A stretch of 64,000 nucleotides of DNA from Pseudooctadecabacter jejudonensis. Its GTDB lineage: Bacteria; Pseudomonadota; Alphaproteobacteria; Rhodobacterales; Rhodobacteraceae. A program made the translations under genes and the position numbers. The stretch lies in the NCBI RefSeq assembly GCF_900172275.1, contig NZ_FWFT01000002.1:496001-560000 (forward strand), in the 5' to 3' direction. The notes beneath the pieces are model-generated. The model worked only from the letters and a program-made list of their open reading frames with translations. It made no database searches and was not told the origin of the DNA. This document shows, piece after piece, positions 1-64,000 of this stretch (positions are counted from its first letter, which is position 1; each line of letters begins with the position of its first letter).

Positions 1-501
1 TCTGGCGCACAAAATGGGGGCGTGTTCATGGGCATGCTGTTGGTCGGCATCGCGGCGACGGGCCTGAAATTCGGCAGCCTGCGCACTTGGGTCATTGCCG
101 GGTGCCTTGGCTCAGCCCTGTCCCTCGCGGCACTCACAGCAATTGGCCCCTCGGCCATGGCACCGCTGCTGCAACCGGCCACCATCGCGCTGGGGTTCTT
201 TAACGGCATGTTCGCCGTCGCCGCCATCGGGTCCATGATGACACTGGCGGGCGAAGGCAAAACCAAACGCGAAGGCACCCGCATGGGCGTCTGGGGCGCA
301 GCGCAAGCGATTGCGGCGGGCTTCGGCGGCCTCACCGGGGCCGCCCTCGTGGACATCGCCCGCACCCTGACACCCGACGCCACCGCCTTCGGTGCCGTCT
401 TCCTGCTAGAGGCCGCGATCTTCGTCATCGCCGCCGGTCTTGCCACCAAAGTTATGGACGCGACCCCAAGTCGTGAAGCGTCCCTCGTTCCAGGAGAATG
501 A
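1..501 (+). CDS. bch2: Bch2-type (PucC/LhaA family) bacteriochlorophyll transporter, C-terminal part
   Basis: The reading frame is open from the first base of the window, so the N-terminus lies outside; about 166 residues are seen. They form several hydrophobic helices with glycine- and alanine-rich segments, as in the last third of the BCD family of MFS-like membrane proteins (PucC, LhaA, Bch2). Members of this family are thought to move bacteriochlorophyll or help assemble light-harvesting complexes. Family assignment rests mostly on position: in Rhodobacter an ORF of this family lies directly before bchP and idi. The stop overlaps the bchP start region, so these genes are probably one operon. 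Confidence 0.8.
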   Translation, partial: SGAQNGGVFMGMLLVGIAATGLKFGSLRTWVIAGCLGSALSLAALTAIGPSAMAPLLQPATIALGFFNGMFAVAAIGSMMTLAGEGKTKREGTRMGVWGAAQAIAAGFGGLTGAALVDIARTLTPDATAFGAVFLLEAAIFVIAAGLATKVMDATPSREASLVPGE

Positions 502-503
502 CC

Positions 504-1682
504 ATGTATGATGTTGTCGTCGTCGGCGGTGGGCCGTCCGGTGCCACCGCCGCAGAAGATCTCGCCCGTGCGGGAAAAACCGTCGCCATGATCGACCGTG
601 ACGGACGGATCAAACCTTGCGGTGGTGCCATTCCCCCGCGGCTGATCACGGATTTCGACATTCCCGATGCGCAGATCGTGGCCCGCGTGAACACCGCGCG
701 GATGATCTCCCCCACCCAGCGCAAAGTCGACATTCCCATTGAAAACGGCTTTGTCGGCATGGTGGATCGCGAACACTTTGACGAATTCCTCCGCGGCCGT
801 GCCAAAGCCTCCGGCGCGCACCGCTACACCGGCACCTTCCTGCGGATTGACCGCGACGCCGACGGGACGCACGTCATCTACCGCGACAAGATCAGCGGAA
901 ATGAACAACGTCTCAGCACAAAATTGGTCATCGGCGCGGACGGCGCCCGCTCCAAGGTGGGCGCAGCCGAGGTTCCAGGCGGCGACACCATCCCCTACGT
1001 CATCGCCTACCATGAGATCATCGAGGCCCCCGCCGCCAACGAAAACTACGACCCCCTGCGCTGCGATGTGGTCTATGACGGCGCCATCAGCCCCGATTTC
1101 TACGGTTGGGTGTTCCCCCACGGGGCGCAATGCAGCGTCGGCATGGGCACCGAGGTCAGCGATGTGGACCTGAAGGATGCAACCGCCAAACTGCGCGCGG
1201 CCTCCGGCCTCGCCGATTGCAAAACCATCCGCAAAGAAGGCGCGCCGATCCCACTGAAACCCTTGGACCGCTGGGACAATGGCAAAGACGTGATCCTTGC
1301 AGGGGACGCCGCTGGCGTTGTGGCCCCCTCGTCTGGCGAAGGCATCTACTACGCCATGGTCGGTGGTCGTGTCGCGGCAGAGGCCTGCCTCGCCTGCCTT
1401 GCTTCCAACAATGTGCGTGATCTTCAACTGGCCCGCAAAGCCTTCATGAAAGAACATAAGATGGTGTTTAAGGTCCTGCGTTCCATGCAGGATGCCTATT
1501 ACAAATCCGACGAACGCCGCGAACGATTTGTGTCCCTGTGTCATGATGTCGACGTGCAACGCCTCACGTTTGAGGCGTATATGAACAAGAAACTCGTAAA
1601 GGCACGCCCCATGGCCCACCTGAAAATCGGCATCAAGAACCTGGCGCATCTGACACGCCTCGTGCGCCCGCATCACGTCTGA
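504..1682 (+). CDS. bchP: Geranylgeranyl reductase BchP
   Basis: FAD-dependent reductase that saturates the geranylgeranyl tail of bacteriochlorophyll to phytyl. The N-terminus carries the dinucleotide fold motif VVVGGGPSG, and a second FAD motif GDAAGVVAPSSGEG lies around residue 270. The length of about 392 residues fits the family. Two starts are possible: ATG at 498, which overlaps the upstream stop, and ATG at 504. I chose 504 because AGGAG at 492-496 then lies 7 bases upstream, a normal spacing. The stop overlaps the idi start by one base (TGATG), pointing to translational coupling. Confidence 0.95.
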   Translation: MYDVVVVGGGPSGATAAEDLARAGKTVAMIDRDGRIKPCGGAIPPRLITDFDIPDAQIVARVNTARMISPTQRKVDIPIENGFVGMVDREHFDEFLRGRAKASGAHRYTGTFLRIDRDADGTHVIYRDKISGNEQRLSTKLVIGADGARSKVGAAEVPGGDTIPYVIAYHEIIEAPAANENYDPLRCDVVYDGAISPDFYGWVFPHGAQCSVGMGTEVSDVDLKDATAKLRAASGLADCKTIRKEGAPIPLKPLDRWDNGKDVILAGDAAGVVAPSSGEGIYYAMVGGRVAAEACLACLASNNVRDLQLARKAFMKEHKMVFKVLRSMQDAYYKSDERRERFVSLCHDVDVQRLTFEAYMNKKLVKARPMAHLKIGIKNLAHLTRLVRPHHV

Positions 1683-2227
1683 TGACCATGATCCCGACCT
1701 GGGTGAACGGCAAACTTCAGCCCTTCGATAAGCTTGAGGCGCACGTGCAAGGCCTGCGCCATAAGGCGGTTTCGGTGTTCGTGATGGATGGCAAGAACGT
1801 GCTGATCCAACAGCGCGCCCTGTCCAAATATCACACGCCCGGTCTTTGGGCGAACACCTGTTGCACCCATCCCCACTGGGAAGAAGACGCAGGCCTGTGC
1901 GCCGTGCGCCGGCTTGAGGACGAACTGGGCATCACAGGGCTTTACCCCGTATATCGCGACCAACTCGAATACCGCGCCGATGTCGGCGGCGGGTTGATCG
2001 AACACGAAGTGGTCGATCTGTTCGTCGCCCCCGCCTCGCAAAAATCCCTAAAGATGGATCTCAACCCCGATGAGGTGATGGCCACACGTTGGGTCGATAT
2101 CTACGATCTCGCGGCTGAGGTCGCGCGCTGGCCGGATCGCTTCACACCATGGCTGCGCATCTATCTGCGCGACCATCTTGATCTGGTGATCGCAGATCAT
2201 TCCAACATGGCCCAAGCGGGCGAATAG
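1682..2227 (+). CDS. idi: Isopentenyl-diphosphate delta-isomerase (type 1)
   Basis: Nudix-fold enzyme that interconverts isopentenyl and dimethylallyl diphosphate, balancing precursors for carotenoids and the bacteriochlorophyll tail. The 181-residue product carries the type-1 active-site cysteine segment NTCCTHPHW and the Nudix-like AVRRLEDELGI. It is the third gene of the bch2-bchP-idi run, as in Rhodobacter capsulatus. It converges with dxs: the two stop codons are only 3 bases apart. Confidence 0.95.
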   Translation: MTMIPTWVNGKLQPFDKLEAHVQGLRHKAVSVFVMDGKNVLIQQRALSKYHTPGLWANTCCTHPHWEEDAGLCAVRRLEDELGITGLYPVYRDQLEYRADVGGGLIEHEVVDLFVAPASQKSLKMDLNPDEVMATRWVDIYDLAAEVARWPDRFTPWLRIYLRDHLDLVIADHSNMAQAGE

Positions 2228-2230
2228 ACT

Positions 2231-4141
2231 CTATTGCGCCTGAATTGGGGTCTTTGTGGCCTCAAGCCCTGCGGCCTCCATCGCGGTCGCGGCGATATCA
2301 ACGGCAGACAATCCAGCATCCGCATACATCGCATCGGGGGCCGCCTGATCAATGAACCGGTCAGGCAATGTCATCGTCCGCAGCTGCGCTTCCATCAACA
2401 TCCCCTCCTGCGCCAGGGCCTGCAACACCATCGCGCCAAACCCACCAACAGACCCCTGTTCGACTGTGATCACAGCGTCATGGGATTTCATCAACTGACG
2501 GATCATCACCATGTCCAACGGTTTGGCAAACCGCGCATCCGCAATCGTCACACTGACATCCTGCGCCTCGAGCATCCGGGCCGCTTTGCGCACCTCACCC
2601 AAATGCGCGCCAAACGACAACAACGCCACATCTGTGCCACTTTGCACGATACGGCCTTTGCCGATCTCCAGAACTTCGCCGCGTTCGGGCATCTCCATGC
2701 CTTCCCCCTCGCCACGTGGATAGCGAAAGGCAATCGGCCCATCGTCGTAGGCCGCCGCCGTGGCGACCATATGCATCAGCTCAACCTCATCAGCAGCAGC
2801 CATAACCACCATGTTCGGCAGCGCGGCCAAATACCCGATATCAAACGCGCCCGCATGGGTCGGCCCGTCCGCGCCCACCAAACCGGCCCGATCTACCGCG
2901 AACCGCACAGGCAGGTTCTGCAACGCCACATCATGGACAATCTGGTCATACCCGCGCTGCAGGAATGATGAATAAATCGCGCAAAACGGCTTCATGCACG
3001 TTGCGGCCAGTCCGGCCGCAAACGTCACAGCATGTTGTTCCGCAATACCCACATCGAACATCTGTTTCGGGTAGGCTTTGCCGAAAATATCCATGCCGGT
3101 GCCCGATGGCATTGCTGCGGTGATCCCAACGATTCTAGGGTCTAACGCGGCCTCTTTCACCAAACTTTCGCCAAACACCTTCGTGTAGCTCGGCGCATTG
3201 GGGCGGCTTTTCTTCTGCGTGCCCGTCGACACGTCAAACTTGGCGACCCCGTGGTATTTGTCATCCGATCCTTCCGCAGGCGCATAGCCCTTACCCTTGA
3301 CCGTGCAGGCGTGGATCAGCACCGGCCCCGTCGCGCGCACCTTGGCCGTGCGCAGCACGCTCAGCAACTGGTCCATGTCATGTCCATCGATAGGCCCGAT
3401 GTACTGGAACCCCAGCTCTTCAAACAACGTACCAGCGCCGCCAGACAGCCCCGTCACCAGCTGACGTGCACGCCGCGCGTGATCACGCAAAGGCCCGGGC
3501 AAGGCAGACTCAAAACCTTCAGCCATGGTCGCCGCTGGGCTGGAATAGAGACTGCTTAGATACTTCGACATCGCCCCCACCGGCGGCGCAATCGACATTT
3601 CATTGTCGTTGAGGATGACAAACAAACGTCGCCCCTCGGCGCCCGCGTTGTTCATCGCCTCATAGGCCATTCCGGCCGAAATCGACCCGTCACCGATCAC
3701 CGCAATCGCATCGCCCGTTGGCTGACCCAAATCGCGCGCGGTCGCAAAACCCAAGGCCGCAGAAATCGACGTGGACGAATGCGCGGCGCCAAACGGGTCA
3801 TAGTCACTCTCGGCGCGCTTGGTGAACCCGGACAGGCCCCCCTCTTGGCGCAGGGTGCGGATGCGGTCGCGCCGCCCTGTCAAAACCTTATGCGGATAAC
3901 ACTGATGGCCCACGTCCCAGACGATCTTGTCGTGCGGCGTGTTGAACACCGCATGCAACGCCACGGTCAGTTCAACCACACCCAAGGATGACCCCAAATG
4001 GCCGCCCGTCTCGGACACCGCCGAAACAACCTCCTGGCGCAGCTCATCCGCCAGAGTCGCCAGCTGTCGGTCATCCAATGCCTTCAGGTCGGACGGAACC
4101 GTCACACGGTCCAAGGTGGGGGTGTTTGGACGGTCAGTCAT
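2231..4141 (-). CDS. dxs: 1-deoxy-D-xylulose-5-phosphate synthase
   Basis: Thiamine-diphosphate enzyme that condenses pyruvate with glyceraldehyde 3-phosphate, the first step of the MEP pathway feeding carotenoid and phytol synthesis. The protein has the transketolase-like N-terminal histidine region ([18 protein letters not shown]), the thiamine-binding [18 protein letters not shown], and the central IDGHD. The frame is open further upstream to 4282, but ATG at 4141 is preferred: it gives the usual 636 residues and is preceded by GGGAGA about 7 bases away. It follows pufX on the same strand, the arrangement known in Rhodobacter, across a hairpin-rich 249-bp gap. Confidence 0.96.
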
Positions 4142-4219
4142 GGCGATATCTCCCTTAGATGTTCCCATGCGGATACCGTGGCGCGGCCCCGCGTGTCCCC
4201 CTGAACGATGTCCCAGTGT

Positions 4220-4300
4220 GGTGCCGTAAGGGGCAAACCCCTCACGGCACCGGTTTCCTGTAGCCAACAGGAAGGGAACCAAGATGGACCGCGAGGGTCC
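4220..4300 (-). terminator. Stem-loop cluster downstream of pufX
   Basis: The pufX-dxs gap (4142-4390) holds three inverted repeats. The strongest is 4220-4251: an 8-bp GGTGCCGT/ACGGCACC stem, one mismatch, then AGGGG/CCCCT around a CAAA loop. The second is 4255-4273 (TTCCTGT/ACAGGAA, 5-base loop) and the third 4286-4300 (GGACC/GGTCC). None has a clear T-tract on the minus strand, so they look more like mRNA 3'-end stabilisers or attenuators than simple rho-independent terminators. Hairpins after pufM/pufX that protect the puf message are established in Rhodobacter capsulatus. Confidence 0.65.
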
Positions 4301-4390
4301 GACCTTGATGTCCGGCCCCAGGGAACAGGGGGCGGACCTCGGATGGAGAGGGGCACATCAGCTGCGCCCGCCCCCAAATCACATCACACG

Positions 4391-4633
4391 TCAGGCCAGA
4401 ACGGTGATCTCAGTCGCATCAATCTGCATGGACATCGGCGTTGGATCGGGGGCGAACTTGCTGTCTTCCGGCAGCAGGTTCGAAATTCCGATCAGCACCG
4501 CATAGGCCAAGCCGATCACCAGACAGAACAGCGCGGCATATCCCGCCCCCTTCAACATCAAGGCTGTGACGTCAGCCGTCAGGCGGAAATTGCCGCCTTC
4601 GGTGCGCAGATAATCGTGGTCATTGTCACTCAT
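4391..4633 (-). CDS. pufX: PufX, reaction centre-LH1 accessory polypeptide
   Basis: An 80-residue single-span membrane protein. It has a polar N-terminus, an FRL...MLKGAG segment leading into one hydrophobic helix (about residues 22-45), then a LLPEDSKFAP tail. Rhodobacter sphaeroides PufX has the same layout (LRL...MMKGAG, helix, MLPIQENQAP), as far as I recall it. In Rhodobacter PufX opens the LH1 ring for quinone exchange and organises core dimers. The ATG at 4633 is preceded by AAGGAC and lies 14 bases after the pufM stop. No pufC cytochrome gene follows. The assignment rests on position plus short motifs, because PufX diverges quickly. Confidence 0.85.
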   Translation of the reverse strand: MSDNDHDYLRTEGGNFRLTADVTALMLKGAGYAALFCLVIGLAYAVLIGISNLLPEDSKFAPDPTPMSMQIDATEITVLA

Positions 4634-4647
4634 GAATCTGTCCTTTC

Positions 4648-5568
4648 TTACCGTGCGAAGCCGTGGTCTTGGGCCCAGCCGAACCAGTTGTCGACGACTG
4701 TGCCGGTCAGCAAAATTCCGATACCGCCGGTCAGCGTTGTCAGAACTGCGAACCACCACGCCCAGCGGTGAATGCCTTCCATTGTGGCGTTAAAGCCCAT
4801 GGTCCAGCGCCAGAACAGGCCGGCGCGCTCAGACGCTGTGCCGCGGTCGACGATCTGTTCAATCTCTCGTTCGCCGCCAAAGCGGCTGACAGCCAGGATC
4901 GTGGCGCCGTGCATGGCGAACAGCAGGGCTGACCCATACAGGAACACAATCGAAAGCGCGTGGAACGGGTTGTAGAACAGGTTGCCGTAGGTGATCGAGA
5001 ACAGGTTCGTCCAGTCAAGGTGGCTGAAGATCCCGTAAGGCACCATTTCAGACCAGGATCCCATCAGGATCGGACGGAACAGACCCAACACAAGGAACAA
5101 CCAGATCGCCGAGGCGAACGCCCAAGCCACATGTTTGCCCATGCCCAGTGCCTCGGCCCGCAGGTAGGTCCGCACCCACCAAGTGATCACCGACACCAGC
5201 AGGAAGAGCGACGCGATCATGAAATAACCGCCTTCATTCATGGGTGGCATCGACAGGCCATATTCGGGGCTTGGCGGATCAAGCGAGAACCAGAACAGGT
5301 CGCGCATGAACACCGCAGGGTTGTATCCCGCCTGATCCCAGAAGCTCAGGCCCACCATGACAAACCAGATCAAACCGGTCGCCATGGAAATCAGGCCAAA
5401 CGCGCCCAGATAGATCGGGCCCAATTGGGCGTTGCCGATCCAGCCCGCAAGGGTGGAGAAGGACGCGCCCTTGGTGCGCTCGCCGGCAATTTTGCCGTCG
5501 CCTTCCATGCCCATCTCAGGCGGTCCAGCGACCTGCACCTGAGTAAAGATGTTTTGATACTCAGCCAT
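4648..5568 (-). CDS. pufM: Photosynthetic reaction centre M subunit
   Basis: Core subunit of the type-II reaction centre that binds bacteriochlorophyll, bacteriopheophytin, QA and the non-haem iron. The 306-residue protein aligns well with the Rhodobacter M chain from the start ([12 protein letters not shown]) through [10 protein letters not shown], the histidine-bearing SHLDWTN and [13 protein letters not shown] segments, and [17 protein letters not shown] to a short C-terminus. Five transmembrane helices are evident. The start overlaps the pufL stop by 8 bases, the usual coupling that balances L and M. Confidence 0.98.
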
Positions 5569-6409
5569 TTACGCCTCCTTCAATGTCTACCCAAATCGGC
5601 AGGTCAACCCAGCCGTACCACCACACGATCCATTCATCGAACCAGATGGTGCCGGAAATCACGATGCACACGGCGGACCAGAAACCAGCCATCAGCGCCA
5701 GGAAAAGACCCAGACGGTGGATGCCCAGTGGCCCGATCGAATACCCGATCAGATCGCGGAAATAGGTGTCTTCGTGGTCGGGGGATTTGACCTCGGTGCC
5801 CTTCGTCGGGTTCACCGCAGACAAAACCAACGACCCATGCAGCGCCAGTGCCAAACAGTTCGTAAAGAAGAACGTAATGGCGATCATATGCGCGGGGTTG
5901 TAATGGAAATTGCCGTAGGCGTAGCCCACGTTGTTCACCCAATCGAGGTGGGACCAAATCCCATATGGGAACCCATGGCCCCATGCGCCCATCAAAACGG
6001 GGCGAATGATCACCAGCGTGACATAGGCCAAGATGGCCACGCCAAACGCGAACGGCACATGGTATCCCATGCCCAACTTGCGGCAAATCTCGACCTCTCG
6101 CATCATCCAGCTGACAAAGGCCAGCGTGGCGCAGATGGTGATGATCTGCCAAAGCCCGCCTTCGGCCAATGGCGCCATGCCAAGACCAACTTCAAGGCTG
6201 GGGGGATTGATCGAAATCAACCAGGGGTTCCACGTATCGCCAAGGGCGGCACCGTAGAAAATCAGAATTGTGCCAAGGGCGGCAAAGAAAAATGTCGTGA
6301 CCCCAAAGAAGCCCACATAAAATGGGCCTACCCAGAAGTCGAACAGATCACCGCCGACCAGCGTCCCGCCTCGGACGCGGTATTTTCTTTCGAAGCTGAG
6401 CTGAGCCAT
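5561..6409 (-). CDS. pufL: Photosynthetic reaction centre L subunit
   Basis: Partner of PufM in the reaction centre; carries the active electron-transfer branch and the QB site. The 282-residue protein starts [11 protein letters not shown]-like ([14 protein letters not shown]) and keeps [33 protein letters not shown] with its conserved histidines, and GIHRLGL. An in-frame TTG lies two codons upstream, but ATG at 6409 matches the family start and has GGAG seven bases before it. It overlaps pufM by 8 bases and is separated from pufA by a gap carrying a strong hairpin. Confidence 0.98.
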
Positions 6410-6478
6410 CTTCAAACTCCTTTTAATGCGGCATGGACGCGGACGTACTCATGTCGCCGGTTCTGTCGGTTTGTTTGC

Positions 6479-6502
6479 CACGGGCGAGCGGACCCGCCCG
6501 TG
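6479..6502 (-). terminator. pufA-pufL intercistronic stem-loop
   Basis: A perfect 8-bp inverted repeat, CACGGGCG/CGCCCGTG, with an 8-base loop lies between the pufA stop and the pufL start. In Rhodobacter capsulatus a stem-loop in the same place stabilises the pufBA segment against 3' decay, giving excess LH1 over reaction-centre transcript. The position and strength fit that role here. No T-tract follows on the minus strand, so it should not fully stop transcription. Confidence 0.75.
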
Positions 6503-6525
6503 ACTGTGTTCAGTCGGTCAGTGGA

Positions 6526-6687
6526 TCACTCACCGGCCCCGCCAAAGGCGAGGGAGAACCAGTTGGTCGCATCGTTGCTAAGCAGGACGAGGTGAATCAT
6601 CGCAGCCAGCAGGAAGAGGAAAACGCCCTGAGCCACGAAAACGCGACGGGGGTCGAATACCAACCAGATCTTGTAAAACTGTGCCAT
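6526..6687 (-). CDS. pufA: LH1 antenna alpha polypeptide
   Basis: Read directly from the minus strand: 53 residues, starting [20 protein letters not shown]. This is followed by the transmembrane helix with the bacteriochlorophyll-binding histidine in [10 protein letters not shown] and a TNW motif after the helix. It is nearly identical in layout to Rhodobacter LH1 alpha, but ends a few residues after the [10 protein letters not shown] segment, so the C-terminal tail is short. GGAG (TAAAGGAGTCC) precedes the ATG. The pufB stop lies 14 bases upstream. Confidence 0.97.
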
Positions 6688-6701
6688 TCGTTAGGACTCC
6701 T

Positions 6702-6857
6702 TTACCAAGCAAACCAAGGCAGCTTGATGTACGTGAGGATGTGGGCGACCACGGCAACAACCGTGAACAGCGCAAAACCGCTCATGTACACCGCGTGCAG
6801 CTCTTGGGCCTGCTCGTCGGTGAGACCTGTGAAAGACAGATCAGATTTATCAGCCAT
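6702..6857 (-). CDS. pufB: LH1 antenna beta polypeptide
   Basis: Read directly from the minus strand: 51 residues beginning [20 protein letters not shown], a typical beta N-terminus. Then comes [11 protein letters not shown], a single membrane helix, the bacteriochlorophyll-ligand histidine in VVAHILTY, and the conserved PWFAW end. It pairs with PufA to form LH1 around the reaction centre. An AAGGAG-type Shine-Dalgarno (GTAAGGAGTAATTTTAC) precedes the ATG. This is the first structural gene of pufBALMX. Confidence 0.97.
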
Positions 6858-6912
6858 GTAAAATTACTCCTTACAGAACTGACGCCGCGCATTCCCCGCG
6901 ACAGGGCTACGA

Positions 6913-6929
6913 CGGAGGCTCATCCTCCG
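6913..6929 (-). other. Small hairpin in the pufQ-pufB gap
   Basis: Within the 122-bp space between the pufQ stop and the pufB start there is a 6-bp stem CGGAGG/CCTCCG with a 5-base loop. It lacks a T-tract and may be an mRNA processing or stability element for pufBALMX. I see nothing else clear in this gap. Confidence 0.4.
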
Positions 6930-6979
6930 CCCTCTTTCACCACCCCGTGGGCTGGTAAACGTGTGATCACACCCAAACG

Positions 6980-7213
6980 TCATGGGTGGAAAATCATTGG
7001 TGTAATGATGCCCGCCTGGGACCACGCGGTTTGCACCGGGTCTTTCTCAGGCAGACGGAAATTGCGCAGTGCGAACAACACATAGGTGAACAGTGCCAGC
7101 GGCAGGCAGGCAAAGAAGATCACCACGAAATAGGCGCCGTACTCGCGTTTCTCTGCATTGGTATTTCGGCTCTGTTTCGCCTCAATCGGCGTGTCGGTTG
7201 TCAAATCAGTCAT
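6980..7213 (-). CDS. pufQ: PufQ, bacteriochlorophyll synthesis/cytochrome-associated small protein
   Basis: A 77-residue protein with one membrane helix (about residues 27-48) and the family's C-terminal signature: W, then AG.ITP.IF.P (here [15 protein letters not shown]). PufQ is required for normal bacteriochlorophyll levels in Rhodobacter; its mechanism is not settled. The start ATG at 7213 overlaps the bchZ stop by 8 bases and is preceded by GGAGG in the bchZ 3' end. It links the bch and puf parts of the superoperon. Confidence 0.9.
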
Positions 7214-8675
7214 CGCGTGGACCTCCTGTAGCAGGTTGCAACTTTCGAACCGTCTCAAGGACGACTCGCTCCGCTCCGGTCTCAAGGGCCGCCTTTTCGG
7301 CGGCATCCCTCAGCGTTTTTGCGGCAGAAATTCTTGTAAGGATGGGATGGGTCGCCACGATCTCATCAAGCGCGCGCGCTGCGTCGTCATCCCAAGGGAA
7401 ATCACGACGCAGGTTCGTCGGCGTTGCGTCGGCGGCGTCCATGTCAGTACCAAGAGGCAAGATGTGGAACAGCGCGTCAAACAATCCATTGCAGACCTCT
7501 TGGACAACATATGTCGCCCCAGCATAGCCCATGAATGGTGTTCCTGTCGCCCGCCGTATGGCCGCACCCGGAAAACTGGCGGGAATGAACGCCGGTGAGG
7601 GCCCATGCCCCGCCTTCAATTCCGCCAAATACATCTTTTCGTTGATCGACCCAAAGACCACCAACGGGCGTTTCTGCCCCATCAAGGCACGCACTTCGTC
7701 ATTGTTCGTTTTGGCCCCTGCGGTCCGTGCCACCGCAAACCCGCACGGCAGCCCCAGATCATCCTCAAGGAATTTGCGCAGGCCTCGCGCGTAGGTTTCG
7801 TTCGCGACAACGGCGAAACTGGCCGTGGCAAAGAAATCCTGCGTCACGCTGCGCCACAAGTCCCAAACCGGCTTGATGGTGGAATGCTTTTCGCGCTCGA
7901 TAAACGGCTCAGGGTCCAGCCCCAACAAATCACCCAACTTACGCAGGAACTTGGTTGTGCTGTCCAACCCGATGGGGGCCTGCAGATAGGGCTTGTTCAA
8001 AACCTCACACAGACCGCGCCCAAATTCGCGGTACATGCAGACATTCACATCCGCATTCACCAGATTGCGCATCTCCGCGACATGGCTGCCCAGTGGCATG
8101 ACCATATTCACCTCGGCGCCAATCCCTTCGACCAAGCGGCGGATCTCGGCCAGATCGGACGGCATGTTGAACGTGCCATACATTGGCCCAAGGATATTCA
8201 CGCGCGGCTTCGCACCCTCTTCGCGCTTCGCCTCTTTCGGCATCCGGCCTTTGGTCATCCCGAATTCGGTAAAGACCCAGGTCATGGCACGATCGGCGGC
8301 TTCCCATTGGTCCTCATCAATCGTCCGAGGGAGGAACCGCTGAATATTAGTACCCATGGGCGTTACACCGCCGCCGATCATCTCTGCAATGGATCCGGTC
8401 ACCACCACCGCCGGAAGCGCGGGGTCCAACGTGCCCCAGGCGCGCTTCATCGCGCCCTCGGTCCCGTCTCGGCCCAGCTCTTCTTCGCCCAGTCCGGTCA
8501 CCACAATCGGCAACTCGTGGGGCGGAAGCGCATCGGTGTAATGCAACACGGACGTCACGGGCAGGTTCTCACAGCCGACCGGCCCGTCGATCACGCACTG
8601 CAGGCCCTTCACGGCGCAGAACGCATAAACCGCACCCCAGTAGCCACCGGCCCGATCATGATCCTGGATCAGCAT
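7206..8675 (-). CDS. bchZ: Chlorophyllide a reductase subunit Z
   Basis: One of the two catalytic subunits (with BchY) of chlorophyllide a oxidoreductase. It belongs to the nitrogenase-like family that reduces ring B on the way to bacteriochlorophyll a. The protein opens [19 protein letters not shown] and keeps the cluster-binding [14 protein letters not shown] and [12 protein letters not shown] segments. ATG at 8675 gives 489 residues and matches the family start. The frame stays open 21 codons upstream to an ATG at 8738, but that stretch is an 11-bp tandem repeat. The Shine-Dalgarno is weak (GGCGG). It overlaps pufQ by 8 bases. Confidence 0.97.
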
Positions 8676-8700
8676 GTGACACCGCCAATCTGGCGCGCCT

Positions 8701-8741
8701 GCCATACGCCAGCCATACGCCAGCCATACGCAAACCATACC
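8701..8741. repeat. 11-bp tandem repeat array between bchY and bchZ
   Basis: Three 11-bp units (GCCATACGCCA, GCCATACGCCA, GCCATACGCAA) and a terminal partial unit ACCATACC fill about half of the 91-bp bchY-bchZ spacer. The same unit, same number of copies and same terminal CCATACC are found at 47930-47970, so this is a dispersed repeat and not chance. On the minus strand the array is open in frame with bchZ. Function unknown. Confidence 0.9.
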
Positions 8742-8766
8742 GGCATTTTGGGATCAAAATATGCCA

Positions 8767-10341
8767 CTAGATCATCTCCGCCGCTTTGGCGGCCTTGGCG
8801 GCCCGTTCCAGTTTTTTAGCGTTGAGAGCGCGGAATTCGGGCCGCAGATTGGGCGCCCCTTCCCAGACACCGGCGGTGTCCTGATGGCCGACACCCTCAA
8901 AGAATTCACGCATGGAATGCATCCGGTCGCGGTTGCCCATCGCGGCGTTCACGACCTCTTGCAAAGACCCTGCCCCCGCTGGCCCCATCAAGGGTCGCGC
9001 AGAAATCAGGTTGGTGAAGTAAAGGCTTGGAATGCCAAGCTCTTTGCCCTTTTGCACGACGGGTGTGGTGCCGATCGCAAGGTCGGGTTTGACCCCTTCC
9101 ATCGCGGCGCAATCGTCTTCCAGAGAGGCCCGGAATTTCACCGTCACACCGCGCGCTTTCAACCACGCCTCATCCGCCGCATTCCACGGCGTCTTTGGAC
9201 ACGCCGTGCCCACATAAGGCACATCCGCGCCGCTTTCGATCAGCAGCCGCGCCACCAACAGCTCGCTGCCTTCATAACCACTTAACGTGATGGTGCCATT
9301 AATACGGGATCCCGCCAGAGCGCCCTCAATCGCCGGCAGAAACGCATTTTGCGACGCCGCAATCTGATCGGCGCTCACACCATGGGCCTCCCCGATGGCG
9401 CGCAGCCACTCGGCAGTTCCGTCGCGCCCAACGGGGGCAGACCCCACCACAGGCCGACCGGCGGCCTGAAATTCGCGGACGCTTGCCGTGTAGAACGGAT
9501 GGATCGCGGCCACGACCGAACTGTCCAGCGCGGCGTAAAGCTCTCGCCATTCACGGCAAGGCACAACAGGACCGGCGGCCAAACCCATCGGGGCCAGCAT
9601 GGCGCCGATCATCATCGGATCGGCGGGGAACATTTCCCCCAACATGGCAACGGTCGGGCGGTCCGATTTACCAGAGGCAGGCGCCTGAACTGGCCCGGCC
9701 TCAACCTCGGCCCGTGCGTAATTCAGCATCGCGCCGGCCAACACGTCCTTGGCCTCAGCATGGGTCGGAATGCCAAATCCTGGCACATCAATGCCCACAA
9801 TCCGCACGCCGTTGATCTCGCTTGGCAACAGGCGAAGTGGCACACCGGAGGCCGTCGGCACACACAGATTCGTCACCACAATCGCGTCGTAAAGATCAGG
9901 GTCGGCAAGGTCATGCACGCTTTCGCGGATGTCCTCAAACAGCTTACCCGTCACGAGCGTTTCGGAGTTGAACGGCACATACCCAACAGACCGTCGCGCC
10001 CCGTAAAAATGCGACACAAACGTCAGCCCATACACGCAACAGGCGGACCCAGACAGCACCGTCGCCGTGCGTCGCATGCGCAGGCCAACTCGTAAGCTGC
10101 CAAAAGCGGGACACATGGATTGCGGTTTGTCATGGGGCCCTTGCGGGTAATCTTTGGCGTATTGTTCCAAGATCTCCGAAGACCCGGCCAGCTTGGCCGC
10201 CTCTTCCATCTCCGATCCGGAATGACAGCCCAGCGTTTCGGGTGCATCTGCGGGACGATCCGCGGGCAAAGCCTCGGCCTGAATGACCTGAACATCACCG
10301 GCATCGTCATATTCGACGCGATATGTGTCTTTGTCGCTCAT
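8767..10341 (-). CDS. bchY: Chlorophyllide a reductase subunit Y
   Basis: Second catalytic subunit of chlorophyllide a oxidoreductase (nitrogenase NifD/BchN-like). The 524-residue product has cysteine-bearing segments for the shared iron-sulphur cluster (SMCPAFGSLRVGLRM, GSACCVYGLTFVSHFYGARRS cut here to its first part, and VTNLCVPTASGVPL). It acts as a complex with BchZ and the BchX reductase. The ATG at 10341 overlaps the stop of the small upstream ORF (ATGA), so its translation is probably coupled to that ORF. Confidence 0.97.
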   Translation of the reverse strand: MSDKDTYRVEYDDAGDVQVIQAEALPADRPADAPETLGCHSGSEMEEAAKLAGSSEILEQYAKDYPQGPHDKPQSMCPAFGSLRVGLRMRRTATVLSGSACCVYGLTFVSHFYGARRSVGYVPFNSETLVTGKLFEDIRESVHDLADPDLYDAIVVTNLCVPTASGVPLRLLPSEINGVRIVGIDVPGFGIPTHAEAKDVLAGAMLNYARAEVEAGPVQAPASGKSDRPTVAMLGEMFPADPMMIGAMLAPMGLAAGPVVPCREWRELYAALDSSVVAAIHPFYTASVREFQAAGRPVVGSAPVGRDGTAEWLRAIGEAHGVSADQIAASQNAFLPAIEGALAGSRINGTITLSGYEGSELLVARLLIESGADVPYVGTACPKTPWNAADEAWLKARGVTVKFRASLEDDCAAMEGVKPDLAIGTTPVVQKGKELGIPSLYFTNLISARPLMGPAGAGSLQEVVNAAMGNRDRMHSMREFFEGVGHQDTAGVWEGAPNLRPEFRALNAKKLERAAKAAKAAEMI

Positions 10342-10532
10342 TGGGTGGGCTGTGTTTCTGGGGCGACCACCCGTGTCGACGCAAGGGCCGCACGCGCCAC
10401 GGAAAGAACACGGTATGCCTCTCCCATCATCTCGAGAGATTGCGCACGCCTTAACGCCGAAGCCCGCAAGGCATGTTCGGAATACACCAATGATGATATT
10501 GAAATCATAACCAGAGGATCACGCATCGTCAT
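10338..10532 (-). CDS. Small uncharacterised ORF between bchX and bchY
   Basis: A 64-codon frame occupies the whole bchX-bchY space. It starts 14 bases inside the end of bchX and ends in an ATGA overlap with the bchY start. Its ATG has the best Shine-Dalgarno seen in the cluster, GGAGGTGATC six bases upstream, a near-perfect match to the 16S rRNA tail; an alternative ATG is at 10526. The product is Arg/Ala-rich and likely helical (ALRASALRRAQSLEMMGEAY), without a signal peptide, membrane helix or cysteine. I do not recognise it. It could be a real coupled peptide or a spacer whose translation merely carries ribosomes to bchY. Confidence 0.55.
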   Translation of the reverse strand: MTMRDPLVMISISSLVYSEHALRASALRRAQSLEMMGEAYRVLSVARAALASTRVVAPETQPTQ

Positions 10533-11520
10533 AGATCACCTCCAAGCTTTCTTTTGGCTTGGCATTCTTGCCGCGCATGTCGGCATCTGTGGCAGGTTGC
10601 AGCACCACACCTGCGCCAGTGTCGGACCCGTCAAACAACTCCAACAATTCATCCTGGCTCAGCGCGGTGGGCCGCATCGGCGGCGCTTCGGCCACGTTTT
10701 CACCAAGGGCTGCAAACAGGGCGCCCCACTGGCTTTCAGACGTGCCGACGATCTGATAGTTCGCAGACTTTTTGCGCAGGTCATCGTCCTGCGGGATCGA
10801 CGCCAGAACGGGAATATCCACGGCTTTGGCAAAGGCCTGTGCCTCACCCGATCCGTCGTCCTTGTTGATCACAAGGCCAGCCACGCCGACATTCCCGCCC
10901 AGCTTGCGGAAGTATTCGACAGCAGAACACACGTTGTTGGCCACATAGAGCGATTGCAGGTCATTGGACCCAACCAAGATCACCTTTTGCGCCATGTCGC
11001 GCGCGATGGGCAGGCCAAACCCGCCACAGACCACGTCGCCCAGAAAATCGAGAAGGACATAATCAAAGTCCCAATCGTGGAACCCCAACTTTTCCAACAG
11101 TTCGAACCCATGGATAATTCCGCGGCCACCACAACCGCGGCCGACCTCTGGCCCGCCAAGCTCCATCGCGAAAACACCACCGCGCTTGAAGCAGACGTCG
11201 CCAATGGCAACCTCTTCTCCGGCAAGCTTCTTCTTCGTCGATGTTTCAATGATCGTCGGGCACGCCTTGCCGCCAAACAGCAAGGACGTCGTGTCGGATT
11301 TCGGATCACAGCCGATCAGCAAAACGCGTTTGCCCTGTTCGGCCATCATATGGCTGAGGTTGGCAAGGGTGAAGGATTTGCCAATCCCACCTTTGCCATA
11401 AATCGCAATGATCTGGGTTTTCTTGGTGGCCTCTGTCGGGATGACATCGGCCAGATCCTCGTTCGCCTCATCGCGCAAACGCTGATCAAAATCTTTGAGG
11501 TTCGGGACTTCGTCCTTCAT
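10519..11520 (-). CDS. bchX: Chlorophyllide a reductase iron protein BchX
   Basis: NifH/BchL-like ATP-dependent reductase that passes electrons to BchYZ. It has the P-loop YGKGGIGKS near residue 45, the GCDPKSDTT switch segment, and cysteines in [20 protein letters not shown] and near VVCGGFGLP that should ligate the bridging 4Fe-4S cluster. ATG at 11520 gives 333 residues, the Rhodobacter length; an upstream in-frame ATG at 11535 is less likely. It overlaps the bchC stop by 4 bases (ATGA). Confidence 0.97.
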
Positions 11521-12458
11521 GCCGTGGCACTCCAATCCAGGATCATTTTCAGGCAGGCGGAGGTGTCGAACGCCTGTTCGTAGGCCGCAGCGGCGTCTGC
11601 CGCGGGCCGCGTGTGTGTAATCAAACCATCAAGTGACAACGCACCGGATTCGACCAACTGGCGCGTTGCCAAAAGATCGTCGGGCGCCCATTCCGCCGCG
11701 ATGCGGAATCGCGCCTCTTTCATAAAGGCAGGCGGGAAGGCGAATTGCAGCGGCTTGGTGTAGAAACCGGCCAAAACGACCTCACCGCCCTTGGCGATGC
11801 GGCCAACCAGATCATTCAGCAAATCGGCACTGCCAGACGCGTCGTAGATGCACTGATAGTCACGGCGCGGATCATCTTCGGGCGCGATCACGTCGTAGCC
11901 TTCTGCACCTGTTTGGCGCGTGGGATCGACCTCCCAAACCGTTGGGGCAGGCGCACCGGCGGCCACCGTCAGGCGCGCAAGCAAACGACCCAAAACACCG
12001 TGGCCCACAATCAGATCAGGCACTGTTTTGTTCGGCCCCGCCATGGCATGGCGCGCTGTCGCCGCCAGCGCCAAAAGCGCAGATTGGGGCCCAAGGCCTG
12101 CATCAATGCGCGTCACACGGTCCGGCGCGGACACCACGCGGGACGCGGCACCCCCAAACAAACCAAATGCGCCATCATAACAATTCGCACCTGGCACAAA
12201 GACGTGGTCGCCCACCTTGAACCCTGATGCTGCGGGGGCCTCGACCACCGTGCCTGCGGCCTCATATCCGGGCACCAAGGGATAGCCCATGCCAGGGAAG
12301 GGGGGCATTTCACCAGACCAGAACAGCTTTTCTGTGCCGGTAGAGATGCCGGAATATGCAACCTCGATGACAAGGTCATCTGCCGAAGGATCGACCAAAG
12401 GCACACAGTCAAGCGTCAGCGTGCGCGGGCCTTTCAGTAATACTGCGGTCGTTTCCAT
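11517..12458 (-). CDS. bchC: Bacteriochlorophyllide a dehydrogenase BchC
   Basis: Zinc-type medium-chain dehydrogenase relative that oxidises the 3-hydroxyethyl group to acetyl late in bacteriochlorophyll a synthesis. The 313-residue product has the family's PGYEAAGTV segment, [12 protein letters not shown], and the nucleotide-binding region [15 protein letters not shown]. It is the first gene of the bchCXYZ-puf superoperon, with the tandem PpsR-type sites just upstream. Confidence 0.95.
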
Positions 12459-12518
12459 TATGCGGCCTTCGTCTGCCCACCCGAAGAATCAGGTGTCAAT
12501 TTGTCAGTTGTCGTCATG

Positions 12519-12562
12519 TGTAAGTTTAACCTGACAGTCTTATCTGTCAATCAAGTTAGACA
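12519..12562 (-). promoter_or_regulatory. bchC promoter with two PpsR/CrtJ palindromes
   Basis: Two exact TGT-N12-ACA palindromes, the known PpsR/CrtJ recognition sequence, lie at 12519-12536 and 12545-12562, 8 bp apart, 61 bp before the bchC ATG. On the minus strand TTGACA falls in the distal site and TAAACT, 16 bases later, in the proximal one, so a repressor bound to both would cover a sigma-70-like -35/-10 pair. A bchC promoter with two such sites 8 bp apart is established in Rhodobacter capsulatus; repression by oxygen is inferred here. Confidence 0.85.
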
Positions 12563-12571
12563 ATCTATTTG

Positions 12572-13705
12572 TCATTTCGGCTTAATGGCCGAAACCACAC
12601 CGGTCACATAGCTGCGCAACGGGCGTTTCATCGCGACCTGATCAAAGCCCGCCTCAACCAGCAACGCAGAGATTTCCTGAGCAGATCGTGTGCGCCCAGT
12701 TCGCATCGCCATCGTATACAGGGCAAAATAGGCATCTGTGGCCCGATCAGGCACATCGCCCCCGCTCATGGGTTCCGAAATGATGATACGCCCGCCTTTC
12801 GGAAGCGCGGCAAAGGCCTTCGCCAAAAGATCGCGCACCGTCGTATCGGAGTGATCATACAGCACGCGAACAAGACTGATGCCATTCGCACCAGTTGGCA
12901 GATCCTGGTCTCGGAAAGACCCTGTGACGATCTCAGACCGGTGTGTCATCCCTGCAGCCTCAAACCGGTCGCGCGCAGCGGGGGCCACCGTGGGCAGATC
13001 AAACAACCGCAATGACAGGTCGGGATAGGACGTGCCAACGGCCTCCAAGAACGCACCGGTGCCACCGCCCACATCCATCAAGGTGTGCACATCATCGAAC
13101 CGGACCATACGCAACGTATCTTGCGCCACCAGCCGCTGACTTTGCGCCATAAGATCGGAATAAGCGGCGGCCGTTGTCGCATCTATGGCGGTGGCATTTC
13201 CAAAAACATAGGGCCAAACCTCAGCCAGTTCTGTCGTCGTCTCCCCCCGAAAGAACGCCACGGGGTTTTCCAGATCGCGGTAAAAAGCGCGGTGATGCCG
13301 GACCATGGCGGACAAACCGGGAACCGTTGCGAACGCCGCTCCCTGACGGGTGAGTTGGACCTGTTTGCCACGCAGCTTCAACATCCCGATCGCCGCCCCG
13401 CCGCGCATCAGAATGTCAAACCTGTCCTCAGGGACATGGGCCTCCTGTGCCAGATCAGCGATGGGTCGCGGACCTGCCAACAGGGCCTCCGGCACGTTCA
13501 GCTCCGCCAGTGCCATCAAGATCTGCGAATGACAAAACCCTGCCATCACATCAAAGAGCGCCTGCCCCTCTCGGCGCACCAACGCCCGCGTAAATGGAAA
13601 CCGCGCAGCCCACGTCTGAAACCGGTCGGACGCCATCAGACGGTTGCGCAGCCCTTTGGGTGCCGTTGCTGTCAAACCGGATGAAAACTGTGCGCCGTCG
13701 GCCAT
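12572..13705 (-). CDS. crtF: Hydroxyneurosporene O-methyltransferase CrtF
   Basis: S-adenosylmethionine-dependent methyltransferase that makes the methoxy end group of spheroidene. The protein has the SAM motif LMDVGGGTGAFLEAV near residue 200 and the later segments GGRIIISEPM and RTGRTRSAQEI typical of this O-methyltransferase family. ATG at 13705 gives 377 residues and avoids overlap with crtE; a GTG three codons upstream overlaps the crtE stop. It follows crtE directly, so crtE-crtF is one unit ending just before the bchC promoter. Confidence 0.93.
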   Translation of the reverse strand: MADGAQFSSGLTATAPKGLRNRLMASDRFQTWAARFPFTRALVRREGQALFDVMAGFCHSQILMALAELNVPEALLAGPRPIADLAQEAHVPEDRFDILMRGGAAIGMLKLRGKQVQLTRQGAAFATVPGLSAMVRHHRAFYRDLENPVAFFRGETTTELAEVWPYVFGNATAIDATTAAAYSDLMAQSQRLVAQDTLRMVRFDDVHTLMDVGGGTGAFLEAVGTSYPDLSLRLFDLPTVAPAARDRFEAAGMTHRSEIVTGSFRDQDLPTGANGISLVRVLYDHSDTTVRDLLAKAFAALPKGGRIIISEPMSGGDVPDRATDAYFALYTMAMRTGRTRSAQEISALLVEAGFDQVAMKRPLRSYVTGVVSAIKPK

Positions 13706-13706
13706 G

Positions 13707-14582
13707 TTATTCACCGGGCACGCGGTTGACCTTGCCTTCTGGGATCAGCTTTTTCGCCGTAGCCTGCACCAACTGCGCCAAGGCCGCTTCCCCGGGACAG
13801 GACGGAATCGATGCGATAGCGCCGCCCAAGATATCTTTCAGCCGCGTCACGGCCCCGTCCACGCCCAATTCGGTCACAGCGTTGGGTCGGTTGTGAATTT
13901 CGTCTTGGCCCACAGGTTTGCCCAATTCAGCCTCATCATAAAGGGCGTCGCGCAAATCATCCGCAACCTGAAACGCCTCCCCGATGCGGGCGCCAAGCTC
14001 TTCCCATGGTTCGGGGTCTTGGCCTGCAGCGATGGCCCCCATTTGGGTCGCCGCAATAAACAACGCGCCGGTTTTGGCGCGGTGATAGGCGCTTAGATTA
14101 ATGCTGCTTTCGCTTTCCCACCCTTGCCCGGCACAGATGCCAAAGGGCGTGCCGGTGCGGGTGGCCAGATGCCGGATCAACGGCAAGGCGCGATCAGGGT
14201 CTTGCCGCGACAGCAGGTCAAACGCCAGCACGATCAGGCTGTCACCGGTCAACAACGCCAAAGGTTCGGAATACGCGACATGCACCGTGGGCTTGCCCCG
14301 CCGCACATCCGCATCATCAAAACATGGCATGTCATCATGGACCAAACTGGCGCAGTGGATGATCTCCAATGCCGCTGCCGCCGCATCTGATACTGCAGGC
14401 CGGTCATCACCGCACGCCATCGCAACGCTCAGAAGAATGGTGGGCCGGATGCGCGCGCCCCCGGGGGCCGCGGCATAGGACACAGCACCCGTCAAAAGTT
14501 CGGGCGGTGTGCCCTTCTGGGTCAGAGACATCGCGGCGGACATCGCTGTTTCAATCCGGTGACTGAACATTCGCAAGGGCAT
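13707..14582 (-). CDS. crtE: Geranylgeranyl diphosphate synthase CrtE
   Basis: Chain-elongating prenyltransferase that supplies geranylgeranyl diphosphate for carotenoids and bacteriochlorophyll. The first aspartate-rich motif is DDMPCFDDADVRRG (about residue 85) and the second is QVADDLRD. The length of 291 residues fits. GGAGGTCC precedes the ATG at 14582. It is divergent from crtD across an 86-bp gap filled by two PpsR-type sites. Confidence 0.95.
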   Translation of the reverse strand: MPLRMFSHRIETAMSAAMSLTQKGTPPELLTGAVSYAAAPGGARIRPTILLSVAMACGDDRPAVSDAAAAALEIIHCASLVHDDMPCFDDADVRRGKPTVHVAYSEPLALLTGDSLIVLAFDLLSRQDPDRALPLIRHLATRTGTPFGICAGQGWESESSINLSAYHRAKTGALFIAATQMGAIAAGQDPEPWEELGARIGEAFQVADDLRDALYDEAELGKPVGQDEIHNRPNAVTELGVDGAVTRLKDILGGAIASIPSCPGEAALAQLVQATAKKLIPEGKVNRVPGE

Positions 14583-14595
14583 TGGACCTCCAGAC

Positions 14596-14638
14596 TGTCT
14601 GTATTGTCAGACAGTTTATATGTAAATTATAGTGGACA
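14596..14638. promoter_or_regulatory. crtE-crtD divergent promoter with two PpsR/CrtJ palindromes
   Basis: Exact TGT-N12-ACA palindromes lie at 14596-14613 and 14621-14638, separated by 7 bp, in the 86-bp gap between the divergent crtE and crtD starts. The paired arrangement suits cooperative binding of two PpsR dimers and could repress both directions. The stretch between and around the sites is AT-rich (TTTATATGTAAATTATA), where the -10 elements probably lie. Confidence 0.83.
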
Positions 14639-14668
14639 CATTAACAAAACGAGTCAACCAGAGGGTCG

Positions 14669-16237
14669 ATGAACAAGAACCGACACATTATCGTGGTGGG
14701 CGCAGGCATAGGCGGTCTGGCGACAGCGCTGCGACTGCTGGCCACGGGCGCCCGCGTCACAGTGGTTGAGGCCGCCGCAGACGTTGGCGGCAAAATGCGC
14801 ACGGTCCCGTCAGACGCGGGACCGGTGGACGCAGGCCCGACGGTTTTGACCATGCGCTGGGTGTTTGACGATCTATTCGCCGCCGTTGGCGAACGCCTGT
14901 CGGATCACGTGACATTGACGGCTGACCCCACCATCGCCCGCCATATTTGGTCCGACGGCACCACGCTTGATCTGATGGCCGACCCGAACATGTCCGTGGC
15001 GAATGTCGCTGACGTCTTTGGCGCCCGCGCCGCGTCCGAATTTCGCGCCTTTTCAGCCCGCGCCGAACGGCTCTTTGCCGCTTTTGATGGGCCCATGATG
15101 CGCGCCGCCCAGCCCAGCGCCATGGCATTGACCGCGACCGTGATGAAATCGCCGTCGCTTATCGGCGCTATGGCCCCGCACAAAACCCTCGCTTCGTTGT
15201 TGCGCGCATCCTTTACAGACCCCAAGTTGCGGCAGCTTTTCGGGCGCTACGCCACCTATGTCGGCGGGTCCCCCTATGCGTCACCTGCGCTTTTGTCCCT
15301 GATCTGGCACGCGGAAAGCACGGGCGTCTGGGCTGTAAAAGGCGGCATGCATGCCTTGGCACAGGCGGTGCATCGGTTGATCGTTACGCTGGGGGCAGAG
15401 GTCCGCCCAAACACCCCCGTGACCCAGATCAGGCCCACGGACAGCGGTGTGACCGTTCACACGGCCACCGAAACCCTCAGCGCCGATGCCGTGGTTTTCA
15501 ACGGCGACCCACGTGCCTTGGCTGTGGGGCATCTTGGGCCAGAGGTCGCCAGTGCGGCCCCCCAAACCATCACCACCCCGCGCAGCCTCTCCGCTGATGT
15601 CATGGCCTTTGCCGCGGTGCCCCACGGCGTGCCGCTGGCCCATCACACCGTCTTTTTCGGCGACGATCCCCGCGATGAATTCGACCCCATCGCGCGGGGC
15701 GAAATCACGTGCGATCCAACCCTTTATGTCTGCGCCCAAGATCGGGGCGCAGGCCAAAGCCGAACCGGGCTTGAGCGGTTCGAGATCATCATGAACGCAG
15801 CCCCCTGCGCGCCCGACGCGCAGCTGTCCCAAGAAAGGGCACACCAATGTCAGACACGTATTCTGGACCGCCTGCAAAGCATGGGGCTGACGTTCTCCCC
15901 CGCGCCGGACGCCTCCGCCCTGACGCAGCCCGTGCAGTTCAACCGGATGTTTCCGGCCAGCCTCGGGTCGCTTTACGGGCAATCCCCGCATGGGATGACA
16001 GCGGGGCTGAAACGTCCGACGGCACGAACCCCGATCAAGGGCCTTTATCTGGCGGGGGGCGGGGCGCATCCGGGGGCGGGCGTGCCCATGGCGACCCTCT
16101 CCGGACAGCACGCGGCAGAGGCGATCATGCAGGACCTTGCTTTAACATCGCCGTCCCGCCAAATGGCTACGCCTGGTGGTACATCGACGGGATCAGTCAT
16201 GACGGCACGCGCGCCGTCTCCGTCATCGCCTTCATAG
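14669..16237 (+). CDS. crtD: Methoxyneurosporene (hydroxyneurosporene) desaturase CrtD
   Basis: CrtI-like FAD enzyme that introduces the 3,4 double bond in the spheroidene pathway. The N-terminal FAD motif is VVGAGIGGLATALRL; the C-terminal carotenoid-desaturase signature is GLYLAGGGAHPGAGVPMA. The core ends near residue 490. The last 30 or so residues (Ser/Pro/Ala-rich) are read through DNA that, in another frame, encodes the conserved start of CrtC, so the tail is probably a by-product of overlap. Total 522 residues. Confidence 0.95.
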   Translation: MNKNRHIIVVGAGIGGLATALRLLATGARVTVVEAAADVGGKMRTVPSDAGPVDAGPTVLTMRWVFDDLFAAVGERLSDHVTLTADPTIARHIWSDGTTLDLMADPNMSVANVADVFGARAASEFRAFSARAERLFAAFDGPMMRAAQPSAMALTATVMKSPSLIGAMAPHKTLASLLRASFTDPKLRQLFGRYATYVGGSPYASPALLSLIWHAESTGVWAVKGGMHALAQAVHRLIVTLGAEVRPNTPVTQIRPTDSGVTVHTATETLSADAVVFNGDPRALAVGHLGPEVASAAPQTITTPRSLSADVMAFAAVPHGVPLAHHTVFFGDDPRDEFDPIARGEITCDPTLYVCAQDRGAGQSRTGLERFEIIMNAAPCAPDAQLSQERAHQCQTRILDRLQSMGLTFSPAPDASALTQPVQFNRMFPASLGSLYGQSPHGMTAGLKRPTARTPIKGLYLAGGGAHPGAGVPMATLSGQHAAEAIMQDLALTSPSRQMATPGGTSTGSVMTARAPSPSSPS

Positions 16238-17061
16238 GGTCCGTCTTTTCGCCGTGGTATAAATGGTCCGGCCGCCGTGACCCCGAAAACCACGTCTGCA
16301 TCAATGTCGCGACCTATGGACCCGGCGGGCGGTTCACCATGACAGACCGGGGCCGCAGCGCCCTGCGTCAGACGAACGACACGTTCACCGTTGGACCGTC
16401 TTCGCTGCATTGGGACGGCACTGATCTGATCATCGACATCAATGAAATTTCGGCCCCTCCCATCATCAGCCGTGTCCGTGGACAGATCCGCGTGACGCCT
16501 CGGGCCATGACCGACATGGAACTCCTGCTGACGAATGACGGCGCCCATGTCTGGCGGCCCTTCGCGCCGATCTCTGACATCTGTGTCGATCTGGAGGCTG
16601 AGGGCTGGCAATGGGACGGCCACGGCTATTTCGACAGCAACTTTGGCACCCGCGCGTTGGAGGAAGATTTCAGCTTTTGGACCTGGGGCCGCTATCCGAC
16701 ATCTGACGGCGCAGTCTGCATCTATGACGCCGAACGCCGCGACGGCACGACGCTCGACAGCGCAATCGCCTTCACGCCCGACGGCGACATGGCCTATACA
16801 GACGCCCCGCCGCGCACGCGGTTCAAACGCTCCCTGTGGCAAGTGCGCCGCGAAACGCGGGCGGATGCTGGCACGATCCCGCGCCAAGTCCTCCCCATGC
16901 TCGATGCACCGTTCTATTCCCGTTCGGCGGTAGAGACGACATTGAACGGCGAACGGGTCACCGGCGTACATGAGGCGCTAGATCTGAACCGCTTCGCCTC
17001 ACCCTTGTTGAAACCCATGCTTGCCTGTCGTGTCCCGCGCCGCGCGAAATGGCGCTTCTAG
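16129..17061 (+). CDS. crtC: Hydroxyneurosporene synthase (carotenoid 1,2-hydratase) CrtC; start uncertain
   Basis: Adds water at the 1,2 double bond of neurosporene in the spheroidene pathway. The conserved core runs from NGYAWWYIDGIS through FIGSVFSPWYKWSGRRDPEN, YGPGGRFTMTDRGR and GHGYFDSNFGTRALE to the end. No ATG, GTG or TTG occurs in this frame between an ATG at 15847, which would overlap crtD by 391 bases, and an ATG at 16340, which would cut into the core. The left border given here is where recognisable CrtC sequence begins, not a proven start codon. The stop overlaps the convergent tspO stop by 3 bases. Confidence 0.9.
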   Translation, partial: AGPCFNIAVPPNGYAWWYIDGISHDGTRAVSVIAFIGSVFSPWYKWSGRRDPENHVCINVATYGPGGRFTMTDRGRSALRQTNDTFTVGPSSLHWDGTDLIIDINEISAPPIISRVRGQIRVTPRAMTDMELLLTNDGAHVWRPFAPISDICVDLEAEGWQWDGHGYFDSNFGTRALEEDFSFWTWGRYPTSDGAVCIYDAERRDGTTLDSAIAFTPDGDMAYTDAPPRTRFKRSLWQVRRETRADAGTIPRQVLPMLDAPFYSRSAVETTLNGERVTGVHEALDLNRFASPLLKPMLACRVPRRAKWRF

Positions 17062-17543
17062 GGCTGATCCTGCAAGGCCACCGGTTCGACATTGGGGTTG
17101 CGCGCGGCAACGGATATGTTCAGCGCGCCTGCCACAGTGACCCATGCCAGATAGGGCACGAACGCAAGCCCCGCGAGCGTGTCGATTTGCCAATGGGTCA
17201 CCATGCAGCCGGCCACAGCAACCCATAACAACGCCATGATCGGCACGGCCTGCTTCAGCCGCCGCAACCCGAAAAACACCGGCGTCCAGAGTGTGTTCAA
17301 CGCAATTTGCGCCGCCCAAAACGCCATTGCAAATCCACTGCCGTCTACCCCCGCGACACGAGCACCGGCAAAGGACATCAACAGATAAAGCGATGTCCAC
17401 GCCACCGGAAACATCCAATTGGGCGGCGTCCATGGGGGCTTTTCGAGGCGTTCATACCAATGCCCCGGCGGAAACATCGCACCCGTGGCCCCCGCTGCAA
17501 ACGTCGCGCCAAGGAAAATGAGAAACACTAAAATATCCATCAT
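17058..17543 (-). CDS. tspO: TspO/MBR tryptophan-rich sensory protein
   Basis: Five-helix membrane protein of the TspO family, 161 residues. It has the family's WY..L.KP.W.PP segment (HWYERLEKPPWTPPNW), FPVAWTSLYLLM, and the tryptophan/proline-rich W.PVFFGLRR. In Rhodobacter sphaeroides TspO is an outer-membrane-associated oxygen-dependent modulator of photosynthesis genes that handles tetrapyrroles. It sits between crtC and crtB, as in Rhodobacter. Two adjacent ATGs (17543 and 17540) follow AAAGGG. Confidence 0.93.
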   Translation of the reverse strand: MMDILVFLIFLGATFAAGATGAMFPPGHWYERLEKPPWTPPNWMFPVAWTSLYLLMSFAGARVAGVDGSGFAMAFWAAQIALNTLWTPVFFGLRRLKQAVPIMALLWVAVAGCMVTHWQIDTLAGLAFVPYLAWVTVAGALNISVAARNPNVEPVALQDQP

Positions 17544-17569
17544 AGGGCCCTTTCCGTCAGCCCTTTGAC

Positions 17570-18592
17570 TTAGGCGGGGTTTGACGTCTGTCCAACGGTG
17601 CTGTCCTGACGTTGCAACTGCGCCAGCACATCCAAAAGGGCCGCCGTCCGCCCCTGCGGTTTGCCCTGATGGGACGCCGCATCAACCAAAAACGCGACCT
17701 CATCCAAAGGCCGCGCGTGCAGGACGGGCGATTGAGGCGTGATCAGGCTAACGCCCGTGCGCACAATCGCCTGACCCATCCAACCGAGCTTTTGTGCAGT
17801 CGACGTATGCGCCCGTGTGCTGATGCTGTCGTAACCTGCCCGCCGAACCTGAGTGCCAATCCCGCCATAGATGAATCGCGCCGCATAAATCCCCATGCGT
17901 GAGGGCCTTGGCAAAGCAGGCACGCCCGCCTCGGACCGCAGATAGAGCCTGTGCGCCTCAGCCAGCAAGCGCCGCGCCATGCGGCGCACATCAGGTGTGG
18001 CCTCAGGGGTGTGCAGGAAGGCATCGACATCCATCCCCGCCTCCTCCAACCAGTCAAGCGGCAGATAAATTCGCCCAGCGCGGGCGTCTTCCCCGATGTC
18101 GCGGGCAATATTTGTCAGCTGCATCGCGACGCCCAAATCACAGGCCCGCGCCAAGGCATCCGCATCGCGCACGCGCATCAGCACGCACATCATGACGCCC
18201 ACAGCAGAGGCCACCCGCGCCGAATAGGACCGCACGCCGGACAAATCCGCATACCGTCGCTCCTGCGCATCCCACGCCAACCCTTCCAAAAGGGCATCGG
18301 GCAAGGCCTTCGGCATCTCAAATTCTTCCACAACAGAGGCAAACGCCCGATCCTCAGGCGCATCTTTGGGCTGGCCCGCATAGATCGCATCCAACCGCTG
18401 CTGCAAAGACAGCACAGCGCGACGTTTGTGATCGCCCTCGTCCACCTCATCATCAGCCAACCGGCAAAACGCATACAGCACCAACGCCGGGTCGCGCACC
18501 GCAGCGGGCAACAACCGTGACGCTGCGTGGAAGGAATACGACCCAGTGCGAATGGCCTCGCGGCAGTGGTCCAGATCAGCGGTCAGGATCAT
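17570..18592 (-). CDS. crtB: Phytoene synthase CrtB
   Basis: Head-to-head condensation of two geranylgeranyl diphosphates to phytoene. It carries the aspartate motifs FCRLADDEVDEGD (about residue 45) and LTNIARDIGEDARAGRIYLP (about 165), the second being the trans-isoprenyl synthase signature. Length 340 residues. The start overlaps the crtI stop by 4 bases (ATGA). Confidence 0.96.
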   Translation of the reverse strand: MILTADLDHCREAIRTGSYSFHAASRLLPAAVRDPALVLYAFCRLADDEVDEGDHKRRAVLSLQQRLDAIYAGQPKDAPEDRAFASVVEEFEMPKALPDALLEGLAWDAQERRYADLSGVRSYSARVASAVGVMMCVLMRVRDADALARACDLGVAMQLTNIARDIGEDARAGRIYLPLDWLEEAGMDVDAFLHTPEATPDVRRMARRLLAEAHRLYLRSEAGVPALPRPSRMGIYAARFIYGGIGTQVRRAGYDSISTRAHTSTAQKLGWMGQAIVRTGVSLITPQSPVLHARPLDEVAFLVDAASHQGKPQGRTAALLDVLAQLQRQDSTVGQTSNPA

Positions 18593-20136
18593 TCGGCGGC
18601 CATCCGTTCAGTGACAAAGGTTTCCGGCGCGTCGGGCACCAATTGCCCCAACACCTCAGCACTGGACACAACGCCCGGCAGGCCCGCGCCCGGATGCGTG
18701 CCCGCACCGACAAGATACAGCCCCTTGGCCTCTTCGCTGATGTTATGTGGCCGGAACCACGCCGATTGCAGGATGCGCGGTTCAATCGAAAACCCGCTGC
18801 CGTGGGGCGACAAATAGCGGTCGCGGAAGGTTTCGGGCGTGAACGTCTCGGACGCGCTCAGATGGTCACGGAACCCGGGGATCGTTTTTTCCAGCACCGC
18901 GGCGACCTTCTCTTGATAGATCGCAGCTTCGCTCGCCCAATCCACCCCATTGTCGTGACCCAAATGCGGGACGGGGGACAAAGCGTACCACGTGTCATCG
19001 CCCTTGGGCGCGACACTGGGGTCCGTCACAGACGGGCGGTGCAGATAAAGGCTCATGTCATCCGACAGTTTGCCCTTGATAAAAATATCGCGCAGCAGGC
19101 CTTCGTAGCGCGGCCCGCTGAGGATCGTGTGATGTCCCACGTCGGCCCATTTGTCCGCTGTATCCCGCGTTCCGAAATACCACACGAACAACCCCATGGA
19201 CCAACGGCTGCGCTTCAGTTTTTGGCTGGTCCAACGTTTGCGCGTGTGATTGCGCAGCAGGCGGTCATAGGTGTGGCCCGCGTCCGCGTTGCTGACGATC
19301 ACCGGCGCATCCAATTGCGCCCCATCAGCCATCGTCACGCCAACGGCGCGTCCTTGGTCGACGCGAATCTCGTCCACCTCAACGCCGTAACGGACCGATC
19401 CGCCCTGCGCCTCGATCACCCGCACCATCGCGTCGGCAATCGCCTGCACCCCGCCCATGGCGTAATGAACGCCGTATTCTTTCTCAAGATAGCTGACGAG
19501 GGCGTACATCGACGTCACGTGCATCGGATCACCGCCGATAAACAGCGGATGAAACGACAACGCCATGCGCAACCGCTCATCCTTCACATAGGCCCGCGCA
19601 TGCCCGAGGATCGATCGATCCGCCCGCAGCTGCGCGAACTTCGGCAAAACCTTAACCGTCTCCCACAACTGATGCATGGAGCGCCGGCCCAGCCCCTCGA
19701 ACCCGACTTTGTATCGGGCCTTGGCGCTTTTCAGGAACTTGTGAAATCCGGGCACGTCTGACGGAGACAGCTTGGCCACCTCAGCGACCATGCCATCGGT
19801 GCTTTGCTGGGCTTTGAACGAACTGCCGTCCTCCCACCGGATCTCATAAAACGGATCCATCGGGCGCAGATCAACGTCGCGGTGGAAATCACGCCCGCAG
19901 GCGGCCCACAGATCCTCAAACACCTCTGGCATGGTGACAATCGTTGGCCCCAGATCAAACCGGTGCCCGTTCTGGGTCACGGACGATCCACGCCCGCCTG
20001 CACGATCCAATTTATCCAGAACCTGCACGCGGTAACCCTTGGCCCCTAAACGCATGGCCGCAGAAAGCCCGCCCAGACCCGCACCAATAACCAAAGCGGC
20101 GTCGGGCGATTCGTATGAGGTGTCTTGTGTAAACAT
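18589..20136 (-). CDS. crtI: Phytoene desaturase CrtI
   Basis: FAD-dependent desaturase that converts phytoene to neurosporene in this pathway. It has the N-terminal motif VIGAGLGGLSAAMRLGAKGY, GGRGSSVTQNGHRFDLGPT, and the C-terminal signature GLYLVGAGTHPGAGLPGV. The frame is open to 20247, but ATG at 20136 gives the normal 515 residues, and the upstream stretch covers the regulatory gap. The initiator lies inside a TGT-N12-ACA palindrome, which is unusual. Confidence 0.96.
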   Translation of the reverse strand: MFTQDTSYESPDAALVIGAGLGGLSAAMRLGAKGYRVQVLDKLDRAGGRGSSVTQNGHRFDLGPTIVTMPEVFEDLWAACGRDFHRDVDLRPMDPFYEIRWEDGSSFKAQQSTDGMVAEVAKLSPSDVPGFHKFLKSAKARYKVGFEGLGRRSMHQLWETVKVLPKFAQLRADRSILGHARAYVKDERLRMALSFHPLFIGGDPMHVTSMYALVSYLEKEYGVHYAMGGVQAIADAMVRVIEAQGGSVRYGVEVDEIRVDQGRAVGVTMADGAQLDAPVIVSNADAGHTYDRLLRNHTRKRWTSQKLKRSRWSMGLFVWYFGTRDTADKWADVGHHTILSGPRYEGLLRDIFIKGKLSDDMSLYLHRPSVTDPSVAPKGDDTWYALSPVPHLGHDNGVDWASEAAIYQEKVAAVLEKTIPGFRDHLSASETFTPETFRDRYLSPHGSGFSIEPRILQSAWFRPHNISEEAKGLYLVGAGTHPGAGLPGVVSSAEVLGQLVPDAPETFVTERMAAE

Positions 20137-20145
20137 ATCTTTACA
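20128..20145. promoter_or_regulatory. PpsR/CrtJ-type palindrome over the crtI start
   Basis: Exact TGT-N12-ACA match that covers the crtI initiation codon. It is 78 bp from a second site before crtA. In Rhodobacter capsulatus the crtA-crtI region has distant CrtJ sites that bind cooperatively, so this pair may work by looping; that is inferred. Confidence 0.7.
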
Positions 20146-20223
20146 GTAATCCGACGTAGTCTCTTTTACAACGCATCCTTTAATCGCTGTGTATGCGAAA
20201 CCCTTCCCAAAGCAATAAAAATA

Positions 20224-20241
20224 TGTAAATCTAAATTGACA
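20224..20241. promoter_or_regulatory. PpsR/CrtJ-type palindrome upstream of crtA
   Basis: Exact TGT-N12-ACA palindrome 20 bp before the crtA GTG start. Placed so, it should overlap or lie just downstream of the crtA promoter and control the crtA-bchIDO unit by redox or light. Confidence 0.75.
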
Positions 20242-20261
20242 CCGCAAAGGGAACCACGCGT

Positions 20262-20966
20262 GTGAGCCAGATCGTCACCCTCAGCCTGTTCCGGTTTGAC
20301 CGGACCCGCGACCGCCTATGGGCGTTTGCGATGATGGGGGCCGCGCGGCTGTCACTGCCGCGCACGCCTGACATCGGGTTTTGGAAACTCTGCGGGTCTG
20401 GCACAGGCGAAGGTTTTACGCCGATTCCCAATTTTGGCGTCTACGCCATCCTCGCCACATGGCCCGACCACGACACCGCCCGCGCGCGGATTGCCACGGC
20501 ACCGATCTTTCGGAAATACCGCACCCGCGCGGCTGAGGATTGGACTGTGTTCCTCACCCCGACCTCCGCCAAGGGCGAATGGTCGGGCACCGCACCCTTC
20601 ACCGTGGGGGATGCACCTGAAAACGGCCCCCTCGCCGCTCTCACACGGGCGACCGTCAAACCCAGCGTTGCGGCCCGGTTCTGGAAACGCGTGCCTGACA
20701 TTTCAACCGTGATCGGCGCGGACCCGAACGTCGCCTTCAAAATTGGCATCGGAGAGGTGCCGCTGCTGCATCAGGTTACGTTCTCCATCTGGCCCGACGC
20801 CAAACGCATGGCGAACTTCGCCCGCACCGGCCACCATGCCGACGCGATCCGCGCGGTGCGGTCCGGCGGCTGGTTTCGTGAAGAACTCTACGCGCGGTTC
20901 GCCGTGACCTCTGACATGGGCACGTGGAACGGTGCCTCCCCCCTCGCTCATCTGGATATGCCATGA
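20262..20966 (+). CDS. crtA: Spheroidene monooxygenase CrtA
   Basis: Introduces the keto group that turns spheroidene into spheroidenone when oxygen is present. The 234-residue protein has the family's early SLFRFD segment, the conserved histidine in LLHQVTFSIWP, and RSGGWFREELYARF near the end. It starts with GTG at 20262 after AAAGGGA. The presence of crtA predicts red spheroidenone pigmentation in aerated cells. The stop overlaps the bchI start (ATGA). Confidence 0.94.
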   Translation: MSQIVTLSLFRFDRTRDRLWAFAMMGAARLSLPRTPDIGFWKLCGSGTGEGFTPIPNFGVYAILATWPDHDTARARIATAPIFRKYRTRAAEDWTVFLTPTSAKGEWSGTAPFTVGDAPENGPLAALTRATVKPSVAARFWKRVPDISTVIGADPNVAFKIGIGEVPLLHQVTFSIWPDAKRMANFARTGHHADAIRAVRSGGWFREELYARFAVTSDMGTWNGASPLAHLDMP

Positions 20967-21967
20967 AACAGCCCTTCCCGTTTTCCGCCATCGTCGGCCA
21001 GGACGATATGAAACTGTCGATGATCCTGACGGCCATTGACCCGACCATTGGCGGCGTTCTGGTCTTTGGCGATCGCGGCACAGGCAAATCCACCGCCGTG
21101 CGCGCCCTTGCGGCCCTGCTACCGCAGATCCAACGTGTCGAAGGCTGCCCCGTGAATTCCGAGAAAGCCGAGGACGTGCCCGTCTGGGTCGAGATGGCCG
21201 ACAAGAAAATCTCTGCCGCGCCGACCCCCGTGGTTGATCTGCCGCTTGGCGTGACCGAAGACCGCGTGACCGGCGCGCTGGACATAGAAAAGGCTCTATC
21301 CAATGGCGAAAAGGCGTTTCAGCCGGGCCTGCTGGCCCGTGCCAACCGCGGATATCTCTATATTGATGAGGTGAACCTGCTCGAAGATCACATCGTCGAT
21401 CTTTTGTTGGACGTCGCCCAATCGGGCGAAAACGTCGTGGAGCGTGAAGGCTTGTCCATCCGCCATCCGTCCCGGTTTGTTCTGGTCGGGTCTGGCAATC
21501 CCGAAGAAGGCGAATTGCGGCCGCAGCTTCTTGACCGGTTCGGCCTGTCCGTTGATGTGACCTCCCCCACAACGATCGAAGACAGGGTTGAGGTGATCAA
21601 ACGGCGCGATGCCTATGAAACCGATCATGAGGCATTCATGGTCCGCTGGAAGGCGGAAAATGCCCTTGTCCGGACCCAGATAGAAAGCGCAAGACAGTCT
21701 CTACATCACCTAAAAACCACCGATAGCGCCCTGACAGACATTGCCGCCCTTTGTCTGAAACTGGGGGCAGATGGGTTGCGCGGGGAACTCACCTTGCTCA
21801 AGGCCGCACGGGCCTTTGCCGCCTATCGTGATGATACGGCCATTGGCCGTGATCACATTCGCGCTGTGGCCCCGATGGCCCTGCGTCATCGCCTGCGCCG
21901 TGACCCGCTGGATGATGCGGGCAGCGGGGCGCGCGTGGCCCGCGTTGTCGAAGACGTCCTGGCCTAA
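20963..21967 (+). CDS. bchI: Magnesium chelatase ATPase subunit I
   Basis: AAA+ subunit that drives magnesium insertion into protoporphyrin IX with BchD and BchH. It shows Walker A GDRGTGKSTAV (about residue 35), Walker B YLYIDEVNLL, and the sensor region VGSGNPEEGELRPQLLDRFG. ATG at 20963 gives 334 residues; the frame is open 13 codons upstream inside crtA. The stop overlaps the bchD start by one base. Confidence 0.97.
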   Translation: MKQPFPFSAIVGQDDMKLSMILTAIDPTIGGVLVFGDRGTGKSTAVRALAALLPQIQRVEGCPVNSEKAEDVPVWVEMADKKISAAPTPVVDLPLGVTEDRVTGALDIEKALSNGEKAFQPGLLARANRGYLYIDEVNLLEDHIVDLLLDVAQSGENVVEREGLSIRHPSRFVLVGSGNPEEGELRPQLLDRFGLSVDVTSPTTIEDRVEVIKRRDAYETDHEAFMVRWKAENALVRTQIESARQSLHHLKTTDSALTDIAALCLKLGADGLRGELTLLKAARAFAAYRDDTAIGRDHIRAVAPMALRHRLRRDPLDDAGSGARVARVVEDVLA

Positions 21968-23595
21968 TGCCTTGGGATCGGGCCACCCTTGCGCTGACCC
22001 TTCTGGCGATTGACCCCACGGGGCTGGGCGGGGCGAATATTCGCGCCCGCACCGGTCCTGTCCGCGATGCGTTCCTTGAGGCTTTGGCCGTCTTGCCCAG
22101 CCCCGCATCCAAACTCCACCCCGCTATGGATGACGACAGTTTATTTGGCGGTCTTGACCTGACCCGCACCTTGCAAACCGGTACGTTGACCCAAAACAAG
22201 GGTCTATTGCGCCAGTATCCGACACATGTCCTGACTATGGCAGATCGCTGCGAACCCGACCTTGCGGCGCGGTTGGCCATGGCAATGGACGCCGGAACCT
22301 TGCAAACGCTGGTCACCCTCGATGAAGGGGCCGACGCGGATGAGGCCGCCCCCGCCGCCTTAACCGAACGGATGGCGTTTCATATCACCCTCGATCTTGC
22401 CACCCGCGACATCGGCCTCTTGCCCGACGAGGTCGAGATCACGCGCGCACAGCGTCTGCTGCCATCGCTGGCGACCCCTGATGATACAATCATGACCCTG
22501 TCGCAGATTTGCATCTCGCTTGGCATTGACAGCGCCCGCGCGCCCATCTTCGCCCTTCGTGCGGCACGCGCCCATGCGGCGTTGCGCGGCGACACGGCCA
22601 TTGCACCGCAGGATATTGAAACAGCCGCGGCACTGACCCTCGCGCATCGCGCGACCATGCTGCCCCCAACCGACCTCCCCCCCGAAGAGCAGGAGGCCGA
22701 CCCGGCGCCGCCACCCTCACCCCAAGACATCGGACAGCTCGAAGACCGCGTTCTTGAGGCGGTGATGACCCATCTTCCCGAAGGTCTGCTGGATCAGATC
22801 AAGGTGACAGGGCGTCTTGGGTCAGGATCCGGTGCGGGGGCCAAACATCGGGGCAATCGCCGCGGCCGGCCCAAACCTGCCCGCCCAGGGCGTTTTTCGG
22901 GGCGAAACAGGCTCGATCTTATGGCAACCTTGCGGACCGCCGCGCCGTGGCAAAAGCTGCGCGGGGGTGGGCAGGGCCACATCAAAGTCCAACCATCCGA
23001 TTTCCGCATCAAGCAGTATGAAGACAAATCAGACCGCGTGTTGATCTTCACCGTTGATGCCTCTGGCAGCGCCGCGATGGCCCGTCTGGCCGAGGCAAAG
23101 GGGGCCGTCGAACTTCTGCTGGCAGACGCCTACGCCCGCCGGGATCACGTCGGCCTGATTGCCTTTCGGGGGGAGGCCGCAGACACACTGCTGCCCCCAA
23201 CACGATCCCTTGTGCAGACCAAACGTCGACTGGCCGCGTTGCCCGGCGGTGGCGGAACGCCCCTTGCCGCCGGCCTGCTCGAGGCGATGGCCATGGCCGA
23301 AACCACCCGCAGGCAAGGCATGTCCCCCTGCATCGTGATTCTGACCGATGGCCGCGCCAATATCGCGCTGGACGGCACGGCAGACCGGCCCAAGGCCTGT
23401 AGTGATGCCGATGCTGTTTCAGCCCAAATCCGAACCAACGGGATCGATTCAATCGTCCTTGATCTTGGGAACCGCCCGTCCCGCTATTTGTCCGAGCTCG
23501 CGGCCCGTATGGACGGGATGTATATGCCCGTGCCCCGCGCGGATGCACACAAAATGTCAGGCGCGGTGTCTGCGGCGCTTAAGGATCAGACGTGA
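21967..23595 (+). CDS. bchD: Magnesium chelatase subunit D
   Basis: Partner of BchI: a degenerate AAA+ half, an acidic/proline linker (PPEEQEADPAPPPSPQD, about residues 238-255) and a C-terminal von Willebrand A domain with the MIDAS motif DASGSAAMAR and GGGGTPLAAG. The length of 542 residues is slightly short for the family. It is translationally coupled to both bchI and bchO. Confidence 0.96.
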   Translation: MPWDRATLALTLLAIDPTGLGGANIRARTGPVRDAFLEALAVLPSPASKLHPAMDDDSLFGGLDLTRTLQTGTLTQNKGLLRQYPTHVLTMADRCEPDLAARLAMAMDAGTLQTLVTLDEGADADEAAPAALTERMAFHITLDLATRDIGLLPDEVEITRAQRLLPSLATPDDTIMTLSQICISLGIDSARAPIFALRAARAHAALRGDTAIAPQDIETAAALTLAHRATMLPPTDLPPEEQEADPAPPPSPQDIGQLEDRVLEAVMTHLPEGLLDQIKVTGRLGSGSGAGAKHRGNRRGRPKPARPGRFSGRNRLDLMATLRTAAPWQKLRGGGQGHIKVQPSDFRIKQYEDKSDRVLIFTVDASGSAAMARLAEAKGAVELLLADAYARRDHVGLIAFRGEAADTLLPPTRSLVQTKRRLAALPGGGGTPLAAGLLEAMAMAETTRRQGMSPCIVILTDGRANIALDGTADRPKACSDADAVSAQIRTNGIDSIVLDLGNRPSRYLSELAARMDGMYMPVPRADAHKMSGAVSAALKDQT

Positions 23596-24431
23596 AGTGG
23601 CCAGAGGATGCGACGGGTTGGCCCATGGCCGATCATTCCCGCAAAGTTCTCTGCCGCCCCCACCGCTGGCATGTGCAAGAGGCGGGCACAGGGGACACGC
23701 TGCTGCTGATCCATGGCGCGGGCGGGGCGACACAAAGCTGGCGCGGTATCTTCCCGATCTTGCGCGAAACACATCACGTCGTTGCAGTTGATCTGCCCGG
23801 TCAGGGGTTTTCGGAAAACGGCGCGCGGGCCCGTTGTGGCCTGGCGCATATGGCCGAAGATTTGGCCGCATTGATCCAACAAGAGGGATGGACGCCAAAC
23901 GCCCTGATCGGGCATTCCGCCGGTGCCGCGATCGCCCTTCAGATGGCGCGATCTGCCCCTTGTCATGTCATCGGGATCAACGCCGCCCTGTCGAATTTCA
24001 AAGGGGTCGCCGGGTGGCTTTTTCCGATGATGGCCAAGGCGCTGGCCCTCAATCCGATCTCTGCGGCTTTGTTTGCCAAAACGACCACTCCGGCTGGGGT
24101 CCGGAACCTTATCGCTGGAACAGGGTCGAAATTAAATGCGGAGGGGGAAGGCCTGTACCTGCGGTTGGCACAAGACAGCGGGCATGTGGATGCGACGTTG
24201 TCCATGATGGCGCAATGGTCCCTCGACGGGCTGACGGCCGCCCTGCCGGACATCCAGTCGCGCGTCGATCTGATCATCGCCAATGGGGACAAAGCCGTGC
24301 CCCCGTCATCAAGCCGAAACGCCGCCCATCGCCTGGCAGACGCGCACCTGCATGAGGTCACATCGCTTGGCCATCTCGCCCACGAAGAAGACCCCAAACA
24401 GATCGCTGATGTCATTTACGACGTGCTTTAG
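23592..24431 (+). CDS. bchO: BchO, alpha/beta-hydrolase of the magnesium chelatase cluster
   Basis: Alpha/beta-hydrolase fold protein of 279 residues with LLLIHGAGGATQSW (oxyanion hole), the nucleophile elbow GHSAGA (about residue 105) and a late histidine in LGHLAHEEDP. It is always found with bchID in Rhodobacter; a role linked to magnesium chelation is presumed but its substrate is not established. It begins with GTG overlapping the bchD stop, and its own stop overlaps the convergent glpD stop. Confidence 0.92.
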   Translation: MKWPEDATGWPMADHSRKVLCRPHRWHVQEAGTGDTLLLIHGAGGATQSWRGIFPILRETHHVVAVDLPGQGFSENGARARCGLAHMAEDLAALIQQEGWTPNALIGHSAGAAIALQMARSAPCHVIGINAALSNFKGVAGWLFPMMAKALALNPISAALFAKTTTPAGVRNLIAGTGSKLNAEGEGLYLRLAQDSGHVDATLSMMAQWSLDGLTAALPDIQSRVDLIIANGDKAVPPSSSRNAAHRLADAHLHEVTSLGHLAHEEDPKQIADVIYDVL

Positions 24432-26005
24432 GCCGCGGCCCGCGCACCGATCATCCAGGCGTCCAACGTCGCGATCTCATCTTTCGACAACCGCAGCCCC
24501 AATTTGTTGCGCCGCCAAACCACATCTTCGGCGCGGCGGGCGTATTCCTTGTCCATCAACCAACGCACCTCGGCTTCGGTCAGGGTCGCCCCAAAGGCTT
24601 GGCCCAAATCGTCCAACGTCTTCGCCGCCCCCAAAACCAGGGCCGCATCGGTCCCGTAGGCCCGCACCAGCCGTTTGGCCCAAACGTGATCGACAAAGGG
24701 ATAGCCCGCCTCAATCTCAGCGATCAACGCGTCCACACCGTCAACTGGAAAATCCCCACCGGGCAGGGCAACGCCGGCGGTCCAGTCGCCTGTCACGCCG
24801 TCAAAAAACGGGCTGATCTTTTCAAGCGCACTTTGCGCCAACCGCCGGTACGTCGTGATCTTGCCCCCAAAGATGTTCAGGATCGGTGCCCCACCGTTGG
24901 TGTCCACCTTCAGCGTGTAATCCCGTGTTGCGGCAGTCGCGCTTTGTGCGCCGTCATCATAGAGGGGCCGCACGCCCGAATAAGTCCAAACCACATCATC
25001 AGCTGTAATGTCCTGTTTGAAATATTCATTCGCAAAGGCCACCAGATAGTCCCGTTCCTCGACCGTGCAGACCGGCTTGGCATCCGGATCCTCATGTTCG
25101 GCGTCCGTCGTCCCGATCAGCGTGAAATCCGTTTCATAGGGAATGGCGAAAATGATGCGTCCGTCGGTGCCTTGGAAGAAATAACACTTGTCATGATCAA
25201 ACAGCCGCTTGGTCACAATATGTGACCCACGCACCAATCGCACCCCTTCGGTGGAATTCAAACGCACCTTTTGCTGGATGATATCACCCACCCAAGGACC
25301 CGCCGCGTTGACCAACATCTTGGCCCGCACAGTCCGTTCTTTCCCCGTCTCAACATCCTGCAACTGCACCACCCAATGATCATCGTGACGCAAGGTCGAC
25401 ACCACTTTGGTCCGCACCATGATCTGTGCGCCGCGGTTTTGGGCATCCCGCGCGTTCAGCACCACCAAACGAGAATCCTCGATCCAGCAATCGGAATATT
25501 CATAGGCCTTTTCAAACCGGTCCTCGATTCCCGCCCCTTCAGGCGCGGTCCGCAAATCGACGGTCGTGGTGCCGGGCAAGATCTTACGCCCGCCCAGATT
25601 GTCATACAGGAACAGGCCCAGCCGGATCAGCCACGCAGGCCGGCGGCCCTTCATCCATGGCATCACAAAATTCAACAGCTTCGACGTGGGCGTCGATCCT
25701 TCGAACCGCATGTCCTTGTGGTAGGGCAGCACAAACCGCATCGGCCAGGAAATATGCGGCATCGCGCGCAGCAGGGTTTCGCGTTCGATCAACGCCTCGC
25801 GGACCAAACGAACCTCAAAATATTCCAGATACCGCAGCCCGCCGTGAAACAGCTTCGTCGACGCGCTGGACGTGGCAGAGGCCAGATCGTTCATCTCAGC
25901 CAGACCGACAGACAGCCCACGCCCCGACGCATCCCGCGCGATGCCACAGCCGTTGATGCCGCCGCCAATAATGAAAAGGTCAAAATCTGTCTCTACGTCC
26001 GCCAT
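24428..26005 (-). CDS. glpD: Glycerol-3-phosphate dehydrogenase (aerobic, FAD)
   Basis: Membrane-associated flavoprotein that oxidises glycerol 3-phosphate to dihydroxyacetone phosphate and passes electrons to quinone. It has the FAD motif LFIIGGGINGCGIARDASG, then SSASTKLFHGGLRYLE and the conserved VRPLYDDG region. Length 525 residues. It is divergent from a DeoR-type regulator with an operator-like repeat between. This is the first gene outside the photosynthesis cluster. Confidence 0.95.
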   Translation of the reverse strand: MADVETDFDLFIIGGGINGCGIARDASGRGLSVGLAEMNDLASATSSASTKLFHGGLRYLEYFEVRLVREALIERETLLRAMPHISWPMRFVLPYHKDMRFEGSTPTSKLLNFVMPWMKGRRPAWLIRLGLFLYDNLGGRKILPGTTTVDLRTAPEGAGIEDRFEKAYEYSDCWIEDSRLVVLNARDAQNRGAQIMVRTKVVSTLRHDDHWVVQLQDVETGKERTVRAKMLVNAAGPWVGDIIQQKVRLNSTEGVRLVRGSHIVTKRLFDHDKCYFFQGTDGRIIFAIPYETDFTLIGTTDAEHEDPDAKPVCTVEERDYLVAFANEYFKQDITADDVVWTYSGVRPLYDDGAQSATAATRDYTLKVDTNGGAPILNIFGGKITTYRRLAQSALEKISPFFDGVTGDWTAGVALPGGDFPVDGVDALIAEIEAGYPFVDHVWAKRLVRAYGTDAALVLGAAKTLDDLGQAFGATLTEAEVRWLMDKEYARRAEDVVWRRNKLGLRLSKDEIATLDAWMIGARAAA

Positions 26006-26071
26006 CGGGTCACCTGACTCGTCAAAATCTGATCGTCGCCTGATCTAGCGTACTCCCCATGAAAGAAAAAG

Positions 26072-26113
26072 AACGAAGTTTATTTATGTTCGTTTCTGGA
26101 TAAAGCGAACATT
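26072..26113. promoter_or_regulatory. GlpR-like operator between glpD and glpR
   Basis: The divergent gap contains an inverted repeat AACGAA-N11-TTCGTT (26072-26094) whose right arm, TATGTTCGTT at 26085, fits the enterobacterial GlpR half-site WATKYTCGWW at every position. A second near-match on the other strand lies at 26104-26113 (AGCGAACATT). This supports glycerol-phosphate control of glpD by the adjacent regulator. Confidence 0.65.
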
Positions 26114-26131
26114 CTTCATTATGCTCATGCC

Positions 26132-26878
26132 ATGAATTTCAGACACACAAAAATCCTCGAACGGGCGCGCAGCCAAGGCAAAGTCACCGTCGAAGGGCTC
26201 GCTGCAGAATTCGATGTAACCTTGCAGACCATTCGTCGCGATCTGACAGATCTGGCGGAACAGGGTCGATTGGAACGGGTGCATGGCGGGGCTGTCCTGC
26301 CATCGGGCCAACGCAACATCCGCTACGAGGACCGCCGCCGCCTGAATGAGGCCGCCAAGGCACGCATTGGTTTGGCCTGCGCGAACGAGGTGTCGAACGG
26401 CGCGTCGATCTTTATTGGCATCGGCACCACCTGTGAGGCCGTGGCCCGCGCCCTTGTCCACCACGAAGGTCTGCGAGTGATGACAAACAACCTCAACGCC
26501 GTGCCCATCCTGTCCGCAAACAGCGCGAACAGTGTTCTGGTGACAGGCGGCACCTTGCGCGCGGCCGACGCAGGGCTGGTGGGGGCCCAAACCGCGCAAA
26601 GCGTGCGTCAGTTCAAATTTGATCTGGCGATCATCGGGTGTTCCGGCCTCGACCGTCGGGGCGATCTGTTCGATTATGACCTGGATGAGGTTGTCGTCAG
26701 CCAGACCGTCATCGAAAACAGCGCCGCCACGGCCCTTGTCGCCGATGCCACCAAATTTGCGCGCAAGGCCCCTGCGCGCATTGCACGGATGTCGGAGCTT
26801 TCGGTGTTCGTAACAGACACTAAACCGCCTGAATTGGCCCATACCCCACCCCGCACGATCATCGCGGGGCGCGGTTGA
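26132..26878 (+). CDS. glpR: DeoR-family transcriptional regulator, likely glycerol-3-phosphate repressor
   Basis: 248 residues: N-terminal winged helix (EGLAAEFDVTLQTIRRDLTDLAEQG, helix-turn-helix about residues 20-45; the first and last parts are quoted as one typical DeoR segment of family length), then GRLERVHGGAV and a sugar-phosphate sensor domain with GIGTTCEAVARAL and VTGGTLR. Position next to glpD and the GlpR-like half-sites argue for GlpR. The stop abuts the convergent dehydrogenase stop. Confidence 0.85.
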   Translation: MNFRHTKILERARSQGKVTVEGLAAEFDVTLQTIRRDLTDLAEQGRLERVHGGAVLPSGQRNIRYEDRRRLNEAAKARIGLACANEVSNGASIFIGIGTTCEAVARALVHHEGLRVMTNNLNAVPILSANSANSVLVTGGTLRAADAGLVGAQTAQSVRQFKFDLAIIGCSGLDRRGDLFDYDLDEVVVSQTVIENSAATALVADATKFARKAPARIARMSELSVFVTDTKPPELAHTPPRTIIAGRG

Positions 26879-27787
26879 TCACCACTCAAAGGCGTCGACG
26901 GTTTCGCGCTCACATAAGGTCATGATGTCCGACACATGGACCATCGGGGCAAGGTCCACGTCCGATTGCCCCTTGCGCACCAGATCCGCCATGCGGGCAT
27001 AAAGCGCGGGATATTCGCCAAGCTCCGCCAATGATTGGTCTGCACCATCCACGATGCACCGGTTGCCGCCCTCTTTCAGCTGCACCGCCGTGCCATCGGT
27101 GGCGGTCAACGTCATCTCCCACAGCTGCTCACCCTGCTTCAGCCAATCGAATGACGCAGTGACACCGCCCGTGAACGACAGTTCCGCCGCGACGGGCGTC
27201 TGCCTGTTGCGGGGCACCTGCACTATCCCGCGACGCAGATGAACCGGCGCTGGCAGTATCTCTGTCAGGATCGACAGCGCGTTGATGCCAGGGTCCAGCA
27301 CGCCCATGCCGCCTGGTTCCCACACCCAGTCCTGGCCTGGATGCCATTTGCGCACGTCTTCTTTCCAATCGATGTGCGCTGTCTCAATCGTCTTGCCCGT
27401 CAGCGCCGCTTTGGCCGCCGCCACGCCCTTGGCCATCCGGCTGTGCCATGTTGCAAACAGCACGACACCCGCCTCTTCCGCCATCGCCTGCAGGGCGTGG
27501 ACCTCTGCCACTGTGGCACCGGGCGGTTTTTCCAGCATCACATGCCGCCCCGCGCGAATGCAGGCTGCCGCGTAATCAAACCGGGGCACAGGCGGCAGGC
27601 AAAGGCTCACGACATTGATATCGAGGTTTTCCGCCAGCATAGTGTCTATTTCAGTGTAGGATGTGACCCCGTCAACTGTGCCGGACCGGCTGACTGTAGC
27701 GTCCAAATCCCACTCATCCGATGCGGCAATCGACGGGACGTGCTGATCTACAGCGATCTTGCCAATGCCAACCAATGCAACCTTCAT
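26879..27787 (-). CDS. Gfo/Idh/MocA oxidoreductase, probable D-galactose (L-arabinose) 1-dehydrogenase
   Basis: NAD(P)-dependent sugar dehydrogenase of 302 residues. It has N-terminal VALVGIGKIAVDQHVP, the catalytic-loop LEKPPGATVAE (E-K-P motif) and GGMGVLDPGINALSILTE, which resembles galactose 1-dehydrogenases of proteobacteria. Those enzymes turn D-galactose or L-arabinose into the lactone. The upstream neighbour, 12 bases away, is a sugar-acid dehydratase, consistent with a non-phosphorylative sugar route. The exact substrate cannot be read from sequence. Confidence 0.8.
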   Translation of the reverse strand: MKVALVGIGKIAVDQHVPSIAASDEWDLDATVSRSGTVDGVTSYTEIDTMLAENLDINVVSLCLPPVPRFDYAAACIRAGRHVMLEKPPGATVAEVHALQAMAEEAGVVLFATWHSRMAKGVAAAKAALTGKTIETAHIDWKEDVRKWHPGQDWVWEPGGMGVLDPGINALSILTEILPAPVHLRRGIVQVPRNRQTPVAAELSFTGGVTASFDWLKQGEQLWEMTLTATDGTAVQLKEGGNRCIVDGADQSLAELGEYPALYARMADLVRKGQSDVDLAPMVHVSDIMTLCERETVDAFEW

Positions 27788-27799
27788 ACCCGCCCCTCC

Positions 27800-29542
27800 T
27801 TAATGGGATTCACGGGCGACGTCGCTGCCACGGCGGCCCACCAGAAAATCGAAATCCGCCCCCTGATCGGCGCGGTTCACCTTGTCATGATACAGCTGTG
27901 CATAGCCGCTCGTGGGGCGCTCCACGGGGGGTGTCCACGCCTCCAATCGCCTTGCCAGCTCTTCGTCGGAAATATCCAGATGCACGCGGCGGCCTTCGAC
28001 GTCCAATTCAATCATATCGCCGTTTTGCACAACGGCCAGCGGGCCACCGGCAGCGGCCTCAGGGGCGGTGTGCAGCACCACGGTGCCATAGGCCGTGCCC
28101 GACATCCGCGCGTCTGAAATGCGCACCATATCCCGCACGCCCTGTTTCAACAGCTTGGCGGGCAAAGCCATATCACCGACCTCCGCCATGCCGGGATAAC
28201 CCTTGGGGCCGCAGTATTTCAGGACCATGACGCAGGTCTCATCAATATCCAGATCAGGCAGATCAATGCGCGCTTTATAGTCGTCGATGTCTTCGAACAC
28301 GACAGCCCGCCCACGGTGCTGCATCAAGTCAGGTGAGGCGGCAGAGGGCTTCAAGATCGCACCATTGGGCGCCAGATTGCCCCGCAACACCGCGATGCCA
28401 CCGGATTGGCGCAGCGCCTTTTCGGTCGGGACAATGACATCCTCGTTCCAGTTCTGAACGTCCTTGACCTCATCCCAAATGGGCCCGCCCGATACCGTCA
28501 GCGCATCCTTGTGCAGCAGCCCCATTTCACCCAGCCGTTTGAGGACGACAGGCAGGCCACCCGCGTAGAAGAACTCCTCCATCAACCATTTGCCCGACGG
28601 CAGCAGGTTCACGATCGTCGGCACGTCCTTGCCGCAGCGATCCCAATCTTCAAGCGTCAGATCGACCTCACACCGACCGGCCAGCGCCTGCAGATGCACC
28701 ACCGCATTGGTCGATCCACCAATCGCGCCATTGGTGCGGATCGCGTTCTCAAAGGCATCCTTGGTCATGATGTCGGACGGCTTCAGATCATCCTTCACCA
28801 TCTGCACGATGCGTCGTCCGGTCAGCTGGCTCATCATGCGGCGGCGGCTGTCGACGGCGGGAATCGCGGCATTGCCGGACAAGGCCATGCCCAGCGCTTC
28901 GGCCATGGACGCCATCGTGCTGGCCGTGCCCATGGTGTTGCATCCACCTGCAGACCGCGACATCGACCCTTCGGCCTCAACAAATTCGTCCGGCGTCATC
29001 TCACCGGCCTTCACGGCCTCATTGAACCGCCGGATGTGGGTGCCCGACCCCACACGTTCCCCCCGAAAATGCCCGTTCAACATCGGCCCGCCGGACACGA
29101 CGATGGCAGGCAGATCAACAGAGGCCGCCCCCATCAACAACGCGGGCGTGGTCTTGTCACAGCCCGCCATTAGCACAACGCCATCAATCGGCTTGCCGCG
29201 TAGTGCCTCTTCGACGTCCATCGCACACAGGTTGCGGAACATCATCGCCGTGGGGCGCAGCGCGCTTTCCGACGGGCTGAACACCGGAAATTCCACCGGA
29301 AAACCGCCCGCCTCCCAAACACCGTTCTTCACCTTTTCGGCCAGTTCACGCAGATGCCCATTGCAGGGCGTCAGGTCAGACCAAGTGTTGCAAATGCCAA
29401 TCACAGGCCGCCCGTCGAACAGATCGTCAGGGTAGCCTTGGTTCTTCATCCAGCCACGGTGATAAATCGCGTCCTTACTGGTGCCGCCGAACCATTCCTG
29501 CGACCGCAACTTGCGGGGCCAAGGGGCAGGTGTAAATGTCAT
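27800..29542 (-). CDS. IlvD/Edd family dehydratase, probable L-arabonate (sugar-acid) dehydratase
   Basis: 580-residue iron-sulphur dehydratase that removes water from an aldonic acid. Conserved cysteines lie in NTWSDLTPCNGH (Cys60), MAGCDKTTPALLMGA with the catalytic D-K pair, and SAGGCNTMGTAS; the late serine is in DARMSGTAYG. This set matches characterised pentonate dehydratases more than IlvD proper, which is why I favour L-arabonate or D-galactonate. It is the first gene of a two-gene unit with the sugar dehydrogenase. Confidence 0.82.
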   Translation of the reverse strand: MTFTPAPWPRKLRSQEWFGGTSKDAIYHRGWMKNQGYPDDLFDGRPVIGICNTWSDLTPCNGHLRELAEKVKNGVWEAGGFPVEFPVFSPSESALRPTAMMFRNLCAMDVEEALRGKPIDGVVLMAGCDKTTPALLMGAASVDLPAIVVSGGPMLNGHFRGERVGSGTHIRRFNEAVKAGEMTPDEFVEAEGSMSRSAGGCNTMGTASTMASMAEALGMALSGNAAIPAVDSRRRMMSQLTGRRIVQMVKDDLKPSDIMTKDAFENAIRTNGAIGGSTNAVVHLQALAGRCEVDLTLEDWDRCGKDVPTIVNLLPSGKWLMEEFFYAGGLPVVLKRLGEMGLLHKDALTVSGGPIWDEVKDVQNWNEDVIVPTEKALRQSGGIAVLRGNLAPNGAILKPSAASPDLMQHRGRAVVFEDIDDYKARIDLPDLDIDETCVMVLKYCGPKGYPGMAEVGDMALPAKLLKQGVRDMVRISDARMSGTAYGTVVLHTAPEAAAGGPLAVVQNGDMIELDVEGRRVHLDISDEELARRLEAWTPPVERPTSGYAQLYHDKVNRADQGADFDFLVGRRGSDVARESH

Positions 29543-29624
29543 GGCATCCTCCAGTCGTTGGGTTGGCTACGTTTCACCCCAGACCGCACCAGATGCAAGG
29601 GGCCGCGTCAGGGCGACCACAGGA

Positions 29625-30623
29625 TCAGCCGTCTTGCAGGATCGCATCTTCCCATTCGCGGATGAAAATCGCGCGCTTCATTTGGTCCAGATAGGTCATC
29701 AAAGCCGGATCGAGGGAAATGATCGTGGGGTTGCGCTGGGCTGCGGTCAAAGACGGCAAAGGAAACCTCTCCGCGTCGCCCGACGCCTGAACCGCCAGCA
29801 CATGCCGCACGAAAGCGTCCGCCAGATCCGGCGCACGCGTCTTGCCCGAGACCAAAACCGTCCGCATCATCGTGGTGGGAAACTCAGACGGCAGGATAAC
29901 CAACAAAGCGTCCTCCTCTTCAGCCCGCGCCTCGGCGTAACTGCCCAAAACATTATAGGCGACGACCAAATCGCCGGAGACCAGATCATCAATCATTGCG
30001 CCTGAACAGCAGTACAAATGCGCACCCATCCGGCCCATAACCTCAATCAGGCGCCAATAGGTTTCAGACGCGCGCGCGTCTTGCGTGGCAAACAAATACC
30101 CCAGCCCAGATTGCCGCACATCATAGGTGCCCACGCGGCCCTCAAAAACCTGGCTGTGATCGCGCATCAGGGCGATCATGTCCTGCCGTGTCTGCGGCAC
30201 AGGCAACGCCCCCAGCCCCCGCCGGTTGATCACAATCGCCGCCGGTTCAGCGGTGAAGGCAAACAGGCTGTCGCGCCACTTGGCCCAGGCGGGATGGCCC
30301 GTGTCTGACACCTGCGCGGCAAACCCGTCGTTGGCCAGTTTCAGCTGCAGGTCCATGGCGCTGGAAATGACCACATCGAACCCGTCGGGGGCCGCGCGAA
30401 AACGGGCGTCCAGATCGGCGGTGCCCGTCACCAGATATTCCACCGACACATCTGTGCGTCCGCGCAAGAAATCCTCAATGATCGGTGCAAAAAACGACGT
30501 ATCCGTGCTCGACAAGATCCGCAGCGACACATCGCCCGCGCCAAAGACCTGTCGGTCCTCCCAGTCCTGCGCTGCCACCATCCAAGGCAGCAGCCATAGA
30601 ATTAAAACTGCACCAATGCGCAT
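29625..30623 (-). CDS. PgtC-like periplasmic binding protein linked to a two-component system
   Basis: 332 residues with an N-terminal signal peptide (LILWLLPWMVAAQ, cleavage about residue 19) and an iron(III)/phosphoglycerate-type solute-binding fold (LRILSSTDTSFFAP, VVISSAMDLQLKL, YNVLGSYAEARA). No permease or ATPase follows. Its start lies inside the end of the sensor kinase gene (22-base overlap), so it is translated as the third gene of a regulator-kinase-binding protein set. In Salmonella, PgtC modulates a sensor kinase rather than transporting; a similar job is inferred here. Confidence 0.75.
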   Translation of the reverse strand: MRIGAVLILWLLPWMVAAQDWEDRQVFGAGDVSLRILSSTDTSFFAPIIEDFLRGRTDVSVEYLVTGTADLDARFRAAPDGFDVVISSAMDLQLKLANDGFAAQVSDTGHPAWAKWRDSLFAFTAEPAAIVINRRGLGALPVPQTRQDMIALMRDHSQVFEGRVGTYDVRQSGLGYLFATQDARASETYWRLIEVMGRMGAHLYCCSGAMIDDLVSGDLVVAYNVLGSYAEARAEEEDALLVILPSEFPTTMMRTVLVSGKTRAPDLADAFVRHVLAVQASGDAERFPLPSLTAAQRNPTIISLDPALMTYLDQMKRAIFIREWEDAILQDG

Positions 30624-31966
30624 GCGCCGCCTCCCTCACGGTTGCCAAGTGTCATCTGTCCGCCGTGCGCCTCTGTCACGGCCTGCGCGATGGTCAGCCC
30701 CAAACCAGACCCCACCTTATTGCCCGTATCACGTCCCCGCACAAACCGGCCCGACAACGTCTCAATCTCATCCAGATCAAAGCCGGGACCGTTATCCAAA
30801 ACAGAGACAAACACGCCTGAATTGTCCCCAACTTCAATCTCCACCACGGTCTCGGCGGGGGCATATTTCAACGCGTTGTCGATCAGATTGCGAAACGCAT
30901 TTTGCAACAAAATCGGATCACCCAGAAGATGCGCAGACCCTGATGCGCGCAACTCCAAACGAATGTCTTTCATGTCTGCAATCGGTGTCATCCGTTGCAC
31001 CAATTCCGCCAGCAAGGCGGCGATATCAACCTCAACCCGCTCCAGATTCTCGGCCCGAAACGTCACCATCGCATGATCCAGCAACTGCCCCGCCGCGCGG
31101 CTGCTTTCATCAATCGCACGCACCATCGACAACAAGGCCGTGCGGTTGTCGGGGCGATCAACGCGCTGCAACGTGGCCTCCGCATGGGACCGAACGGTGG
31201 CCAGCGGCGTGCGAATGCGGTGGGCGGCCTCGGCGATGAAGTCTTCCGACTGGGTCAACGTATGATCCAACCGCGACATAAAGGTGTTCAATGATCCGAC
31301 CAGCGGCACCATCTCGGATGGAACGGGCCGTGCCACAGGGCTCAGGTCTTGCGGGCCGCGCCGCGTCACCGATGTTGTCAGCCGACGCAACTGCGCGGAC
31401 GTGTCTGATGCCGCCCAAGTGGCCAGCGCCGTGGCCAGCGCGAAAAACCCCAACCCCAAAACCGCGACATTGCGCGAAATGCCGTTCAACGTGTTCGACA
31501 AGGCGTCCTGCGTTTGCGCGACAGACACCGACACCGTGCGCTGCCCATCTGCGGCAATCAACCTGCGTGCGCCGGTCGCCACGCGCACGGGATCGCCGCC
31601 CATGACCGATGTCGTGAAAATCTGTCCTTCGGGCATGGCGTCGGGCACCTCCAGATCGCCATAGCCAGACAGCAACTGACCATCCTCACGGATCGCGTAA
31701 AACACACGATCATCCGCATCCGTCGTCAGCATCGACAAGGATGAATACGGAAAATCAAGCGACACTTGCCCGTCTCTGATCACGGCCGAATCCAGGATCG
31801 ACGACATCGACGCGGCCAACACGTTGTCTTGCCCTTGCTGCGCGATTTGCGCCGACAGCGCGCGCACGGCCACATACAGGATCACCGCCAGAACCGCGGC
31901 GCCGCCCGTCAGGATCAACGCCAGCCGTGTGCGCAGTGATCCGCGCGCGTTCACCTCAGCCGTCAT
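30602..31966 (-). CDS. tctE: TctE-like sensor histidine kinase
   Basis: 454 residues: a first membrane helix (about 14-32), a periplasmic region, a second helix (about 165-185), HAMP-like linker, HisKA with AEAAHRIRTPLATVRSHAEA cut to its core AAHRIRTPL, and ATPase motifs NLIDNALKYAP, DNGPGFDLDE and GSGLGLTIAQA. The residue after the phospho-accepting histidine is Arg rather than Glu/Asp, which suggests reduced phosphatase activity. ATG at 31966 overlaps the regulator stop. The divergent tctCBA operon is the probable target. Confidence 0.87.
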   Translation of the reverse strand: MTAEVNARGSLRTRLALILTGGAAVLAVILYVAVRALSAQIAQQGQDNVLAASMSSILDSAVIRDGQVSLDFPYSSLSMLTTDADDRVFYAIREDGQLLSGYGDLEVPDAMPEGQIFTTSVMGGDPVRVATGARRLIAADGQRTVSVSVAQTQDALSNTLNGISRNVAVLGLGFFALATALATWAASDTSAQLRRLTTSVTRRGPQDLSPVARPVPSEMVPLVGSLNTFMSRLDHTLTQSEDFIAEAAHRIRTPLATVRSHAEATLQRVDRPDNRTALLSMVRAIDESSRAAGQLLDHAMVTFRAENLERVEVDIAALLAELVQRMTPIADMKDIRLELRASGSAHLLGDPILLQNAFRNLIDNALKYAPAETVVEIEVGDNSGVFVSVLDNGPGFDLDEIETLSGRFVRGRDTGNKVGSGLGLTIAQAVTEAHGGQMTLGNREGGGACALVQF

Positions 31967-32624
31967 GGTCCAACCTATAGCCCAGCCCGCGTAACGTCTT
32001 GATTTGCACGTCGGACCCATCCAGATGTTTGCGCAGCCGCCCGATGTAGACCTCAACCGCGTTCTCGGACACATCGTCATCGTATGAGAACAGACGATCC
32101 ACCAGCTTTTGCTTGGAAAACACCTGGCCTCGCGCGTTGATCAACAGCTCAAACAACCGCAGCTCCCTGTTGCGCAGCTCAACCGGTTGGCCCTTGACGT
32201 GCAGCTGCCCGCCCACCGCGTCAAATTCCACATCTCCCACCTGCAGAACCGACCGCGCCGATCCGTTCTTGCGCCGCAAAACCGCCCGACAGCGCGCCTC
32301 AAGTTCTGCGTGATCGAACGGCTTGGTCACGTAATCATCCGCCCCCAAATCCAACATACTGATTCGATCAGACACCTGACTGCGCGCGGTCAAAACGATG
32401 ACCGGCGTGTCATTCATCGCCGCGCGATGCTGCTTTAGGAAGGTGCGCCCATCGCCATCCGGCAACATGATATCCAGCAGGATCAGGTCGTATTCCCCCG
32501 CCTGTGCAAACCCCACCGCATCTGCAATTTTGCTTGCATGATCAACGCTGTGCCCGTCCAGCCGCAACCGCGACGTGACCGCCTGGGCAAGTTCTGCGTT
32601 GTCCTCAACCAACAGGTATTTCAT
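31956..32624 (-). CDS. tctD: TctD-like OmpR-family response regulator
   Basis: 222 residues: receiver domain with phospho-acceptor aspartate in LILLDIMLPDGDG (about residue 53) and the lysine of DDYVTKPFDH, followed by an OmpR winged helix (ELRNRELRLFELLINARGQV, TLRGLGYRLDHDG). First gene of the regulator-kinase-binding protein operon, divergent from tctC. Known TctD proteins activate tricarboxylate transport genes. Confidence 0.9.
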   Translation of the reverse strand: MKYLLVEDNAELAQAVTSRLRLDGHSVDHASKIADAVGFAQAGEYDLILLDIMLPDGDGRTFLKQHRAAMNDTPVIVLTARSQVSDRISMLDLGADDYVTKPFDHAELEARCRAVLRRKNGSARSVLQVGDVEFDAVGGQLHVKGQPVELRNRELRLFELLINARGQVFSKQKLVDRLFSYDDDVSENAVEVYIGRLRKHLDGSDVQIKTLRGLGYRLDHDG

Positions 32625-32648
32625 CGCGCATTCACCTTTTTGGGCACG

Positions 32649-32664
32649 TGACAGGTCTGTGTCA
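32649..32664. promoter_or_regulatory. Possible regulator operator upstream of tctC
   Basis: In the 101-bp gap between tctD and tctC there is an inverted repeat TGACA-N6-TGTCA. Its place fits an operator for the divergent TctD-like regulator, but it is short and unsupported by any known consensus I can cite. Confidence 0.3.
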
Positions 32665-32725
32665 GGTTGCCGTGCTCATACTCTGCCACCAGCCATGAGG
32701 AGTGGCTACCAAAAGGGAGAGACCA

Positions 32726-33712
32726 ATGAAAATGATGAAACTGGGCCGCCGCGCCCTCATGGCGACAGCTGTCGCGACATTCGGGTTTGGCACCGCTGCC
32801 ATGGCAGACGGCCACCAGATCCTGGACGAAGTGCACTTCCTGATCCCAGGCGGCGCTGGCGGCGGCTGGGACGGCACCGCGCGCGGCACGGGTGAGGCGC
32901 TGACCGAAAGCGGCCTCGTCGGGTCCGCGTCTTACGAAAACATGTCCGGCGGCGGTGGCGGCACAGCCATCGGCTTCCTGATTGAAAACGCCGAAAGCAA
33001 TTACGGCACGCTGATGGTCAATTCGACCCCCATCGTGATCCGGTCGCTGACGGGCGTCTTCCCCCACAACTTCCGTGACCTGACGCTCGTGTCCGGCACC
33101 ATCGGTGATTACGCCGCCTTGGTCGTGCCCGCAGACAGCGACGTTTCCGACATGGAAGGGTTCCTTGCCATGTATGACGCCGATCCAAACGGCACACCCA
33201 TCGGTGGCGGGTCCGTTCCGGGCGGCATGGACCACCTCGTCGCCGCAATGGTGATGGAGGCCTCTGGCCGTGACGCGCTGGGCGTGAACTACATCCCATA
33301 CGACGCAGGCGGAACCGCTATGGCAGCCCTGCTGTCCGGTGAGATCAAGGCGCTGTCCACAGGCTTCTCCGAAGCGGTCGATCTGGCCAACCAAGGCGAA
33401 GTCAAAATCATCGGCGTGACCTCTGAGGACCGTGTGGATGCGGCCCCCGACGCCATGACCATGATGGAACAAGGCATCGACACCACCTTCGTCAACTGGC
33501 GTGGGTTCTTCGCAGCGCCCGGCCTGCCCGATGACCAGCTTGAGGCGTATAAGGCCGCCATCGCCGCCATGTATGACACCCCCGAATGGGAAGCCGTGCG
33601 CGCGCGCAATGGTTGGGTCAACATCCACAACCCCGGCGACGATTTCCTGACATTCCTTGAAGGTCAAGAACAGGTGATCGGTGATCTGATGACGAAGCTC
33701 GGCTTCCTCTAA
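32726..33712 (+). CDS. tctC: Tripartite tricarboxylate transporter substrate-binding protein TctC
   Basis: Periplasmic binding protein of the TTT family, 328 residues. It has a twin-arginine-less signal peptide (KLGRRALMATAVATFGFGTAAMA) and the family hallmarks FLIPGGAGGGWDGTAR and GGGSVPGGMDHL. It captures a carboxylate for the TctAB membrane part. ATG at 32726 follows GGGAGA; an upstream in-frame ATG at 32702 is less likely. A hairpin after the stop separates it from tctBA. Confidence 0.93.
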   Translation: MKMMKLGRRALMATAVATFGFGTAAMADGHQILDEVHFLIPGGAGGGWDGTARGTGEALTESGLVGSASYENMSGGGGGTAIGFLIENAESNYGTLMVNSTPIVIRSLTGVFPHNFRDLTLVSGTIGDYAALVVPADSDVSDMEGFLAMYDADPNGTPIGGGSVPGGMDHLVAAMVMEASGRDALGVNYIPYDAGGTAMAALLSGEIKALSTGFSEAVDLANQGEVKIIGVTSEDRVDAAPDAMTMMEQGIDTTFVNWRGFFAAPGLPDDQLEAYKAAIAAMYDTPEWEAVRARNGWVNIHNPGDDFLTFLEGQEQVIGDLMTKLGFL

Positions 33713-33732
33713 GACATCGCAAACGCATATCG

Positions 33733-33759
33733 GGCGGGGCAGATCATGCCCCGCCTTTT
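33733..33759 (+). terminator. Attenuator between tctC and tctB
   Basis: A 9-bp stem GGCGGGGCA/TGCCCCGCC with a 5-base loop followed by TTTT. It should end part of the transcripts after tctC, giving more binding protein than membrane subunits. Confidence 0.75.
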
Positions 33760-33784
33760 CCTTTTGACACGCAGGAGACCGGCC

Positions 33785-34267
33785 ATGGCCCTCGATCGCT
33801 GGATCGCACTCATTCTGTTGGGGATCTGCCTTATCTACGGCTACACCGCATGGTTCACGATGGACGAAAGCCTCGCCCCTTTCATGCGCCGCAACCCCAT
33901 CTGGCCCAGCACCTTCCCCAAGGTCCTGTCCATCTTCGGCATCATCGCCTGTTTTGTCATCCTGTCGGGGCTTGAGAAAGGCGAACAAAAGATCGGTGAT
34001 ATCGACCATCGCCGCCTGACCGATTATTTCCTTGGCCAGGCGATCCTGTTGCTGGCCCTCATGGTGGTCTATGCGCTTTGCTTGCGCCCCCTTGGCTTCC
34101 TCGCCTCCACCAGCCTGTTTCTGATCCTCGGATCCTTCATCTTGGGCGAACGCAAGTTCCACATCATGATCCCCGTCGCCCTGATCGCGACCGTCGCCGT
34201 CTGGTACCTCGTGCAAGAGGTGTTGGGCATCTTCCTGCGCCCCCTCCCCTATTTTCTAGGAGCCTGA
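33785..34267 (+). CDS. tctB: Tripartite tricarboxylate transporter small membrane subunit TctB
   Basis: 160 residues with four hydrophobic helices (about 5-25, 42-62, 82-108 and 120-140), as in TctB proteins, which are poorly conserved in sequence. Identification rests on topology and on its place between tctC and tctA. ATG at 33785 follows AGGAGACCGGCC. Confidence 0.88.
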   Translation: MALDRWIALILLGICLIYGYTAWFTMDESLAPFMRRNPIWPSTFPKVLSIFGIIACFVILSGLEKGEQKIGDIDHRRLTDYFLGQAILLLALMVVYALCLRPLGFLASTSLFLILGSFILGERKFHIMIPVALIATVAVWYLVQEVLGIFLRPLPYFLGA

Positions 34268-34270
34268 CCC

Positions 34271-35764
34271 ATGCTCGAAGGTATCCTGATCGGCCTGCAA
34301 ACGGCCCTGTCCCTGCAAAACCTGATCGTCGTGATCGGTGGCTGCCTGATCGGCACATTCATCGGCATGCTGCCCGGCCTTGGGCCCATGTCCATCATTG
34401 CCATCATGATCCCCGTCGCCATCACCATGGGCGATCCGTCTGCCGCCCTGATCTTACTGGCCGGTGTCTACTACGGCGCAATCTTTGGCGGCTCGACCTC
34501 GTCGATCCTGCTGAATGCCCCGGGTGTGGCAGGCACCGTAGCATCGTCCTTTGACGGCTACCCGATGTCGCAACAGGGCAAGGCGGGCAAGGCGTTGACC
34601 ATCGCCGCCATCGCCAGTTTCGCGGGCGGCACCATCGGGGCCATCCTGTTGATGATCTTCGCGCCCATGCTGTCCTCGGTCGCGCTGCTGTTCCATTCCC
34701 CCGAATATTTCGCCCTGATGGTCGTGGGCCTGTCCGCCATCGCGGCCTTCGCAGGCCCAGGCCAAGTGACAAAGGCGCTGTTGATGACGATCTTGGGCCT
34801 GATCATGGCCACCGTGGGCGAAGGCGCACTGTTCAACCTGCCACGTTTCACCGCCGGCATCATGGATCTGCAATCGGGCTTTGGGTTCATCACCCTCGCC
34901 ATGGCCATGTTCGCCCTGCCAGAGGCCGTGTTCCTTGTCCTCAAACCCAAAAACCTCGGTGACGACGGAGGAGAGATCAAAGACCTGCGCATCACACGCG
35001 CCGAGGCCCGCGCCATTGCCCCCGTCATCGGCCGCCAATCCGTGCAGGGGTTCTTCATCGGTGTGCTGCCCGGTGCTGGCGCCACAATCGCGTCGTTCCT
35101 TGGTTATGCCGTCGAACGCAACATCGCGCCCAAGGCTGAACAGGACGAGTTCGGCAAAGGATCGATCAAAGGCCTCGCCGCGCCGGAAACCGCGAACAAC
35201 GCGGCCTGCACCGGGTCGTTCGTGCCCCTGCTGACCCTCGGCATCCCAGGGTCTGGCACCACGGCGATCCTTCTTGGTGCCCTCATCGCGCTGAATGTCA
35301 CCCCCGGCCCGCGCCTGATGGTGGATGAACCGCAAATCTTCTGGGCGGTCATCATGTCCATGTTCATCGGCAATCTGGTGCTGCTGATCCTGAACCTGCC
35401 CTTGATCCCCTACATCGCCAAACTGCTGGCGATCCCGCGCAATTACCTGATCCCGTTCATCCTGTTCTTCACCCTCATGGGCGCCTACATCGGCCAGAAC
35501 AACGCGACTGAACTGCTGCTGCTTGTCTTCTTTGGCATCTGCGGCATCGCGCTGAAATTCGCGAATTATCCATTGCCGCCCCTTCTGATCGGCTTCATCC
35601 TTGGCGGCATGATGGAGGACAACTTCTCACGTTCGATGCAGCTTTATGGCGGGGTGAATTTCGTGTTTGAACGGCCCATGACGCTTGCCCTTTTGCTGAT
35701 CGCGGCCGCCCTGATCATCCTGCCCATCGTCCGCGCCCGCAAAGCGCGCAAAGCGGCAGCATGA
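34271..35764 (+). CDS. tctA: Tripartite tricarboxylate transporter large membrane subunit TctA
   Basis: 497-residue permease with about 11-12 helices and the TctA signatures IGTFIGMLPGLGPMS (near residue 30), GVYYGAIFGGSTSSILLNAP, and PGAGATIASFLGYA in the second half. It is driven by an ion gradient and fed by TctC. It begins 3 bases after tctB and overlaps the VOC-protein gene by 4 bases. Confidence 0.95.
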   Translation: MLEGILIGLQTALSLQNLIVVIGGCLIGTFIGMLPGLGPMSIIAIMIPVAITMGDPSAALILLAGVYYGAIFGGSTSSILLNAPGVAGTVASSFDGYPMSQQGKAGKALTIAAIASFAGGTIGAILLMIFAPMLSSVALLFHSPEYFALMVVGLSAIAAFAGPGQVTKALLMTILGLIMATVGEGALFNLPRFTAGIMDLQSGFGFITLAMAMFALPEAVFLVLKPKNLGDDGGEIKDLRITRAEARAIAPVIGRQSVQGFFIGVLPGAGATIASFLGYAVERNIAPKAEQDEFGKGSIKGLAAPETANNAACTGSFVPLLTLGIPGSGTTAILLGALIALNVTPGPRLMVDEPQIFWAVIMSMFIGNLVLLILNLPLIPYIAKLLAIPRNYLIPFILFFTLMGAYIGQNNATELLLLVFFGICGIALKFANYPLPPLLIGFILGGMMEDNFSRSMQLYGGVNFVFERPMTLALLLIAAALIILPIVRARKARKAAA

Positions 35765-36177
35765 TTGCCTATGTGACCATCGGGGCGGATGATCTGGACC
35801 GCGCACAGCGGTTCTATTCCGCCCTGCTGATCCCACTTGGCTACGGGCTGGAAATCGGGCCTGAGGGGCTCAGTTTCGCGCTGCCCGTCCCCCACGGCCA
35901 AACGCCCGTTCACCCGGAATTCTACGTCAAACCCACCTTCAACGGGGCCCCTGCCACGGCAGGCAATGGGTCCATGACCGCATTTGAGGCTTCCGATCAG
36001 GCGCAGGTCCGTACCCTTCACGCAGCCGCGCTCTCTGCGGGCGGGACAGACGAAGGCGCCCCTGGCTTTCGCCCCGATTACGGCCCTCGGTTCTACGTTG
36101 GCTATCTGCGCGACCCGCAAGGCAACAAGATCGCATTGTTTTCGTCCAATCCGAACGATCCATCACGGAACGATTGA
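35761..36177 (+). CDS. VOC (glyoxalase/bleomycin-resistance) superfamily protein
   Basis: 138 residues with the VOC fold pattern: MIAYVTIGADDLDRAQRFYSALL at the start (beta strand and helix), YVKPTFNG, and C-terminal FYVGYLRDPQGNKIALF. The first metal position is not the usual histidine. Last gene of the tct operon by overlap with tctA. Substrate unknown. Confidence 0.82.
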   Translation: MIAYVTIGADDLDRAQRFYSALLIPLGYGLEIGPEGLSFALPVPHGQTPVHPEFYVKPTFNGAPATAGNGSMTAFEASDQAQVRTLHAAALSAGGTDEGAPGFRPDYGPRFYVGYLRDPQGNKIALFSSNPNDPSRND

Positions 36178-36435
36178 CCCAATGCAGTCTATCAAGGGGG
36201 CTGCGGGCCCAAGGTTTTGCGCCATGGCTTGGCACTGGCACAGGTTGATAGCTTCTTCCAAGTAATGATGGACGTCCCACCCGCACCCTATGCGTTAGGA
36301 GAACGGGTTTAGGCGGTGATCCAATGCTGCTGCGCTCTCGCCCACGCGGTCCGCTGATGTCGTCGGCTAAGGGGGGATCATGACAGAAAGGTCGATACCA
36401 AGCACATCAGTGTCATCATGAAAGCTTGGTAGAAG
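36178..36435. other. Gene-poor spacer before tRNA-Thr
   Basis: About 258 bases without a supported gene. Short frames have frequent stops. I see no clear terminator for the tct operon, no promoter and no complete mobile element. Decayed DNA is possible but not shown. Confidence 0.5.
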
Positions 36436-36511
36436 TGGTGCCGCTGAAGGGACTCGAACCCCCGACCCCATCATTACGAATGACGTGCTCTACCATCTGA
36501 GCTACAGCGGC
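36436..36511 (-). tRNA. tRNA-Thr (anticodon CGT)
   Basis: On the minus strand a full cloverleaf is visible: acceptor GCCGCTG/CAGCGGC, D-arm GCTC...GAGC, anticodon stem CGTCA/TGATG with loop TTCGTAA (anticodon CGT, reading ACG), and a GGGTTCGAGTCCC-type T-arm. Discriminator A and a genome-encoded CCA follow. Length 76 bases. It lies downstream of hemY on the same strand. Confidence 0.96.
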
Positions 36512-36553
36512 CACGGCGCGGTCTTTAGCACCGCGCCATGACTTGGAAAAGCG

Positions 36554-38011
36554 TTATTTTTGCTCTTCGGTGTCGGGTATCTCTTCGACGATCTCGGCTT
36601 CGACAAAATCCGCGTCGTCCTCTTTTGGCGCCTCAATCTGTCCGACAATCAGCGGCAACATCTCAGCGCCCGCTGGCATGGAAACTTCGCCCATTGGCGG
36701 CTCGCGCCATGACAGCGTATCGAAGCCGCCGCAGTTGGAACACACCGGCTCCCATGCGCCATGGATGTGTTGGCAGTTGTCGCAAATCCACTGCGGTCCG
36801 CGCGGTGCCGTCAACGCCTTGGCCAGCCAACCGCGCACAACGGCATCGGCGGATCCTTCGCCCCGTTCAACGGCGGCCATGATCGTCAGGCTGCGGGCCG
36901 TCGGGGCCTCTGCCACCAGTTCGGTGATGTCACGTCGTGCCTGCGGGAAATCCTCCGCCGCGATGTGTAGTTCGGCCAGCAGCATCTTGGTCTCTGGATG
37001 ATCAGGATGCTGCTTTGTCAGCACACGGAACCGTTTCAGACGCGCATTGGCATCCTCCTCCGGTTCGATCTTGGCAAAGGCCGCAGCCAGATCCGGATGG
37101 GGGGAGACCTCCCACGCCTTTTTGATCACCCGCGTTGCGGCCCGCTTGTTGTCCTTTTCCACGTAGGTCTCAGCGGCCATGACAGCGGCAGGGATCAGAT
37201 CGGGCGACATGCGGTTGGCCTCAATCGCGGCCTCCTGTGCCTCAACCGTTTGCCCGTCCTGCAAAATGCCCTTCGCCTCGGACAGGGCCAAGACCGCATC
37301 GCGGCGTTTGTGGACATTCCGTGGCAATTGCCCCGTCTTCAACTTTGCCGTCAACGTCTTGCGGGCACCGGACCAATCCTCTTTCTCCGCCTGAAGGCGC
37401 AGCAAGGTGTCCTGTGTCTCCACATGCTTGGGCTTAATCGCAAACGCCTTTTCGGCCAGCGCCAACGCGGTATCTGTATCGCCGTCTTCCAACTTTTGTT
37501 TCATGATGCCACGCACACCCACGAACCGCGTGCGCTCATCTTCCAACAGCTTGCGATAGGTCTGTTCAGCCGTGCGGCGGTCACCCGCCAACTCAGCCGC
37601 CTGCGCGGTCAGCAAATTGGTCAACTCCGGCCGTTCCAGATACTTCTCCGCGCGGCTTGCCTTGGCCATCGCCAAACGCCCTTCGCCGGACGCCAGCGCC
37701 ATCATCCCCTCTGACAAGGCCTCAAACCCTTTGCGTTCGCGGTTGCGTGAGAAATAGCGAGAAATCGCCGTTTCGTCGCCGTTCAAAAACTTGAACGTCG
37801 CGATCGCCAAGCCAATCAGTTTGAACGTCAGCCACACCAGCACCACCAAAACGATGAACGCGATAAACAGCTCCAACACAGACAGCGTCGCCGCCTGCCC
37901 GCCAATATCGAAGGTCGCGCTGCCTTCCATATCCATCAACATCGTCGCGCCAAAGGTCGCGGCCATGACAACCGCAACAAAGGCCAAAATCTTAATCAGG
38001 GACCACAGCAT
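36554..38011 (-). CDS. hemY: HemY-like TPR membrane protein
   Basis: 485 residues. Two N-terminal membrane helices (about 5-27 and 42-70), then tetratricopeptide-like helices, matching the HemY family of proteobacteria (not protoporphyrinogen oxidase). The C-terminus has two CxxC pairs (WICDNCQHIHG and PVCSNCGGFD), forming a rubredoxin-like zinc knuckle, followed by an acidic tail. It is third in the hemD-mitofilin-hemY unit; a supporting role in haem synthesis or envelope assembly is presumed. Confidence 0.88.
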   Translation of the reverse strand: MLWSLIKILAFVAVVMAATFGATMLMDMEGSATFDIGGQAATLSVLELFIAFIVLVVLVWLTFKLIGLAIATFKFLNGDETAISRYFSRNRERKGFEALSEGMMALASGEGRLAMAKASRAEKYLERPELTNLLTAQAAELAGDRRTAEQTYRKLLEDERTRFVGVRGIMKQKLEDGDTDTALALAEKAFAIKPKHVETQDTLLRLQAEKEDWSGARKTLTAKLKTGQLPRNVHKRRDAVLALSEAKGILQDGQTVEAQEAAIEANRMSPDLIPAAVMAAETYVEKDNKRAATRVIKKAWEVSPHPDLAAAFAKIEPEEDANARLKRFRVLTKQHPDHPETKMLLAELHIAAEDFPQARRDITELVAEAPTARSLTIMAAVERGEGSADAVVRGWLAKALTAPRGPQWICDNCQHIHGAWEPVCSNCGGFDTLSWREPPMGEVSMPAGAEMLPLIVGQIEAPKEDDADFVEAEIVEEIPDTEEQK

Positions 38012-38028
38012 AAATAGGCAGCTTTCGT

Positions 38029-39222
38029 TTATTGATAGGTTTCAGACAGGGACGACAAAGCATCCAGAACATCGGATCGTGCCTGCGCGCGGGCCGTCCA
38101 GTCGGTCATCTCGGCGCGGGACACTTCGGGCAGCGCTTCGATCTCCGCCAGCGCATCCGCGATCCGGCCTTCCTTGACCGCAGCCTCAGCGCGCGACAGG
38201 ACCGCATCAGGGCCAGGCCCCTCCTGGGGGGAGGTAGACCGCACATCAAACTGGCTGCGCAGGAACCCGCCAAGGCCCCCCTCGTCGCCCGACACACCCT
38301 CAGACCGTGCGGATGCCAGCGCCGCGCGGGCCACCGCAGGGAAATCCGCCACCAGTTCTGCAGTGGTCGCAACACCGATCTCCGCCGCCGCAGTCAACGC
38401 CGCAGGGGCCTCCCCGTCAAACGACGCCAAAGCATCGGCAAAGGACGCACCTGTATCAACAGCAGTTGCAATGCGGTTGATCGCGGCGCGCGCTTCAGCA
38501 GCCTCAGCCGCGGCCAATGCCTCTTGTTCCAATCTTTCCGCCTCCGCACGGGCTTCGGCCAGATCGGCCTCTGCCTGTGCTGCGGCTGTCATCACGGCAC
38601 CTTGTTGGGTTTCCAACTCAGCCCTCAACGCGTCCAATTCCGCCTGATACGCGGCCAGCGCAGTGTCCGACAACGTGCCATCCGCATTGGGCTGACGTTC
38701 CACTTGCGCCAAACGCTCATCCAGTTGGGTGATCTGCGCCGTCAACGCCTCAACAGACGCAGCGACAGTCGCGTTGACCTCGGTTGCGACATCTTCAATC
38801 CGGGCCTCAACGCCTGACAAATCCACCGGCGGAAGATTATCCAAACGGTCCTGCAGGGCGGCAATCTGCTCCGCCTGTGCCGCAATCATCTCAGCACTGG
38901 TGTCCGTATTGGTGTAGGTCGCGATGCCATAGCCGATCGCACCAGCAGCCACACCACCCAAAAGCAGCATCAAAAACCCGCCACCCCCGTTTGACGGCGC
39001 AGGCTGGGGTTCAGGCGCAGGCTCTGGCAAAGTCTCAGGCGTGTCCTCAACAACGTCTCCGTCAATCGACACATCGTCTTCCACGGTCGCGTCTGACGTC
39101 ACATCCTCGTCTTCCACGATCTCCGCATCTTCAACAGACGTCAGATCGTCCTGCGTCTCAGACACATCCTGATCCGGCTTTTCCTCAGTCTCACTGATCG
39201 GAGATTTGGCCACGTTCGCCAC
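38029..39222 (-). CDS. Mitofilin-like inner-membrane protein (COG4223)
   Basis: 397 residues: acidic low-complexity N-terminus (about 1-75), one membrane helix (FLMLLLGGVAAGAIGYGIA, about 83-102), a long alanine/glutamate-rich coiled coil (about 110-250), and a conserved C-terminal domain ending in DVLDALSSLSETYQ. This is the alphaproteobacterial relative of mitochondrial Mic60, which shapes inner membranes, including intracytoplasmic membranes in phototrophs. It starts with GTG at 39222 after AGGTAGTG. Lies between hemD and hemY, its usual place. Confidence 0.88.
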   Translation of the reverse strand: MANVAKSPISETEEKPDQDVSETQDDLTSVEDAEIVEDEDVTSDATVEDDVSIDGDVVEDTPETLPEPAPEPQPAPSNGGGGFLMLLLGGVAAGAIGYGIATYTNTDTSAEMIAAQAEQIAALQDRLDNLPPVDLSGVEARIEDVATEVNATVAASVEALTAQITQLDERLAQVERQPNADGTLSDTALAAYQAELDALRAELETQQGAVMTAAAQAEADLAEARAEAERLEQEALAAAEAAEARAAINRIATAVDTGASFADALASFDGEAPAALTAAAEIGVATTAELVADFPAVARAALASARSEGVSGDEGGLGGFLRSQFDVRSTSPQEGPGPDAVLSRAEAAVKEGRIADALAEIEALPEVSRAEMTDWTARAQARSDVLDALSSLSETYQ

Positions 39223-39273
39223 CCACTACCTGTTTATCTAACCATTCGACTGTACAGCGCACCTGACAGACCC

Positions 39274-39963
39274 TCAAGCGATCAAAGCAGCCACAGCCTG
39301 TGTCATAGACGCCAAATCAGGACGGTCAGCCACCGTGATATTTTGGGGCGACATCTGTTCCGCCGCCTGGGCCACCGCCGCACTTATGGCAACGATATGC
39401 ATCCCCTTTGGTTCCAACGGCCAATCCAAAAATAAAGACACTGTTTCAGCGGAAAACGCGGGAAAAATGATATTCCGGTGCGCCCTCAACAGACCGCCCA
39501 ATTCAGCAGGGGGCGGACACGCGATCTTGCGATAGTTCACCACCTCCGCACAGGTCACACCCGCAGCCGTCAGCCGCTGGCTGACGTCGCCGCGCGAAAT
39601 TTCCCCGCGCAGGTGAACCAACCTTCCGCCCGTTTGTTCCGTGAGAATCAGGTCGATGAGTGTGTCCGCATCGCCCGCCGCACTGCGCGCCTCATACCCA
39701 GCGGCCCGCGCGGCCTGCGCCGTTGCGTCGCCCACACACCACGCAATCCGGCCCTCCCCTTCGGGCGCAAAGGCCACGCCAGCTTTCGACGTGAAAATCG
39801 CCTCGTCGAAACACGGGACAGAGCGCGCCACCTCTCCAATCTCAAAAACAGGCGCGATCACGGGTTCGAATGCGCCAGCATGCTGTCGCAGACCCTCAAC
39901 AAAGGCCTCCGACGCCGCCCTCGGGCGCGTGACCAACACGATCGGATTGTCAAAGCGGACCAT
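39274..39963 (-). CDS. hemD: Uroporphyrinogen-III synthase
   Basis: Cyclises hydroxymethylbilane to uroporphyrinogen III, the common precursor of haem and bacteriochlorophyll. The 229-residue protein starts [21 protein letters not shown] and has [10 protein letters not shown], the [15 protein letters not shown] segment, and [11 protein letters not shown]. Sequence conservation in this family is low, so the neighbours matter: hemD divergent from tsaD and followed by the mitofilin and hemY genes is a common alphaproteobacterial order. The frame is open to 40092, but that part overlaps tsaD. Confidence 0.88.
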
Positions 39964-40042
39964 AGACGCCACCCCCAGCCATTGTGGCGATTGCGGGCAA
40001 GTGTTACCTGCAAGGCATCCAGACGCAAGCAATGGGCACACC

Positions 40043-41137
40043 ATGTCCGCATCCCGCACCATCCTCGGCATCGAAAGCAGCTGTGACGACACCGCCGCAG
40101 CCCTCGTCCGTGGGTCGCCAACGGGCGCCGAAATCCTGTCGAATGTGGTCTACGGCCAAACGGACGCCCATGCCGCATTTGGTGGTGTCGTGCCTGAAAT
40201 CGCCGCGCGGGCCCATGCTGAAAAAATCGATCTTGCGGTGAAACAGTGTCTATCTGACGCCGGATTGACCATCAAAGACATCGACGGCATCGCTATCACC
40301 GCCGGTCCTGGATTGATCGGGGGCGTCTTGTCGGGCGTCATGTGCGCCAAGGGCATCGCCGCCGCGACAGGCCTGCCCTTGATCGGGGTCAACCACCTCG
40401 CAGGTCATGCGCTGACCCCACAACTCACCGATCACATTGAATTTCCATATCTGATGTTGCTGGTCTCCGGCGGGCATTGTCAGTTTCTGCTGGTCGAAGG
40501 CCCGGATCGCTACACCCGTTTGGGCGGCACAATTGACGACGCCCCGGGGGAGGCGTTCGACAAAACCGCGCGCATCCTTGGCCTACCCCAACCCGGCGGC
40601 CCCTCGGTTGAGGCCACGGCCAAAACAGGTGATCCCAAAGCCATCAAACTGCCGCGTCCGCTTTTGAACCGTGATGATTGCAACATGTCGTTCTCCGGTC
40701 TCAAAACTGCAATCCTGCGTGCGCGTGATGATCTGGTCGCCCAACATGGGGGTCTGCGCATAGGGGACCGCGCCGATCTTTGCGCCAGCTTTCAAGCAGC
40801 GATCACGGATGTTCTGGCCCACAAAACCCGCCGTGCACTGGCGGTTGCCCGCGCGAAAAACCCCGCTGTTCACACCGTCGCGGTGGCGGGCGGCGTTGCC
40901 GCGAACTCTGCGATCCGCGCAGAACTTCAGGCGATTTGTGCTGAAACAGGCACTGATTTTGTCGCACCCCCCCTCGCTCTGTGTACCGACAACGCCGCGA
41001 TGATTGCCTTTGTTGGCCTGCATCGTCTGGCATCGGGCGATATCGATGACATGTCTCTGTCGGCACGCCCCCGTTGGCCACTTGATCAGACCAGCCCAAC
41101 ACTTTTGGGCAGCGGCAAAAAGGGGGCCAAGGCATGA
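40043..41137 (+). CDS. tsaD: tRNA N6-adenosine threonylcarbamoyltransferase TsaD
   Basis: Catalyses the last step of t6A synthesis at tRNA position 37, with TsaB and TsaE (tsaE is at 52405). 364 residues; it has the start [16 protein letters not shown], the metal-binding histidines in VNHLAGHAL, and the ASKH-fold glycine loops [14 protein letters not shown] and [16 protein letters not shown] at 40043. The stop overlaps the gpsA start by 4 bases. Confidence 0.97.
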
Positions 41138-42096
41138 AAATCGCTGTCGCCGGAGCGGGCGCATTTGGAACCGGTCTTGCCATCGCTTTGGCGGCGAACG
41201 GTCCTGTCACGCTCTGGGCGCGTGACCCAAAGGCCAGCGCCGCCATGCAAGCGACCCGCATGAACGCCGCGCGGCTGGACGGCTACACCCTGCCGGAGTC
41301 TGTCACGGCAACCTCAGACCTCAACGCTGTGTTTCAGGCAGACACCATTCTCCTCGCCATTCCGACGCAAAAACTCGGCGCATGGCTGGGCGAGCATGCG
41401 GAAAAGTTGCGCGGCAAACGCCTTGTCGCCTGTTGCAAGGGCATTGATCAAACGACCCTGCGCGGCCCCGTCGCCCTGATCGAAGCGACCGTGCCCGACG
41501 CCATCGCTGCCATGCTCACCGGCCCCAGTTTTGCAGCCGACATCGCGGGCCAGCTTCCAACCGCGCTCACCCTCGCCTGCGCGGATGAAGGCGAAGGCCC
41601 CTACCTTCAAGGCTGCCTGTCCACGCCCACCTTGCGCCTCTACCTCAGCCCCGATGTGATCGGCGCGGAATTGGGCGGGGCGCTGAAAAACGTCATCGCG
41701 ATTGCCTGTGGTGTGTGTATGGGCGCGGGCTACGGCGAAAGCGCGCGCGCCGCTGTGATCACACGTGGCTTTGCGGAAATGCGGCGCATTGGCAAAGCCC
41801 TGGGCGCGGATCCGGAAACTCTCACGGGGTTGTCGGGGTTCGGGGATCTGGCGCTGACCTGCACGTCCGACGGATCACGCAACTACCGGTTCGGCCAATC
41901 CATCGGGGCGGCGCAAGATTTCGATCCCACCACCACCGTCGAGGGCGCCGCAACAGCCATATCAGTGTCTAACCTTGCCAAAAAGCATGATCTTGACCTA
42001 CCGATTTGCACAGTGGTCGCTGCGCTTTCGGATGGGTCGATCACGCCGGACACGGCCCTTGCCACCCTTCTCTCCCGTCCTCTTCGAAAGGAATAA
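41134..42096 (+). CDS. gpsA: Glycerol-3-phosphate dehydrogenase [NAD(P)+]
   Basis: Biosynthetic enzyme that reduces dihydroxyacetone phosphate for phospholipid synthesis. 320 residues with Rossmann motif [13 protein letters not shown], catalytic [15 protein letters not shown] containing the conserved lysine, and [19 protein letters not shown]. Opposite direction of metabolism to glpD. Confidence 0.96.
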
Positions 42097-42098
42097 CC

Positions 42099-42371
42099 AT
42101 GCGTTTTGCCATCATCACCCGCGACAAACCCGATGCCCTTCAAATCCGTCTCGACACCCGTGAGGCGCATATCGCCTACCTCAAAGACACCGGCGTTGTC
42201 GAAATGGCGGGCCCGTTTCTGGACGCCGATGGCACCATGTGCGGTTCTCTCATTATCCTCACCGTGGACAGTCTTCAGGCGGCGCAAGATTGGGCCGACA
42301 ATGATCCCTACGCCAAGGCGGGTCTGTTCAAACATGTTCGTGTCGAGGAATGGAAAAAGGTCATCGGGTGA
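42099..42371 (+). CDS. YciI-like family protein
   Basis: 90-residue dimeric alpha-beta barrel protein (MRFAIITRDKPDA..., R.AHIAYLKDTG, GPFLDADGTMCGS, and the late NDPYAKAGLF). These conserved Asp/His/Pro positions define the YciI family. Biochemical role is uncertain. It begins two bases after the gpsA stop and its stop overlaps the next gene by one base. Confidence 0.88.
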   Translation: MRFAIITRDKPDALQIRLDTREAHIAYLKDTGVVEMAGPFLDADGTMCGSLIILTVDSLQAAQDWADNDPYAKAGLFKHVRVEEWKKVIG

Positions 42372-42790
42372 TGCGCTATTGGCTTTTTAAATCCGAACCC
42401 TCCACCTGGGGCTGGGACCAGCAAACCGCCAAAGGCGACGCAGGCGAAGAATGGGACGGCGTGCGCAACTACCAAGCACGCAATTTCATGCGAGAGATGT
42501 CGGTGGGCGACCGCGGCTTCTTTTATCACTCCCAGAAAGAGCGCGCCGTCGTGGGCATTGTCGAGGTCTGCGCCGCCGCCCACCCCGACAGCACGACAGA
42601 CGATGACCGATGGGATTGCGTTGATATCAAGGCCGTCCGCCCCTTCACCACGCCCGTCACATTGGATCAGATCAAGGCGGATGAACGTCTGTCCGATATG
42701 GTTCTCGTCAAGAACTCTCGCCTGTCCGTACAGCCAGTGACGGACGCGGAATGGGCCGTCATTTGCGCCTTGGGCGACACCGATCCGTAA
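42371..42790 (+). CDS. EVE-domain protein
   Basis: 139 residues of a single EVE (PUA-like) domain: YWLFKSEPSTWGWDQ, W.GVRNYQARNFMREM, GDRGFFYHSQ, and VGIVEV. The family binds modified bases in nucleic acids in some members. Fourth gene of tsaD-gpsA-yciI-EVE, an order often seen in alphaproteobacteria. Confidence 0.9.
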   Translation: MRYWLFKSEPSTWGWDQQTAKGDAGEEWDGVRNYQARNFMREMSVGDRGFFYHSQKERAVVGIVEVCAAAHPDSTTDDDRWDCVDIKAVRPFTTPVTLDQIKADERLSDMVLVKNSRLSVQPVTDAEWAVICALGDTDP

Positions 42791-42852
42791 AAAAGACTAG
42801 GCAGATCGCCCTTTGGCGGGCACACTTTGTGCAGCCAACAGAGGGACTAACT

Positions 42853-43248
42853 ATGGGAATTCTAGCGATCGTCGTTGGGGCAGCCGTGACATTTGCGTTC
42901 GGCGCGTTTTGGTATGGGGTGTTTTCGGACGCCTGGAAAAGCAGCAGTCAGGTGCCGTTGGACGCGGAGGGGAACCCGCAAAACATGCGCAGCCCAGTGC
43001 CATATGTGACCTGCGCCATCGCGCTGATCCTTGTCGCGGGGATGATGCGGCACAGCTTTGCAACAGCTGGCATCGACACGTTCGGCAAAGGTATCATTTC
43101 GGGCGCTGGCGTGGGCCTGTTCTTTGTCACACCGTGGATTGCCCTGTTTCACGGGTATTCGATGCACTCACATCGGCTGACGCTGATCAACGGCGGCTAC
43201 GCAACCATCGGCTGTGCGCTGATGGGGGCGGCTTTGACGGTGCTTTGA
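42853..43248 (+). CDS. DUF1761 family membrane protein
   Basis: 131 residues with four helices (about 3-24, 54-72, 82-104 and 112-130), and the family's AFWYGVFSDAWK and GLFFVTPWIALFHGYS. Function unknown. ATG at 42853 follows AGAGGGAC; the frame is open upstream into the EVE gene. Confidence 0.75.
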   Translation: MGILAIVVGAAVTFAFGAFWYGVFSDAWKSSSQVPLDAEGNPQNMRSPVPYVTCAIALILVAGMMRHSFATAGIDTFGKGIISGAGVGLFFVTPWIALFHGYSMHSHRLTLINGGYATIGCALMGAALTVL

Positions 43249-43422
43249 ACGAATGAAAGGGCCCAGGCACCCCGCCTAGACCCTTTCTCTCACCACGTGC
43301 ACTCCAAAAAGCCACCACACGTATGTCTGAAACTGATCTAGGCCATCCTGGCCAACGGGGTTTGGATACACAACTGTCGCAATTTCACCAAACAAATTGC
43401 CCGTAAAATTTGCCTCAAAACA

Positions 43423-43452
43423 AAAACGCCCGCCGATACAGGCGGGCGTTTT
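43423..43452 (-). terminator. Terminator after the DUF2853 gene
   Basis: A 12-bp inverted repeat AAAACGCCCGCC/GGCGGGCGTTTT with a 6-base loop, with a T-rich end in both directions. It ends the DUF2853 gene on the minus strand and could also stop the convergent DUF1761 transcript. The rest of the 222-bp gap shows nothing clear. Confidence 0.9.
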
Positions 43453-43470
43453 CATTGGACTATGTGCGGC

Positions 43471-43812
43471 TTAGCCGTAGACGGCTTCTTTGCCGAAATG
43501 CTTGGTCAGCATGTAATAGATCACAGCGCGGTACTTATTGCGCTCCGATTTACCATAGGTCTCGATGACAGAGTTGATCGCTTCCATCAGCTGCGGGCCA
43601 TCCGCCAGACCCAGCTTTTTCATCAGAAAATTCTTTTTGACCGTCTCAAGCTCGGACTCTTGGCTTCCGGCCACGGTCGACGCATCTGCGTTGTAAATGG
43701 ATGGACCGCACCCGATGGTGACTTTGGTCAACAGATCCATATCAGGCGTCATGCCGCACTTATTCTTCAGGTCATCCGCATATTTTGCGATCAAATCGTC
43801 ACGTTTGCTCAT
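43471..43812 (-). CDS. DUF2853 family protein
   Basis: 113-residue helical protein (KRDDLIAKYADDLKNKCGM, then LMKKLGL and SERNKYRAVIYYMLTKHFGK), matching the small DUF2853 family of marine bacteria. Cytosolic, no known activity. Single-gene unit bounded by a terminator. Confidence 0.85.
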   Translation of the reverse strand: MSKRDDLIAKYADDLKNKCGMTPDMDLLTKVTIGCGPSIYNADASTVAGSQESELETVKKNFLMKKLGLADGPQLMEAINSVIETYGKSERNKYRAVIYYMLTKHFGKEAVYG

Positions 43813-43945
43813 GGTATTCTCCCACCTTTGGTCTCACCGTACATCGGCGCTGCACATAGGTTAATGGCAGATGGGCCCATCTCAAAGGGGAATTGCGCAG
43901 GAACGACAGCCCTATCCGACCACGGCGGAACTTGGACGTTCCGCA

Positions 43946-43986
43946 CAAAAAACGCCCGGTGATCCTCTCACCGGGCGCCTTTTTTC
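43946..43986 (-). terminator. Terminator after the PRC-barrel gene
   Basis: A 10-bp stem CGCCCGGTGA/TCACCGGGCG with a 5-base loop, flanked by A-runs and T-runs, directly after the PRC-barrel gene on the minus strand. Confidence 0.9.
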
Positions 43987-43997
43987 GTCAATCGCGA

Positions 43998-44615
43998 TTA
44001 GCTGATGACATAGTCCCCCTCGAGACCTTCCAGCTCACTTTCATCGATCTCCGGCATCGCTTCCAGCTCAGCTTCGGTCGCCTCATCAAGGATCAATTCA
44101 CCGTCAATCATGGCAAAATTGCCCAGCGGCAATGCCACGGTGTATTCGCCCAGACCAAGGAAACCGCCAATGCCGATCACGGCCTTGTAGTCCATCCCGT
44201 CGGAGATCACATAATCGATCTCACCGACGTCCTCGCCATCGGCGCTCATGACATCAAGGCCCACAATCTGGTCAACGGTCATGCCGCTGAACTGGGAAAT
44301 CTGCTCCAGTCCTTCGTCTTCCATGGCCATGTCGGCGTCGGCTGTCAGTGTGCCTTCGCTGTCCATGTCCGCCTCACCGTTCAGGGTCTCTGCGGTGACT
44401 GTCATGTCGTCTTCACCGTCACCGGCCAGCGTTGCATCATCTGCGGCATCGGCCGTCATCATGTCGCCGTCTTCACCTTCGACCTCGGTATCGACGTTGG
44501 CAAACGTCTCTTCCATTTCCACGTCCATTGCCGTGTCTTCAGTCTCTGTTTCGGCAAAAGACGGCGCTGTAAGCGCAATGGTCAGGGCAGTGGTCGTCAT
44601 CAGTGTCTTAAACAT
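43998..44615 (-). CDS. Exported acidic PRC-barrel protein
   Basis: 205 residues with a clear signal peptide (LMTTTALTIALTAPSFA, cleavage about residue 20), an extremely acidic, methionine-containing middle (about 21-110), and a PRC-barrel domain (GLDVMSADGEDVGEIDYVI, AVIGIGGFLGLGEYTVALPL). PRC barrels of this type occur in secreted or periplasmic proteins of Rhizobiales and Rhodobacterales. AGGAG precedes ATG at 44615. Function unknown. Confidence 0.85.
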   Translation of the reverse strand: MFKTLMTTTALTIALTAPSFAETETEDTAMDVEMEETFANVDTEVEGEDGDMMTADAADDATLAGDGEDDMTVTAETLNGEADMDSEGTLTADADMAMEDEGLEQISQFSGMTVDQIVGLDVMSADGEDVGEIDYVISDGMDYKAVIGIGGFLGLGEYTVALPLGNFAMIDGELILDEATEAELEAMPEIDESELEGLEGDYVIS

Positions 44616-44656
44616 TTTCAATCTCCTGTGTTGAGTTTGATATTGCCTGAAGAACA

Positions 44657-44688
44657 CAAAAAACCCCGCAGCTGTTCCGCTGCGGGGT
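44657..44688 (-). terminator. Terminator after ahcY
   Basis: A 10-bp stem ACCCCGCAGC/GCTGCGGGGT with a 6-base loop; on the minus strand it is followed by a TTTTTTG run. It lies 50 bp after the ahcY stop. Confidence 0.92.
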
Positions 44689-44737
44689 GTGAAATTTTGA
44701 TCGGAACCAAACGCCTCAAACGGCGTTAACGGCGTAT

Positions 44738-46126
44738 TTAGTAGCGGTAGTGCTCCGGCTTGAACGGCCCCTCAGGGGACACACCGATATAGGCGGCCTG
44801 ATCTGGGTCCAGCTTGGACAGCTTCACGCCGATCCGGTCCAAATGCAGACGAGCGACCTTTTCGTCCAGATGCTTGGGCAGGATGTAAACACCCGGCTGA
44901 TATTCGTCGCCCTTGGTCCACAATTCGATCTGCGCCAACACCTGGTTGGTGAACGACGCGGACATCACGAAGGACGGGTGGCCCGTTGCGTTGCCAAGGT
45001 TGAGCAAACGGCCCTCAGACAGCAGGATCAACCGGTTGCCGTTCGGCATCTCGATCATGTCCACCTGTTCTTTGATGTTCGTCCACTTGTGGTTCTTCAG
45101 GTTTGCCACCTGAATTTCGTTGTCGAAGTGGCCGATGTTGCCGACGATCGCCATATCCTTCATCTCGCGCATGTGCTCGATCCGGATGACGTCTTTGTTG
45201 CCGGTGGTGGTGATAAAGATGTCCGCCGTGCTCACAACCTCATCAAGCGTCGTCACCTGGAACCCGTCCATCGCGGCCTGCAGCGCGCAAATCGGGTCCA
45301 CTTCCGTCACGATCACGCGCGCACCGGCACCGGCCAAGGACGCAGCAGACCCTTTGCCCACATCGCCATAGCCCATCACAACCGCGACCTTACCGGCCAT
45401 CATCGTGTCCGTGGCGCGGCGAATGCCGTCGACCAGCGATTCCTTGCAGCCGTATTTGTTGTCGAACTTCGACTTGGTCACACTGTCGTTGACGTTGATC
45501 GCAGGGAACGGCAGCTGGCCTTTCTTGTGCAGATCGTACAGGCGATGTACGCCCGTTGTCGTTTCCTCGGACACGCCTTTGATCTGCTCGCGCATTTTGG
45601 TGAACCAACCGGGGCTGGCCTTCATCCGCTTTTCGATCTGCGCCTTGATCACGGCCTCTTCTTCGGACTGCGGCACGGCGATCACATCCTCACCGGCTTC
45701 CATCCGCGCGCCGAACAGGATGTACAGCGTCGCATCGCCCCCATCATCAAGGATCATGTTTGGCCCGTCGTCGAACAGGAACGACTTGTCCAGATAATCC
45801 CAGTGCTCCTCCAAGGATTGCCCCTTGATCGCAAAGACAGGCACACCAGCTTCGGCAATCGCGGCCGCCGCGTGGTCTTGCGTCGAGAAAATGTTGCACG
45901 ACGCCCAGCGCACATCGGCGCCCAGCTCAACCAGCGTTTCAATCAGAACGGCGGTCTGGATTGTCATGTGCAAAGACCCGACGATCCGCGCACCCTTCAA
46001 CGGCTTGCTTTCACCGTATTCCTCACGACAGGCCATCAGGCCCGGCATTTCGGTTTCGGCGATGTCCAGCTCACGGCGGCCAAACGCGGCCAGTTCAATG
46101 TCTTTGACGATGTAGTCTTTGGCCAT
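44738..46126 (-). CDS. ahcY: S-adenosylhomocysteine hydrolase
   Basis: Splits S-adenosylhomocysteine into adenosine and homocysteine, relieving inhibition of methyltransferases such as CrtF and the magnesium-protoporphyrin methyltransferase. 462 residues; NAD-binding [20 protein letters not shown], substrate-site [13 protein letters not shown] and [15 protein letters not shown], and C-terminal KPEHYRY. ATG at 46126 follows AAGGAG. The upstream in-frame extension to 46186 is unlikely. Confidence 0.97.
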
Positions 46127-46232
46127 CACGGCTCTCCTTGCATCCATGTTGCCGCGGTGACTATCACCCGCGCCCCCTCTCGACAATCGGCTAGTTTGCG
46201 CCTTAGGGTCGCGCTTTGGTCAAGGGGGCACA

Positions 46233-46823
46233 ATGAAACAAACGCGCGCATGGCAAAGGATGCTGTCCGGCCGCAGGCTTGACCTGCTGGACCCGACGCC
46301 GATGGACATCGAAATTGAGGATATCGCCCATGGGCTGGCCTTCGTGGCGCGCTGGAATGGGCAGACGCGGGGTGACTACGCCTATTCCGTGGCCGAACAT
46401 TCATTGCTCGTGGAACAGATTTTCGGCCAGATGAATCCCAATGCGCCGGTCAAATGGCACCTTGCCGCTTTGCTGCACGACGCCCCTGAATATGTCATCG
46501 GGGACATGATCAGCCCCGTGAAGGCCGCCGTTGGGCCGGGCTATGAAACGCTGGATGATCGGCTGATGGCGGCCATCCACATCCGTTTTGGCTTGCCCGC
46601 CCAAGTGCCCGCTGCGATCAAAAAGCAGATCAAAAAGGCCGACAAAATCAGCGCCTGGCTGGAGGCCGTTCAAATCGCCGGGTTCACCGAAGCCGAGGCT
46701 GATAAGTTCTTCGGAAAAATCGACCCTAACACGGCCCAAACTGCTGAAATTCGCCTGCGTCCCCCCGTGCAGGTCCGCACCGATTTCACCGCGCGCCATG
46801 CCCAACTGATGGACCAGTTATGA
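46233..46823 (+). CDS. HD-domain hydrolase (YfbR-like)
   Basis: 196 residues with HD-superfamily metal ligands: SVAEHSLLV, HLAALLHDAPEYVIGD, and a late aspartate in KKADKISAWLEAVQ. Resembles 5'-deoxynucleotidase YfbR, a likely nucleotide-salvage function. Divergent from ahcY; stop overlaps the acetyltransferase start. Confidence 0.87.
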   Translation: MKQTRAWQRMLSGRRLDLLDPTPMDIEIEDIAHGLAFVARWNGQTRGDYAYSVAEHSLLVEQIFGQMNPNAPVKWHLAALLHDAPEYVIGDMISPVKAAVGPGYETLDDRLMAAIHIRFGLPAQVPAAIKKQIKKADKISAWLEAVQIAGFTEAEADKFFGKIDPNTAQTAEIRLRPPVQVRTDFTARHAQLMDQL

Positions 46824-47293
46824 CCCTCACCGCCCGTTCCATGACCGCAGCAGACATCCCCGCGTGTTGCGCCATCATCAACCACACGATCAGCCTTGGC
46901 GGCACCACCGCCTACGAAGATCCGTATTCCGAGGCCGATCTACAGGCGCATTATCTGCACGAGGCGCGCGTCTCAACCGTCGCCCTCGACGGGGATCGCA
47001 TCGTGGGCTTTCAGGCCGCGTTTGAAATTGAACCGGGCGTCTTTTCAATTGGGTCCTTCACCGATCAGCAATCCCCCGTGCGCGGTGCAGGCGCCGTGAT
47101 GATGGAGAAAACAAAATCCGACTGCCGCGCCGCTGGCGGCACCTCCATCATTGCGAAAATCACCTCCGACAACACGGGCGGCCTCGCCTATTATTCCAAA
47201 ATGGGGTTCGTTGACGAAACCGTCCTCACCGGTGAATTCACCCGCAAGGACGGCACCGTGGTAGACCGCGTGATCAAACGGTTCATGCTTTAG
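46820..47293 (+). CDS. GNAT acetyltransferase (phosphinothricin-type)
   Basis: 157 residues of GNAT fold: MTAADIPACCAIINHTI at the start, acyl-CoA-binding region and SDNTGGLAYYSKMGFVDE near the end, as in PAT-like N-acetyltransferases. The usual Q/RxxGxG/A loop is altered (SPVRGAGAVMMEK), so activity is not certain. Substrate unknown. Confidence 0.8.
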   Translation: MTLTARSMTAADIPACCAIINHTISLGGTTAYEDPYSEADLQAHYLHEARVSTVALDGDRIVGFQAAFEIEPGVFSIGSFTDQQSPVRGAGAVMMEKTKSDCRAAGGTSIIAKITSDNTGGLAYYSKMGFVDETVLTGEFTRKDGTVVDRVIKRFML

Positions 47294-47349
47294 GTCGGTT
47301 CAGGGAAACCGCCCCAATCACTACAATTGCCAGTACGGGCTCAGGACTG

Positions 47350-47929
47350 CGCGCACTCGAAGATCATTTTGGCCTGTCCCTGATGACCCGTGAGGGGCGC
47401 GGTATGGCCCTCACCGCCGACGGGCAACGTCTGGCCCTCGCCCTGACGGAGGCCTTCGGCACCATCGCCACCGCAAGCCGTGATTTGCTCGATCAGTCCA
47501 AAACCCGCGCGGTTCGTGTGGCGACAACCCCGCCTGATGGCCGCCGGTCATGTCGCCGTAGCCGCGCCATCCTATATCGGGGACAGGCCCGTGACCTGCC
47601 TTGGCGATTTAAAGGGCAGTCGCTGGGTCGTCGATGGGATGCGCTCGGAAGAGCGAATGTGGATCGCAGAAAACGGGATCGACCTAAACGAGGAAACCGT
47701 CACCCAATTCCCGACCAGCCAATTCAGTCGGGAGGCCGCGCTGTCCGGCCTCGGCATCACGGTGCTGCCCGCCCCGATTGCGGACCAGTTGGAACGCGAC
47801 GGCAAAGTCATCAAACTGTGCGAAGAAGAAAACTCCGACATCGCCTACCACATCCTCACCAGACCCGAAATCGTGTCGCCCACGCGGGACGTTTTCGTGA
47901 AATGGTTAAGGGCGGCTGCCAGCCTCTGA
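47350..47929 (+). pseudogene. LysR-family (GcvA-like) regulator remnant
   Basis: Two pieces of one LysR protein lie in different frames. The first, about 47345-47530, reads LRALEDHFGLSLMTREGRGM...GQRLALALTEAFGTIA, the end of the helix-turn-helix linker. The second, about 47537-47929, reads SYIGDRPVTCLGDLKGS to FVKWLRAAASL, the end of the effector domain. The DNA-binding start and roughly 60-100 central residues are missing, and the junction shifts frame. A tandem repeat begins right after the stop. This is a decayed gene, not a functional regulator. Confidence 0.85.
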
Positions 47930-47970
47930 GCCATACGGCTGCCATACGCAAGCCATACGCAAGCCATACC
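47930..47970. repeat. 11-bp tandem repeat array, second copy
   Basis: Units GCCATACGGCT, GCCATACGCAA, GCCATACGCAA and the partial GCCATACC, directly after the LysR remnant stop. Same unit, copy number and terminal CCATACC as the array at 8701-8741. Confidence 0.9.
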
Positions 47971-47996
47971 AGCAAAACATGGAAAAAACGCGAAGG

Positions 47997-48542
47997 TTAA
48001 CGGGGGCTACGCTTCGCCAAAATCCGCTGCAACGTCCGGCGGTGCATGTTCAACCGACGGGCGGTTTCAGACACGTTCCGGTCGCACAATTCATACACCC
48101 TCTGGATATGTTCCCACCGCACCCGGTCCGCCGACATCGGGTTTTCCGGCGGCGGCGGAAGCTCATCATCCTTGGACAAAAGCGCGTTCATCACATCCGC
48201 CGCATCAGCGGGTTTCGACAGGTAATCAGTGGCCCCAATTTTCACCGCTGCCACCGCTGTGGCGATGGCGCCATAGCCCGTCAAAACAACGATTCGGCTT
48301 TCAGGCCGCCGTTCTCGCAAGGTCTCGACCACGTCCAGCCCCGTGCCGTCCTCAAGCCGCAGATCGACAACCGCATAGGCGGGCGGACGCGCCGTCGCAA
48401 TGGCCTTACCCGCGGCAACACTGTCAGCGGTTTCCACTGCAAAACCACGTTTTTCCATAGCCTTAGCCAGCCGCCGCAAAAACGGCTCATCGTCATCCAC
48501 CAACAGCAGGGAGGGGTCTTCGCCAATCGCGTTCTGTTCCAT
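47997..48542 (-). CDS. regA: Redox response regulator RegA/PrrA (ActR)
   Basis: 181 residues: receiver domain with acidic pocket LLLVDDDEPF, phospho-aspartate Asp60 in VVDLRLEDGTG and lysine in DYLSKPADA; a short proline hinge (ELPPPPENPM); and the C-terminal Fis-type helix-turn-helix NVSETARRLNMHRRTLQRIL. It is a global activator of photosynthesis, carbon- and nitrogen-fixation genes when oxygen falls. Next to senC, with regB divergent, the usual reg locus. Confidence 0.96.
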   Translation of the reverse strand: MEQNAIGEDPSLLLVDDDEPFLRRLAKAMEKRGFAVETADSVAAGKAIATARPPAYAVVDLRLEDGTGLDVVETLRERRPESRIVVLTGYGAIATAVAAVKIGATDYLSKPADAADVMNALLSKDDELPPPPENPMSADRVRWEHIQRVYELCDRNVSETARRLNMHRRTLQRILAKRSPR

Positions 48543-48604
48543 ACCTTACCTCATCTTGTTGGTTCAGAGGTAGCGCCGACATACCAATCGGTCAAACCAA
48601 CGCG

Positions 48605-49234
48605 TCAACTTGCCCGATCTGCAGCATCCACAAAGCACGCAAGGCTCTGTGCCATATCCTCTGGCGGCACGTCCCGGCGAAAGAATTCAACAAAACCATG
48701 ATCGGGGAAAACAAGGTATGACAGCGACGTGTGATCCACGAGGTAGTAGTCATCATCGCTGTCTTGTTTGGCGTAATAGGTCCGATACGCCTGCGATGCA
48801 GCACGCACCTGTTCGGGAGACCCCGTGAGGCCGATCATGTCGTCGCTAAAGTTATCCGCAAAGTCCCGCACCACATCCACGGTGTCCCGTTCCGGATCAA
48901 TCGAAATGAACACAGGGGTCACTGTGTCGCCCTGTTCTTCCTCCACGATTTCAACGGCTTGTGCATTGCGCAACACATCCAGCGGGCAGACGTCGGGGCA
49001 GAATGTATAGCCGAAGTAGATCAAGGTCGGCCCGGTGATCACATCTTGATCCGTCACGGTCACACCGTCATCGCGAACCAGTTCAAACGGGCCCCCAATC
49101 GCACCCCCGGCCGCTGTCGATGCGCGGCACTGGGCAAACACGTCATCAGATCCGTTGATCTGGGTGGCCGCGAACGTTCCACCCAAAAGGGCAACAACGA
49201 CTGCTCCGGCGGCGATGGCATAAGTCTTGGACAT
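48605..49234 (-). CDS. senC: SCO1/SenC copper chaperone (PrrC)
   Basis: 209 residues: N-terminal membrane anchor (about 5-25) and thioredoxin-like SCO domain with the copper ligands Cys79 and Cys83 in YTFCPDVCPL and a histidine near 168 in LVDHTSLSY. Delivers copper to cytochrome cbb3/aa3 oxidase. In Rhodobacter it links oxidase activity to the RegB signal. Same strand as regA and 62 bp upstream of it. Confidence 0.95.
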   Translation of the reverse strand: MSKTYAIAAGAVVVALLGGTFAATQINGSDDVFAQCRASTAAGGAIGGPFELVRDDGVTVTDQDVITGPTLIYFGYTFCPDVCPLDVLRNAQAVEIVEEEQGDTVTPVFISIDPERDTVDVVRDFADNFSDDMIGLTGSPEQVRAASQAYRTYYAKQDSDDDYYLVDHTSLSYLVFPDHGFVEFFRRDVPPEDMAQSLACFVDAADRAS

Positions 49235-49322
49235 TGGACCCCTTTATAAAAAGTCTCGCAGTTGACGTCTTCCTATGCGCACCATCTATCAGGGTGAAAT
49301 CACAACAACGTAACAGGGCAAA

Positions 49323-50705
49323 ATGGCGCAGATCGAAGCCGAGGTTTTTCAGAACGAAAATCGCAGCAACTGGCTGCGGATGCGCACACTTGTGGTGTTG
49401 CGGTGGTTTGCCATTGCGGGCCAGATCGGGGCGGTTCTCGCCGCCCTTTATATCTACAATCTCACGCTTGAGGTCGGCTTGATCGCGGTGGTGATCGGCG
49501 CGCCTATTCTTGTGAATCTGTTCTCGGTTTTCCTCTACCCTGAAAACCGCCGGCTGTCAGAAAGTGAGGCGGATCTCCTCATTGGGTTTGACCTCGTTCA
49601 GCTTGGGTTTTTGCTCTATCTGACGGGCGGTCTGAACAATCCCTTTGCGTTGTTGATCCTTGCCCCGATCACCGTCGCCTCAACGATCCTTCCCTTGCGC
49701 AGCAGCCTCATTCTCGGCGGTATGGCGCTGGTTGTCGTAACAGTCCTGCGGTTTTTCAACATCCCCATCATGACAGAGAACGGCGCGCCACTGTTGCTGC
49801 CGGAAATCTTTGTCTTCGGCTTTTGGCTTTCCCTTGTGATCGGGGTTGTTTTCGTGGGCATTTATGCGCGGCAGGTCACCCAGGAAACCCTCTCAATGGG
49901 GGAGGCTCTGGTCGCCACGCAAATGGCCCTTGCGCGGGAACAAAAGCTGACCGACCTGGGCGGGGTCGTCGCAGCAGCCGCCCATGAACTTGGGACACCG
50001 TTGGCCACCATCAAACTGGTCAGCAGTGAGCTGATGGATGAACTGGAAAGCGGAAGCGACCTTCAAGATGACGCAAAGCTGATCCGCGACCAAGCCGACA
50101 GGTGCCGTGACATTCTGCGATCCATGGGACGGGCCGGAAAAGAAGACCACCTTCTAAGGCAGGCCCCGATTGAAACCGTTGTACGTGAGGCAAGCGAACC
50201 CCATCTTGACCGCGGTAAAGTGGTGGATATTGAAACCCTTCCCCCAGAAAACGGCCCCGTCCGCCAACCGGATATCTTTCGACGGCCTGAGGTTATTCAC
50301 GGTCTTCGGAACCTCGTTCAAAACGCCGTCGACTTTGCGCATGCCACTGTCCGGATTGAGATCAGTTGGTCAGACACCATCATCAGTGTCCGCATCAGCG
50401 ACGACGGGTCGGGGTTTCCCCAGTCTGTCCTGGGCCGGATCGGGGATCCCTTTATGAGACGACGGCGTTTGTCCGAAACGCGATCACAACGGCCCGGCTA
50501 CGAAGGGATGGGCCTTGGGTTGTTCATTGCCAAAACCCTCCTTGAAAGGTCGGGCGCAACATTGGGGTTCGCCAATGGTGGGGCACGGGCCTTGTCCGGC
50601 TTGCGCGGTGGTGCCATCGTCAGCGTTCAATGGCCGCGGCCCGCCATCGAAGCAGGGGCGGAAACAAGCCGTGGCGCATTGGGCCAGAATACTCCGATCA
50701 CCTAA
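49323..50705 (+). CDS. regB: Redox sensor histidine kinase RegB/PrrB
   Basis: 460 residues with six membrane helices in the first 180. It has the quinone-site motif GGLNNPF (102-108), the H-box AAAAHELGTPLATI with His221, and the redox-active cysteine Cys261 in DQADRCRDIL. ATPase motifs are NLVQNAVDFA, DDGSGFP and GMGLGLFIAKTLLE. These match the Rhodobacter capsulatus RegB features (GGXXNPF, His225, Cys265). It should sense the ubiquinone pool and phosphorylate RegA when oxygen is low. Divergent from senC. Confidence 0.97.
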   Translation: MAQIEAEVFQNENRSNWLRMRTLVVLRWFAIAGQIGAVLAALYIYNLTLEVGLIAVVIGAPILVNLFSVFLYPENRRLSESEADLLIGFDLVQLGFLLYLTGGLNNPFALLILAPITVASTILPLRSSLILGGMALVVVTVLRFFNIPIMTENGAPLLLPEIFVFGFWLSLVIGVVFVGIYARQVTQETLSMGEALVATQMALAREQKLTDLGGVVAAAAHELGTPLATIKLVSSELMDELESGSDLQDDAKLIRDQADRCRDILRSMGRAGKEDHLLRQAPIETVVREASEPHLDRGKVVDIETLPPENGPVRQPDIFRRPEVIHGLRNLVQNAVDFAHATVRIEISWSDTIISVRISDDGSGFPQSVLGRIGDPFMRRRRLSETRSQRPGYEGMGLGLFIAKTLLERSGATLGFANGGARALSGLRGGAIVSVQWPRPAIEAGAETSRGALGQNTPIT

Positions 50706-50765
50706 GCTTTAACGGCAAATTAACCTATTGAGAGCACCTTGAGATGACTGAGTCGGAGGCTGCTT

Positions 50766-52364
50766 ATGGGTCAGGACATTTTGGGTGTGGTCGGCGCGCT
50801 CCTCATCGGGGGATGCTTCGCCACGGGCCTGATCTTTTATTGGATCAAATCCACATCAAGCGATTCCAAAACCCTGCGCACCTTGATGCATGAGGCGGAG
50901 GGGTCGATCACATTCCTCTTTGACGACACACTGCTGGTCGATGCGACGCCCCGGGCATACGAACTGTTGCGGGCGTCCAAAGACGACCGGTCAGATTGGG
51001 AAGCTTTCCTGACATTGCTGTCTGCGCGCTTTCCCTTGCTGCGGTCACAACTGTCTACCTTGGCGGAAAAGGGGCACATGAAAATTGCCCCGTCGGACAA
51101 CCAAACAGGTTGGATTGATGCCGAATACTGGCGCGGTCTGGCACGCCTGACGCTCGTTCAAGATCGCGATCATCCGAACGAAACCGTTGATCCCCTGACG
51201 GCTGCCGCGATGGAACATGAACTTGAGACGTTGCGCGGGATCGGTGAAAACTCCCCCATGTTGATTTGGAAACGAGACGCCGAAGGTGTTCTGGTTTGGG
51301 CCAATCGTGCCTACATCGAACTCAGCGAAACCATATTTCCCCTCGACGACAATGAAATCCGCCCATGGCCTCCGAAAGAGATTTTCGTCGATGCGTCCAA
51401 GCCGGCGGGCACGGCCCCGATCATCGAAATGCATCGCATTGATTTTATGGACCATACCGCCCCCACCTATTTTGAAATCACCAGCCTGAAACGCGGCACA
51501 GACACAATCCACTTTGCCGTCGATTCAACGGCGGTCGTCACAGCCCAGGACGCCCAGCGCAACTTCGTGCAGACCCTGACAAAAACGTTCGCCCAACTGT
51601 CTGTCGGTCTGGCCATTTTTGATTCTGACCGCAGGCTGGTCATGTTCAACCCGGCGCTGCTGGATCTCACCGAACTTCCGTCTGACTTCCTGATCGCGCG
51701 CCCGACGCTCTTCGCGTTTCTGGACAGGCTGCGGGATCAACAAAGGATGCCTGAGCCCAAAAACTACTCCAACTGGCGCGACAACATGGTTGAGCTTGAA
51801 AATGCGGCCGAAGAGGGCAGCTATCACGAAAGATGGCTCTTGCCCAACGGGCAAACCTTCAGGGTTTCCGGAAAACCTCATCCTGATGGCGCAATCGCAT
51901 TTCTGTTCGAAGACATAAGTGAGGAGATTTCGCTCACGCGGAAATTTCGCTCCCAGATCGACGTAAGCGCTGCTGTCTTTGATAACCTTGACGCGGCGAT
52001 TGCCGTTTTTTCGTCTGCGGGATCCCTGATCATGTCCAACACAGCCTATCGCGCCCTTTGGGGTGGGGATGCAGACGGTATTTTGGCCAGCCGCGAATTT
52101 GAGGATGAATTGAAGGTCTGGCAGGGGATTGCGTCGCCCTCACCCGTCTGGGTCAAGTTAACCGAAGCCGTCAACCACGCCTCCAAAGATATGGTTTGGG
52201 ATGACATCATTCGGGTGGGGCAGTCCCTCAAACTCACCTGCCAATATGCCGCTTTGCCCGATGGCAACCACCAGATCATGTTTTCGCGCCTCGAAGAGGC
52301 TGAACCCGAGGGCTTGGAATTTTCCAGCCACAACATCGCATTGTCCCGCAAGGCCTCTGGCTGA
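50766..52364 (+). CDS. PAS-domain membrane protein without an output domain
   Basis: 532 residues: one N-terminal membrane helix (about 5-27), a region predicted as a first PAS-like fold (about 45-110), then at least two further PAS domains (about 150-250 and 265-370) and a third near 385-480 (LDAAIAVFSSAGSLIMSNTAYRALW is the start of that fold). No histidine kinase, GGDEF, EAL or helix-turn-helix is seen after them. It sits 60 bp behind regB and 40 bp before tsaE. It may act as a sensor scaffold or a degenerate kinase; I cannot assign a partner. Confidence 0.75.
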   Translation: MGQDILGVVGALLIGGCFATGLIFYWIKSTSSDSKTLRTLMHEAEGSITFLFDDTLLVDATPRAYELLRASKDDRSDWEAFLTLLSARFPLLRSQLSTLAEKGHMKIAPSDNQTGWIDAEYWRGLARLTLVQDRDHPNETVDPLTAAAMEHELETLRGIGENSPMLIWKRDAEGVLVWANRAYIELSETIFPLDDNEIRPWPPKEIFVDASKPAGTAPIIEMHRIDFMDHTAPTYFEITSLKRGTDTIHFAVDSTAVVTAQDAQRNFVQTLTKTFAQLSVGLAIFDSDRRLVMFNPALLDLTELPSDFLIARPTLFAFLDRLRDQQRMPEPKNYSNWRDNMVELENAAEEGSYHERWLLPNGQTFRVSGKPHPDGAIAFLFEDISEEISLTRKFRSQIDVSAAVFDNLDAAIAVFSSAGSLIMSNTAYRALWGGDADGILASREFEDELKVWQGIASPSPVWVKLTEAVNHASKDMVWDDIIRVGQSLKLTCQYAALPDGNHQIMFSRLEEAEPEGLEFSSHNIALSRKASG

Positions 52365-52404
52365 TTGCTCTTGCGGGTGTCAGCCCAGACTTTAATGATG
52401 CGGC

Positions 52405-52875
52405 ATGACCCTTCAAACGCTGGACATCCCGCTTTGCGACGCTGCTGCCACAGATGCCCTTGGTGAAAGGCTGTCAGCTGCTGCACAGATTGGCGATTGC
52501 ATCCTCCTCAAGGGTCAAATTGGCGCCGGTAAATCAGCATTGGCCCGCGCGTTCATTCGCGCGCGCCTTGGCCCCGACACCGAAGTTCCGTCGCCAACCT
52601 TCACCCTCGTCCAAACGTATGAAACCGCCGACGGTGACATCTGGCATGCAGATCTTTACCGGCTTGGCGACACGCAAGAGGCTGTCGAACTTGGCCTAAC
52701 GGAAGCCTTCGACACCGCCATCACTCTCATTGAATGGCCGGACATTTTGGGTGAGATGACGCCTACAGATGCTCTCATCGTTGAACTGTCAGTGCGTGAG
52801 GACGACCACCTCGCACATCTTGTTTTTTCGGACCGCTGGGCCCAACGCATCCAACAGATTGCAAACGATGCGTGA
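52405..52875 (+). CDS. tsaE: tRNA threonylcarbamoyladenosine biosynthesis ATPase TsaE
   Basis: 156-residue P-loop protein that powers the TsaBDE t6A complex. Walker A GQIGAGKSALARAF, then PSPTFTLVQTYE, the HADLYRL segment, and the catalytic LIEWPDIL. The stop overlaps amgK (8 bases). Confidence 0.96.
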   Translation: MTLQTLDIPLCDAAATDALGERLSAAAQIGDCILLKGQIGAGKSALARAFIRARLGPDTEVPSPTFTLVQTYETADGDIWHADLYRLGDTQEAVELGLTEAFDTAITLIEWPDILGEMTPTDALIVELSVREDDHLAHLVFSDRWAQRIQQIANDA

Positions 52876-53818
52876 CGCTGAAATTGCAGATTGGCTGGCC
52901 GCGTCGGATTGGTCCGACTGGAAAAGAACCGTTCTTGCGGGCGATGCGTCTGCCCGCCGATATGAACGTCTGTCAAAACAGGGGGAGACCGCCATTCTGA
53001 TGAATGCGCCACCCCTACAGTGCGGCAGTCAGAAACCCTTCGTTGCAATCGCGGAACACCTCAGATCCCTGGGTTTGGCTGCGCCGCACATATTGGCATT
53101 CGATGAGGCCTTAGGTCTGATGATCCTCAGCGATCTGGGAACATCAGACGTGGCGCAACACCTGCGCATCCGCCCCCAAGATGAGGCACTGATCTACGAG
53201 GCCGCAACCGACGTTTTGGCGCATCTGTCCGCCTCACCGGCGCCAACCGGCTTGATGATCATGACACCACAGGTCGGGGCGGACATGTTGGACCCGGCGT
53301 TTGACTGGGCTTGTGTCGATCAAAGCACTGATCTGAAATCGGACATCAAGGCACAAATGGCAGATGTCTTGATGCAGGTGTCACCTGATCCCAAAACACT
53401 CTCTTTGCGTGATTTCCATGCGGAGAACCTGATCTGGAGGGCGGATAAATCGCATCCTGATCGCATCGGACTGCTTGATTTTCAGGACGCGTTTGTCACG
53501 CATCCGGCCTATGATCTCGCCTCTTTGATCCGTGACGCGCGACGGGACGTTTCCCCTGATCTTCTCCCGCGGCTTGTCGCAAGGCTGGCAAAAGACGTTG
53601 ATGAAGACACGATGACCGCCGCATTCCACACGATGGCGGTTCAGCGCAATCTTCGCATTCTCGGGATTTTTCACAAACTCGCCAAACAGCAAGGCAAGCC
53701 GCGCTATCTGGATTTACTGCCTCGCGTCAAACACCACCTATGGACCGATCTGCAGGTGAACCACCTTGCAGACCTCCGCCCCCTTGCGCGTCGCGCTTTT
53801 GGATTGAACGACGGATGA
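52868..53818 (+). CDS. amgK: Anomeric sugar kinase AmgK (aminoglycoside phosphotransferase fold)
   Basis: 316 residues of APH fold: AGDASARRYERL in the N-lobe, and the catalytic loop DFHAENLIW with metal-binding LLDFQDAFVTHPAYDLASL. In Pseudomonas, AmgK phosphorylates N-acetylmuramate/N-acetylglucosamine at C1 in the cell-wall recycling pathway that makes fosfomycin act poorly. Placement between tsaE and murU supports this. Confidence 0.88.
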   Translation: MRDAEIADWLAASDWSDWKRTVLAGDASARRYERLSKQGETAILMNAPPLQCGSQKPFVAIAEHLRSLGLAAPHILAFDEALGLMILSDLGTSDVAQHLRIRPQDEALIYEAATDVLAHLSASPAPTGLMIMTPQVGADMLDPAFDWACVDQSTDLKSDIKAQMADVLMQVSPDPKTLSLRDFHAENLIWRADKSHPDRIGLLDFQDAFVTHPAYDLASLIRDARRDVSPDLLPRLVARLAKDVDEDTMTAAFHTMAVQRNLRILGIFHKLAKQQGKPRYLDLLPRVKHHLWTDLQVNHLADLRPLARRAFGLNDG

Positions 53819-54498
53819 CACAGCCTCCCACCTCCATCCTCCTGTTCGCCGCAGGCCGTGGCACGCGCATGGCACCGCTGACCGACACCCAGCCAAAGCC
53901 CATGATCAAAGTCGCGGGCCGACCCTTGCTTGATCATGCCCTTCAGTTTTGCGGCGGCCTCAATCGTGTGGTGAATGTCCACTACCTCGCCCACCAGATT
54001 GAGGACCATCTGCGCGGCACTGACATCAAAATTTCCAACGAACGGGATAAACTGCTGGAAACGGGAGGGGGGTTAAAAAAGGCGCGTGATCTGCTGGGCC
54101 CTGACCCCGTTTTTGCCATGAACACCGATGCTGTTTGGGCAGGGCCGAACCCTCTCGACCTTCTGCAAACGGTATGGGACCCTGATCACATGGACGGGCT
54201 TTTGTTGATGATCCCGCGCCCGAACGCGACCGCGCATATCGGAACGGGCGATTTCAACATTGCCGAAGATGGCCGCATTTCGCGCGGGTCCGATTTTGTG
54301 TATTCCGGTGTCCAGATTATTCGGACGGACATCTTGGACACCATCGACGAAGACGCGTTTTCGATGTGGTCGCTCTGGACCCCGATGCTGACGGCGGGTC
54401 GCCTGTTCGGGGCCGTGTATACCGGTCAATGGTGCGATGTGGGCCGCCCCGAAAATATCGCAACGGCTGAACATATGTTGGGGGCGTCTCATGTTTGA
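53815..54498 (+). CDS. murU: N-acetylmuramate-1-phosphate uridylyltransferase MurU
   Basis: 227-residue nucleotidyltransferase with the signature FAAGRGTRMAPLTDTQPKPM, DHALQFC, and the metal aspartate in FAMNTDAVW. With AmgK it produces UDP-MurNAc from recycled sugar, bypassing the MurA route. The start overlaps the amgK stop; the stop overlaps addB. Confidence 0.9.
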   Translation: MTQPPTSILLFAAGRGTRMAPLTDTQPKPMIKVAGRPLLDHALQFCGGLNRVVNVHYLAHQIEDHLRGTDIKISNERDKLLETGGGLKKARDLLGPDPVFAMNTDAVWAGPNPLDLLQTVWDPDHMDGLLLMIPRPNATAHIGTGDFNIAEDGRISRGSDFVYSGVQIIRTDILDTIDEDAFSMWSLWTPMLTAGRLFGAVYTGQWCDVGRPENIATAEHMLGASHV

Positions 54499-57430
54499 TC
54501 CAACATCAACCCCGCGGCTTTATGCGGTGCCCCTTGGCCACGACTTTTCGCTTGAGCTGTATCGCGGCCTCCGCAGCAGGTTCGCTGGAATGTCCCCCAC
54601 GGACGTCGCGCGGGTCGAAATTTACGTCAACACCCGCCGCATGGCGCGCCGCCTCACCAGCTTGTTTCACCAAGGCGACGCCAGCCTTCTGCCCCGCATC
54701 AGGTTGGTCACCGATCTTGCCCATGATGTCATTTCCCACTCCATCCCGCCTGCGACTGCCCCCCTCAAACGAAAACTCGAAGTCGCGCAGCTGGTCAAAG
54801 GCCTGCTAGAGGTTGATCCGACTTTGGCGTCCCAAGATTCGGCTTTTGATTTGGCCGATAGCCTTGTGGCGCTGATGGCCGAAATGCAGGGCGAAGGCGT
54901 GGCACCGGGAGTTCTTTGGTCTCTCAACATTGCGGATCAATCCGGTCATTGGGATCGTGCGTTGAAGTTCGTAAACCTCGTCCAGAAGTTTTTTGTCGAC
55001 GATCAGCTGGATGGCGAAGGCCGACAACGACGGGTGGTCGAAACGCTGATCGATCGGTGGACATCCAACCCACCAACCCATCCGATCATCGTCGCAGGGT
55101 CCACCGGATCGCGGGGCGCCACATCCCTTTTCATGCAGGCGGTCGCAGGTTTGCCGCAGGGGGGCATCGTTCTGCCGGGGTTTGACCGTGATATGCCCGC
55201 CGAGGTTTGGGATATGCTTGACCCTGACGAAGGTGGAGAAGATCACCCGCAGTTCCGGTTCAAAACCCTCTGCGCCTCACTTGGCGTTTCGCCACAACAG
55301 GTGCCCACTTGGGGTGACGAAGCAGTGTCTAATCCCGCGCGAACCGCGCTCATTTCCCTCTCTCTCCGCCCCGCGCCGGTCACGCACCAGTGGATCAAAG
55401 ACGGCCCAGGTTTGAATGACCTGCAAGGGGCGACTGAAACAATGACGTTGATTGAGGCCCCGACCCCACGGGCCGAGGCTGACGCGATTGCCGCCCGCCT
55501 GCGTCAAGCGGTTGAAGACGGGCAGACATCCGCCCTCATTTCACCTGACCGGATGTTGACCCGTCAGGTGACCGCCGCGTTGGACAGATGGGGCATCACA
55601 CCGGACGATTCCGCAGGTCAGCCCTTGCATCTGTCAGCCCCCGGGCGGTTTCTGCGTCATGTCGTTGATATCATGGCCGAGGGTTTGGATGCGGAACGTC
55701 TTCTGATTCTTCTGCGCCATCCGCTGACCAATTCTTCCGCCGCGCAAACCCGTCACGCGCTTCACACCAATGATTTGGAATTGCGCCTGCGCCGGTATGG
55801 CCCCGCCTTTCCTGACCGCGACAGCCTGCTGGAGTGGGCGAACAAAACCTCCGACAAGCACCCGGATCGCGTGGCTTGGGCGGCCTGGGTCAGTGAGTGT
55901 TTGACCCGCCCGGTCGCACAATCAGACGCGCCTCTCCCCGATCACATCGAAACACACCTCTCCATTGCGGGCACCCTTGCCAAAGGGCCGGATGGTGATG
56001 GAACGGGGGGCCTGTGGCTGAAAAAAGCGGGCAGTGAGGCAAAGCGCGTCATGTCTGATCTAAGCCACCACGCCGAACACGGTGGCACGATGTCCGTGCG
56101 GGAATACCGCCGCCTTGTTGGCAATATCCTAGCGGCGGGCGAAGTGCGTGACCGCGACGAAGGGCACCCGAACGTGTTGATCTGGGGCACGCTTGAGGCG
56201 CGGGTGCAATCCGCCGATCTGGTGATCCTGGCGGGTCTGAACGAAGGCACTTGGCCAGAGGCCGCGGCGCCTGACCCATGGCTCAACCGGCCTTTGCGCA
56301 AGGAAGCGGGGTTGCTCTTGCCCGAGCGCCGCATCGGGCTGAGCGCGCATGACTATCAGCAAGCCGTCTGCGCGAAAGAGGTCATCATCTCCCGTGCTGT
56401 TCGGTCGGATGAGGCGGAAACCGTTCCGTCCCGTTGGGTGAACCGTTTGATCAATCTGATGGGTGGCTTGATCGACCAAGGCGGCCCCGCCTGTCTGTCC
56501 GCGATGCGCAGCCGCGGTGATCATTGGCTTGCCTTGGCGGCAACCATTGCCGCCCCGACCACAAAAACACCGTCCGCCCCGCGTCCGTCCCCCCGTCCGC
56601 CAACCCATGCGCGGCCGGATCAGCTGTCTGTCACCCAGATCAAAACCCTGATCCGCGATCCCTATGCGATCTACGCGCGCAAGGTGCTGGGCCTCAATGC
56701 GCTTGACCCGCTGGCGCAGTCCGCCAGCGCGCCCTTGCGTGGGATCATCGTTCACAAAATCCTCGAGCGGTTCATCACGCAAGGCATTGACCCATCGGAT
56801 ACGGATGCCGAAACGCGGTTGATGGAGATCGCAGATGACGTTCTGCAAACGGAATGTCCGTGGCCCGCCACACGCGCCCTTTGGCGCGCGCGCATTCAAG
56901 GGTTTGCGGCCCATTTTCTGACCGAAGAAATCGACCGTCAGGCAAATGCCAAGACCATCGGCACGGAACTGTGGGGGGAACAACGGCTTTCATCCGTGGC
57001 CTTTACCCTGACAGGAACCGCCGACCGCATCGATCTGTCTGATGAGGGTGAGGCGCTGATTTACGACTACAAAACAGGCACTGTTCCAAGCGAAAAACAA
57101 CAACTCCACTTCGACAAGCAACTTCTGCTTGAGGCGGCGATGGTCGAAAAAGGTGCGTTCAAAAAGGTGGGGTCTGTCCGCACCAAAGCCGCCGTTTATG
57201 TGGGCCTCGGCTCTGCCCTGAAAAACCAGGCGGCACCGCTGAAAAAATCGCCCGCACTGGAAACATGGGACCGGTTTGAGGGCTTGATCGGCAAATGGAT
57301 GGACCCCGCGAAGGGCTACACCTCCCGCAGCGCCAATGAAACGACACGGTTCGAAGGCGCATATGACCATCTGGCGCGATACGGCGAATGGGACGAAACC
57401 GATGATCCATTGGTGGAGGACATGGAATGA
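54491..57430 (+). CDS. addB: Double-strand break repair nuclease AddB
   Basis: 979-residue partner of AddA in the RecBCD-like AddAB helicase-nuclease for DNA end processing. The N-terminal half is an inactivated helicase-like region (VILAGLNEGTWPEAAAPDPW is the conserved motif of this class). The C-terminal PD-(D/E)XK nuclease has LRGIIVHKILERF, then DRIDLSDEGEALIYDYKTG with the active D-x-K. ATG at 54491 overlaps murU by 8 bases. Confidence 0.94.
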   Translation: MFDPTSTPRLYAVPLGHDFSLELYRGLRSRFAGMSPTDVARVEIYVNTRRMARRLTSLFHQGDASLLPRIRLVTDLAHDVISHSIPPATAPLKRKLEVAQLVKGLLEVDPTLASQDSAFDLADSLVALMAEMQGEGVAPGVLWSLNIADQSGHWDRALKFVNLVQKFFVDDQLDGEGRQRRVVETLIDRWTSNPPTHPIIVAGSTGSRGATSLFMQAVAGLPQGGIVLPGFDRDMPAEVWDMLDPDEGGEDHPQFRFKTLCASLGVSPQQVPTWGDEAVSNPARTALISLSLRPAPVTHQWIKDGPGLNDLQGATETMTLIEAPTPRAEADAIAARLRQAVEDGQTSALISPDRMLTRQVTAALDRWGITPDDSAGQPLHLSAPGRFLRHVVDIMAEGLDAERLLILLRHPLTNSSAAQTRHALHTNDLELRLRRYGPAFPDRDSLLEWANKTSDKHPDRVAWAAWVSECLTRPVAQSDAPLPDHIETHLSIAGTLAKGPDGDGTGGLWLKKAGSEAKRVMSDLSHHAEHGGTMSVREYRRLVGNILAAGEVRDRDEGHPNVLIWGTLEARVQSADLVILAGLNEGTWPEAAAPDPWLNRPLRKEAGLLLPERRIGLSAHDYQQAVCAKEVIISRAVRSDEAETVPSRWVNRLINLMGGLIDQGGPACLSAMRSRGDHWLALAATIAAPTTKTPSAPRPSPRPPTHARPDQLSVTQIKTLIRDPYAIYARKVLGLNALDPLAQSASAPLRGIIVHKILERFITQGIDPSDTDAETRLMEIADDVLQTECPWPATRALWRARIQGFAAHFLTEEIDRQANAKTIGTELWGEQRLSSVAFTLTGTADRIDLSDEGEALIYDYKTGTVPSEKQQLHFDKQLLLEAAMVEKGAFKKVGSVRTKAAVYVGLGSALKNQAAPLKKSPALETWDRFEGLIGKWMDPAKGYTSRSANETTRFEGAYDHLARYGEWDETDDPLVEDME

Positions 57431-60400
57431 TCCCCGACGACGCCACCCGCCGCCAGATTGAGGCAGCAGATCCCGCGCGCTCCACATGGCTGAGTGCCAA
57501 TGCGGGGTCTGGCAAGACGCGTGTTTTGACCGATCGTGTGGCACGGTTGCTGCTTGCGGGCACGCGGCCGGAGAACATCCTTTGCCTGACCTACACCAAA
57601 GCCGCCGCGTCCGAGATGCAGAACCGTCTGTTCCAACGACTGGGCGAATGGGCGATGATGCCAGCGGACAAACTGCGCGATGATCTGCGTGATCTTGGGA
57701 TCAGCGATGCGTTGGACCCGAAATTTCTTGCCACCGCACGCACCCTGTTTGCCAGCGCCATTGAAACGCCGGGCGGTCTGAAAATTCAGACGATCCATTC
57801 GTTCTGCGCAGGCGTCTTGCGCCGCTTTCCGCTTGAGGCTGAGGTCAGCCCCCAGTTTAAGGAAATGGAAGACCGCGCCGCACAGCTGCTGCGCGAAGAC
57901 GTGTTGGACGACATGGCGACAGGGCCGGACAAGCCCGCCCTCGACGCCTTCGCGACCTATTTTACCGGTGCTGATGTGGGCAAATTTTTGGCGGATGTTT
58001 CGGGGCGCAAAGCGGCCTTCGCCACCCCGCCCAGCGATGATCAACTGGCCGGGCGGCTGGGTCTGATCCACGGGATTGATCGCGATGCGGCGCTGAAAAT
58101 TGCGTTCATCGGGGGCGAAGATGATCTTGCCAATGATCTGTCAGACGCGGCCCCCAATGCCTCCGCCTCCTACGTGAAGTTCGCGGCACGTTTATCGGGC
58201 CTGAACCTGAAATCACCTGATATGGCCGTGTTAGAGACGTTATTTGAGATGTTCCTCACAAATGGTCAGCGCCGCAAATGGCCCGCGTCCAACCATAAAT
58301 CCGCGTGGGAGGCGTTTGAGGATATCCTTGATGATGTCTACGCGTTCATGGACCGTGTCGCAGCGGCTTGGGATTACCTCAACGCGATTTCGGCGTTTCA
58401 CAAAACCCGCGCGCTTTATACCTTCGCGCAGCCCTTCATCACCCGGTACGAGCGTAAAAAGCTGGAACGAGGTGCCCTCGATTTCGATGATCTGATCGGT
58501 AAAGCAAAGGCGCTGTTAGAAGATCCAGCCGTCGCCCAATGGGTGCTGTTCCGGCTTGATGGCGGGGTGGACCATGTGTTGGTGGACGAAGCGCAGGATA
58601 CTTCCCCCGATCAATGGGACATCGTGCGCCTGCTGACGCAGGAATTTTCCACCGGGCTTGGGGCCAACCCTGACCGTGACCGCACTGTGTTTGTGGTGGG
58701 CGACAAAAAACAATCGATCTATTCCTTTCAGGGCGCAGACCCGGAAGGCTTTGACCGAATGCGCGAATATTTCGCCGAAGAGTTGGAGAAGGTCCAAAAG
58801 CCGCTGCAAAAAACCGAACTCGAATACTCGTTCCGGTCTTCAGCGGCGGTGCTGCAATTCGTTGATCAGACGTTCAAAGGCGACATGGCCGAAGGTCTGG
58901 ATGACCGGATCAATCATCTGGCGTTCAAAGATGATATGCCGGGCCGCGTAGACGTTTGGCCTGTCGTTGAACCCGTCACGACGAACGATGATCGCGAATG
59001 GGATGATCCTGTCGATCTGAAAGGCGACACCAATCACGACGTCGTCTTATCACGGACCATCGCTGCTGAAATCAAACGCATGATCGACCATGAAACCCTG
59101 CCGGTGAAGGCGAAGGGCGACAACGATTGGACCCGCCGCAAAATCACGCCCGGTGATATTCTGATCCTCGTTCAGCGACGGTCTGATCTGTTTGGTGAAA
59201 TCATCGCCGCCTGCAAATCCGCAGGGCTTGATATTGCAGGCGCCGACCGGTTGAAGCTGGGCGGTGAGCTTGCCGTCAAAGACATCTCGGCCCTGCTGCA
59301 ATTCCTTGCCTTGCAGGATGATGATTTGTCCCTTGCCGCCGCGCTGAAATCGCCGCTGTTCGGCTGGTCCGAACGCGATCTTTACGCCCTCGCCCAGCCG
59401 CGCAAAAAGGGTCAAACCCTGTGGGAGGCGCTCCGCACGTCGGGCAAGCACACCGCAACTGTCGATGTTCTGACAGACCTGCGCAACCAATCCGATTTTC
59501 TGCGCCCCTACGATCTGATCAACCGCGTGCTGATCCGCCATGACGGACGACGCAACCTGCTGGCGCGGCTGGGTCATGAGGCAGAAGATGGCATCGACGC
59601 CTTGCTGTCACAGGCGCTGGGCTACGAACAATCAGATGTGCCAAGCCTGACGGGTTTCCTCAGCTGGCTGCAGACCGAAGACGTGACCGTCAAACGCCAA
59701 ATGGACACCGCAGGTGACCGTATCCGCGTAATGACGGTGCATGGGGCCAAGGGGCTTGAGGCCCCGATCGTCATTCTCCCGGACACGAGCACCCGCAAAC
59801 GAGAGGTTAAAGGCGATTTCCTGATCGACGACGCAAATGTCTTTTGGAAACCGGCCTCGCCTGTCATGCCCGACGTTCTCGATGCTGTGAAACAAGACAT
59901 GCTGACGGCACAGGATCGCGAACGCAGGCGGTTGCTCTACGTGGCGCTGACCCGCGCCGAAAGCTGGCTGATCATCGCCGCTGCGGGCAAAACAGGTGAG
60001 GATCGTGACGACAGCTGGCATGCAACCGCCCTGTCCTCCATGGCGCATCTGGATGCGGTTGATCTCATCACACCCTTGGGTGGTGGAAAACGGTTCAGCC
60101 GGTGGAACTGGGATGCCGGTGAGATAGCCGCGCACACCGCACCCGCTGCCAACTCCAACGCGACCCCCGGTTTCGGCGCAATGTTGCCCCCTGTTCCCGA
60201 ACGCCCCAAAACGCTGTCGCCCTCGGATCTTGGCGGGGCCAAGATCATGCCCGGTGAAACCCATACCGATGACAGCGACCTGGCGCTGGCCTACGGACGC
60301 CTCATCCACCTGCTGCTTGAGGTTTTGCCGGATGTTCCCCCCGATCAACGACAGACCCTTGCGACATCGTTGATCCAGAACCAACCGGACGCAGGTGTGG

Positions 60401-60795
60401 TCGGTGACATCACGTCCCTCATTGCCGAAGCCCTCGCCGTGATTGAGGATCCGCACCTCGCATGGGTGTTCCAGAATGCCTTGGTTGAGGTTCCAATCTC
60501 CGCCGACCTGCCCCACCTTGGGCCGGATCGCACCTTCGGCCTCATCGACCGACTTATCGTCACCGAAACCGACGTCATCGCCGTCGACTACAAATCGAAC
60601 CGCGCCACGCCCCCCACAGCCGAGGCCACACCCGATGGACTGATCCGTCAGATGGCCGCCTACCGCGATGCCCTGCGCCTGATTTACCCCAGCAGACGTA
60701 TTCGCACCGTTCTGTTGTGGACCAAGACCCTCCAAACCACAGAATTGCCCGACGCTGTGCTTGACAGTGCTCTCAATGATGTGAGGTCGCCTTGA
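57427..60795 (+). CDS. addA: Double-strand break repair helicase AddA
   Basis: 1122-residue UvrD/Rep-type helicase with a C-terminal nuclease. Walker A is LSANAGSGKTRVLTDRVARL cut here to ANAGSGKT (about residue 25); Walker B is VLVDEAQDTSPDQW; motif III/IV region FVVGDKKQSIYSFQGA; motif V VMTVHGAKGLEAPIVIL; and VALTRAESWLII. The nuclease signature AVDYKSNRATP is near the C-terminus. The start overlaps addB by 4 bases. Confidence 0.96.
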   Translation: MIPDDATRRQIEAADPARSTWLSANAGSGKTRVLTDRVARLLLAGTRPENILCLTYTKAAASEMQNRLFQRLGEWAMMPADKLRDDLRDLGISDALDPKFLATARTLFASAIETPGGLKIQTIHSFCAGVLRRFPLEAEVSPQFKEMEDRAAQLLREDVLDDMATGPDKPALDAFATYFTGADVGKFLADVSGRKAAFATPPSDDQLAGRLGLIHGIDRDAALKIAFIGGEDDLANDLSDAAPNASASYVKFAARLSGLNLKSPDMAVLETLFEMFLTNGQRRKWPASNHKSAWEAFEDILDDVYAFMDRVAAAWDYLNAISAFHKTRALYTFAQPFITRYERKKLERGALDFDDLIGKAKALLEDPAVAQWVLFRLDGGVDHVLVDEAQDTSPDQWDIVRLLTQEFSTGLGANPDRDRTVFVVGDKKQSIYSFQGADPEGFDRMREYFAEELEKVQKPLQKTELEYSFRSSAAVLQFVDQTFKGDMAEGLDDRINHLAFKDDMPGRVDVWPVVEPVTTNDDREWDDPVDLKGDTNHDVVLSRTIAAEIKRMIDHETLPVKAKGDNDWTRRKITPGDILILVQRRSDLFGEIIAACKSAGLDIAGADRLKLGGELAVKDISALLQFLALQDDDLSLAAALKSPLFGWSERDLYALAQPRKKGQTLWEALRTSGKHTATVDVLTDLRNQSDFLRPYDLINRVLIRHDGRRNLLARLGHEAEDGIDALLSQALGYEQSDVPSLTGFLSWLQTEDVTVKRQMDTAGDRIRVMTVHGAKGLEAPIVILPDTSTRKREVKGDFLIDDANVFWKPASPVMPDVLDAVKQDMLTAQDRERRRLLYVALTRAESWLIIAAAGKTGEDRDDSWHATALSSMAHLDAVDLITPLGGGKRFSRWNWDAGEIAAHTAPAANSNATPGFGAMLPPVPERPKTLSPSDLGGAKIMPGETHTDDSDLALAYGRLIHLLLEVLPDVPPDQRQTLATSLIQNQPDAGVVGDITSLIAEALAVIEDPHLAWVFQNALVEVPISADLPHLGPDRTFGLIDRLIVTETDVIAVDYKSNRATPPTAEATPDGLIRQMAAYRDALRLIYPSRRIRTVLLWTKTLQTTELPDAVLDSALNDVRSP

Positions 60796-60852
60796 CGGCC
60801 CTGCCCCCCGCTCTTAGGTTCCCACTCCAAACACATCTTCAGGAGCAAACAG

Positions 60853-61173
60853 ATGGCCACCGTAGCAGTAACAGACGCAACCTTTGACGCCGAAGTGCGC
60901 CAGTCCGACATTCCCGTGGTCGTAGATTTCTGGGCTGAGTGGTGCGGCCCATGCAAACAGATCGGCCCTGCCCTTGAAGAACTGTCGTCCGAGATGGACG
61001 GCAAGGTGAAGATCGTCAAAGTGAACGTCGACGAAAACCCCAACTCTCCTGCCCAAATGGGCGTGCGCGGTATTCCTGCGCTGTTCATGTTCAAAAACGG
61101 CGAAGTCGTGTCCAACAAAACAGGTGCTGCCCCCAAGGCTGCCCTGCAGGGTTGGATCGAAGAAAGCATGTAA
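60853..61173 (+). CDS. trxA: Thioredoxin
   Basis: 106-residue cytosolic thioredoxin, with the active site [10 protein letters not shown] (Cys32/Cys35 region), the cis-proline in GIPALFMF, and normal length. It lies 57 bp after addA and ends in its own terminator. In Rhodobacter thioredoxin affects puf and gyrase-dependent expression. Confidence 0.97.
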
Positions 61174-61195
61174 ATCGCCCATGGCGATGGTTCAG

Positions 61196-61221
61196 GGGCG
61201 TCCCATCGGGGCGCCCTTTTT
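61196..61221 (+). terminator. Terminator after trxA
   Basis: A 9-bp stem GGGCGTCCC/GGGGCGCCC (one G-T pair) with a 3-base loop, followed by TTTTT. Confidence 0.88.
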
Positions 61222-61287
61222 CGTTGGAACCTTGCAGGCACAGCCCAGCGCCGCCATATAAATCCGTGAATGACGAAAGGACGACCC

Positions 61288-61845
61288 ATGGCAGACGACA
61301 GCTTTCCCAACTGGCACGGCACAACGATCATTGGCGTGCGCAAAGGCGGCAAAGTCGTCATTGCAGGTGACGGGCAGGTGTCCGTGGGGCAAACCGTTAT
61401 GAAAGGCACAGCCCGCAAGGTGCGACGCCTTAGCCCTGGCGGAAATGACGTGATTTGCGGGTTTGCCGGATCGACCGCCGATGCTTTCACGCTGCTCGAA
61501 CGGCTTGAGAAAAAGCTGGAGGCCACGCCAGGCCAACTGGCCCGCGCCTCCGTCGATCTGGCCAAAGACTGGCGGACCGATAAGTACCTGCAAAAGCTGG
61601 AGGCGATGCTGATCGTCAGCGACGGAACCGATCTGTTCGTTATCACCGGCGCGGGCGACGTGTTGGAACCCGAACATGACGTTACCGCCATCGGATCTGG
61701 TGGCAATTATGCGCTCGCCGCAGGGCGCGCCTTGATGGATCAGGATCTGGATGCAGAAGACATCGCGCGGCGCGCCATGGCCATCGCCGCTGACATCTGC
61801 GTCTACACGAACGGCAATCTGACCGTCGAAACCATCGCACCATAG
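61288..61845 (+). CDS. hslV: ATP-dependent protease peptidase subunit HslV
   Basis: 185-residue proteasome-like peptidase. A short propeptide is removed before the catalytic threonine in [12 protein letters not shown], and [13 protein letters not shown] follows. ATG at 61288 follows AAAGGACGACCC; an in-frame ATG six codons upstream is less likely. Followed by two palindromes and hslU. Confidence 0.96.
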
Positions 61846-61848
61846 ACC

Positions 61849-61894
61849 CAGAGTTTCCTCGAAACTCTGCCAACAAAATCTCAATGAGATTTTG
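61849..61894. repeat. Twin palindromes between hslV and hslU
   Basis: Two perfect inverted repeats in a row: 61849-61869 with 8-bp arms CAGAGTTT/AAACTCTG around CCTCG, and 61874-61894 with 9-bp arms CAAAATCTC/GAGATTTTG around AAT. They fill the 66-bp gap except for the hslU Shine-Dalgarno (GAAAGG). No T-run follows, so an mRNA processing or dispersed palindromic element is more likely than a terminator. Confidence 0.75.
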
Positions 61895-61911
61895 CCTCCG
61901 AAAGGATCAAC

Positions 61912-63216
61912 ATGACAGACCTAACCCCCCGCGAAATCGTCTCGGAACTGGACCGGTTCATCATCGGCCAAAAAGACGCGAAACGTGCCGTTGCGGTTGC
62001 CCTGCGCAACCGTTGGCGCCGCAAACAGCTGGGCGATGACCTGCGTGATGAGGTCTACCCCAAGAATATCCTGATGATCGGGCCCACCGGCGTCGGCAAA
62101 ACCGAAATCTCCCGCCGCTTGGCAAAACTCGCCCGTGCGCCCTTCATCAAGGTTGAGGCGACGAAATTCACCGAGGTCGGCTACGTTGGCCGCGACGTGG
62201 AACAGATCGTCCGTGATCTGGTCGAAGCCGCCATCGTAGAAACCCGTGATTACATGCGCGAGGACGTGAAACAAAAGGCCCATGAGGCCGCCGAGGAACG
62301 TGTGATCACCGCCATTGCCGGCGACGACGCGCGGTCCGGCACCCGTGACATGTTCCGCAAAAAGCTCAAGACCGGTGAGTTGGACGATACGGTTATCGAA
62401 CTTGAACTCACCGACACGTCGTCTCCTTTGGGCGGCATGGAAATCCCCGGTCAACCGCCCGGCATGGGGGGCATGGATCTGGGCGCGATGTTCGGCAAGG
62501 CCTTTGGCGGACGCACGGTGCGCAAGAAGGTGACCGTCGCACAATCCTATGATCTGCTGATCGCGGATGAGGCGGACAAACTTCTGGACGACGAAACCGT
62601 CACCAAGAAGGCGCTGGAGGCGGTTGAGCAGAACGGTATCGTCTTCCTGGATGAGATCGACAAAGTTTGTCGCAACGCCGACGCGCGTGGCGCGGATGTC
62701 AGCCGCGAAGGTGTGCAACGCGATCTGCTGCCCCTGATCGAAGGCACCACCGTCAGCACCAAACACGGGTCCGTCAAAACCGACCATATCCTGTTCATCG
62801 CATCAGGCGCATTCCACATCGCGAAACCGTCCGATCTTTTGCCCGAACTTCAGGGGCGTCTGCCGATCCGCGTCGAACTCCGCGCCCTGACGGAGGACGA
62901 TTTTGTCCGCATCCTGACAGAGACCGACAACGCGCTGACACGTCAGTACACCGCCCTCATGGGCACCGAAGAGGTCACGGTGAATTTCACCGACGACGGC
63001 ATCGCCGCCCTCGCCCGCATCGCGGCTGAGGTGAACGAAAGCGTCGAAAATATCGGCGCGCGGCGTCTTTACACGGTGATGGAACGCGTGTTCGAAGACC
63101 TCAGCTTCACAGCACCTGACCGGTCCGGCGACACAATCGACGTGAACGCCGCCTTTGTCGAAGAACACCTGGGCGAACTTGCCCGTTCAACAGATATCAG
63201 CCGCTACGTGCTTTAG
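61912..63216 (+). CDS. hslU: ATP-dependent protease ATPase subunit HslU
   Basis: 434-residue AAA+ unfoldase that feeds HslV. Walker A is [17 protein letters not shown] (about residue 60); Walker B is [10 protein letters not shown]; sensor region [12 protein letters not shown]. It ends DISRYVL, the C-terminal tail that inserts into HslV. The I-domain glycine/methionine loop lies near residue 165-185. Confidence 0.97.
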
Positions 63217-63254
63217 GGCTTTCGCATATCCGCGAAGACGTCCAACAAGGACGG

Positions 63255-64000
63255 ATGAGCGATAGCGGTTATCTGACCTTCATCAAACAAAACGCGCCCT
63301 TCCTTGCGACGGGCGCGCTTTTGTCGTTCCTCAGCAGTTTTGGGCAAACCTTCTTCATCTCGATCTTCGGCGGAGAGATCAGACAAAGCTATGGCCTGAC
63401 CAACGGGGAATGGGGCGTGATCTATATGATCGGCACCGGCGCATCGGCCGCTGTGATGGTCTTTGCAGGCGGCCTTGCTGACAGGTTCCGTGTGCGGCAA
63501 CTGGGCATCACGGTCATCCTTCTTCTCGGCCTGTCGTGTGTGTTGTTGGCCCTCAACCCCATCGCAGCCCTGCTGCCGCTTGTCGTGTTTTGCCTGCGGT
63601 TTTTCGGCCAAGGTATGACAACGCATGTGGCCACTGTCGCCATGTCCCGCTGGTTTGTCGCCACGCGCGGGCGCGCCTTGGCGGTTGCGGCCATGGGATT
63701 CATGCTGGGTGAGGCGACGTTGCCTTTGTTCATGGTCTGGCTGAAATCCCTCATAGATTGGCATCTGATCTGGATCGGCTGTGCCGTGTTTTGCGCGGCC
63801 ATGGCACCCGTTCTGTTCTGGCTTTTGCGTCTTGAACGCACGCCCCAGTCGGTTGCGAATTCCCCGCAGGCCACTGGCCTGTTCGGCAAACACTGGACCC
63901 GTGCTGACGCCCTGCGCCATCCGCTGTTTTGGGCGATGGCCCCCGCTGTGATGTCCTTTTCCGGCTTTGGCACAGCATTCTGGTTTCACCAGGTCCATTT
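63255..64000 (+). CDS. MFS transporter, N-terminal part
   Basis: An open frame from ATG 63255 (after AAGGACGG) runs to the end of the window, 248 residues so far. It shows the first six helices of a major facilitator and the loop motif GGLADRFRVRQLG between helices 2 and 3. The seventh helix is starting (MAPAVMSFSGFGTAFW). Substrate unknown; the rest lies outside the window. Confidence 0.88.
   Translation, partial: MSDSGYLTFIKQNAPFLATGALLSFLSSFGQTFFISIFGGEIRQSYGLTNGEWGVIYMIGTGASAAVMVFAGGLADRFRVRQLGITVILLLGLSCVLLALNPIAALLPLVVFCLRFFGQGMTTHVATVAMSRWFVATRGRALAVAAMGFMLGEATLPLFMVWLKSLIDWHLIWIGCAVFCAAMAPVLFWLLRLERTPQSVANSPQATGLFGKHWTRADALRHPLFWAMAPAVMSFSGFGTAFWFHQVH

Follow-up and report, generated by a model that had tools for sequence, protein, structure and literature searches.

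The window, a stretch of 64,000 nucleotides of the Pseudooctadecabacter jejudonensis genome, carries bchX, bchY and bchZ on its minus strand, each gene being separated from the next by a short spacer that contains an open reading frame (Table 1). These genes encode the three subunits of chlorophyllide a reductase, an enzyme that commits cells to bacteriochlorophyll and whose subunits must be made together. The product of bchX is 85.8–95.5% identical, over 99–100% of its length, to annotated X subunits (best seven of 11 plasmid records). The present analysis concerns the ORF lying between bchX and bchY and its counterparts in related bacteria.

Table 1. Features of the chlorophyllide a reductase operon in the window.
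Feature	Positions	Strand	Details
bchX, chlorophyllide reductase iron protein	10519..11520	-	similarity to annotated subunit X
Shine-Dalgarno GGAGGTGATC of the bridge ORF	10534..10543	-	within the final codons of bchX; anti-SD duplex energy -14.4 kcal/mol
Putative bridge ORF, MTMRDPLV...PETQPTQ	10338..10532	-	64 codons, ATG start, TGA stop
ATGA, overlap of bridge ORF stop and bchY start	10338..10341	-	sequence
bchY	8767..10341	-	TIGR02015, E = 2.8e-224
Second bridge-like ORF	8669..8767	-	32 codons; GTG start on the bchY stop; end 7 nt within bchZ
bchZ	7206..8675	-	start MLIQDHD picked by inspection

The spacer between bchX and bchY measures 177 nt and is filled by a single ORF, as an earlier note on this DNA had described. 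Its ATG is located 14 nt within bchX, whose stop codon ends at 10519; the four-base ATGA overlap that the note had placed at this end must therefore be corrected to 14 nt. The ATGA claimed for the other end, where the stop codon overlaps the start of bchY, is present. The note had also reported a near-ideal Shine-Dalgarno (SD) sequence with a 6-base spacing, and GGAGG is indeed found at 10543–10539, 6 nt upstream of the ATG. No SD precedes the bchY ATG of the window (duplex -0.1 kcal/mol). A consensus scan returned a promoter-like match within the ORF (10532–10504, minus strand) and, on the plus strand, two terminator-like matches that overlap each other. The note had stated, for Rhodobacter clusters, that bchX and bchY are described as adjacent with no annotated gene in between. 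The table published for Dinoroseobacter shibae agrees with such adjacency (PMC6052148), and three other annotated plasmid regions list no gene there; in Tateyamaria omphalii, Roseobacter litoralis, Sulfitobacter sp. S190 and R. ponti, unnamed hypothetical proteins have been automatically annotated at the junction. A search of the open-access literature, with most subscription papers outside its reach, found no paper on an ORF at this position.

The distribution of such ORFs was followed in loci collected by BchY similarity. The named loci comprise the top 80 among 580 that were confirmed. Further loci originate from a sample of 394 family genomes, 161 of which encode a BchY above the cut-off; 30 loci and 118 stretches were taken, a few stretches close to contig ends or with a partial BchY being left out. 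Dropping 25 loci without bchX or bchY, mostly unrelated matches, reduced the 262 loci to 237; merging of duplicates then left 221, and finally 219 strictly unique ones. The set of 221, in which two duplicates are left, was used for start offsets, peptide types, the tree, GC, amphipathicity, SD strength and the counts of ATG codons at short spacers.

At the 219 unique Rhodobacteraceae junctions, the spacer is shorter than 20 nt in 87 cases, at least 60 nt long in 103 and of intermediate length in 29. A canonical ATG ORF occupies 91 of the 103 long spacers and ends on bchY with ATGA in 82 of these. It starts 14 nt (62 loci), 8 nt (25) or 11 nt (4) before the end of the bchX stop codon. Its frame is open in 88 of the 103 long spacers, the other two sense frames being open in 39 and 38, and the spacer length is divisible by 3 in 84. 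Shuffled spacers are expected to be open in 38.9 cases as against the 91 observed; as the loci were picked for having an ORF, the comparison between frames is the fairer one. The open frame across relatives is beyond chance. On the opposite strand, the frame sharing these triplets is open as well in 82 of 104 spacers, one duplicate being left in; open antisense frames are common in GC-rich coding DNA. Among the 12 unique long spacers without a canonical ORF, eight contain an ATG ORF at -14, -11 or -8 that fails the end rule, L152 has a 22-codon ORF that begins at the stop codon of bchX, and the remaining three (L186, L202 and L242) lack an ORF there.

Altogether, 105 of the 219 junctions were typed as lacking the ORF, which indicates that a bridge is unneeded where bchY adjoins bchX. 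Half of the ORF-less loci with spacers shorter than 20 nt (42/84) have the in-frame ATG of bchY itself at -14, -11 or -8, so that the ORF occupies what is elsewhere the start site of bchY. No ATG-started ORF of this kind was encountered at 25 junctions from other alphaproteobacterial families; two of them have ORFs at the same distances that begin with GTG or TTG and comprise 38 and 20 codons.

The encoded peptides were sorted into types by regular expressions with hand corrections, giving 31 loci with type A, 47 with type B, three with tandem pairs and 33, the window included, with peptides classified as 'other'. Type A is characterized by the motif ARPEQ[LI]xRLLxDI and a predicted helical hairpin (mean pLDDT 77), and type B by the start M[FL]DLDxLxxxDxAL; the overlap with bchX partly dictates the first two or three residues. 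In 18 close pairs, mostly of types A and B and hand-picked with each locus used once, third codon positions hold 249 of the 562 substitutions (p = 4e-8) and 12 of 14 alignment gaps are multiples of 3. The dN/dS ratio ranges from 0 to 0.72 among the 13 pairs, overlapping ones, listed at 70% identity or more. GC content by codon position reaches 73/48/78% in type A and 78/54/76% in type B, the figures for bchX being 70/44/78%. Types A and B are, judging by these substitution patterns, peptide families under amino-acid constraint. The 'other' group presents a coding-like GC profile as well (64/49/69%), and in three pairs 48 of 110 substitutions fall at third positions (p = 0.016); on both counts it still looks partly coding. 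Its proline and glycine content is 9%, within the 9–13% observed across bchX-bchY peptides, and its mean amphipathic signal (z = 0.70) stands at the lower end of their range (0.70–1.07); the corresponding values at the bchY-bchZ junction are 21% and 0.05.

Profiles of both types were searched against 248 family genomes. Type A matched in 16 genomes, with 13 strong matches, 12 of them beside a listed bchY and one unplaced (G118), and three weak matches located away from the junction or in genomes for which no BchY was listed. For type B, 43 genomes gave matches; 24 matches have E < 1e-4, of which 22 lie beside bchY and two are unplaced (G147 and G166), and 23 are weaker, two of these being at the junction. 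For both profiles the matches at the junction arise partly by construction, the members having been drawn from the searched genomes, and the informative part is that strong matches are lacking elsewhere. A Pfam scan of the junction-peptide sets A1, A2 and A3 (29, 35 and 18 members; E up to 0.5) yielded scattered weak matches only: PUF was the most frequent (five members at most, best E 0.026) and the lowest E value, 0.00023, linked one A3 member to DUF294_C. Against solved structures, the A1 and A2 profiles reached 0.03 and 0.022 at best, and phmmer detected no solved relative of BchY at E ≤ 1e-10. Types A and B seem to represent peptide families not characterised so far and linked to a single enzyme operon.

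Several features are restricted to subsets of these peptides. The dipeptide Cys-Pro, which forms the core of heme regulatory motifs, is present in 15 of the 21 type B peptides that reach 40 residues (L015, L038, L052, L088, L188, L195, L210, L215, L220, L231, L236, L254, L261, L180 and L241), where shuffles predict 2.5, and is absent from the 26 type A and 25 other peptides of that length. It is mostly found close to the C-terminus, L241 carrying it far from that end. Some type A peptides (L050, L057, L196, L191, L201, L229 and L219) begin with a cysteine-rich MCxxC... sequence resembling a small metal site. Two small ORFs may also follow each other in one spacer, the first of another kind and the second of type B or A, as observed in L067 (from the same genome as L234), L026 and L219.

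The evolutionary history of the trait was traced on a FastTree phylogeny of short BchX-BchY stretches, computed without support values. Presence or absence of the ORF requires at least 52 changes, where shuffled labels require 74 on average and 63 at minimum; with four states (A, B, other and none) the tree requires 64 changes, compared to a shuffled mean of 102 and minimum of 94. The two nearest neighbours of the window on this tree bear a type A ORF. On such a tree the ORF is seen to track descent, yet it would often have been gained, lost or replaced, and this frequent turnover argues against an indispensable peptide.

The peptide encoded in the window itself has no recognizable relative in the collections searched. 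Neither Pfam nor NCBIfam contains a family matching it at E ≤ 10, no homologue was found in 60 other genomes (best match E = 0.02), and across 19 genomes of the genus the spacer DNA matched, beyond its own full-length copy, short fragments only (E ≥ 0.03). Among the four genus genomes with a full BchY, three carry an ORF, of 64, 67 and 70 codons and all different in sequence, and one carries none. The check advocated in the earlier note, a conserved frame in relatives, thus gave a divided answer: the frame is kept and the peptide sequence of the window is not. The codon log-odds of the ORF amounts to -0.18 per codon and is not above that of open shuffles (p = 0.30), whereas every sampled equal-length stretch of bchX, bchY, bchZ and bchC scores at least 0.057, on a codon table that flatters these four genes for having been trained on them. 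GC by codon position is 62/53/55%. The peptide contains neither the type A motif nor the type B start in its extended form, M[FL]DLDxLxxxDxALxxL, and the type A and type B profiles match it unconvincingly (at Z = 32, E = 0.37 for type A and 2.3 for type B). A further block, type C (RxS...S...R.L), is common to Roseobacter and Tateyamaria peptides; the window gives a leave-one-out p of 0.029 for it, in another register. The closest likeness is to a Tateyamaria junction peptide, with p = 0.0026, which becomes 0.20 over 77 comparisons and so fails correction. These comparisons establish no homology to types A, B or C. AlphaFold2, run on the single sequence, predicts one helix spanning residues 6–51 (mean pLDDT 90, pTM 0.56), which for a single-sequence prediction is weak evidence.

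The bchY-bchZ junction offers a comparison within the same operon. In 78 named loci, the gap between these genes falls into one of two size classes, -7 to 1 nt and 58 to 193 nt. By the same rule as above, a bridging ATG ORF is found in 36 of the 43 gaps of at least 60 nt; the gap length equals 1 modulo 3 in 42 of them and the bridging frame is likewise open in 42, the other two frames being open in 26 and 18. This frame displays a flat GC profile (62/61/62%), and of the 427 substitutions counted in 15 pairs 125 affect third positions (p = 0.97). The alignments of these pairs contain 28 single gaps, of which only 7 have a length divisible by 3; misalignment may partly account for this. A frame can thus be kept with neither codon bias nor third-position excess, so that its mere preservation cannot be taken to mean that the peptide is functional. 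In the window, the gap (8669–8767) contains short tandem GTATGGCTGGC repeats. A GC-rich, repeat-like core recurs in these gaps (e.g. L034, L036, L038, L061, L068, L070, L107 and L109); on the coding strand it consists of an inverted GGGGGC..GCCCCC followed by a CCCCCGGAGTATTT-like sequence and often by AAGATGAAG. All 11 matches to a loose version of the core in 582 kb of named loci fall in the bchY-bchZ region, and the core is present in five of the 119 bchX-bchY spacers of at least 40 nt (L145, L152, L216, L227 and L242). Neither the full pattern nor the loose core occurs in the window, where a short core pattern has two matches with two mismatches for 0.94 expected.

The strength of the SD ahead of bchY was compared between classes of loci, a strong SD being defined as a duplex of -6 kcal/mol or better. 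Strong SDs are found in 36% of 25 loci of the 'other' group, 58% of type B and 88% of type A loci, and in 66% of the 76 loci where bchY follows directly. Over the 82 ORF loci the median is -6.5, versus -6.9 for directly following bchY (p = 0.49), and the SDs of ORF loci are much stronger than random bchX stretches (-3.6). A missing bchY SD characterizes the window and some of the 'other' loci, not the whole family.

We conclude that the window ORF is probably a bridge for termination-reinitiation, delivering ribosomes to bchY. Ribosomes would load at the strong SD within the 3'-terminal part of bchX, initiate at the ATG that precedes the end of its stop codon by 14 nt and translate 64 codons; having reached the TGA, they would restart on the overlapping bchY ATG, itself devoid of SD, and the ATGA overlap would keep bchY coupled over 177 nt. 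What favours this reading in the window is the combination of a peptide without homologue, shuffle-like codons, a bchY without SD and a sister bridge on which no peptide constraint is apparent. The suggestion of the earlier note that the ORF only carries ribosomes to bchY is, for this locus, the preferred one. Ribosomes would then presumably use the ORF while the peptide itself would do little in this genome. A bridge ORF would be one way of keeping coupling across a spacer of this length.

The earlier note had also envisaged an assembly or stoichiometry peptide. Stated more broadly, the ORF might provide the chlorophyllide reductase operon with a small helical protein that is functional in assembly, stability or stoichiometry and whose homologues escape recognition through fast evolution; the coupling of bchY would be a by-product or an added role. 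We regard this as possible for the window, if unlikely. Types A and B occupy the same slot with conserved motifs, and their constraint implies that in general this slot is more than a bridge; the third-position excess and in-frame gaps of the close pairs, extending to three 'other' pairs, the dN/dS values of the listed pairs, the confidently predicted helix and the uncorrected Tateyamaria likeness all point in the same direction. The window peptide itself answers poorly to this description, given its shuffle-like codon use, its profile and type C matches and the divergence or absence of the ORF within the genus. A peptide role at the junction is nevertheless credible in relatives with types A or B.

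An extension of this idea, doubtful and offered as a speculation, would make the bchX-bchY junction a slot for fast-evolving small proteins tuning chlorophyllide a reductase during its synthesis. The ORF would couple BchY to BchX and at the same time free a helical peptide able to bind the enzyme, whether nascent or assembled. The Cys-Pro tail of type B might have heme or a precursor of chlorophyll as its ligand and act as a sensor of tetrapyrrole flux, and the window helix would be a diverged occupant of the slot. Heme regulatory motifs of other proteins, which serve in heme binding and sensing, provide the parallel for the type B Cys-Pro.

It is improbable that the frame was left open by drift, neither translated nor selected. 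A single open frame is in itself unsurprising (P(open) = 0.21 in dinucleotide shuffles of the window spacer) and the ORF has no codon bias, but members of the family share its frame, the offset of its start, its ATGA end and its length modulo 3, and a strong SD precedes its start. We give hardly any credit to the idea that the spacer contains no separate ORF and either extends bchY at its N-terminus or forms an RNA element: the bchY frame is open as far back as the bchX stop but contains no ATG, GTG or TTG within the spacer upstream of the ATGA start, while a fold no better than shuffles (z = +1.0) and the lack of any Rfam family matching the spacer rule out the RNA element.

If bridge ORFs keep coupling across spacers, this operon would show how coupling survives insertions. 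On that condition its two junctions would also provide a built-in contrast, one bridge being selected for its frame only and the other being a place where small peptides under constraint have emerged. What is of greater interest is found outside the window: two families whose strong matches are at the junction as far as they were searched and placed. Types A and B share with the window ORF the slot, the start positions and the ATGA end; the conserved motifs are theirs alone.

Among known small genes of photosynthesis clusters, the D. shibae table lists a 'Ferrochelatase regulator PufQ' directly after bchZ (PMC6052148). PufQ resembles the window ORF as a gene for a small protein (< 100 residues) of the same cluster and is named there for tetrapyrrole metabolism; it differs by its place in the cluster. 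Short ORFs that only deliver ribosomes have been discussed, the mycobacterial MIRU elements being presented as a possible case (PMC12548453). Like the window ORF, these have a short frame with a proposed role in passing ribosomes to the next gene. MIRUs are interspersed repeats, however (PMC12548453), whereas the genome contains the window spacer in one full copy, without the multi-copy character of MIRUs. The GC-rich core recalls MIRU-type elements, and the bchY-bchZ gaps in which it recurs come nearer to that case.

Another close parallel is found in the gene pairs described by Huber and colleagues. Coupling was reported as strict in 13 of 14 tested cases of ATGA or TGATG pairs (PMC6728339), a distance of about 20 nt was said to almost abolish it and short overlaps were described as enriched among the subunits of complexes (PMC10666635). 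The window resembles these systems in its co-directed genes, its ATGA overlap and the encoding of subunits of one enzyme (Huber et al. 2019, 2023; PMC6728339, PMC10666635). Unlike in those pairs, the partner to which bchY would be coupled is not a subunit gene: it is a 64-codon ORF bridging a spacer that would otherwise be too long.
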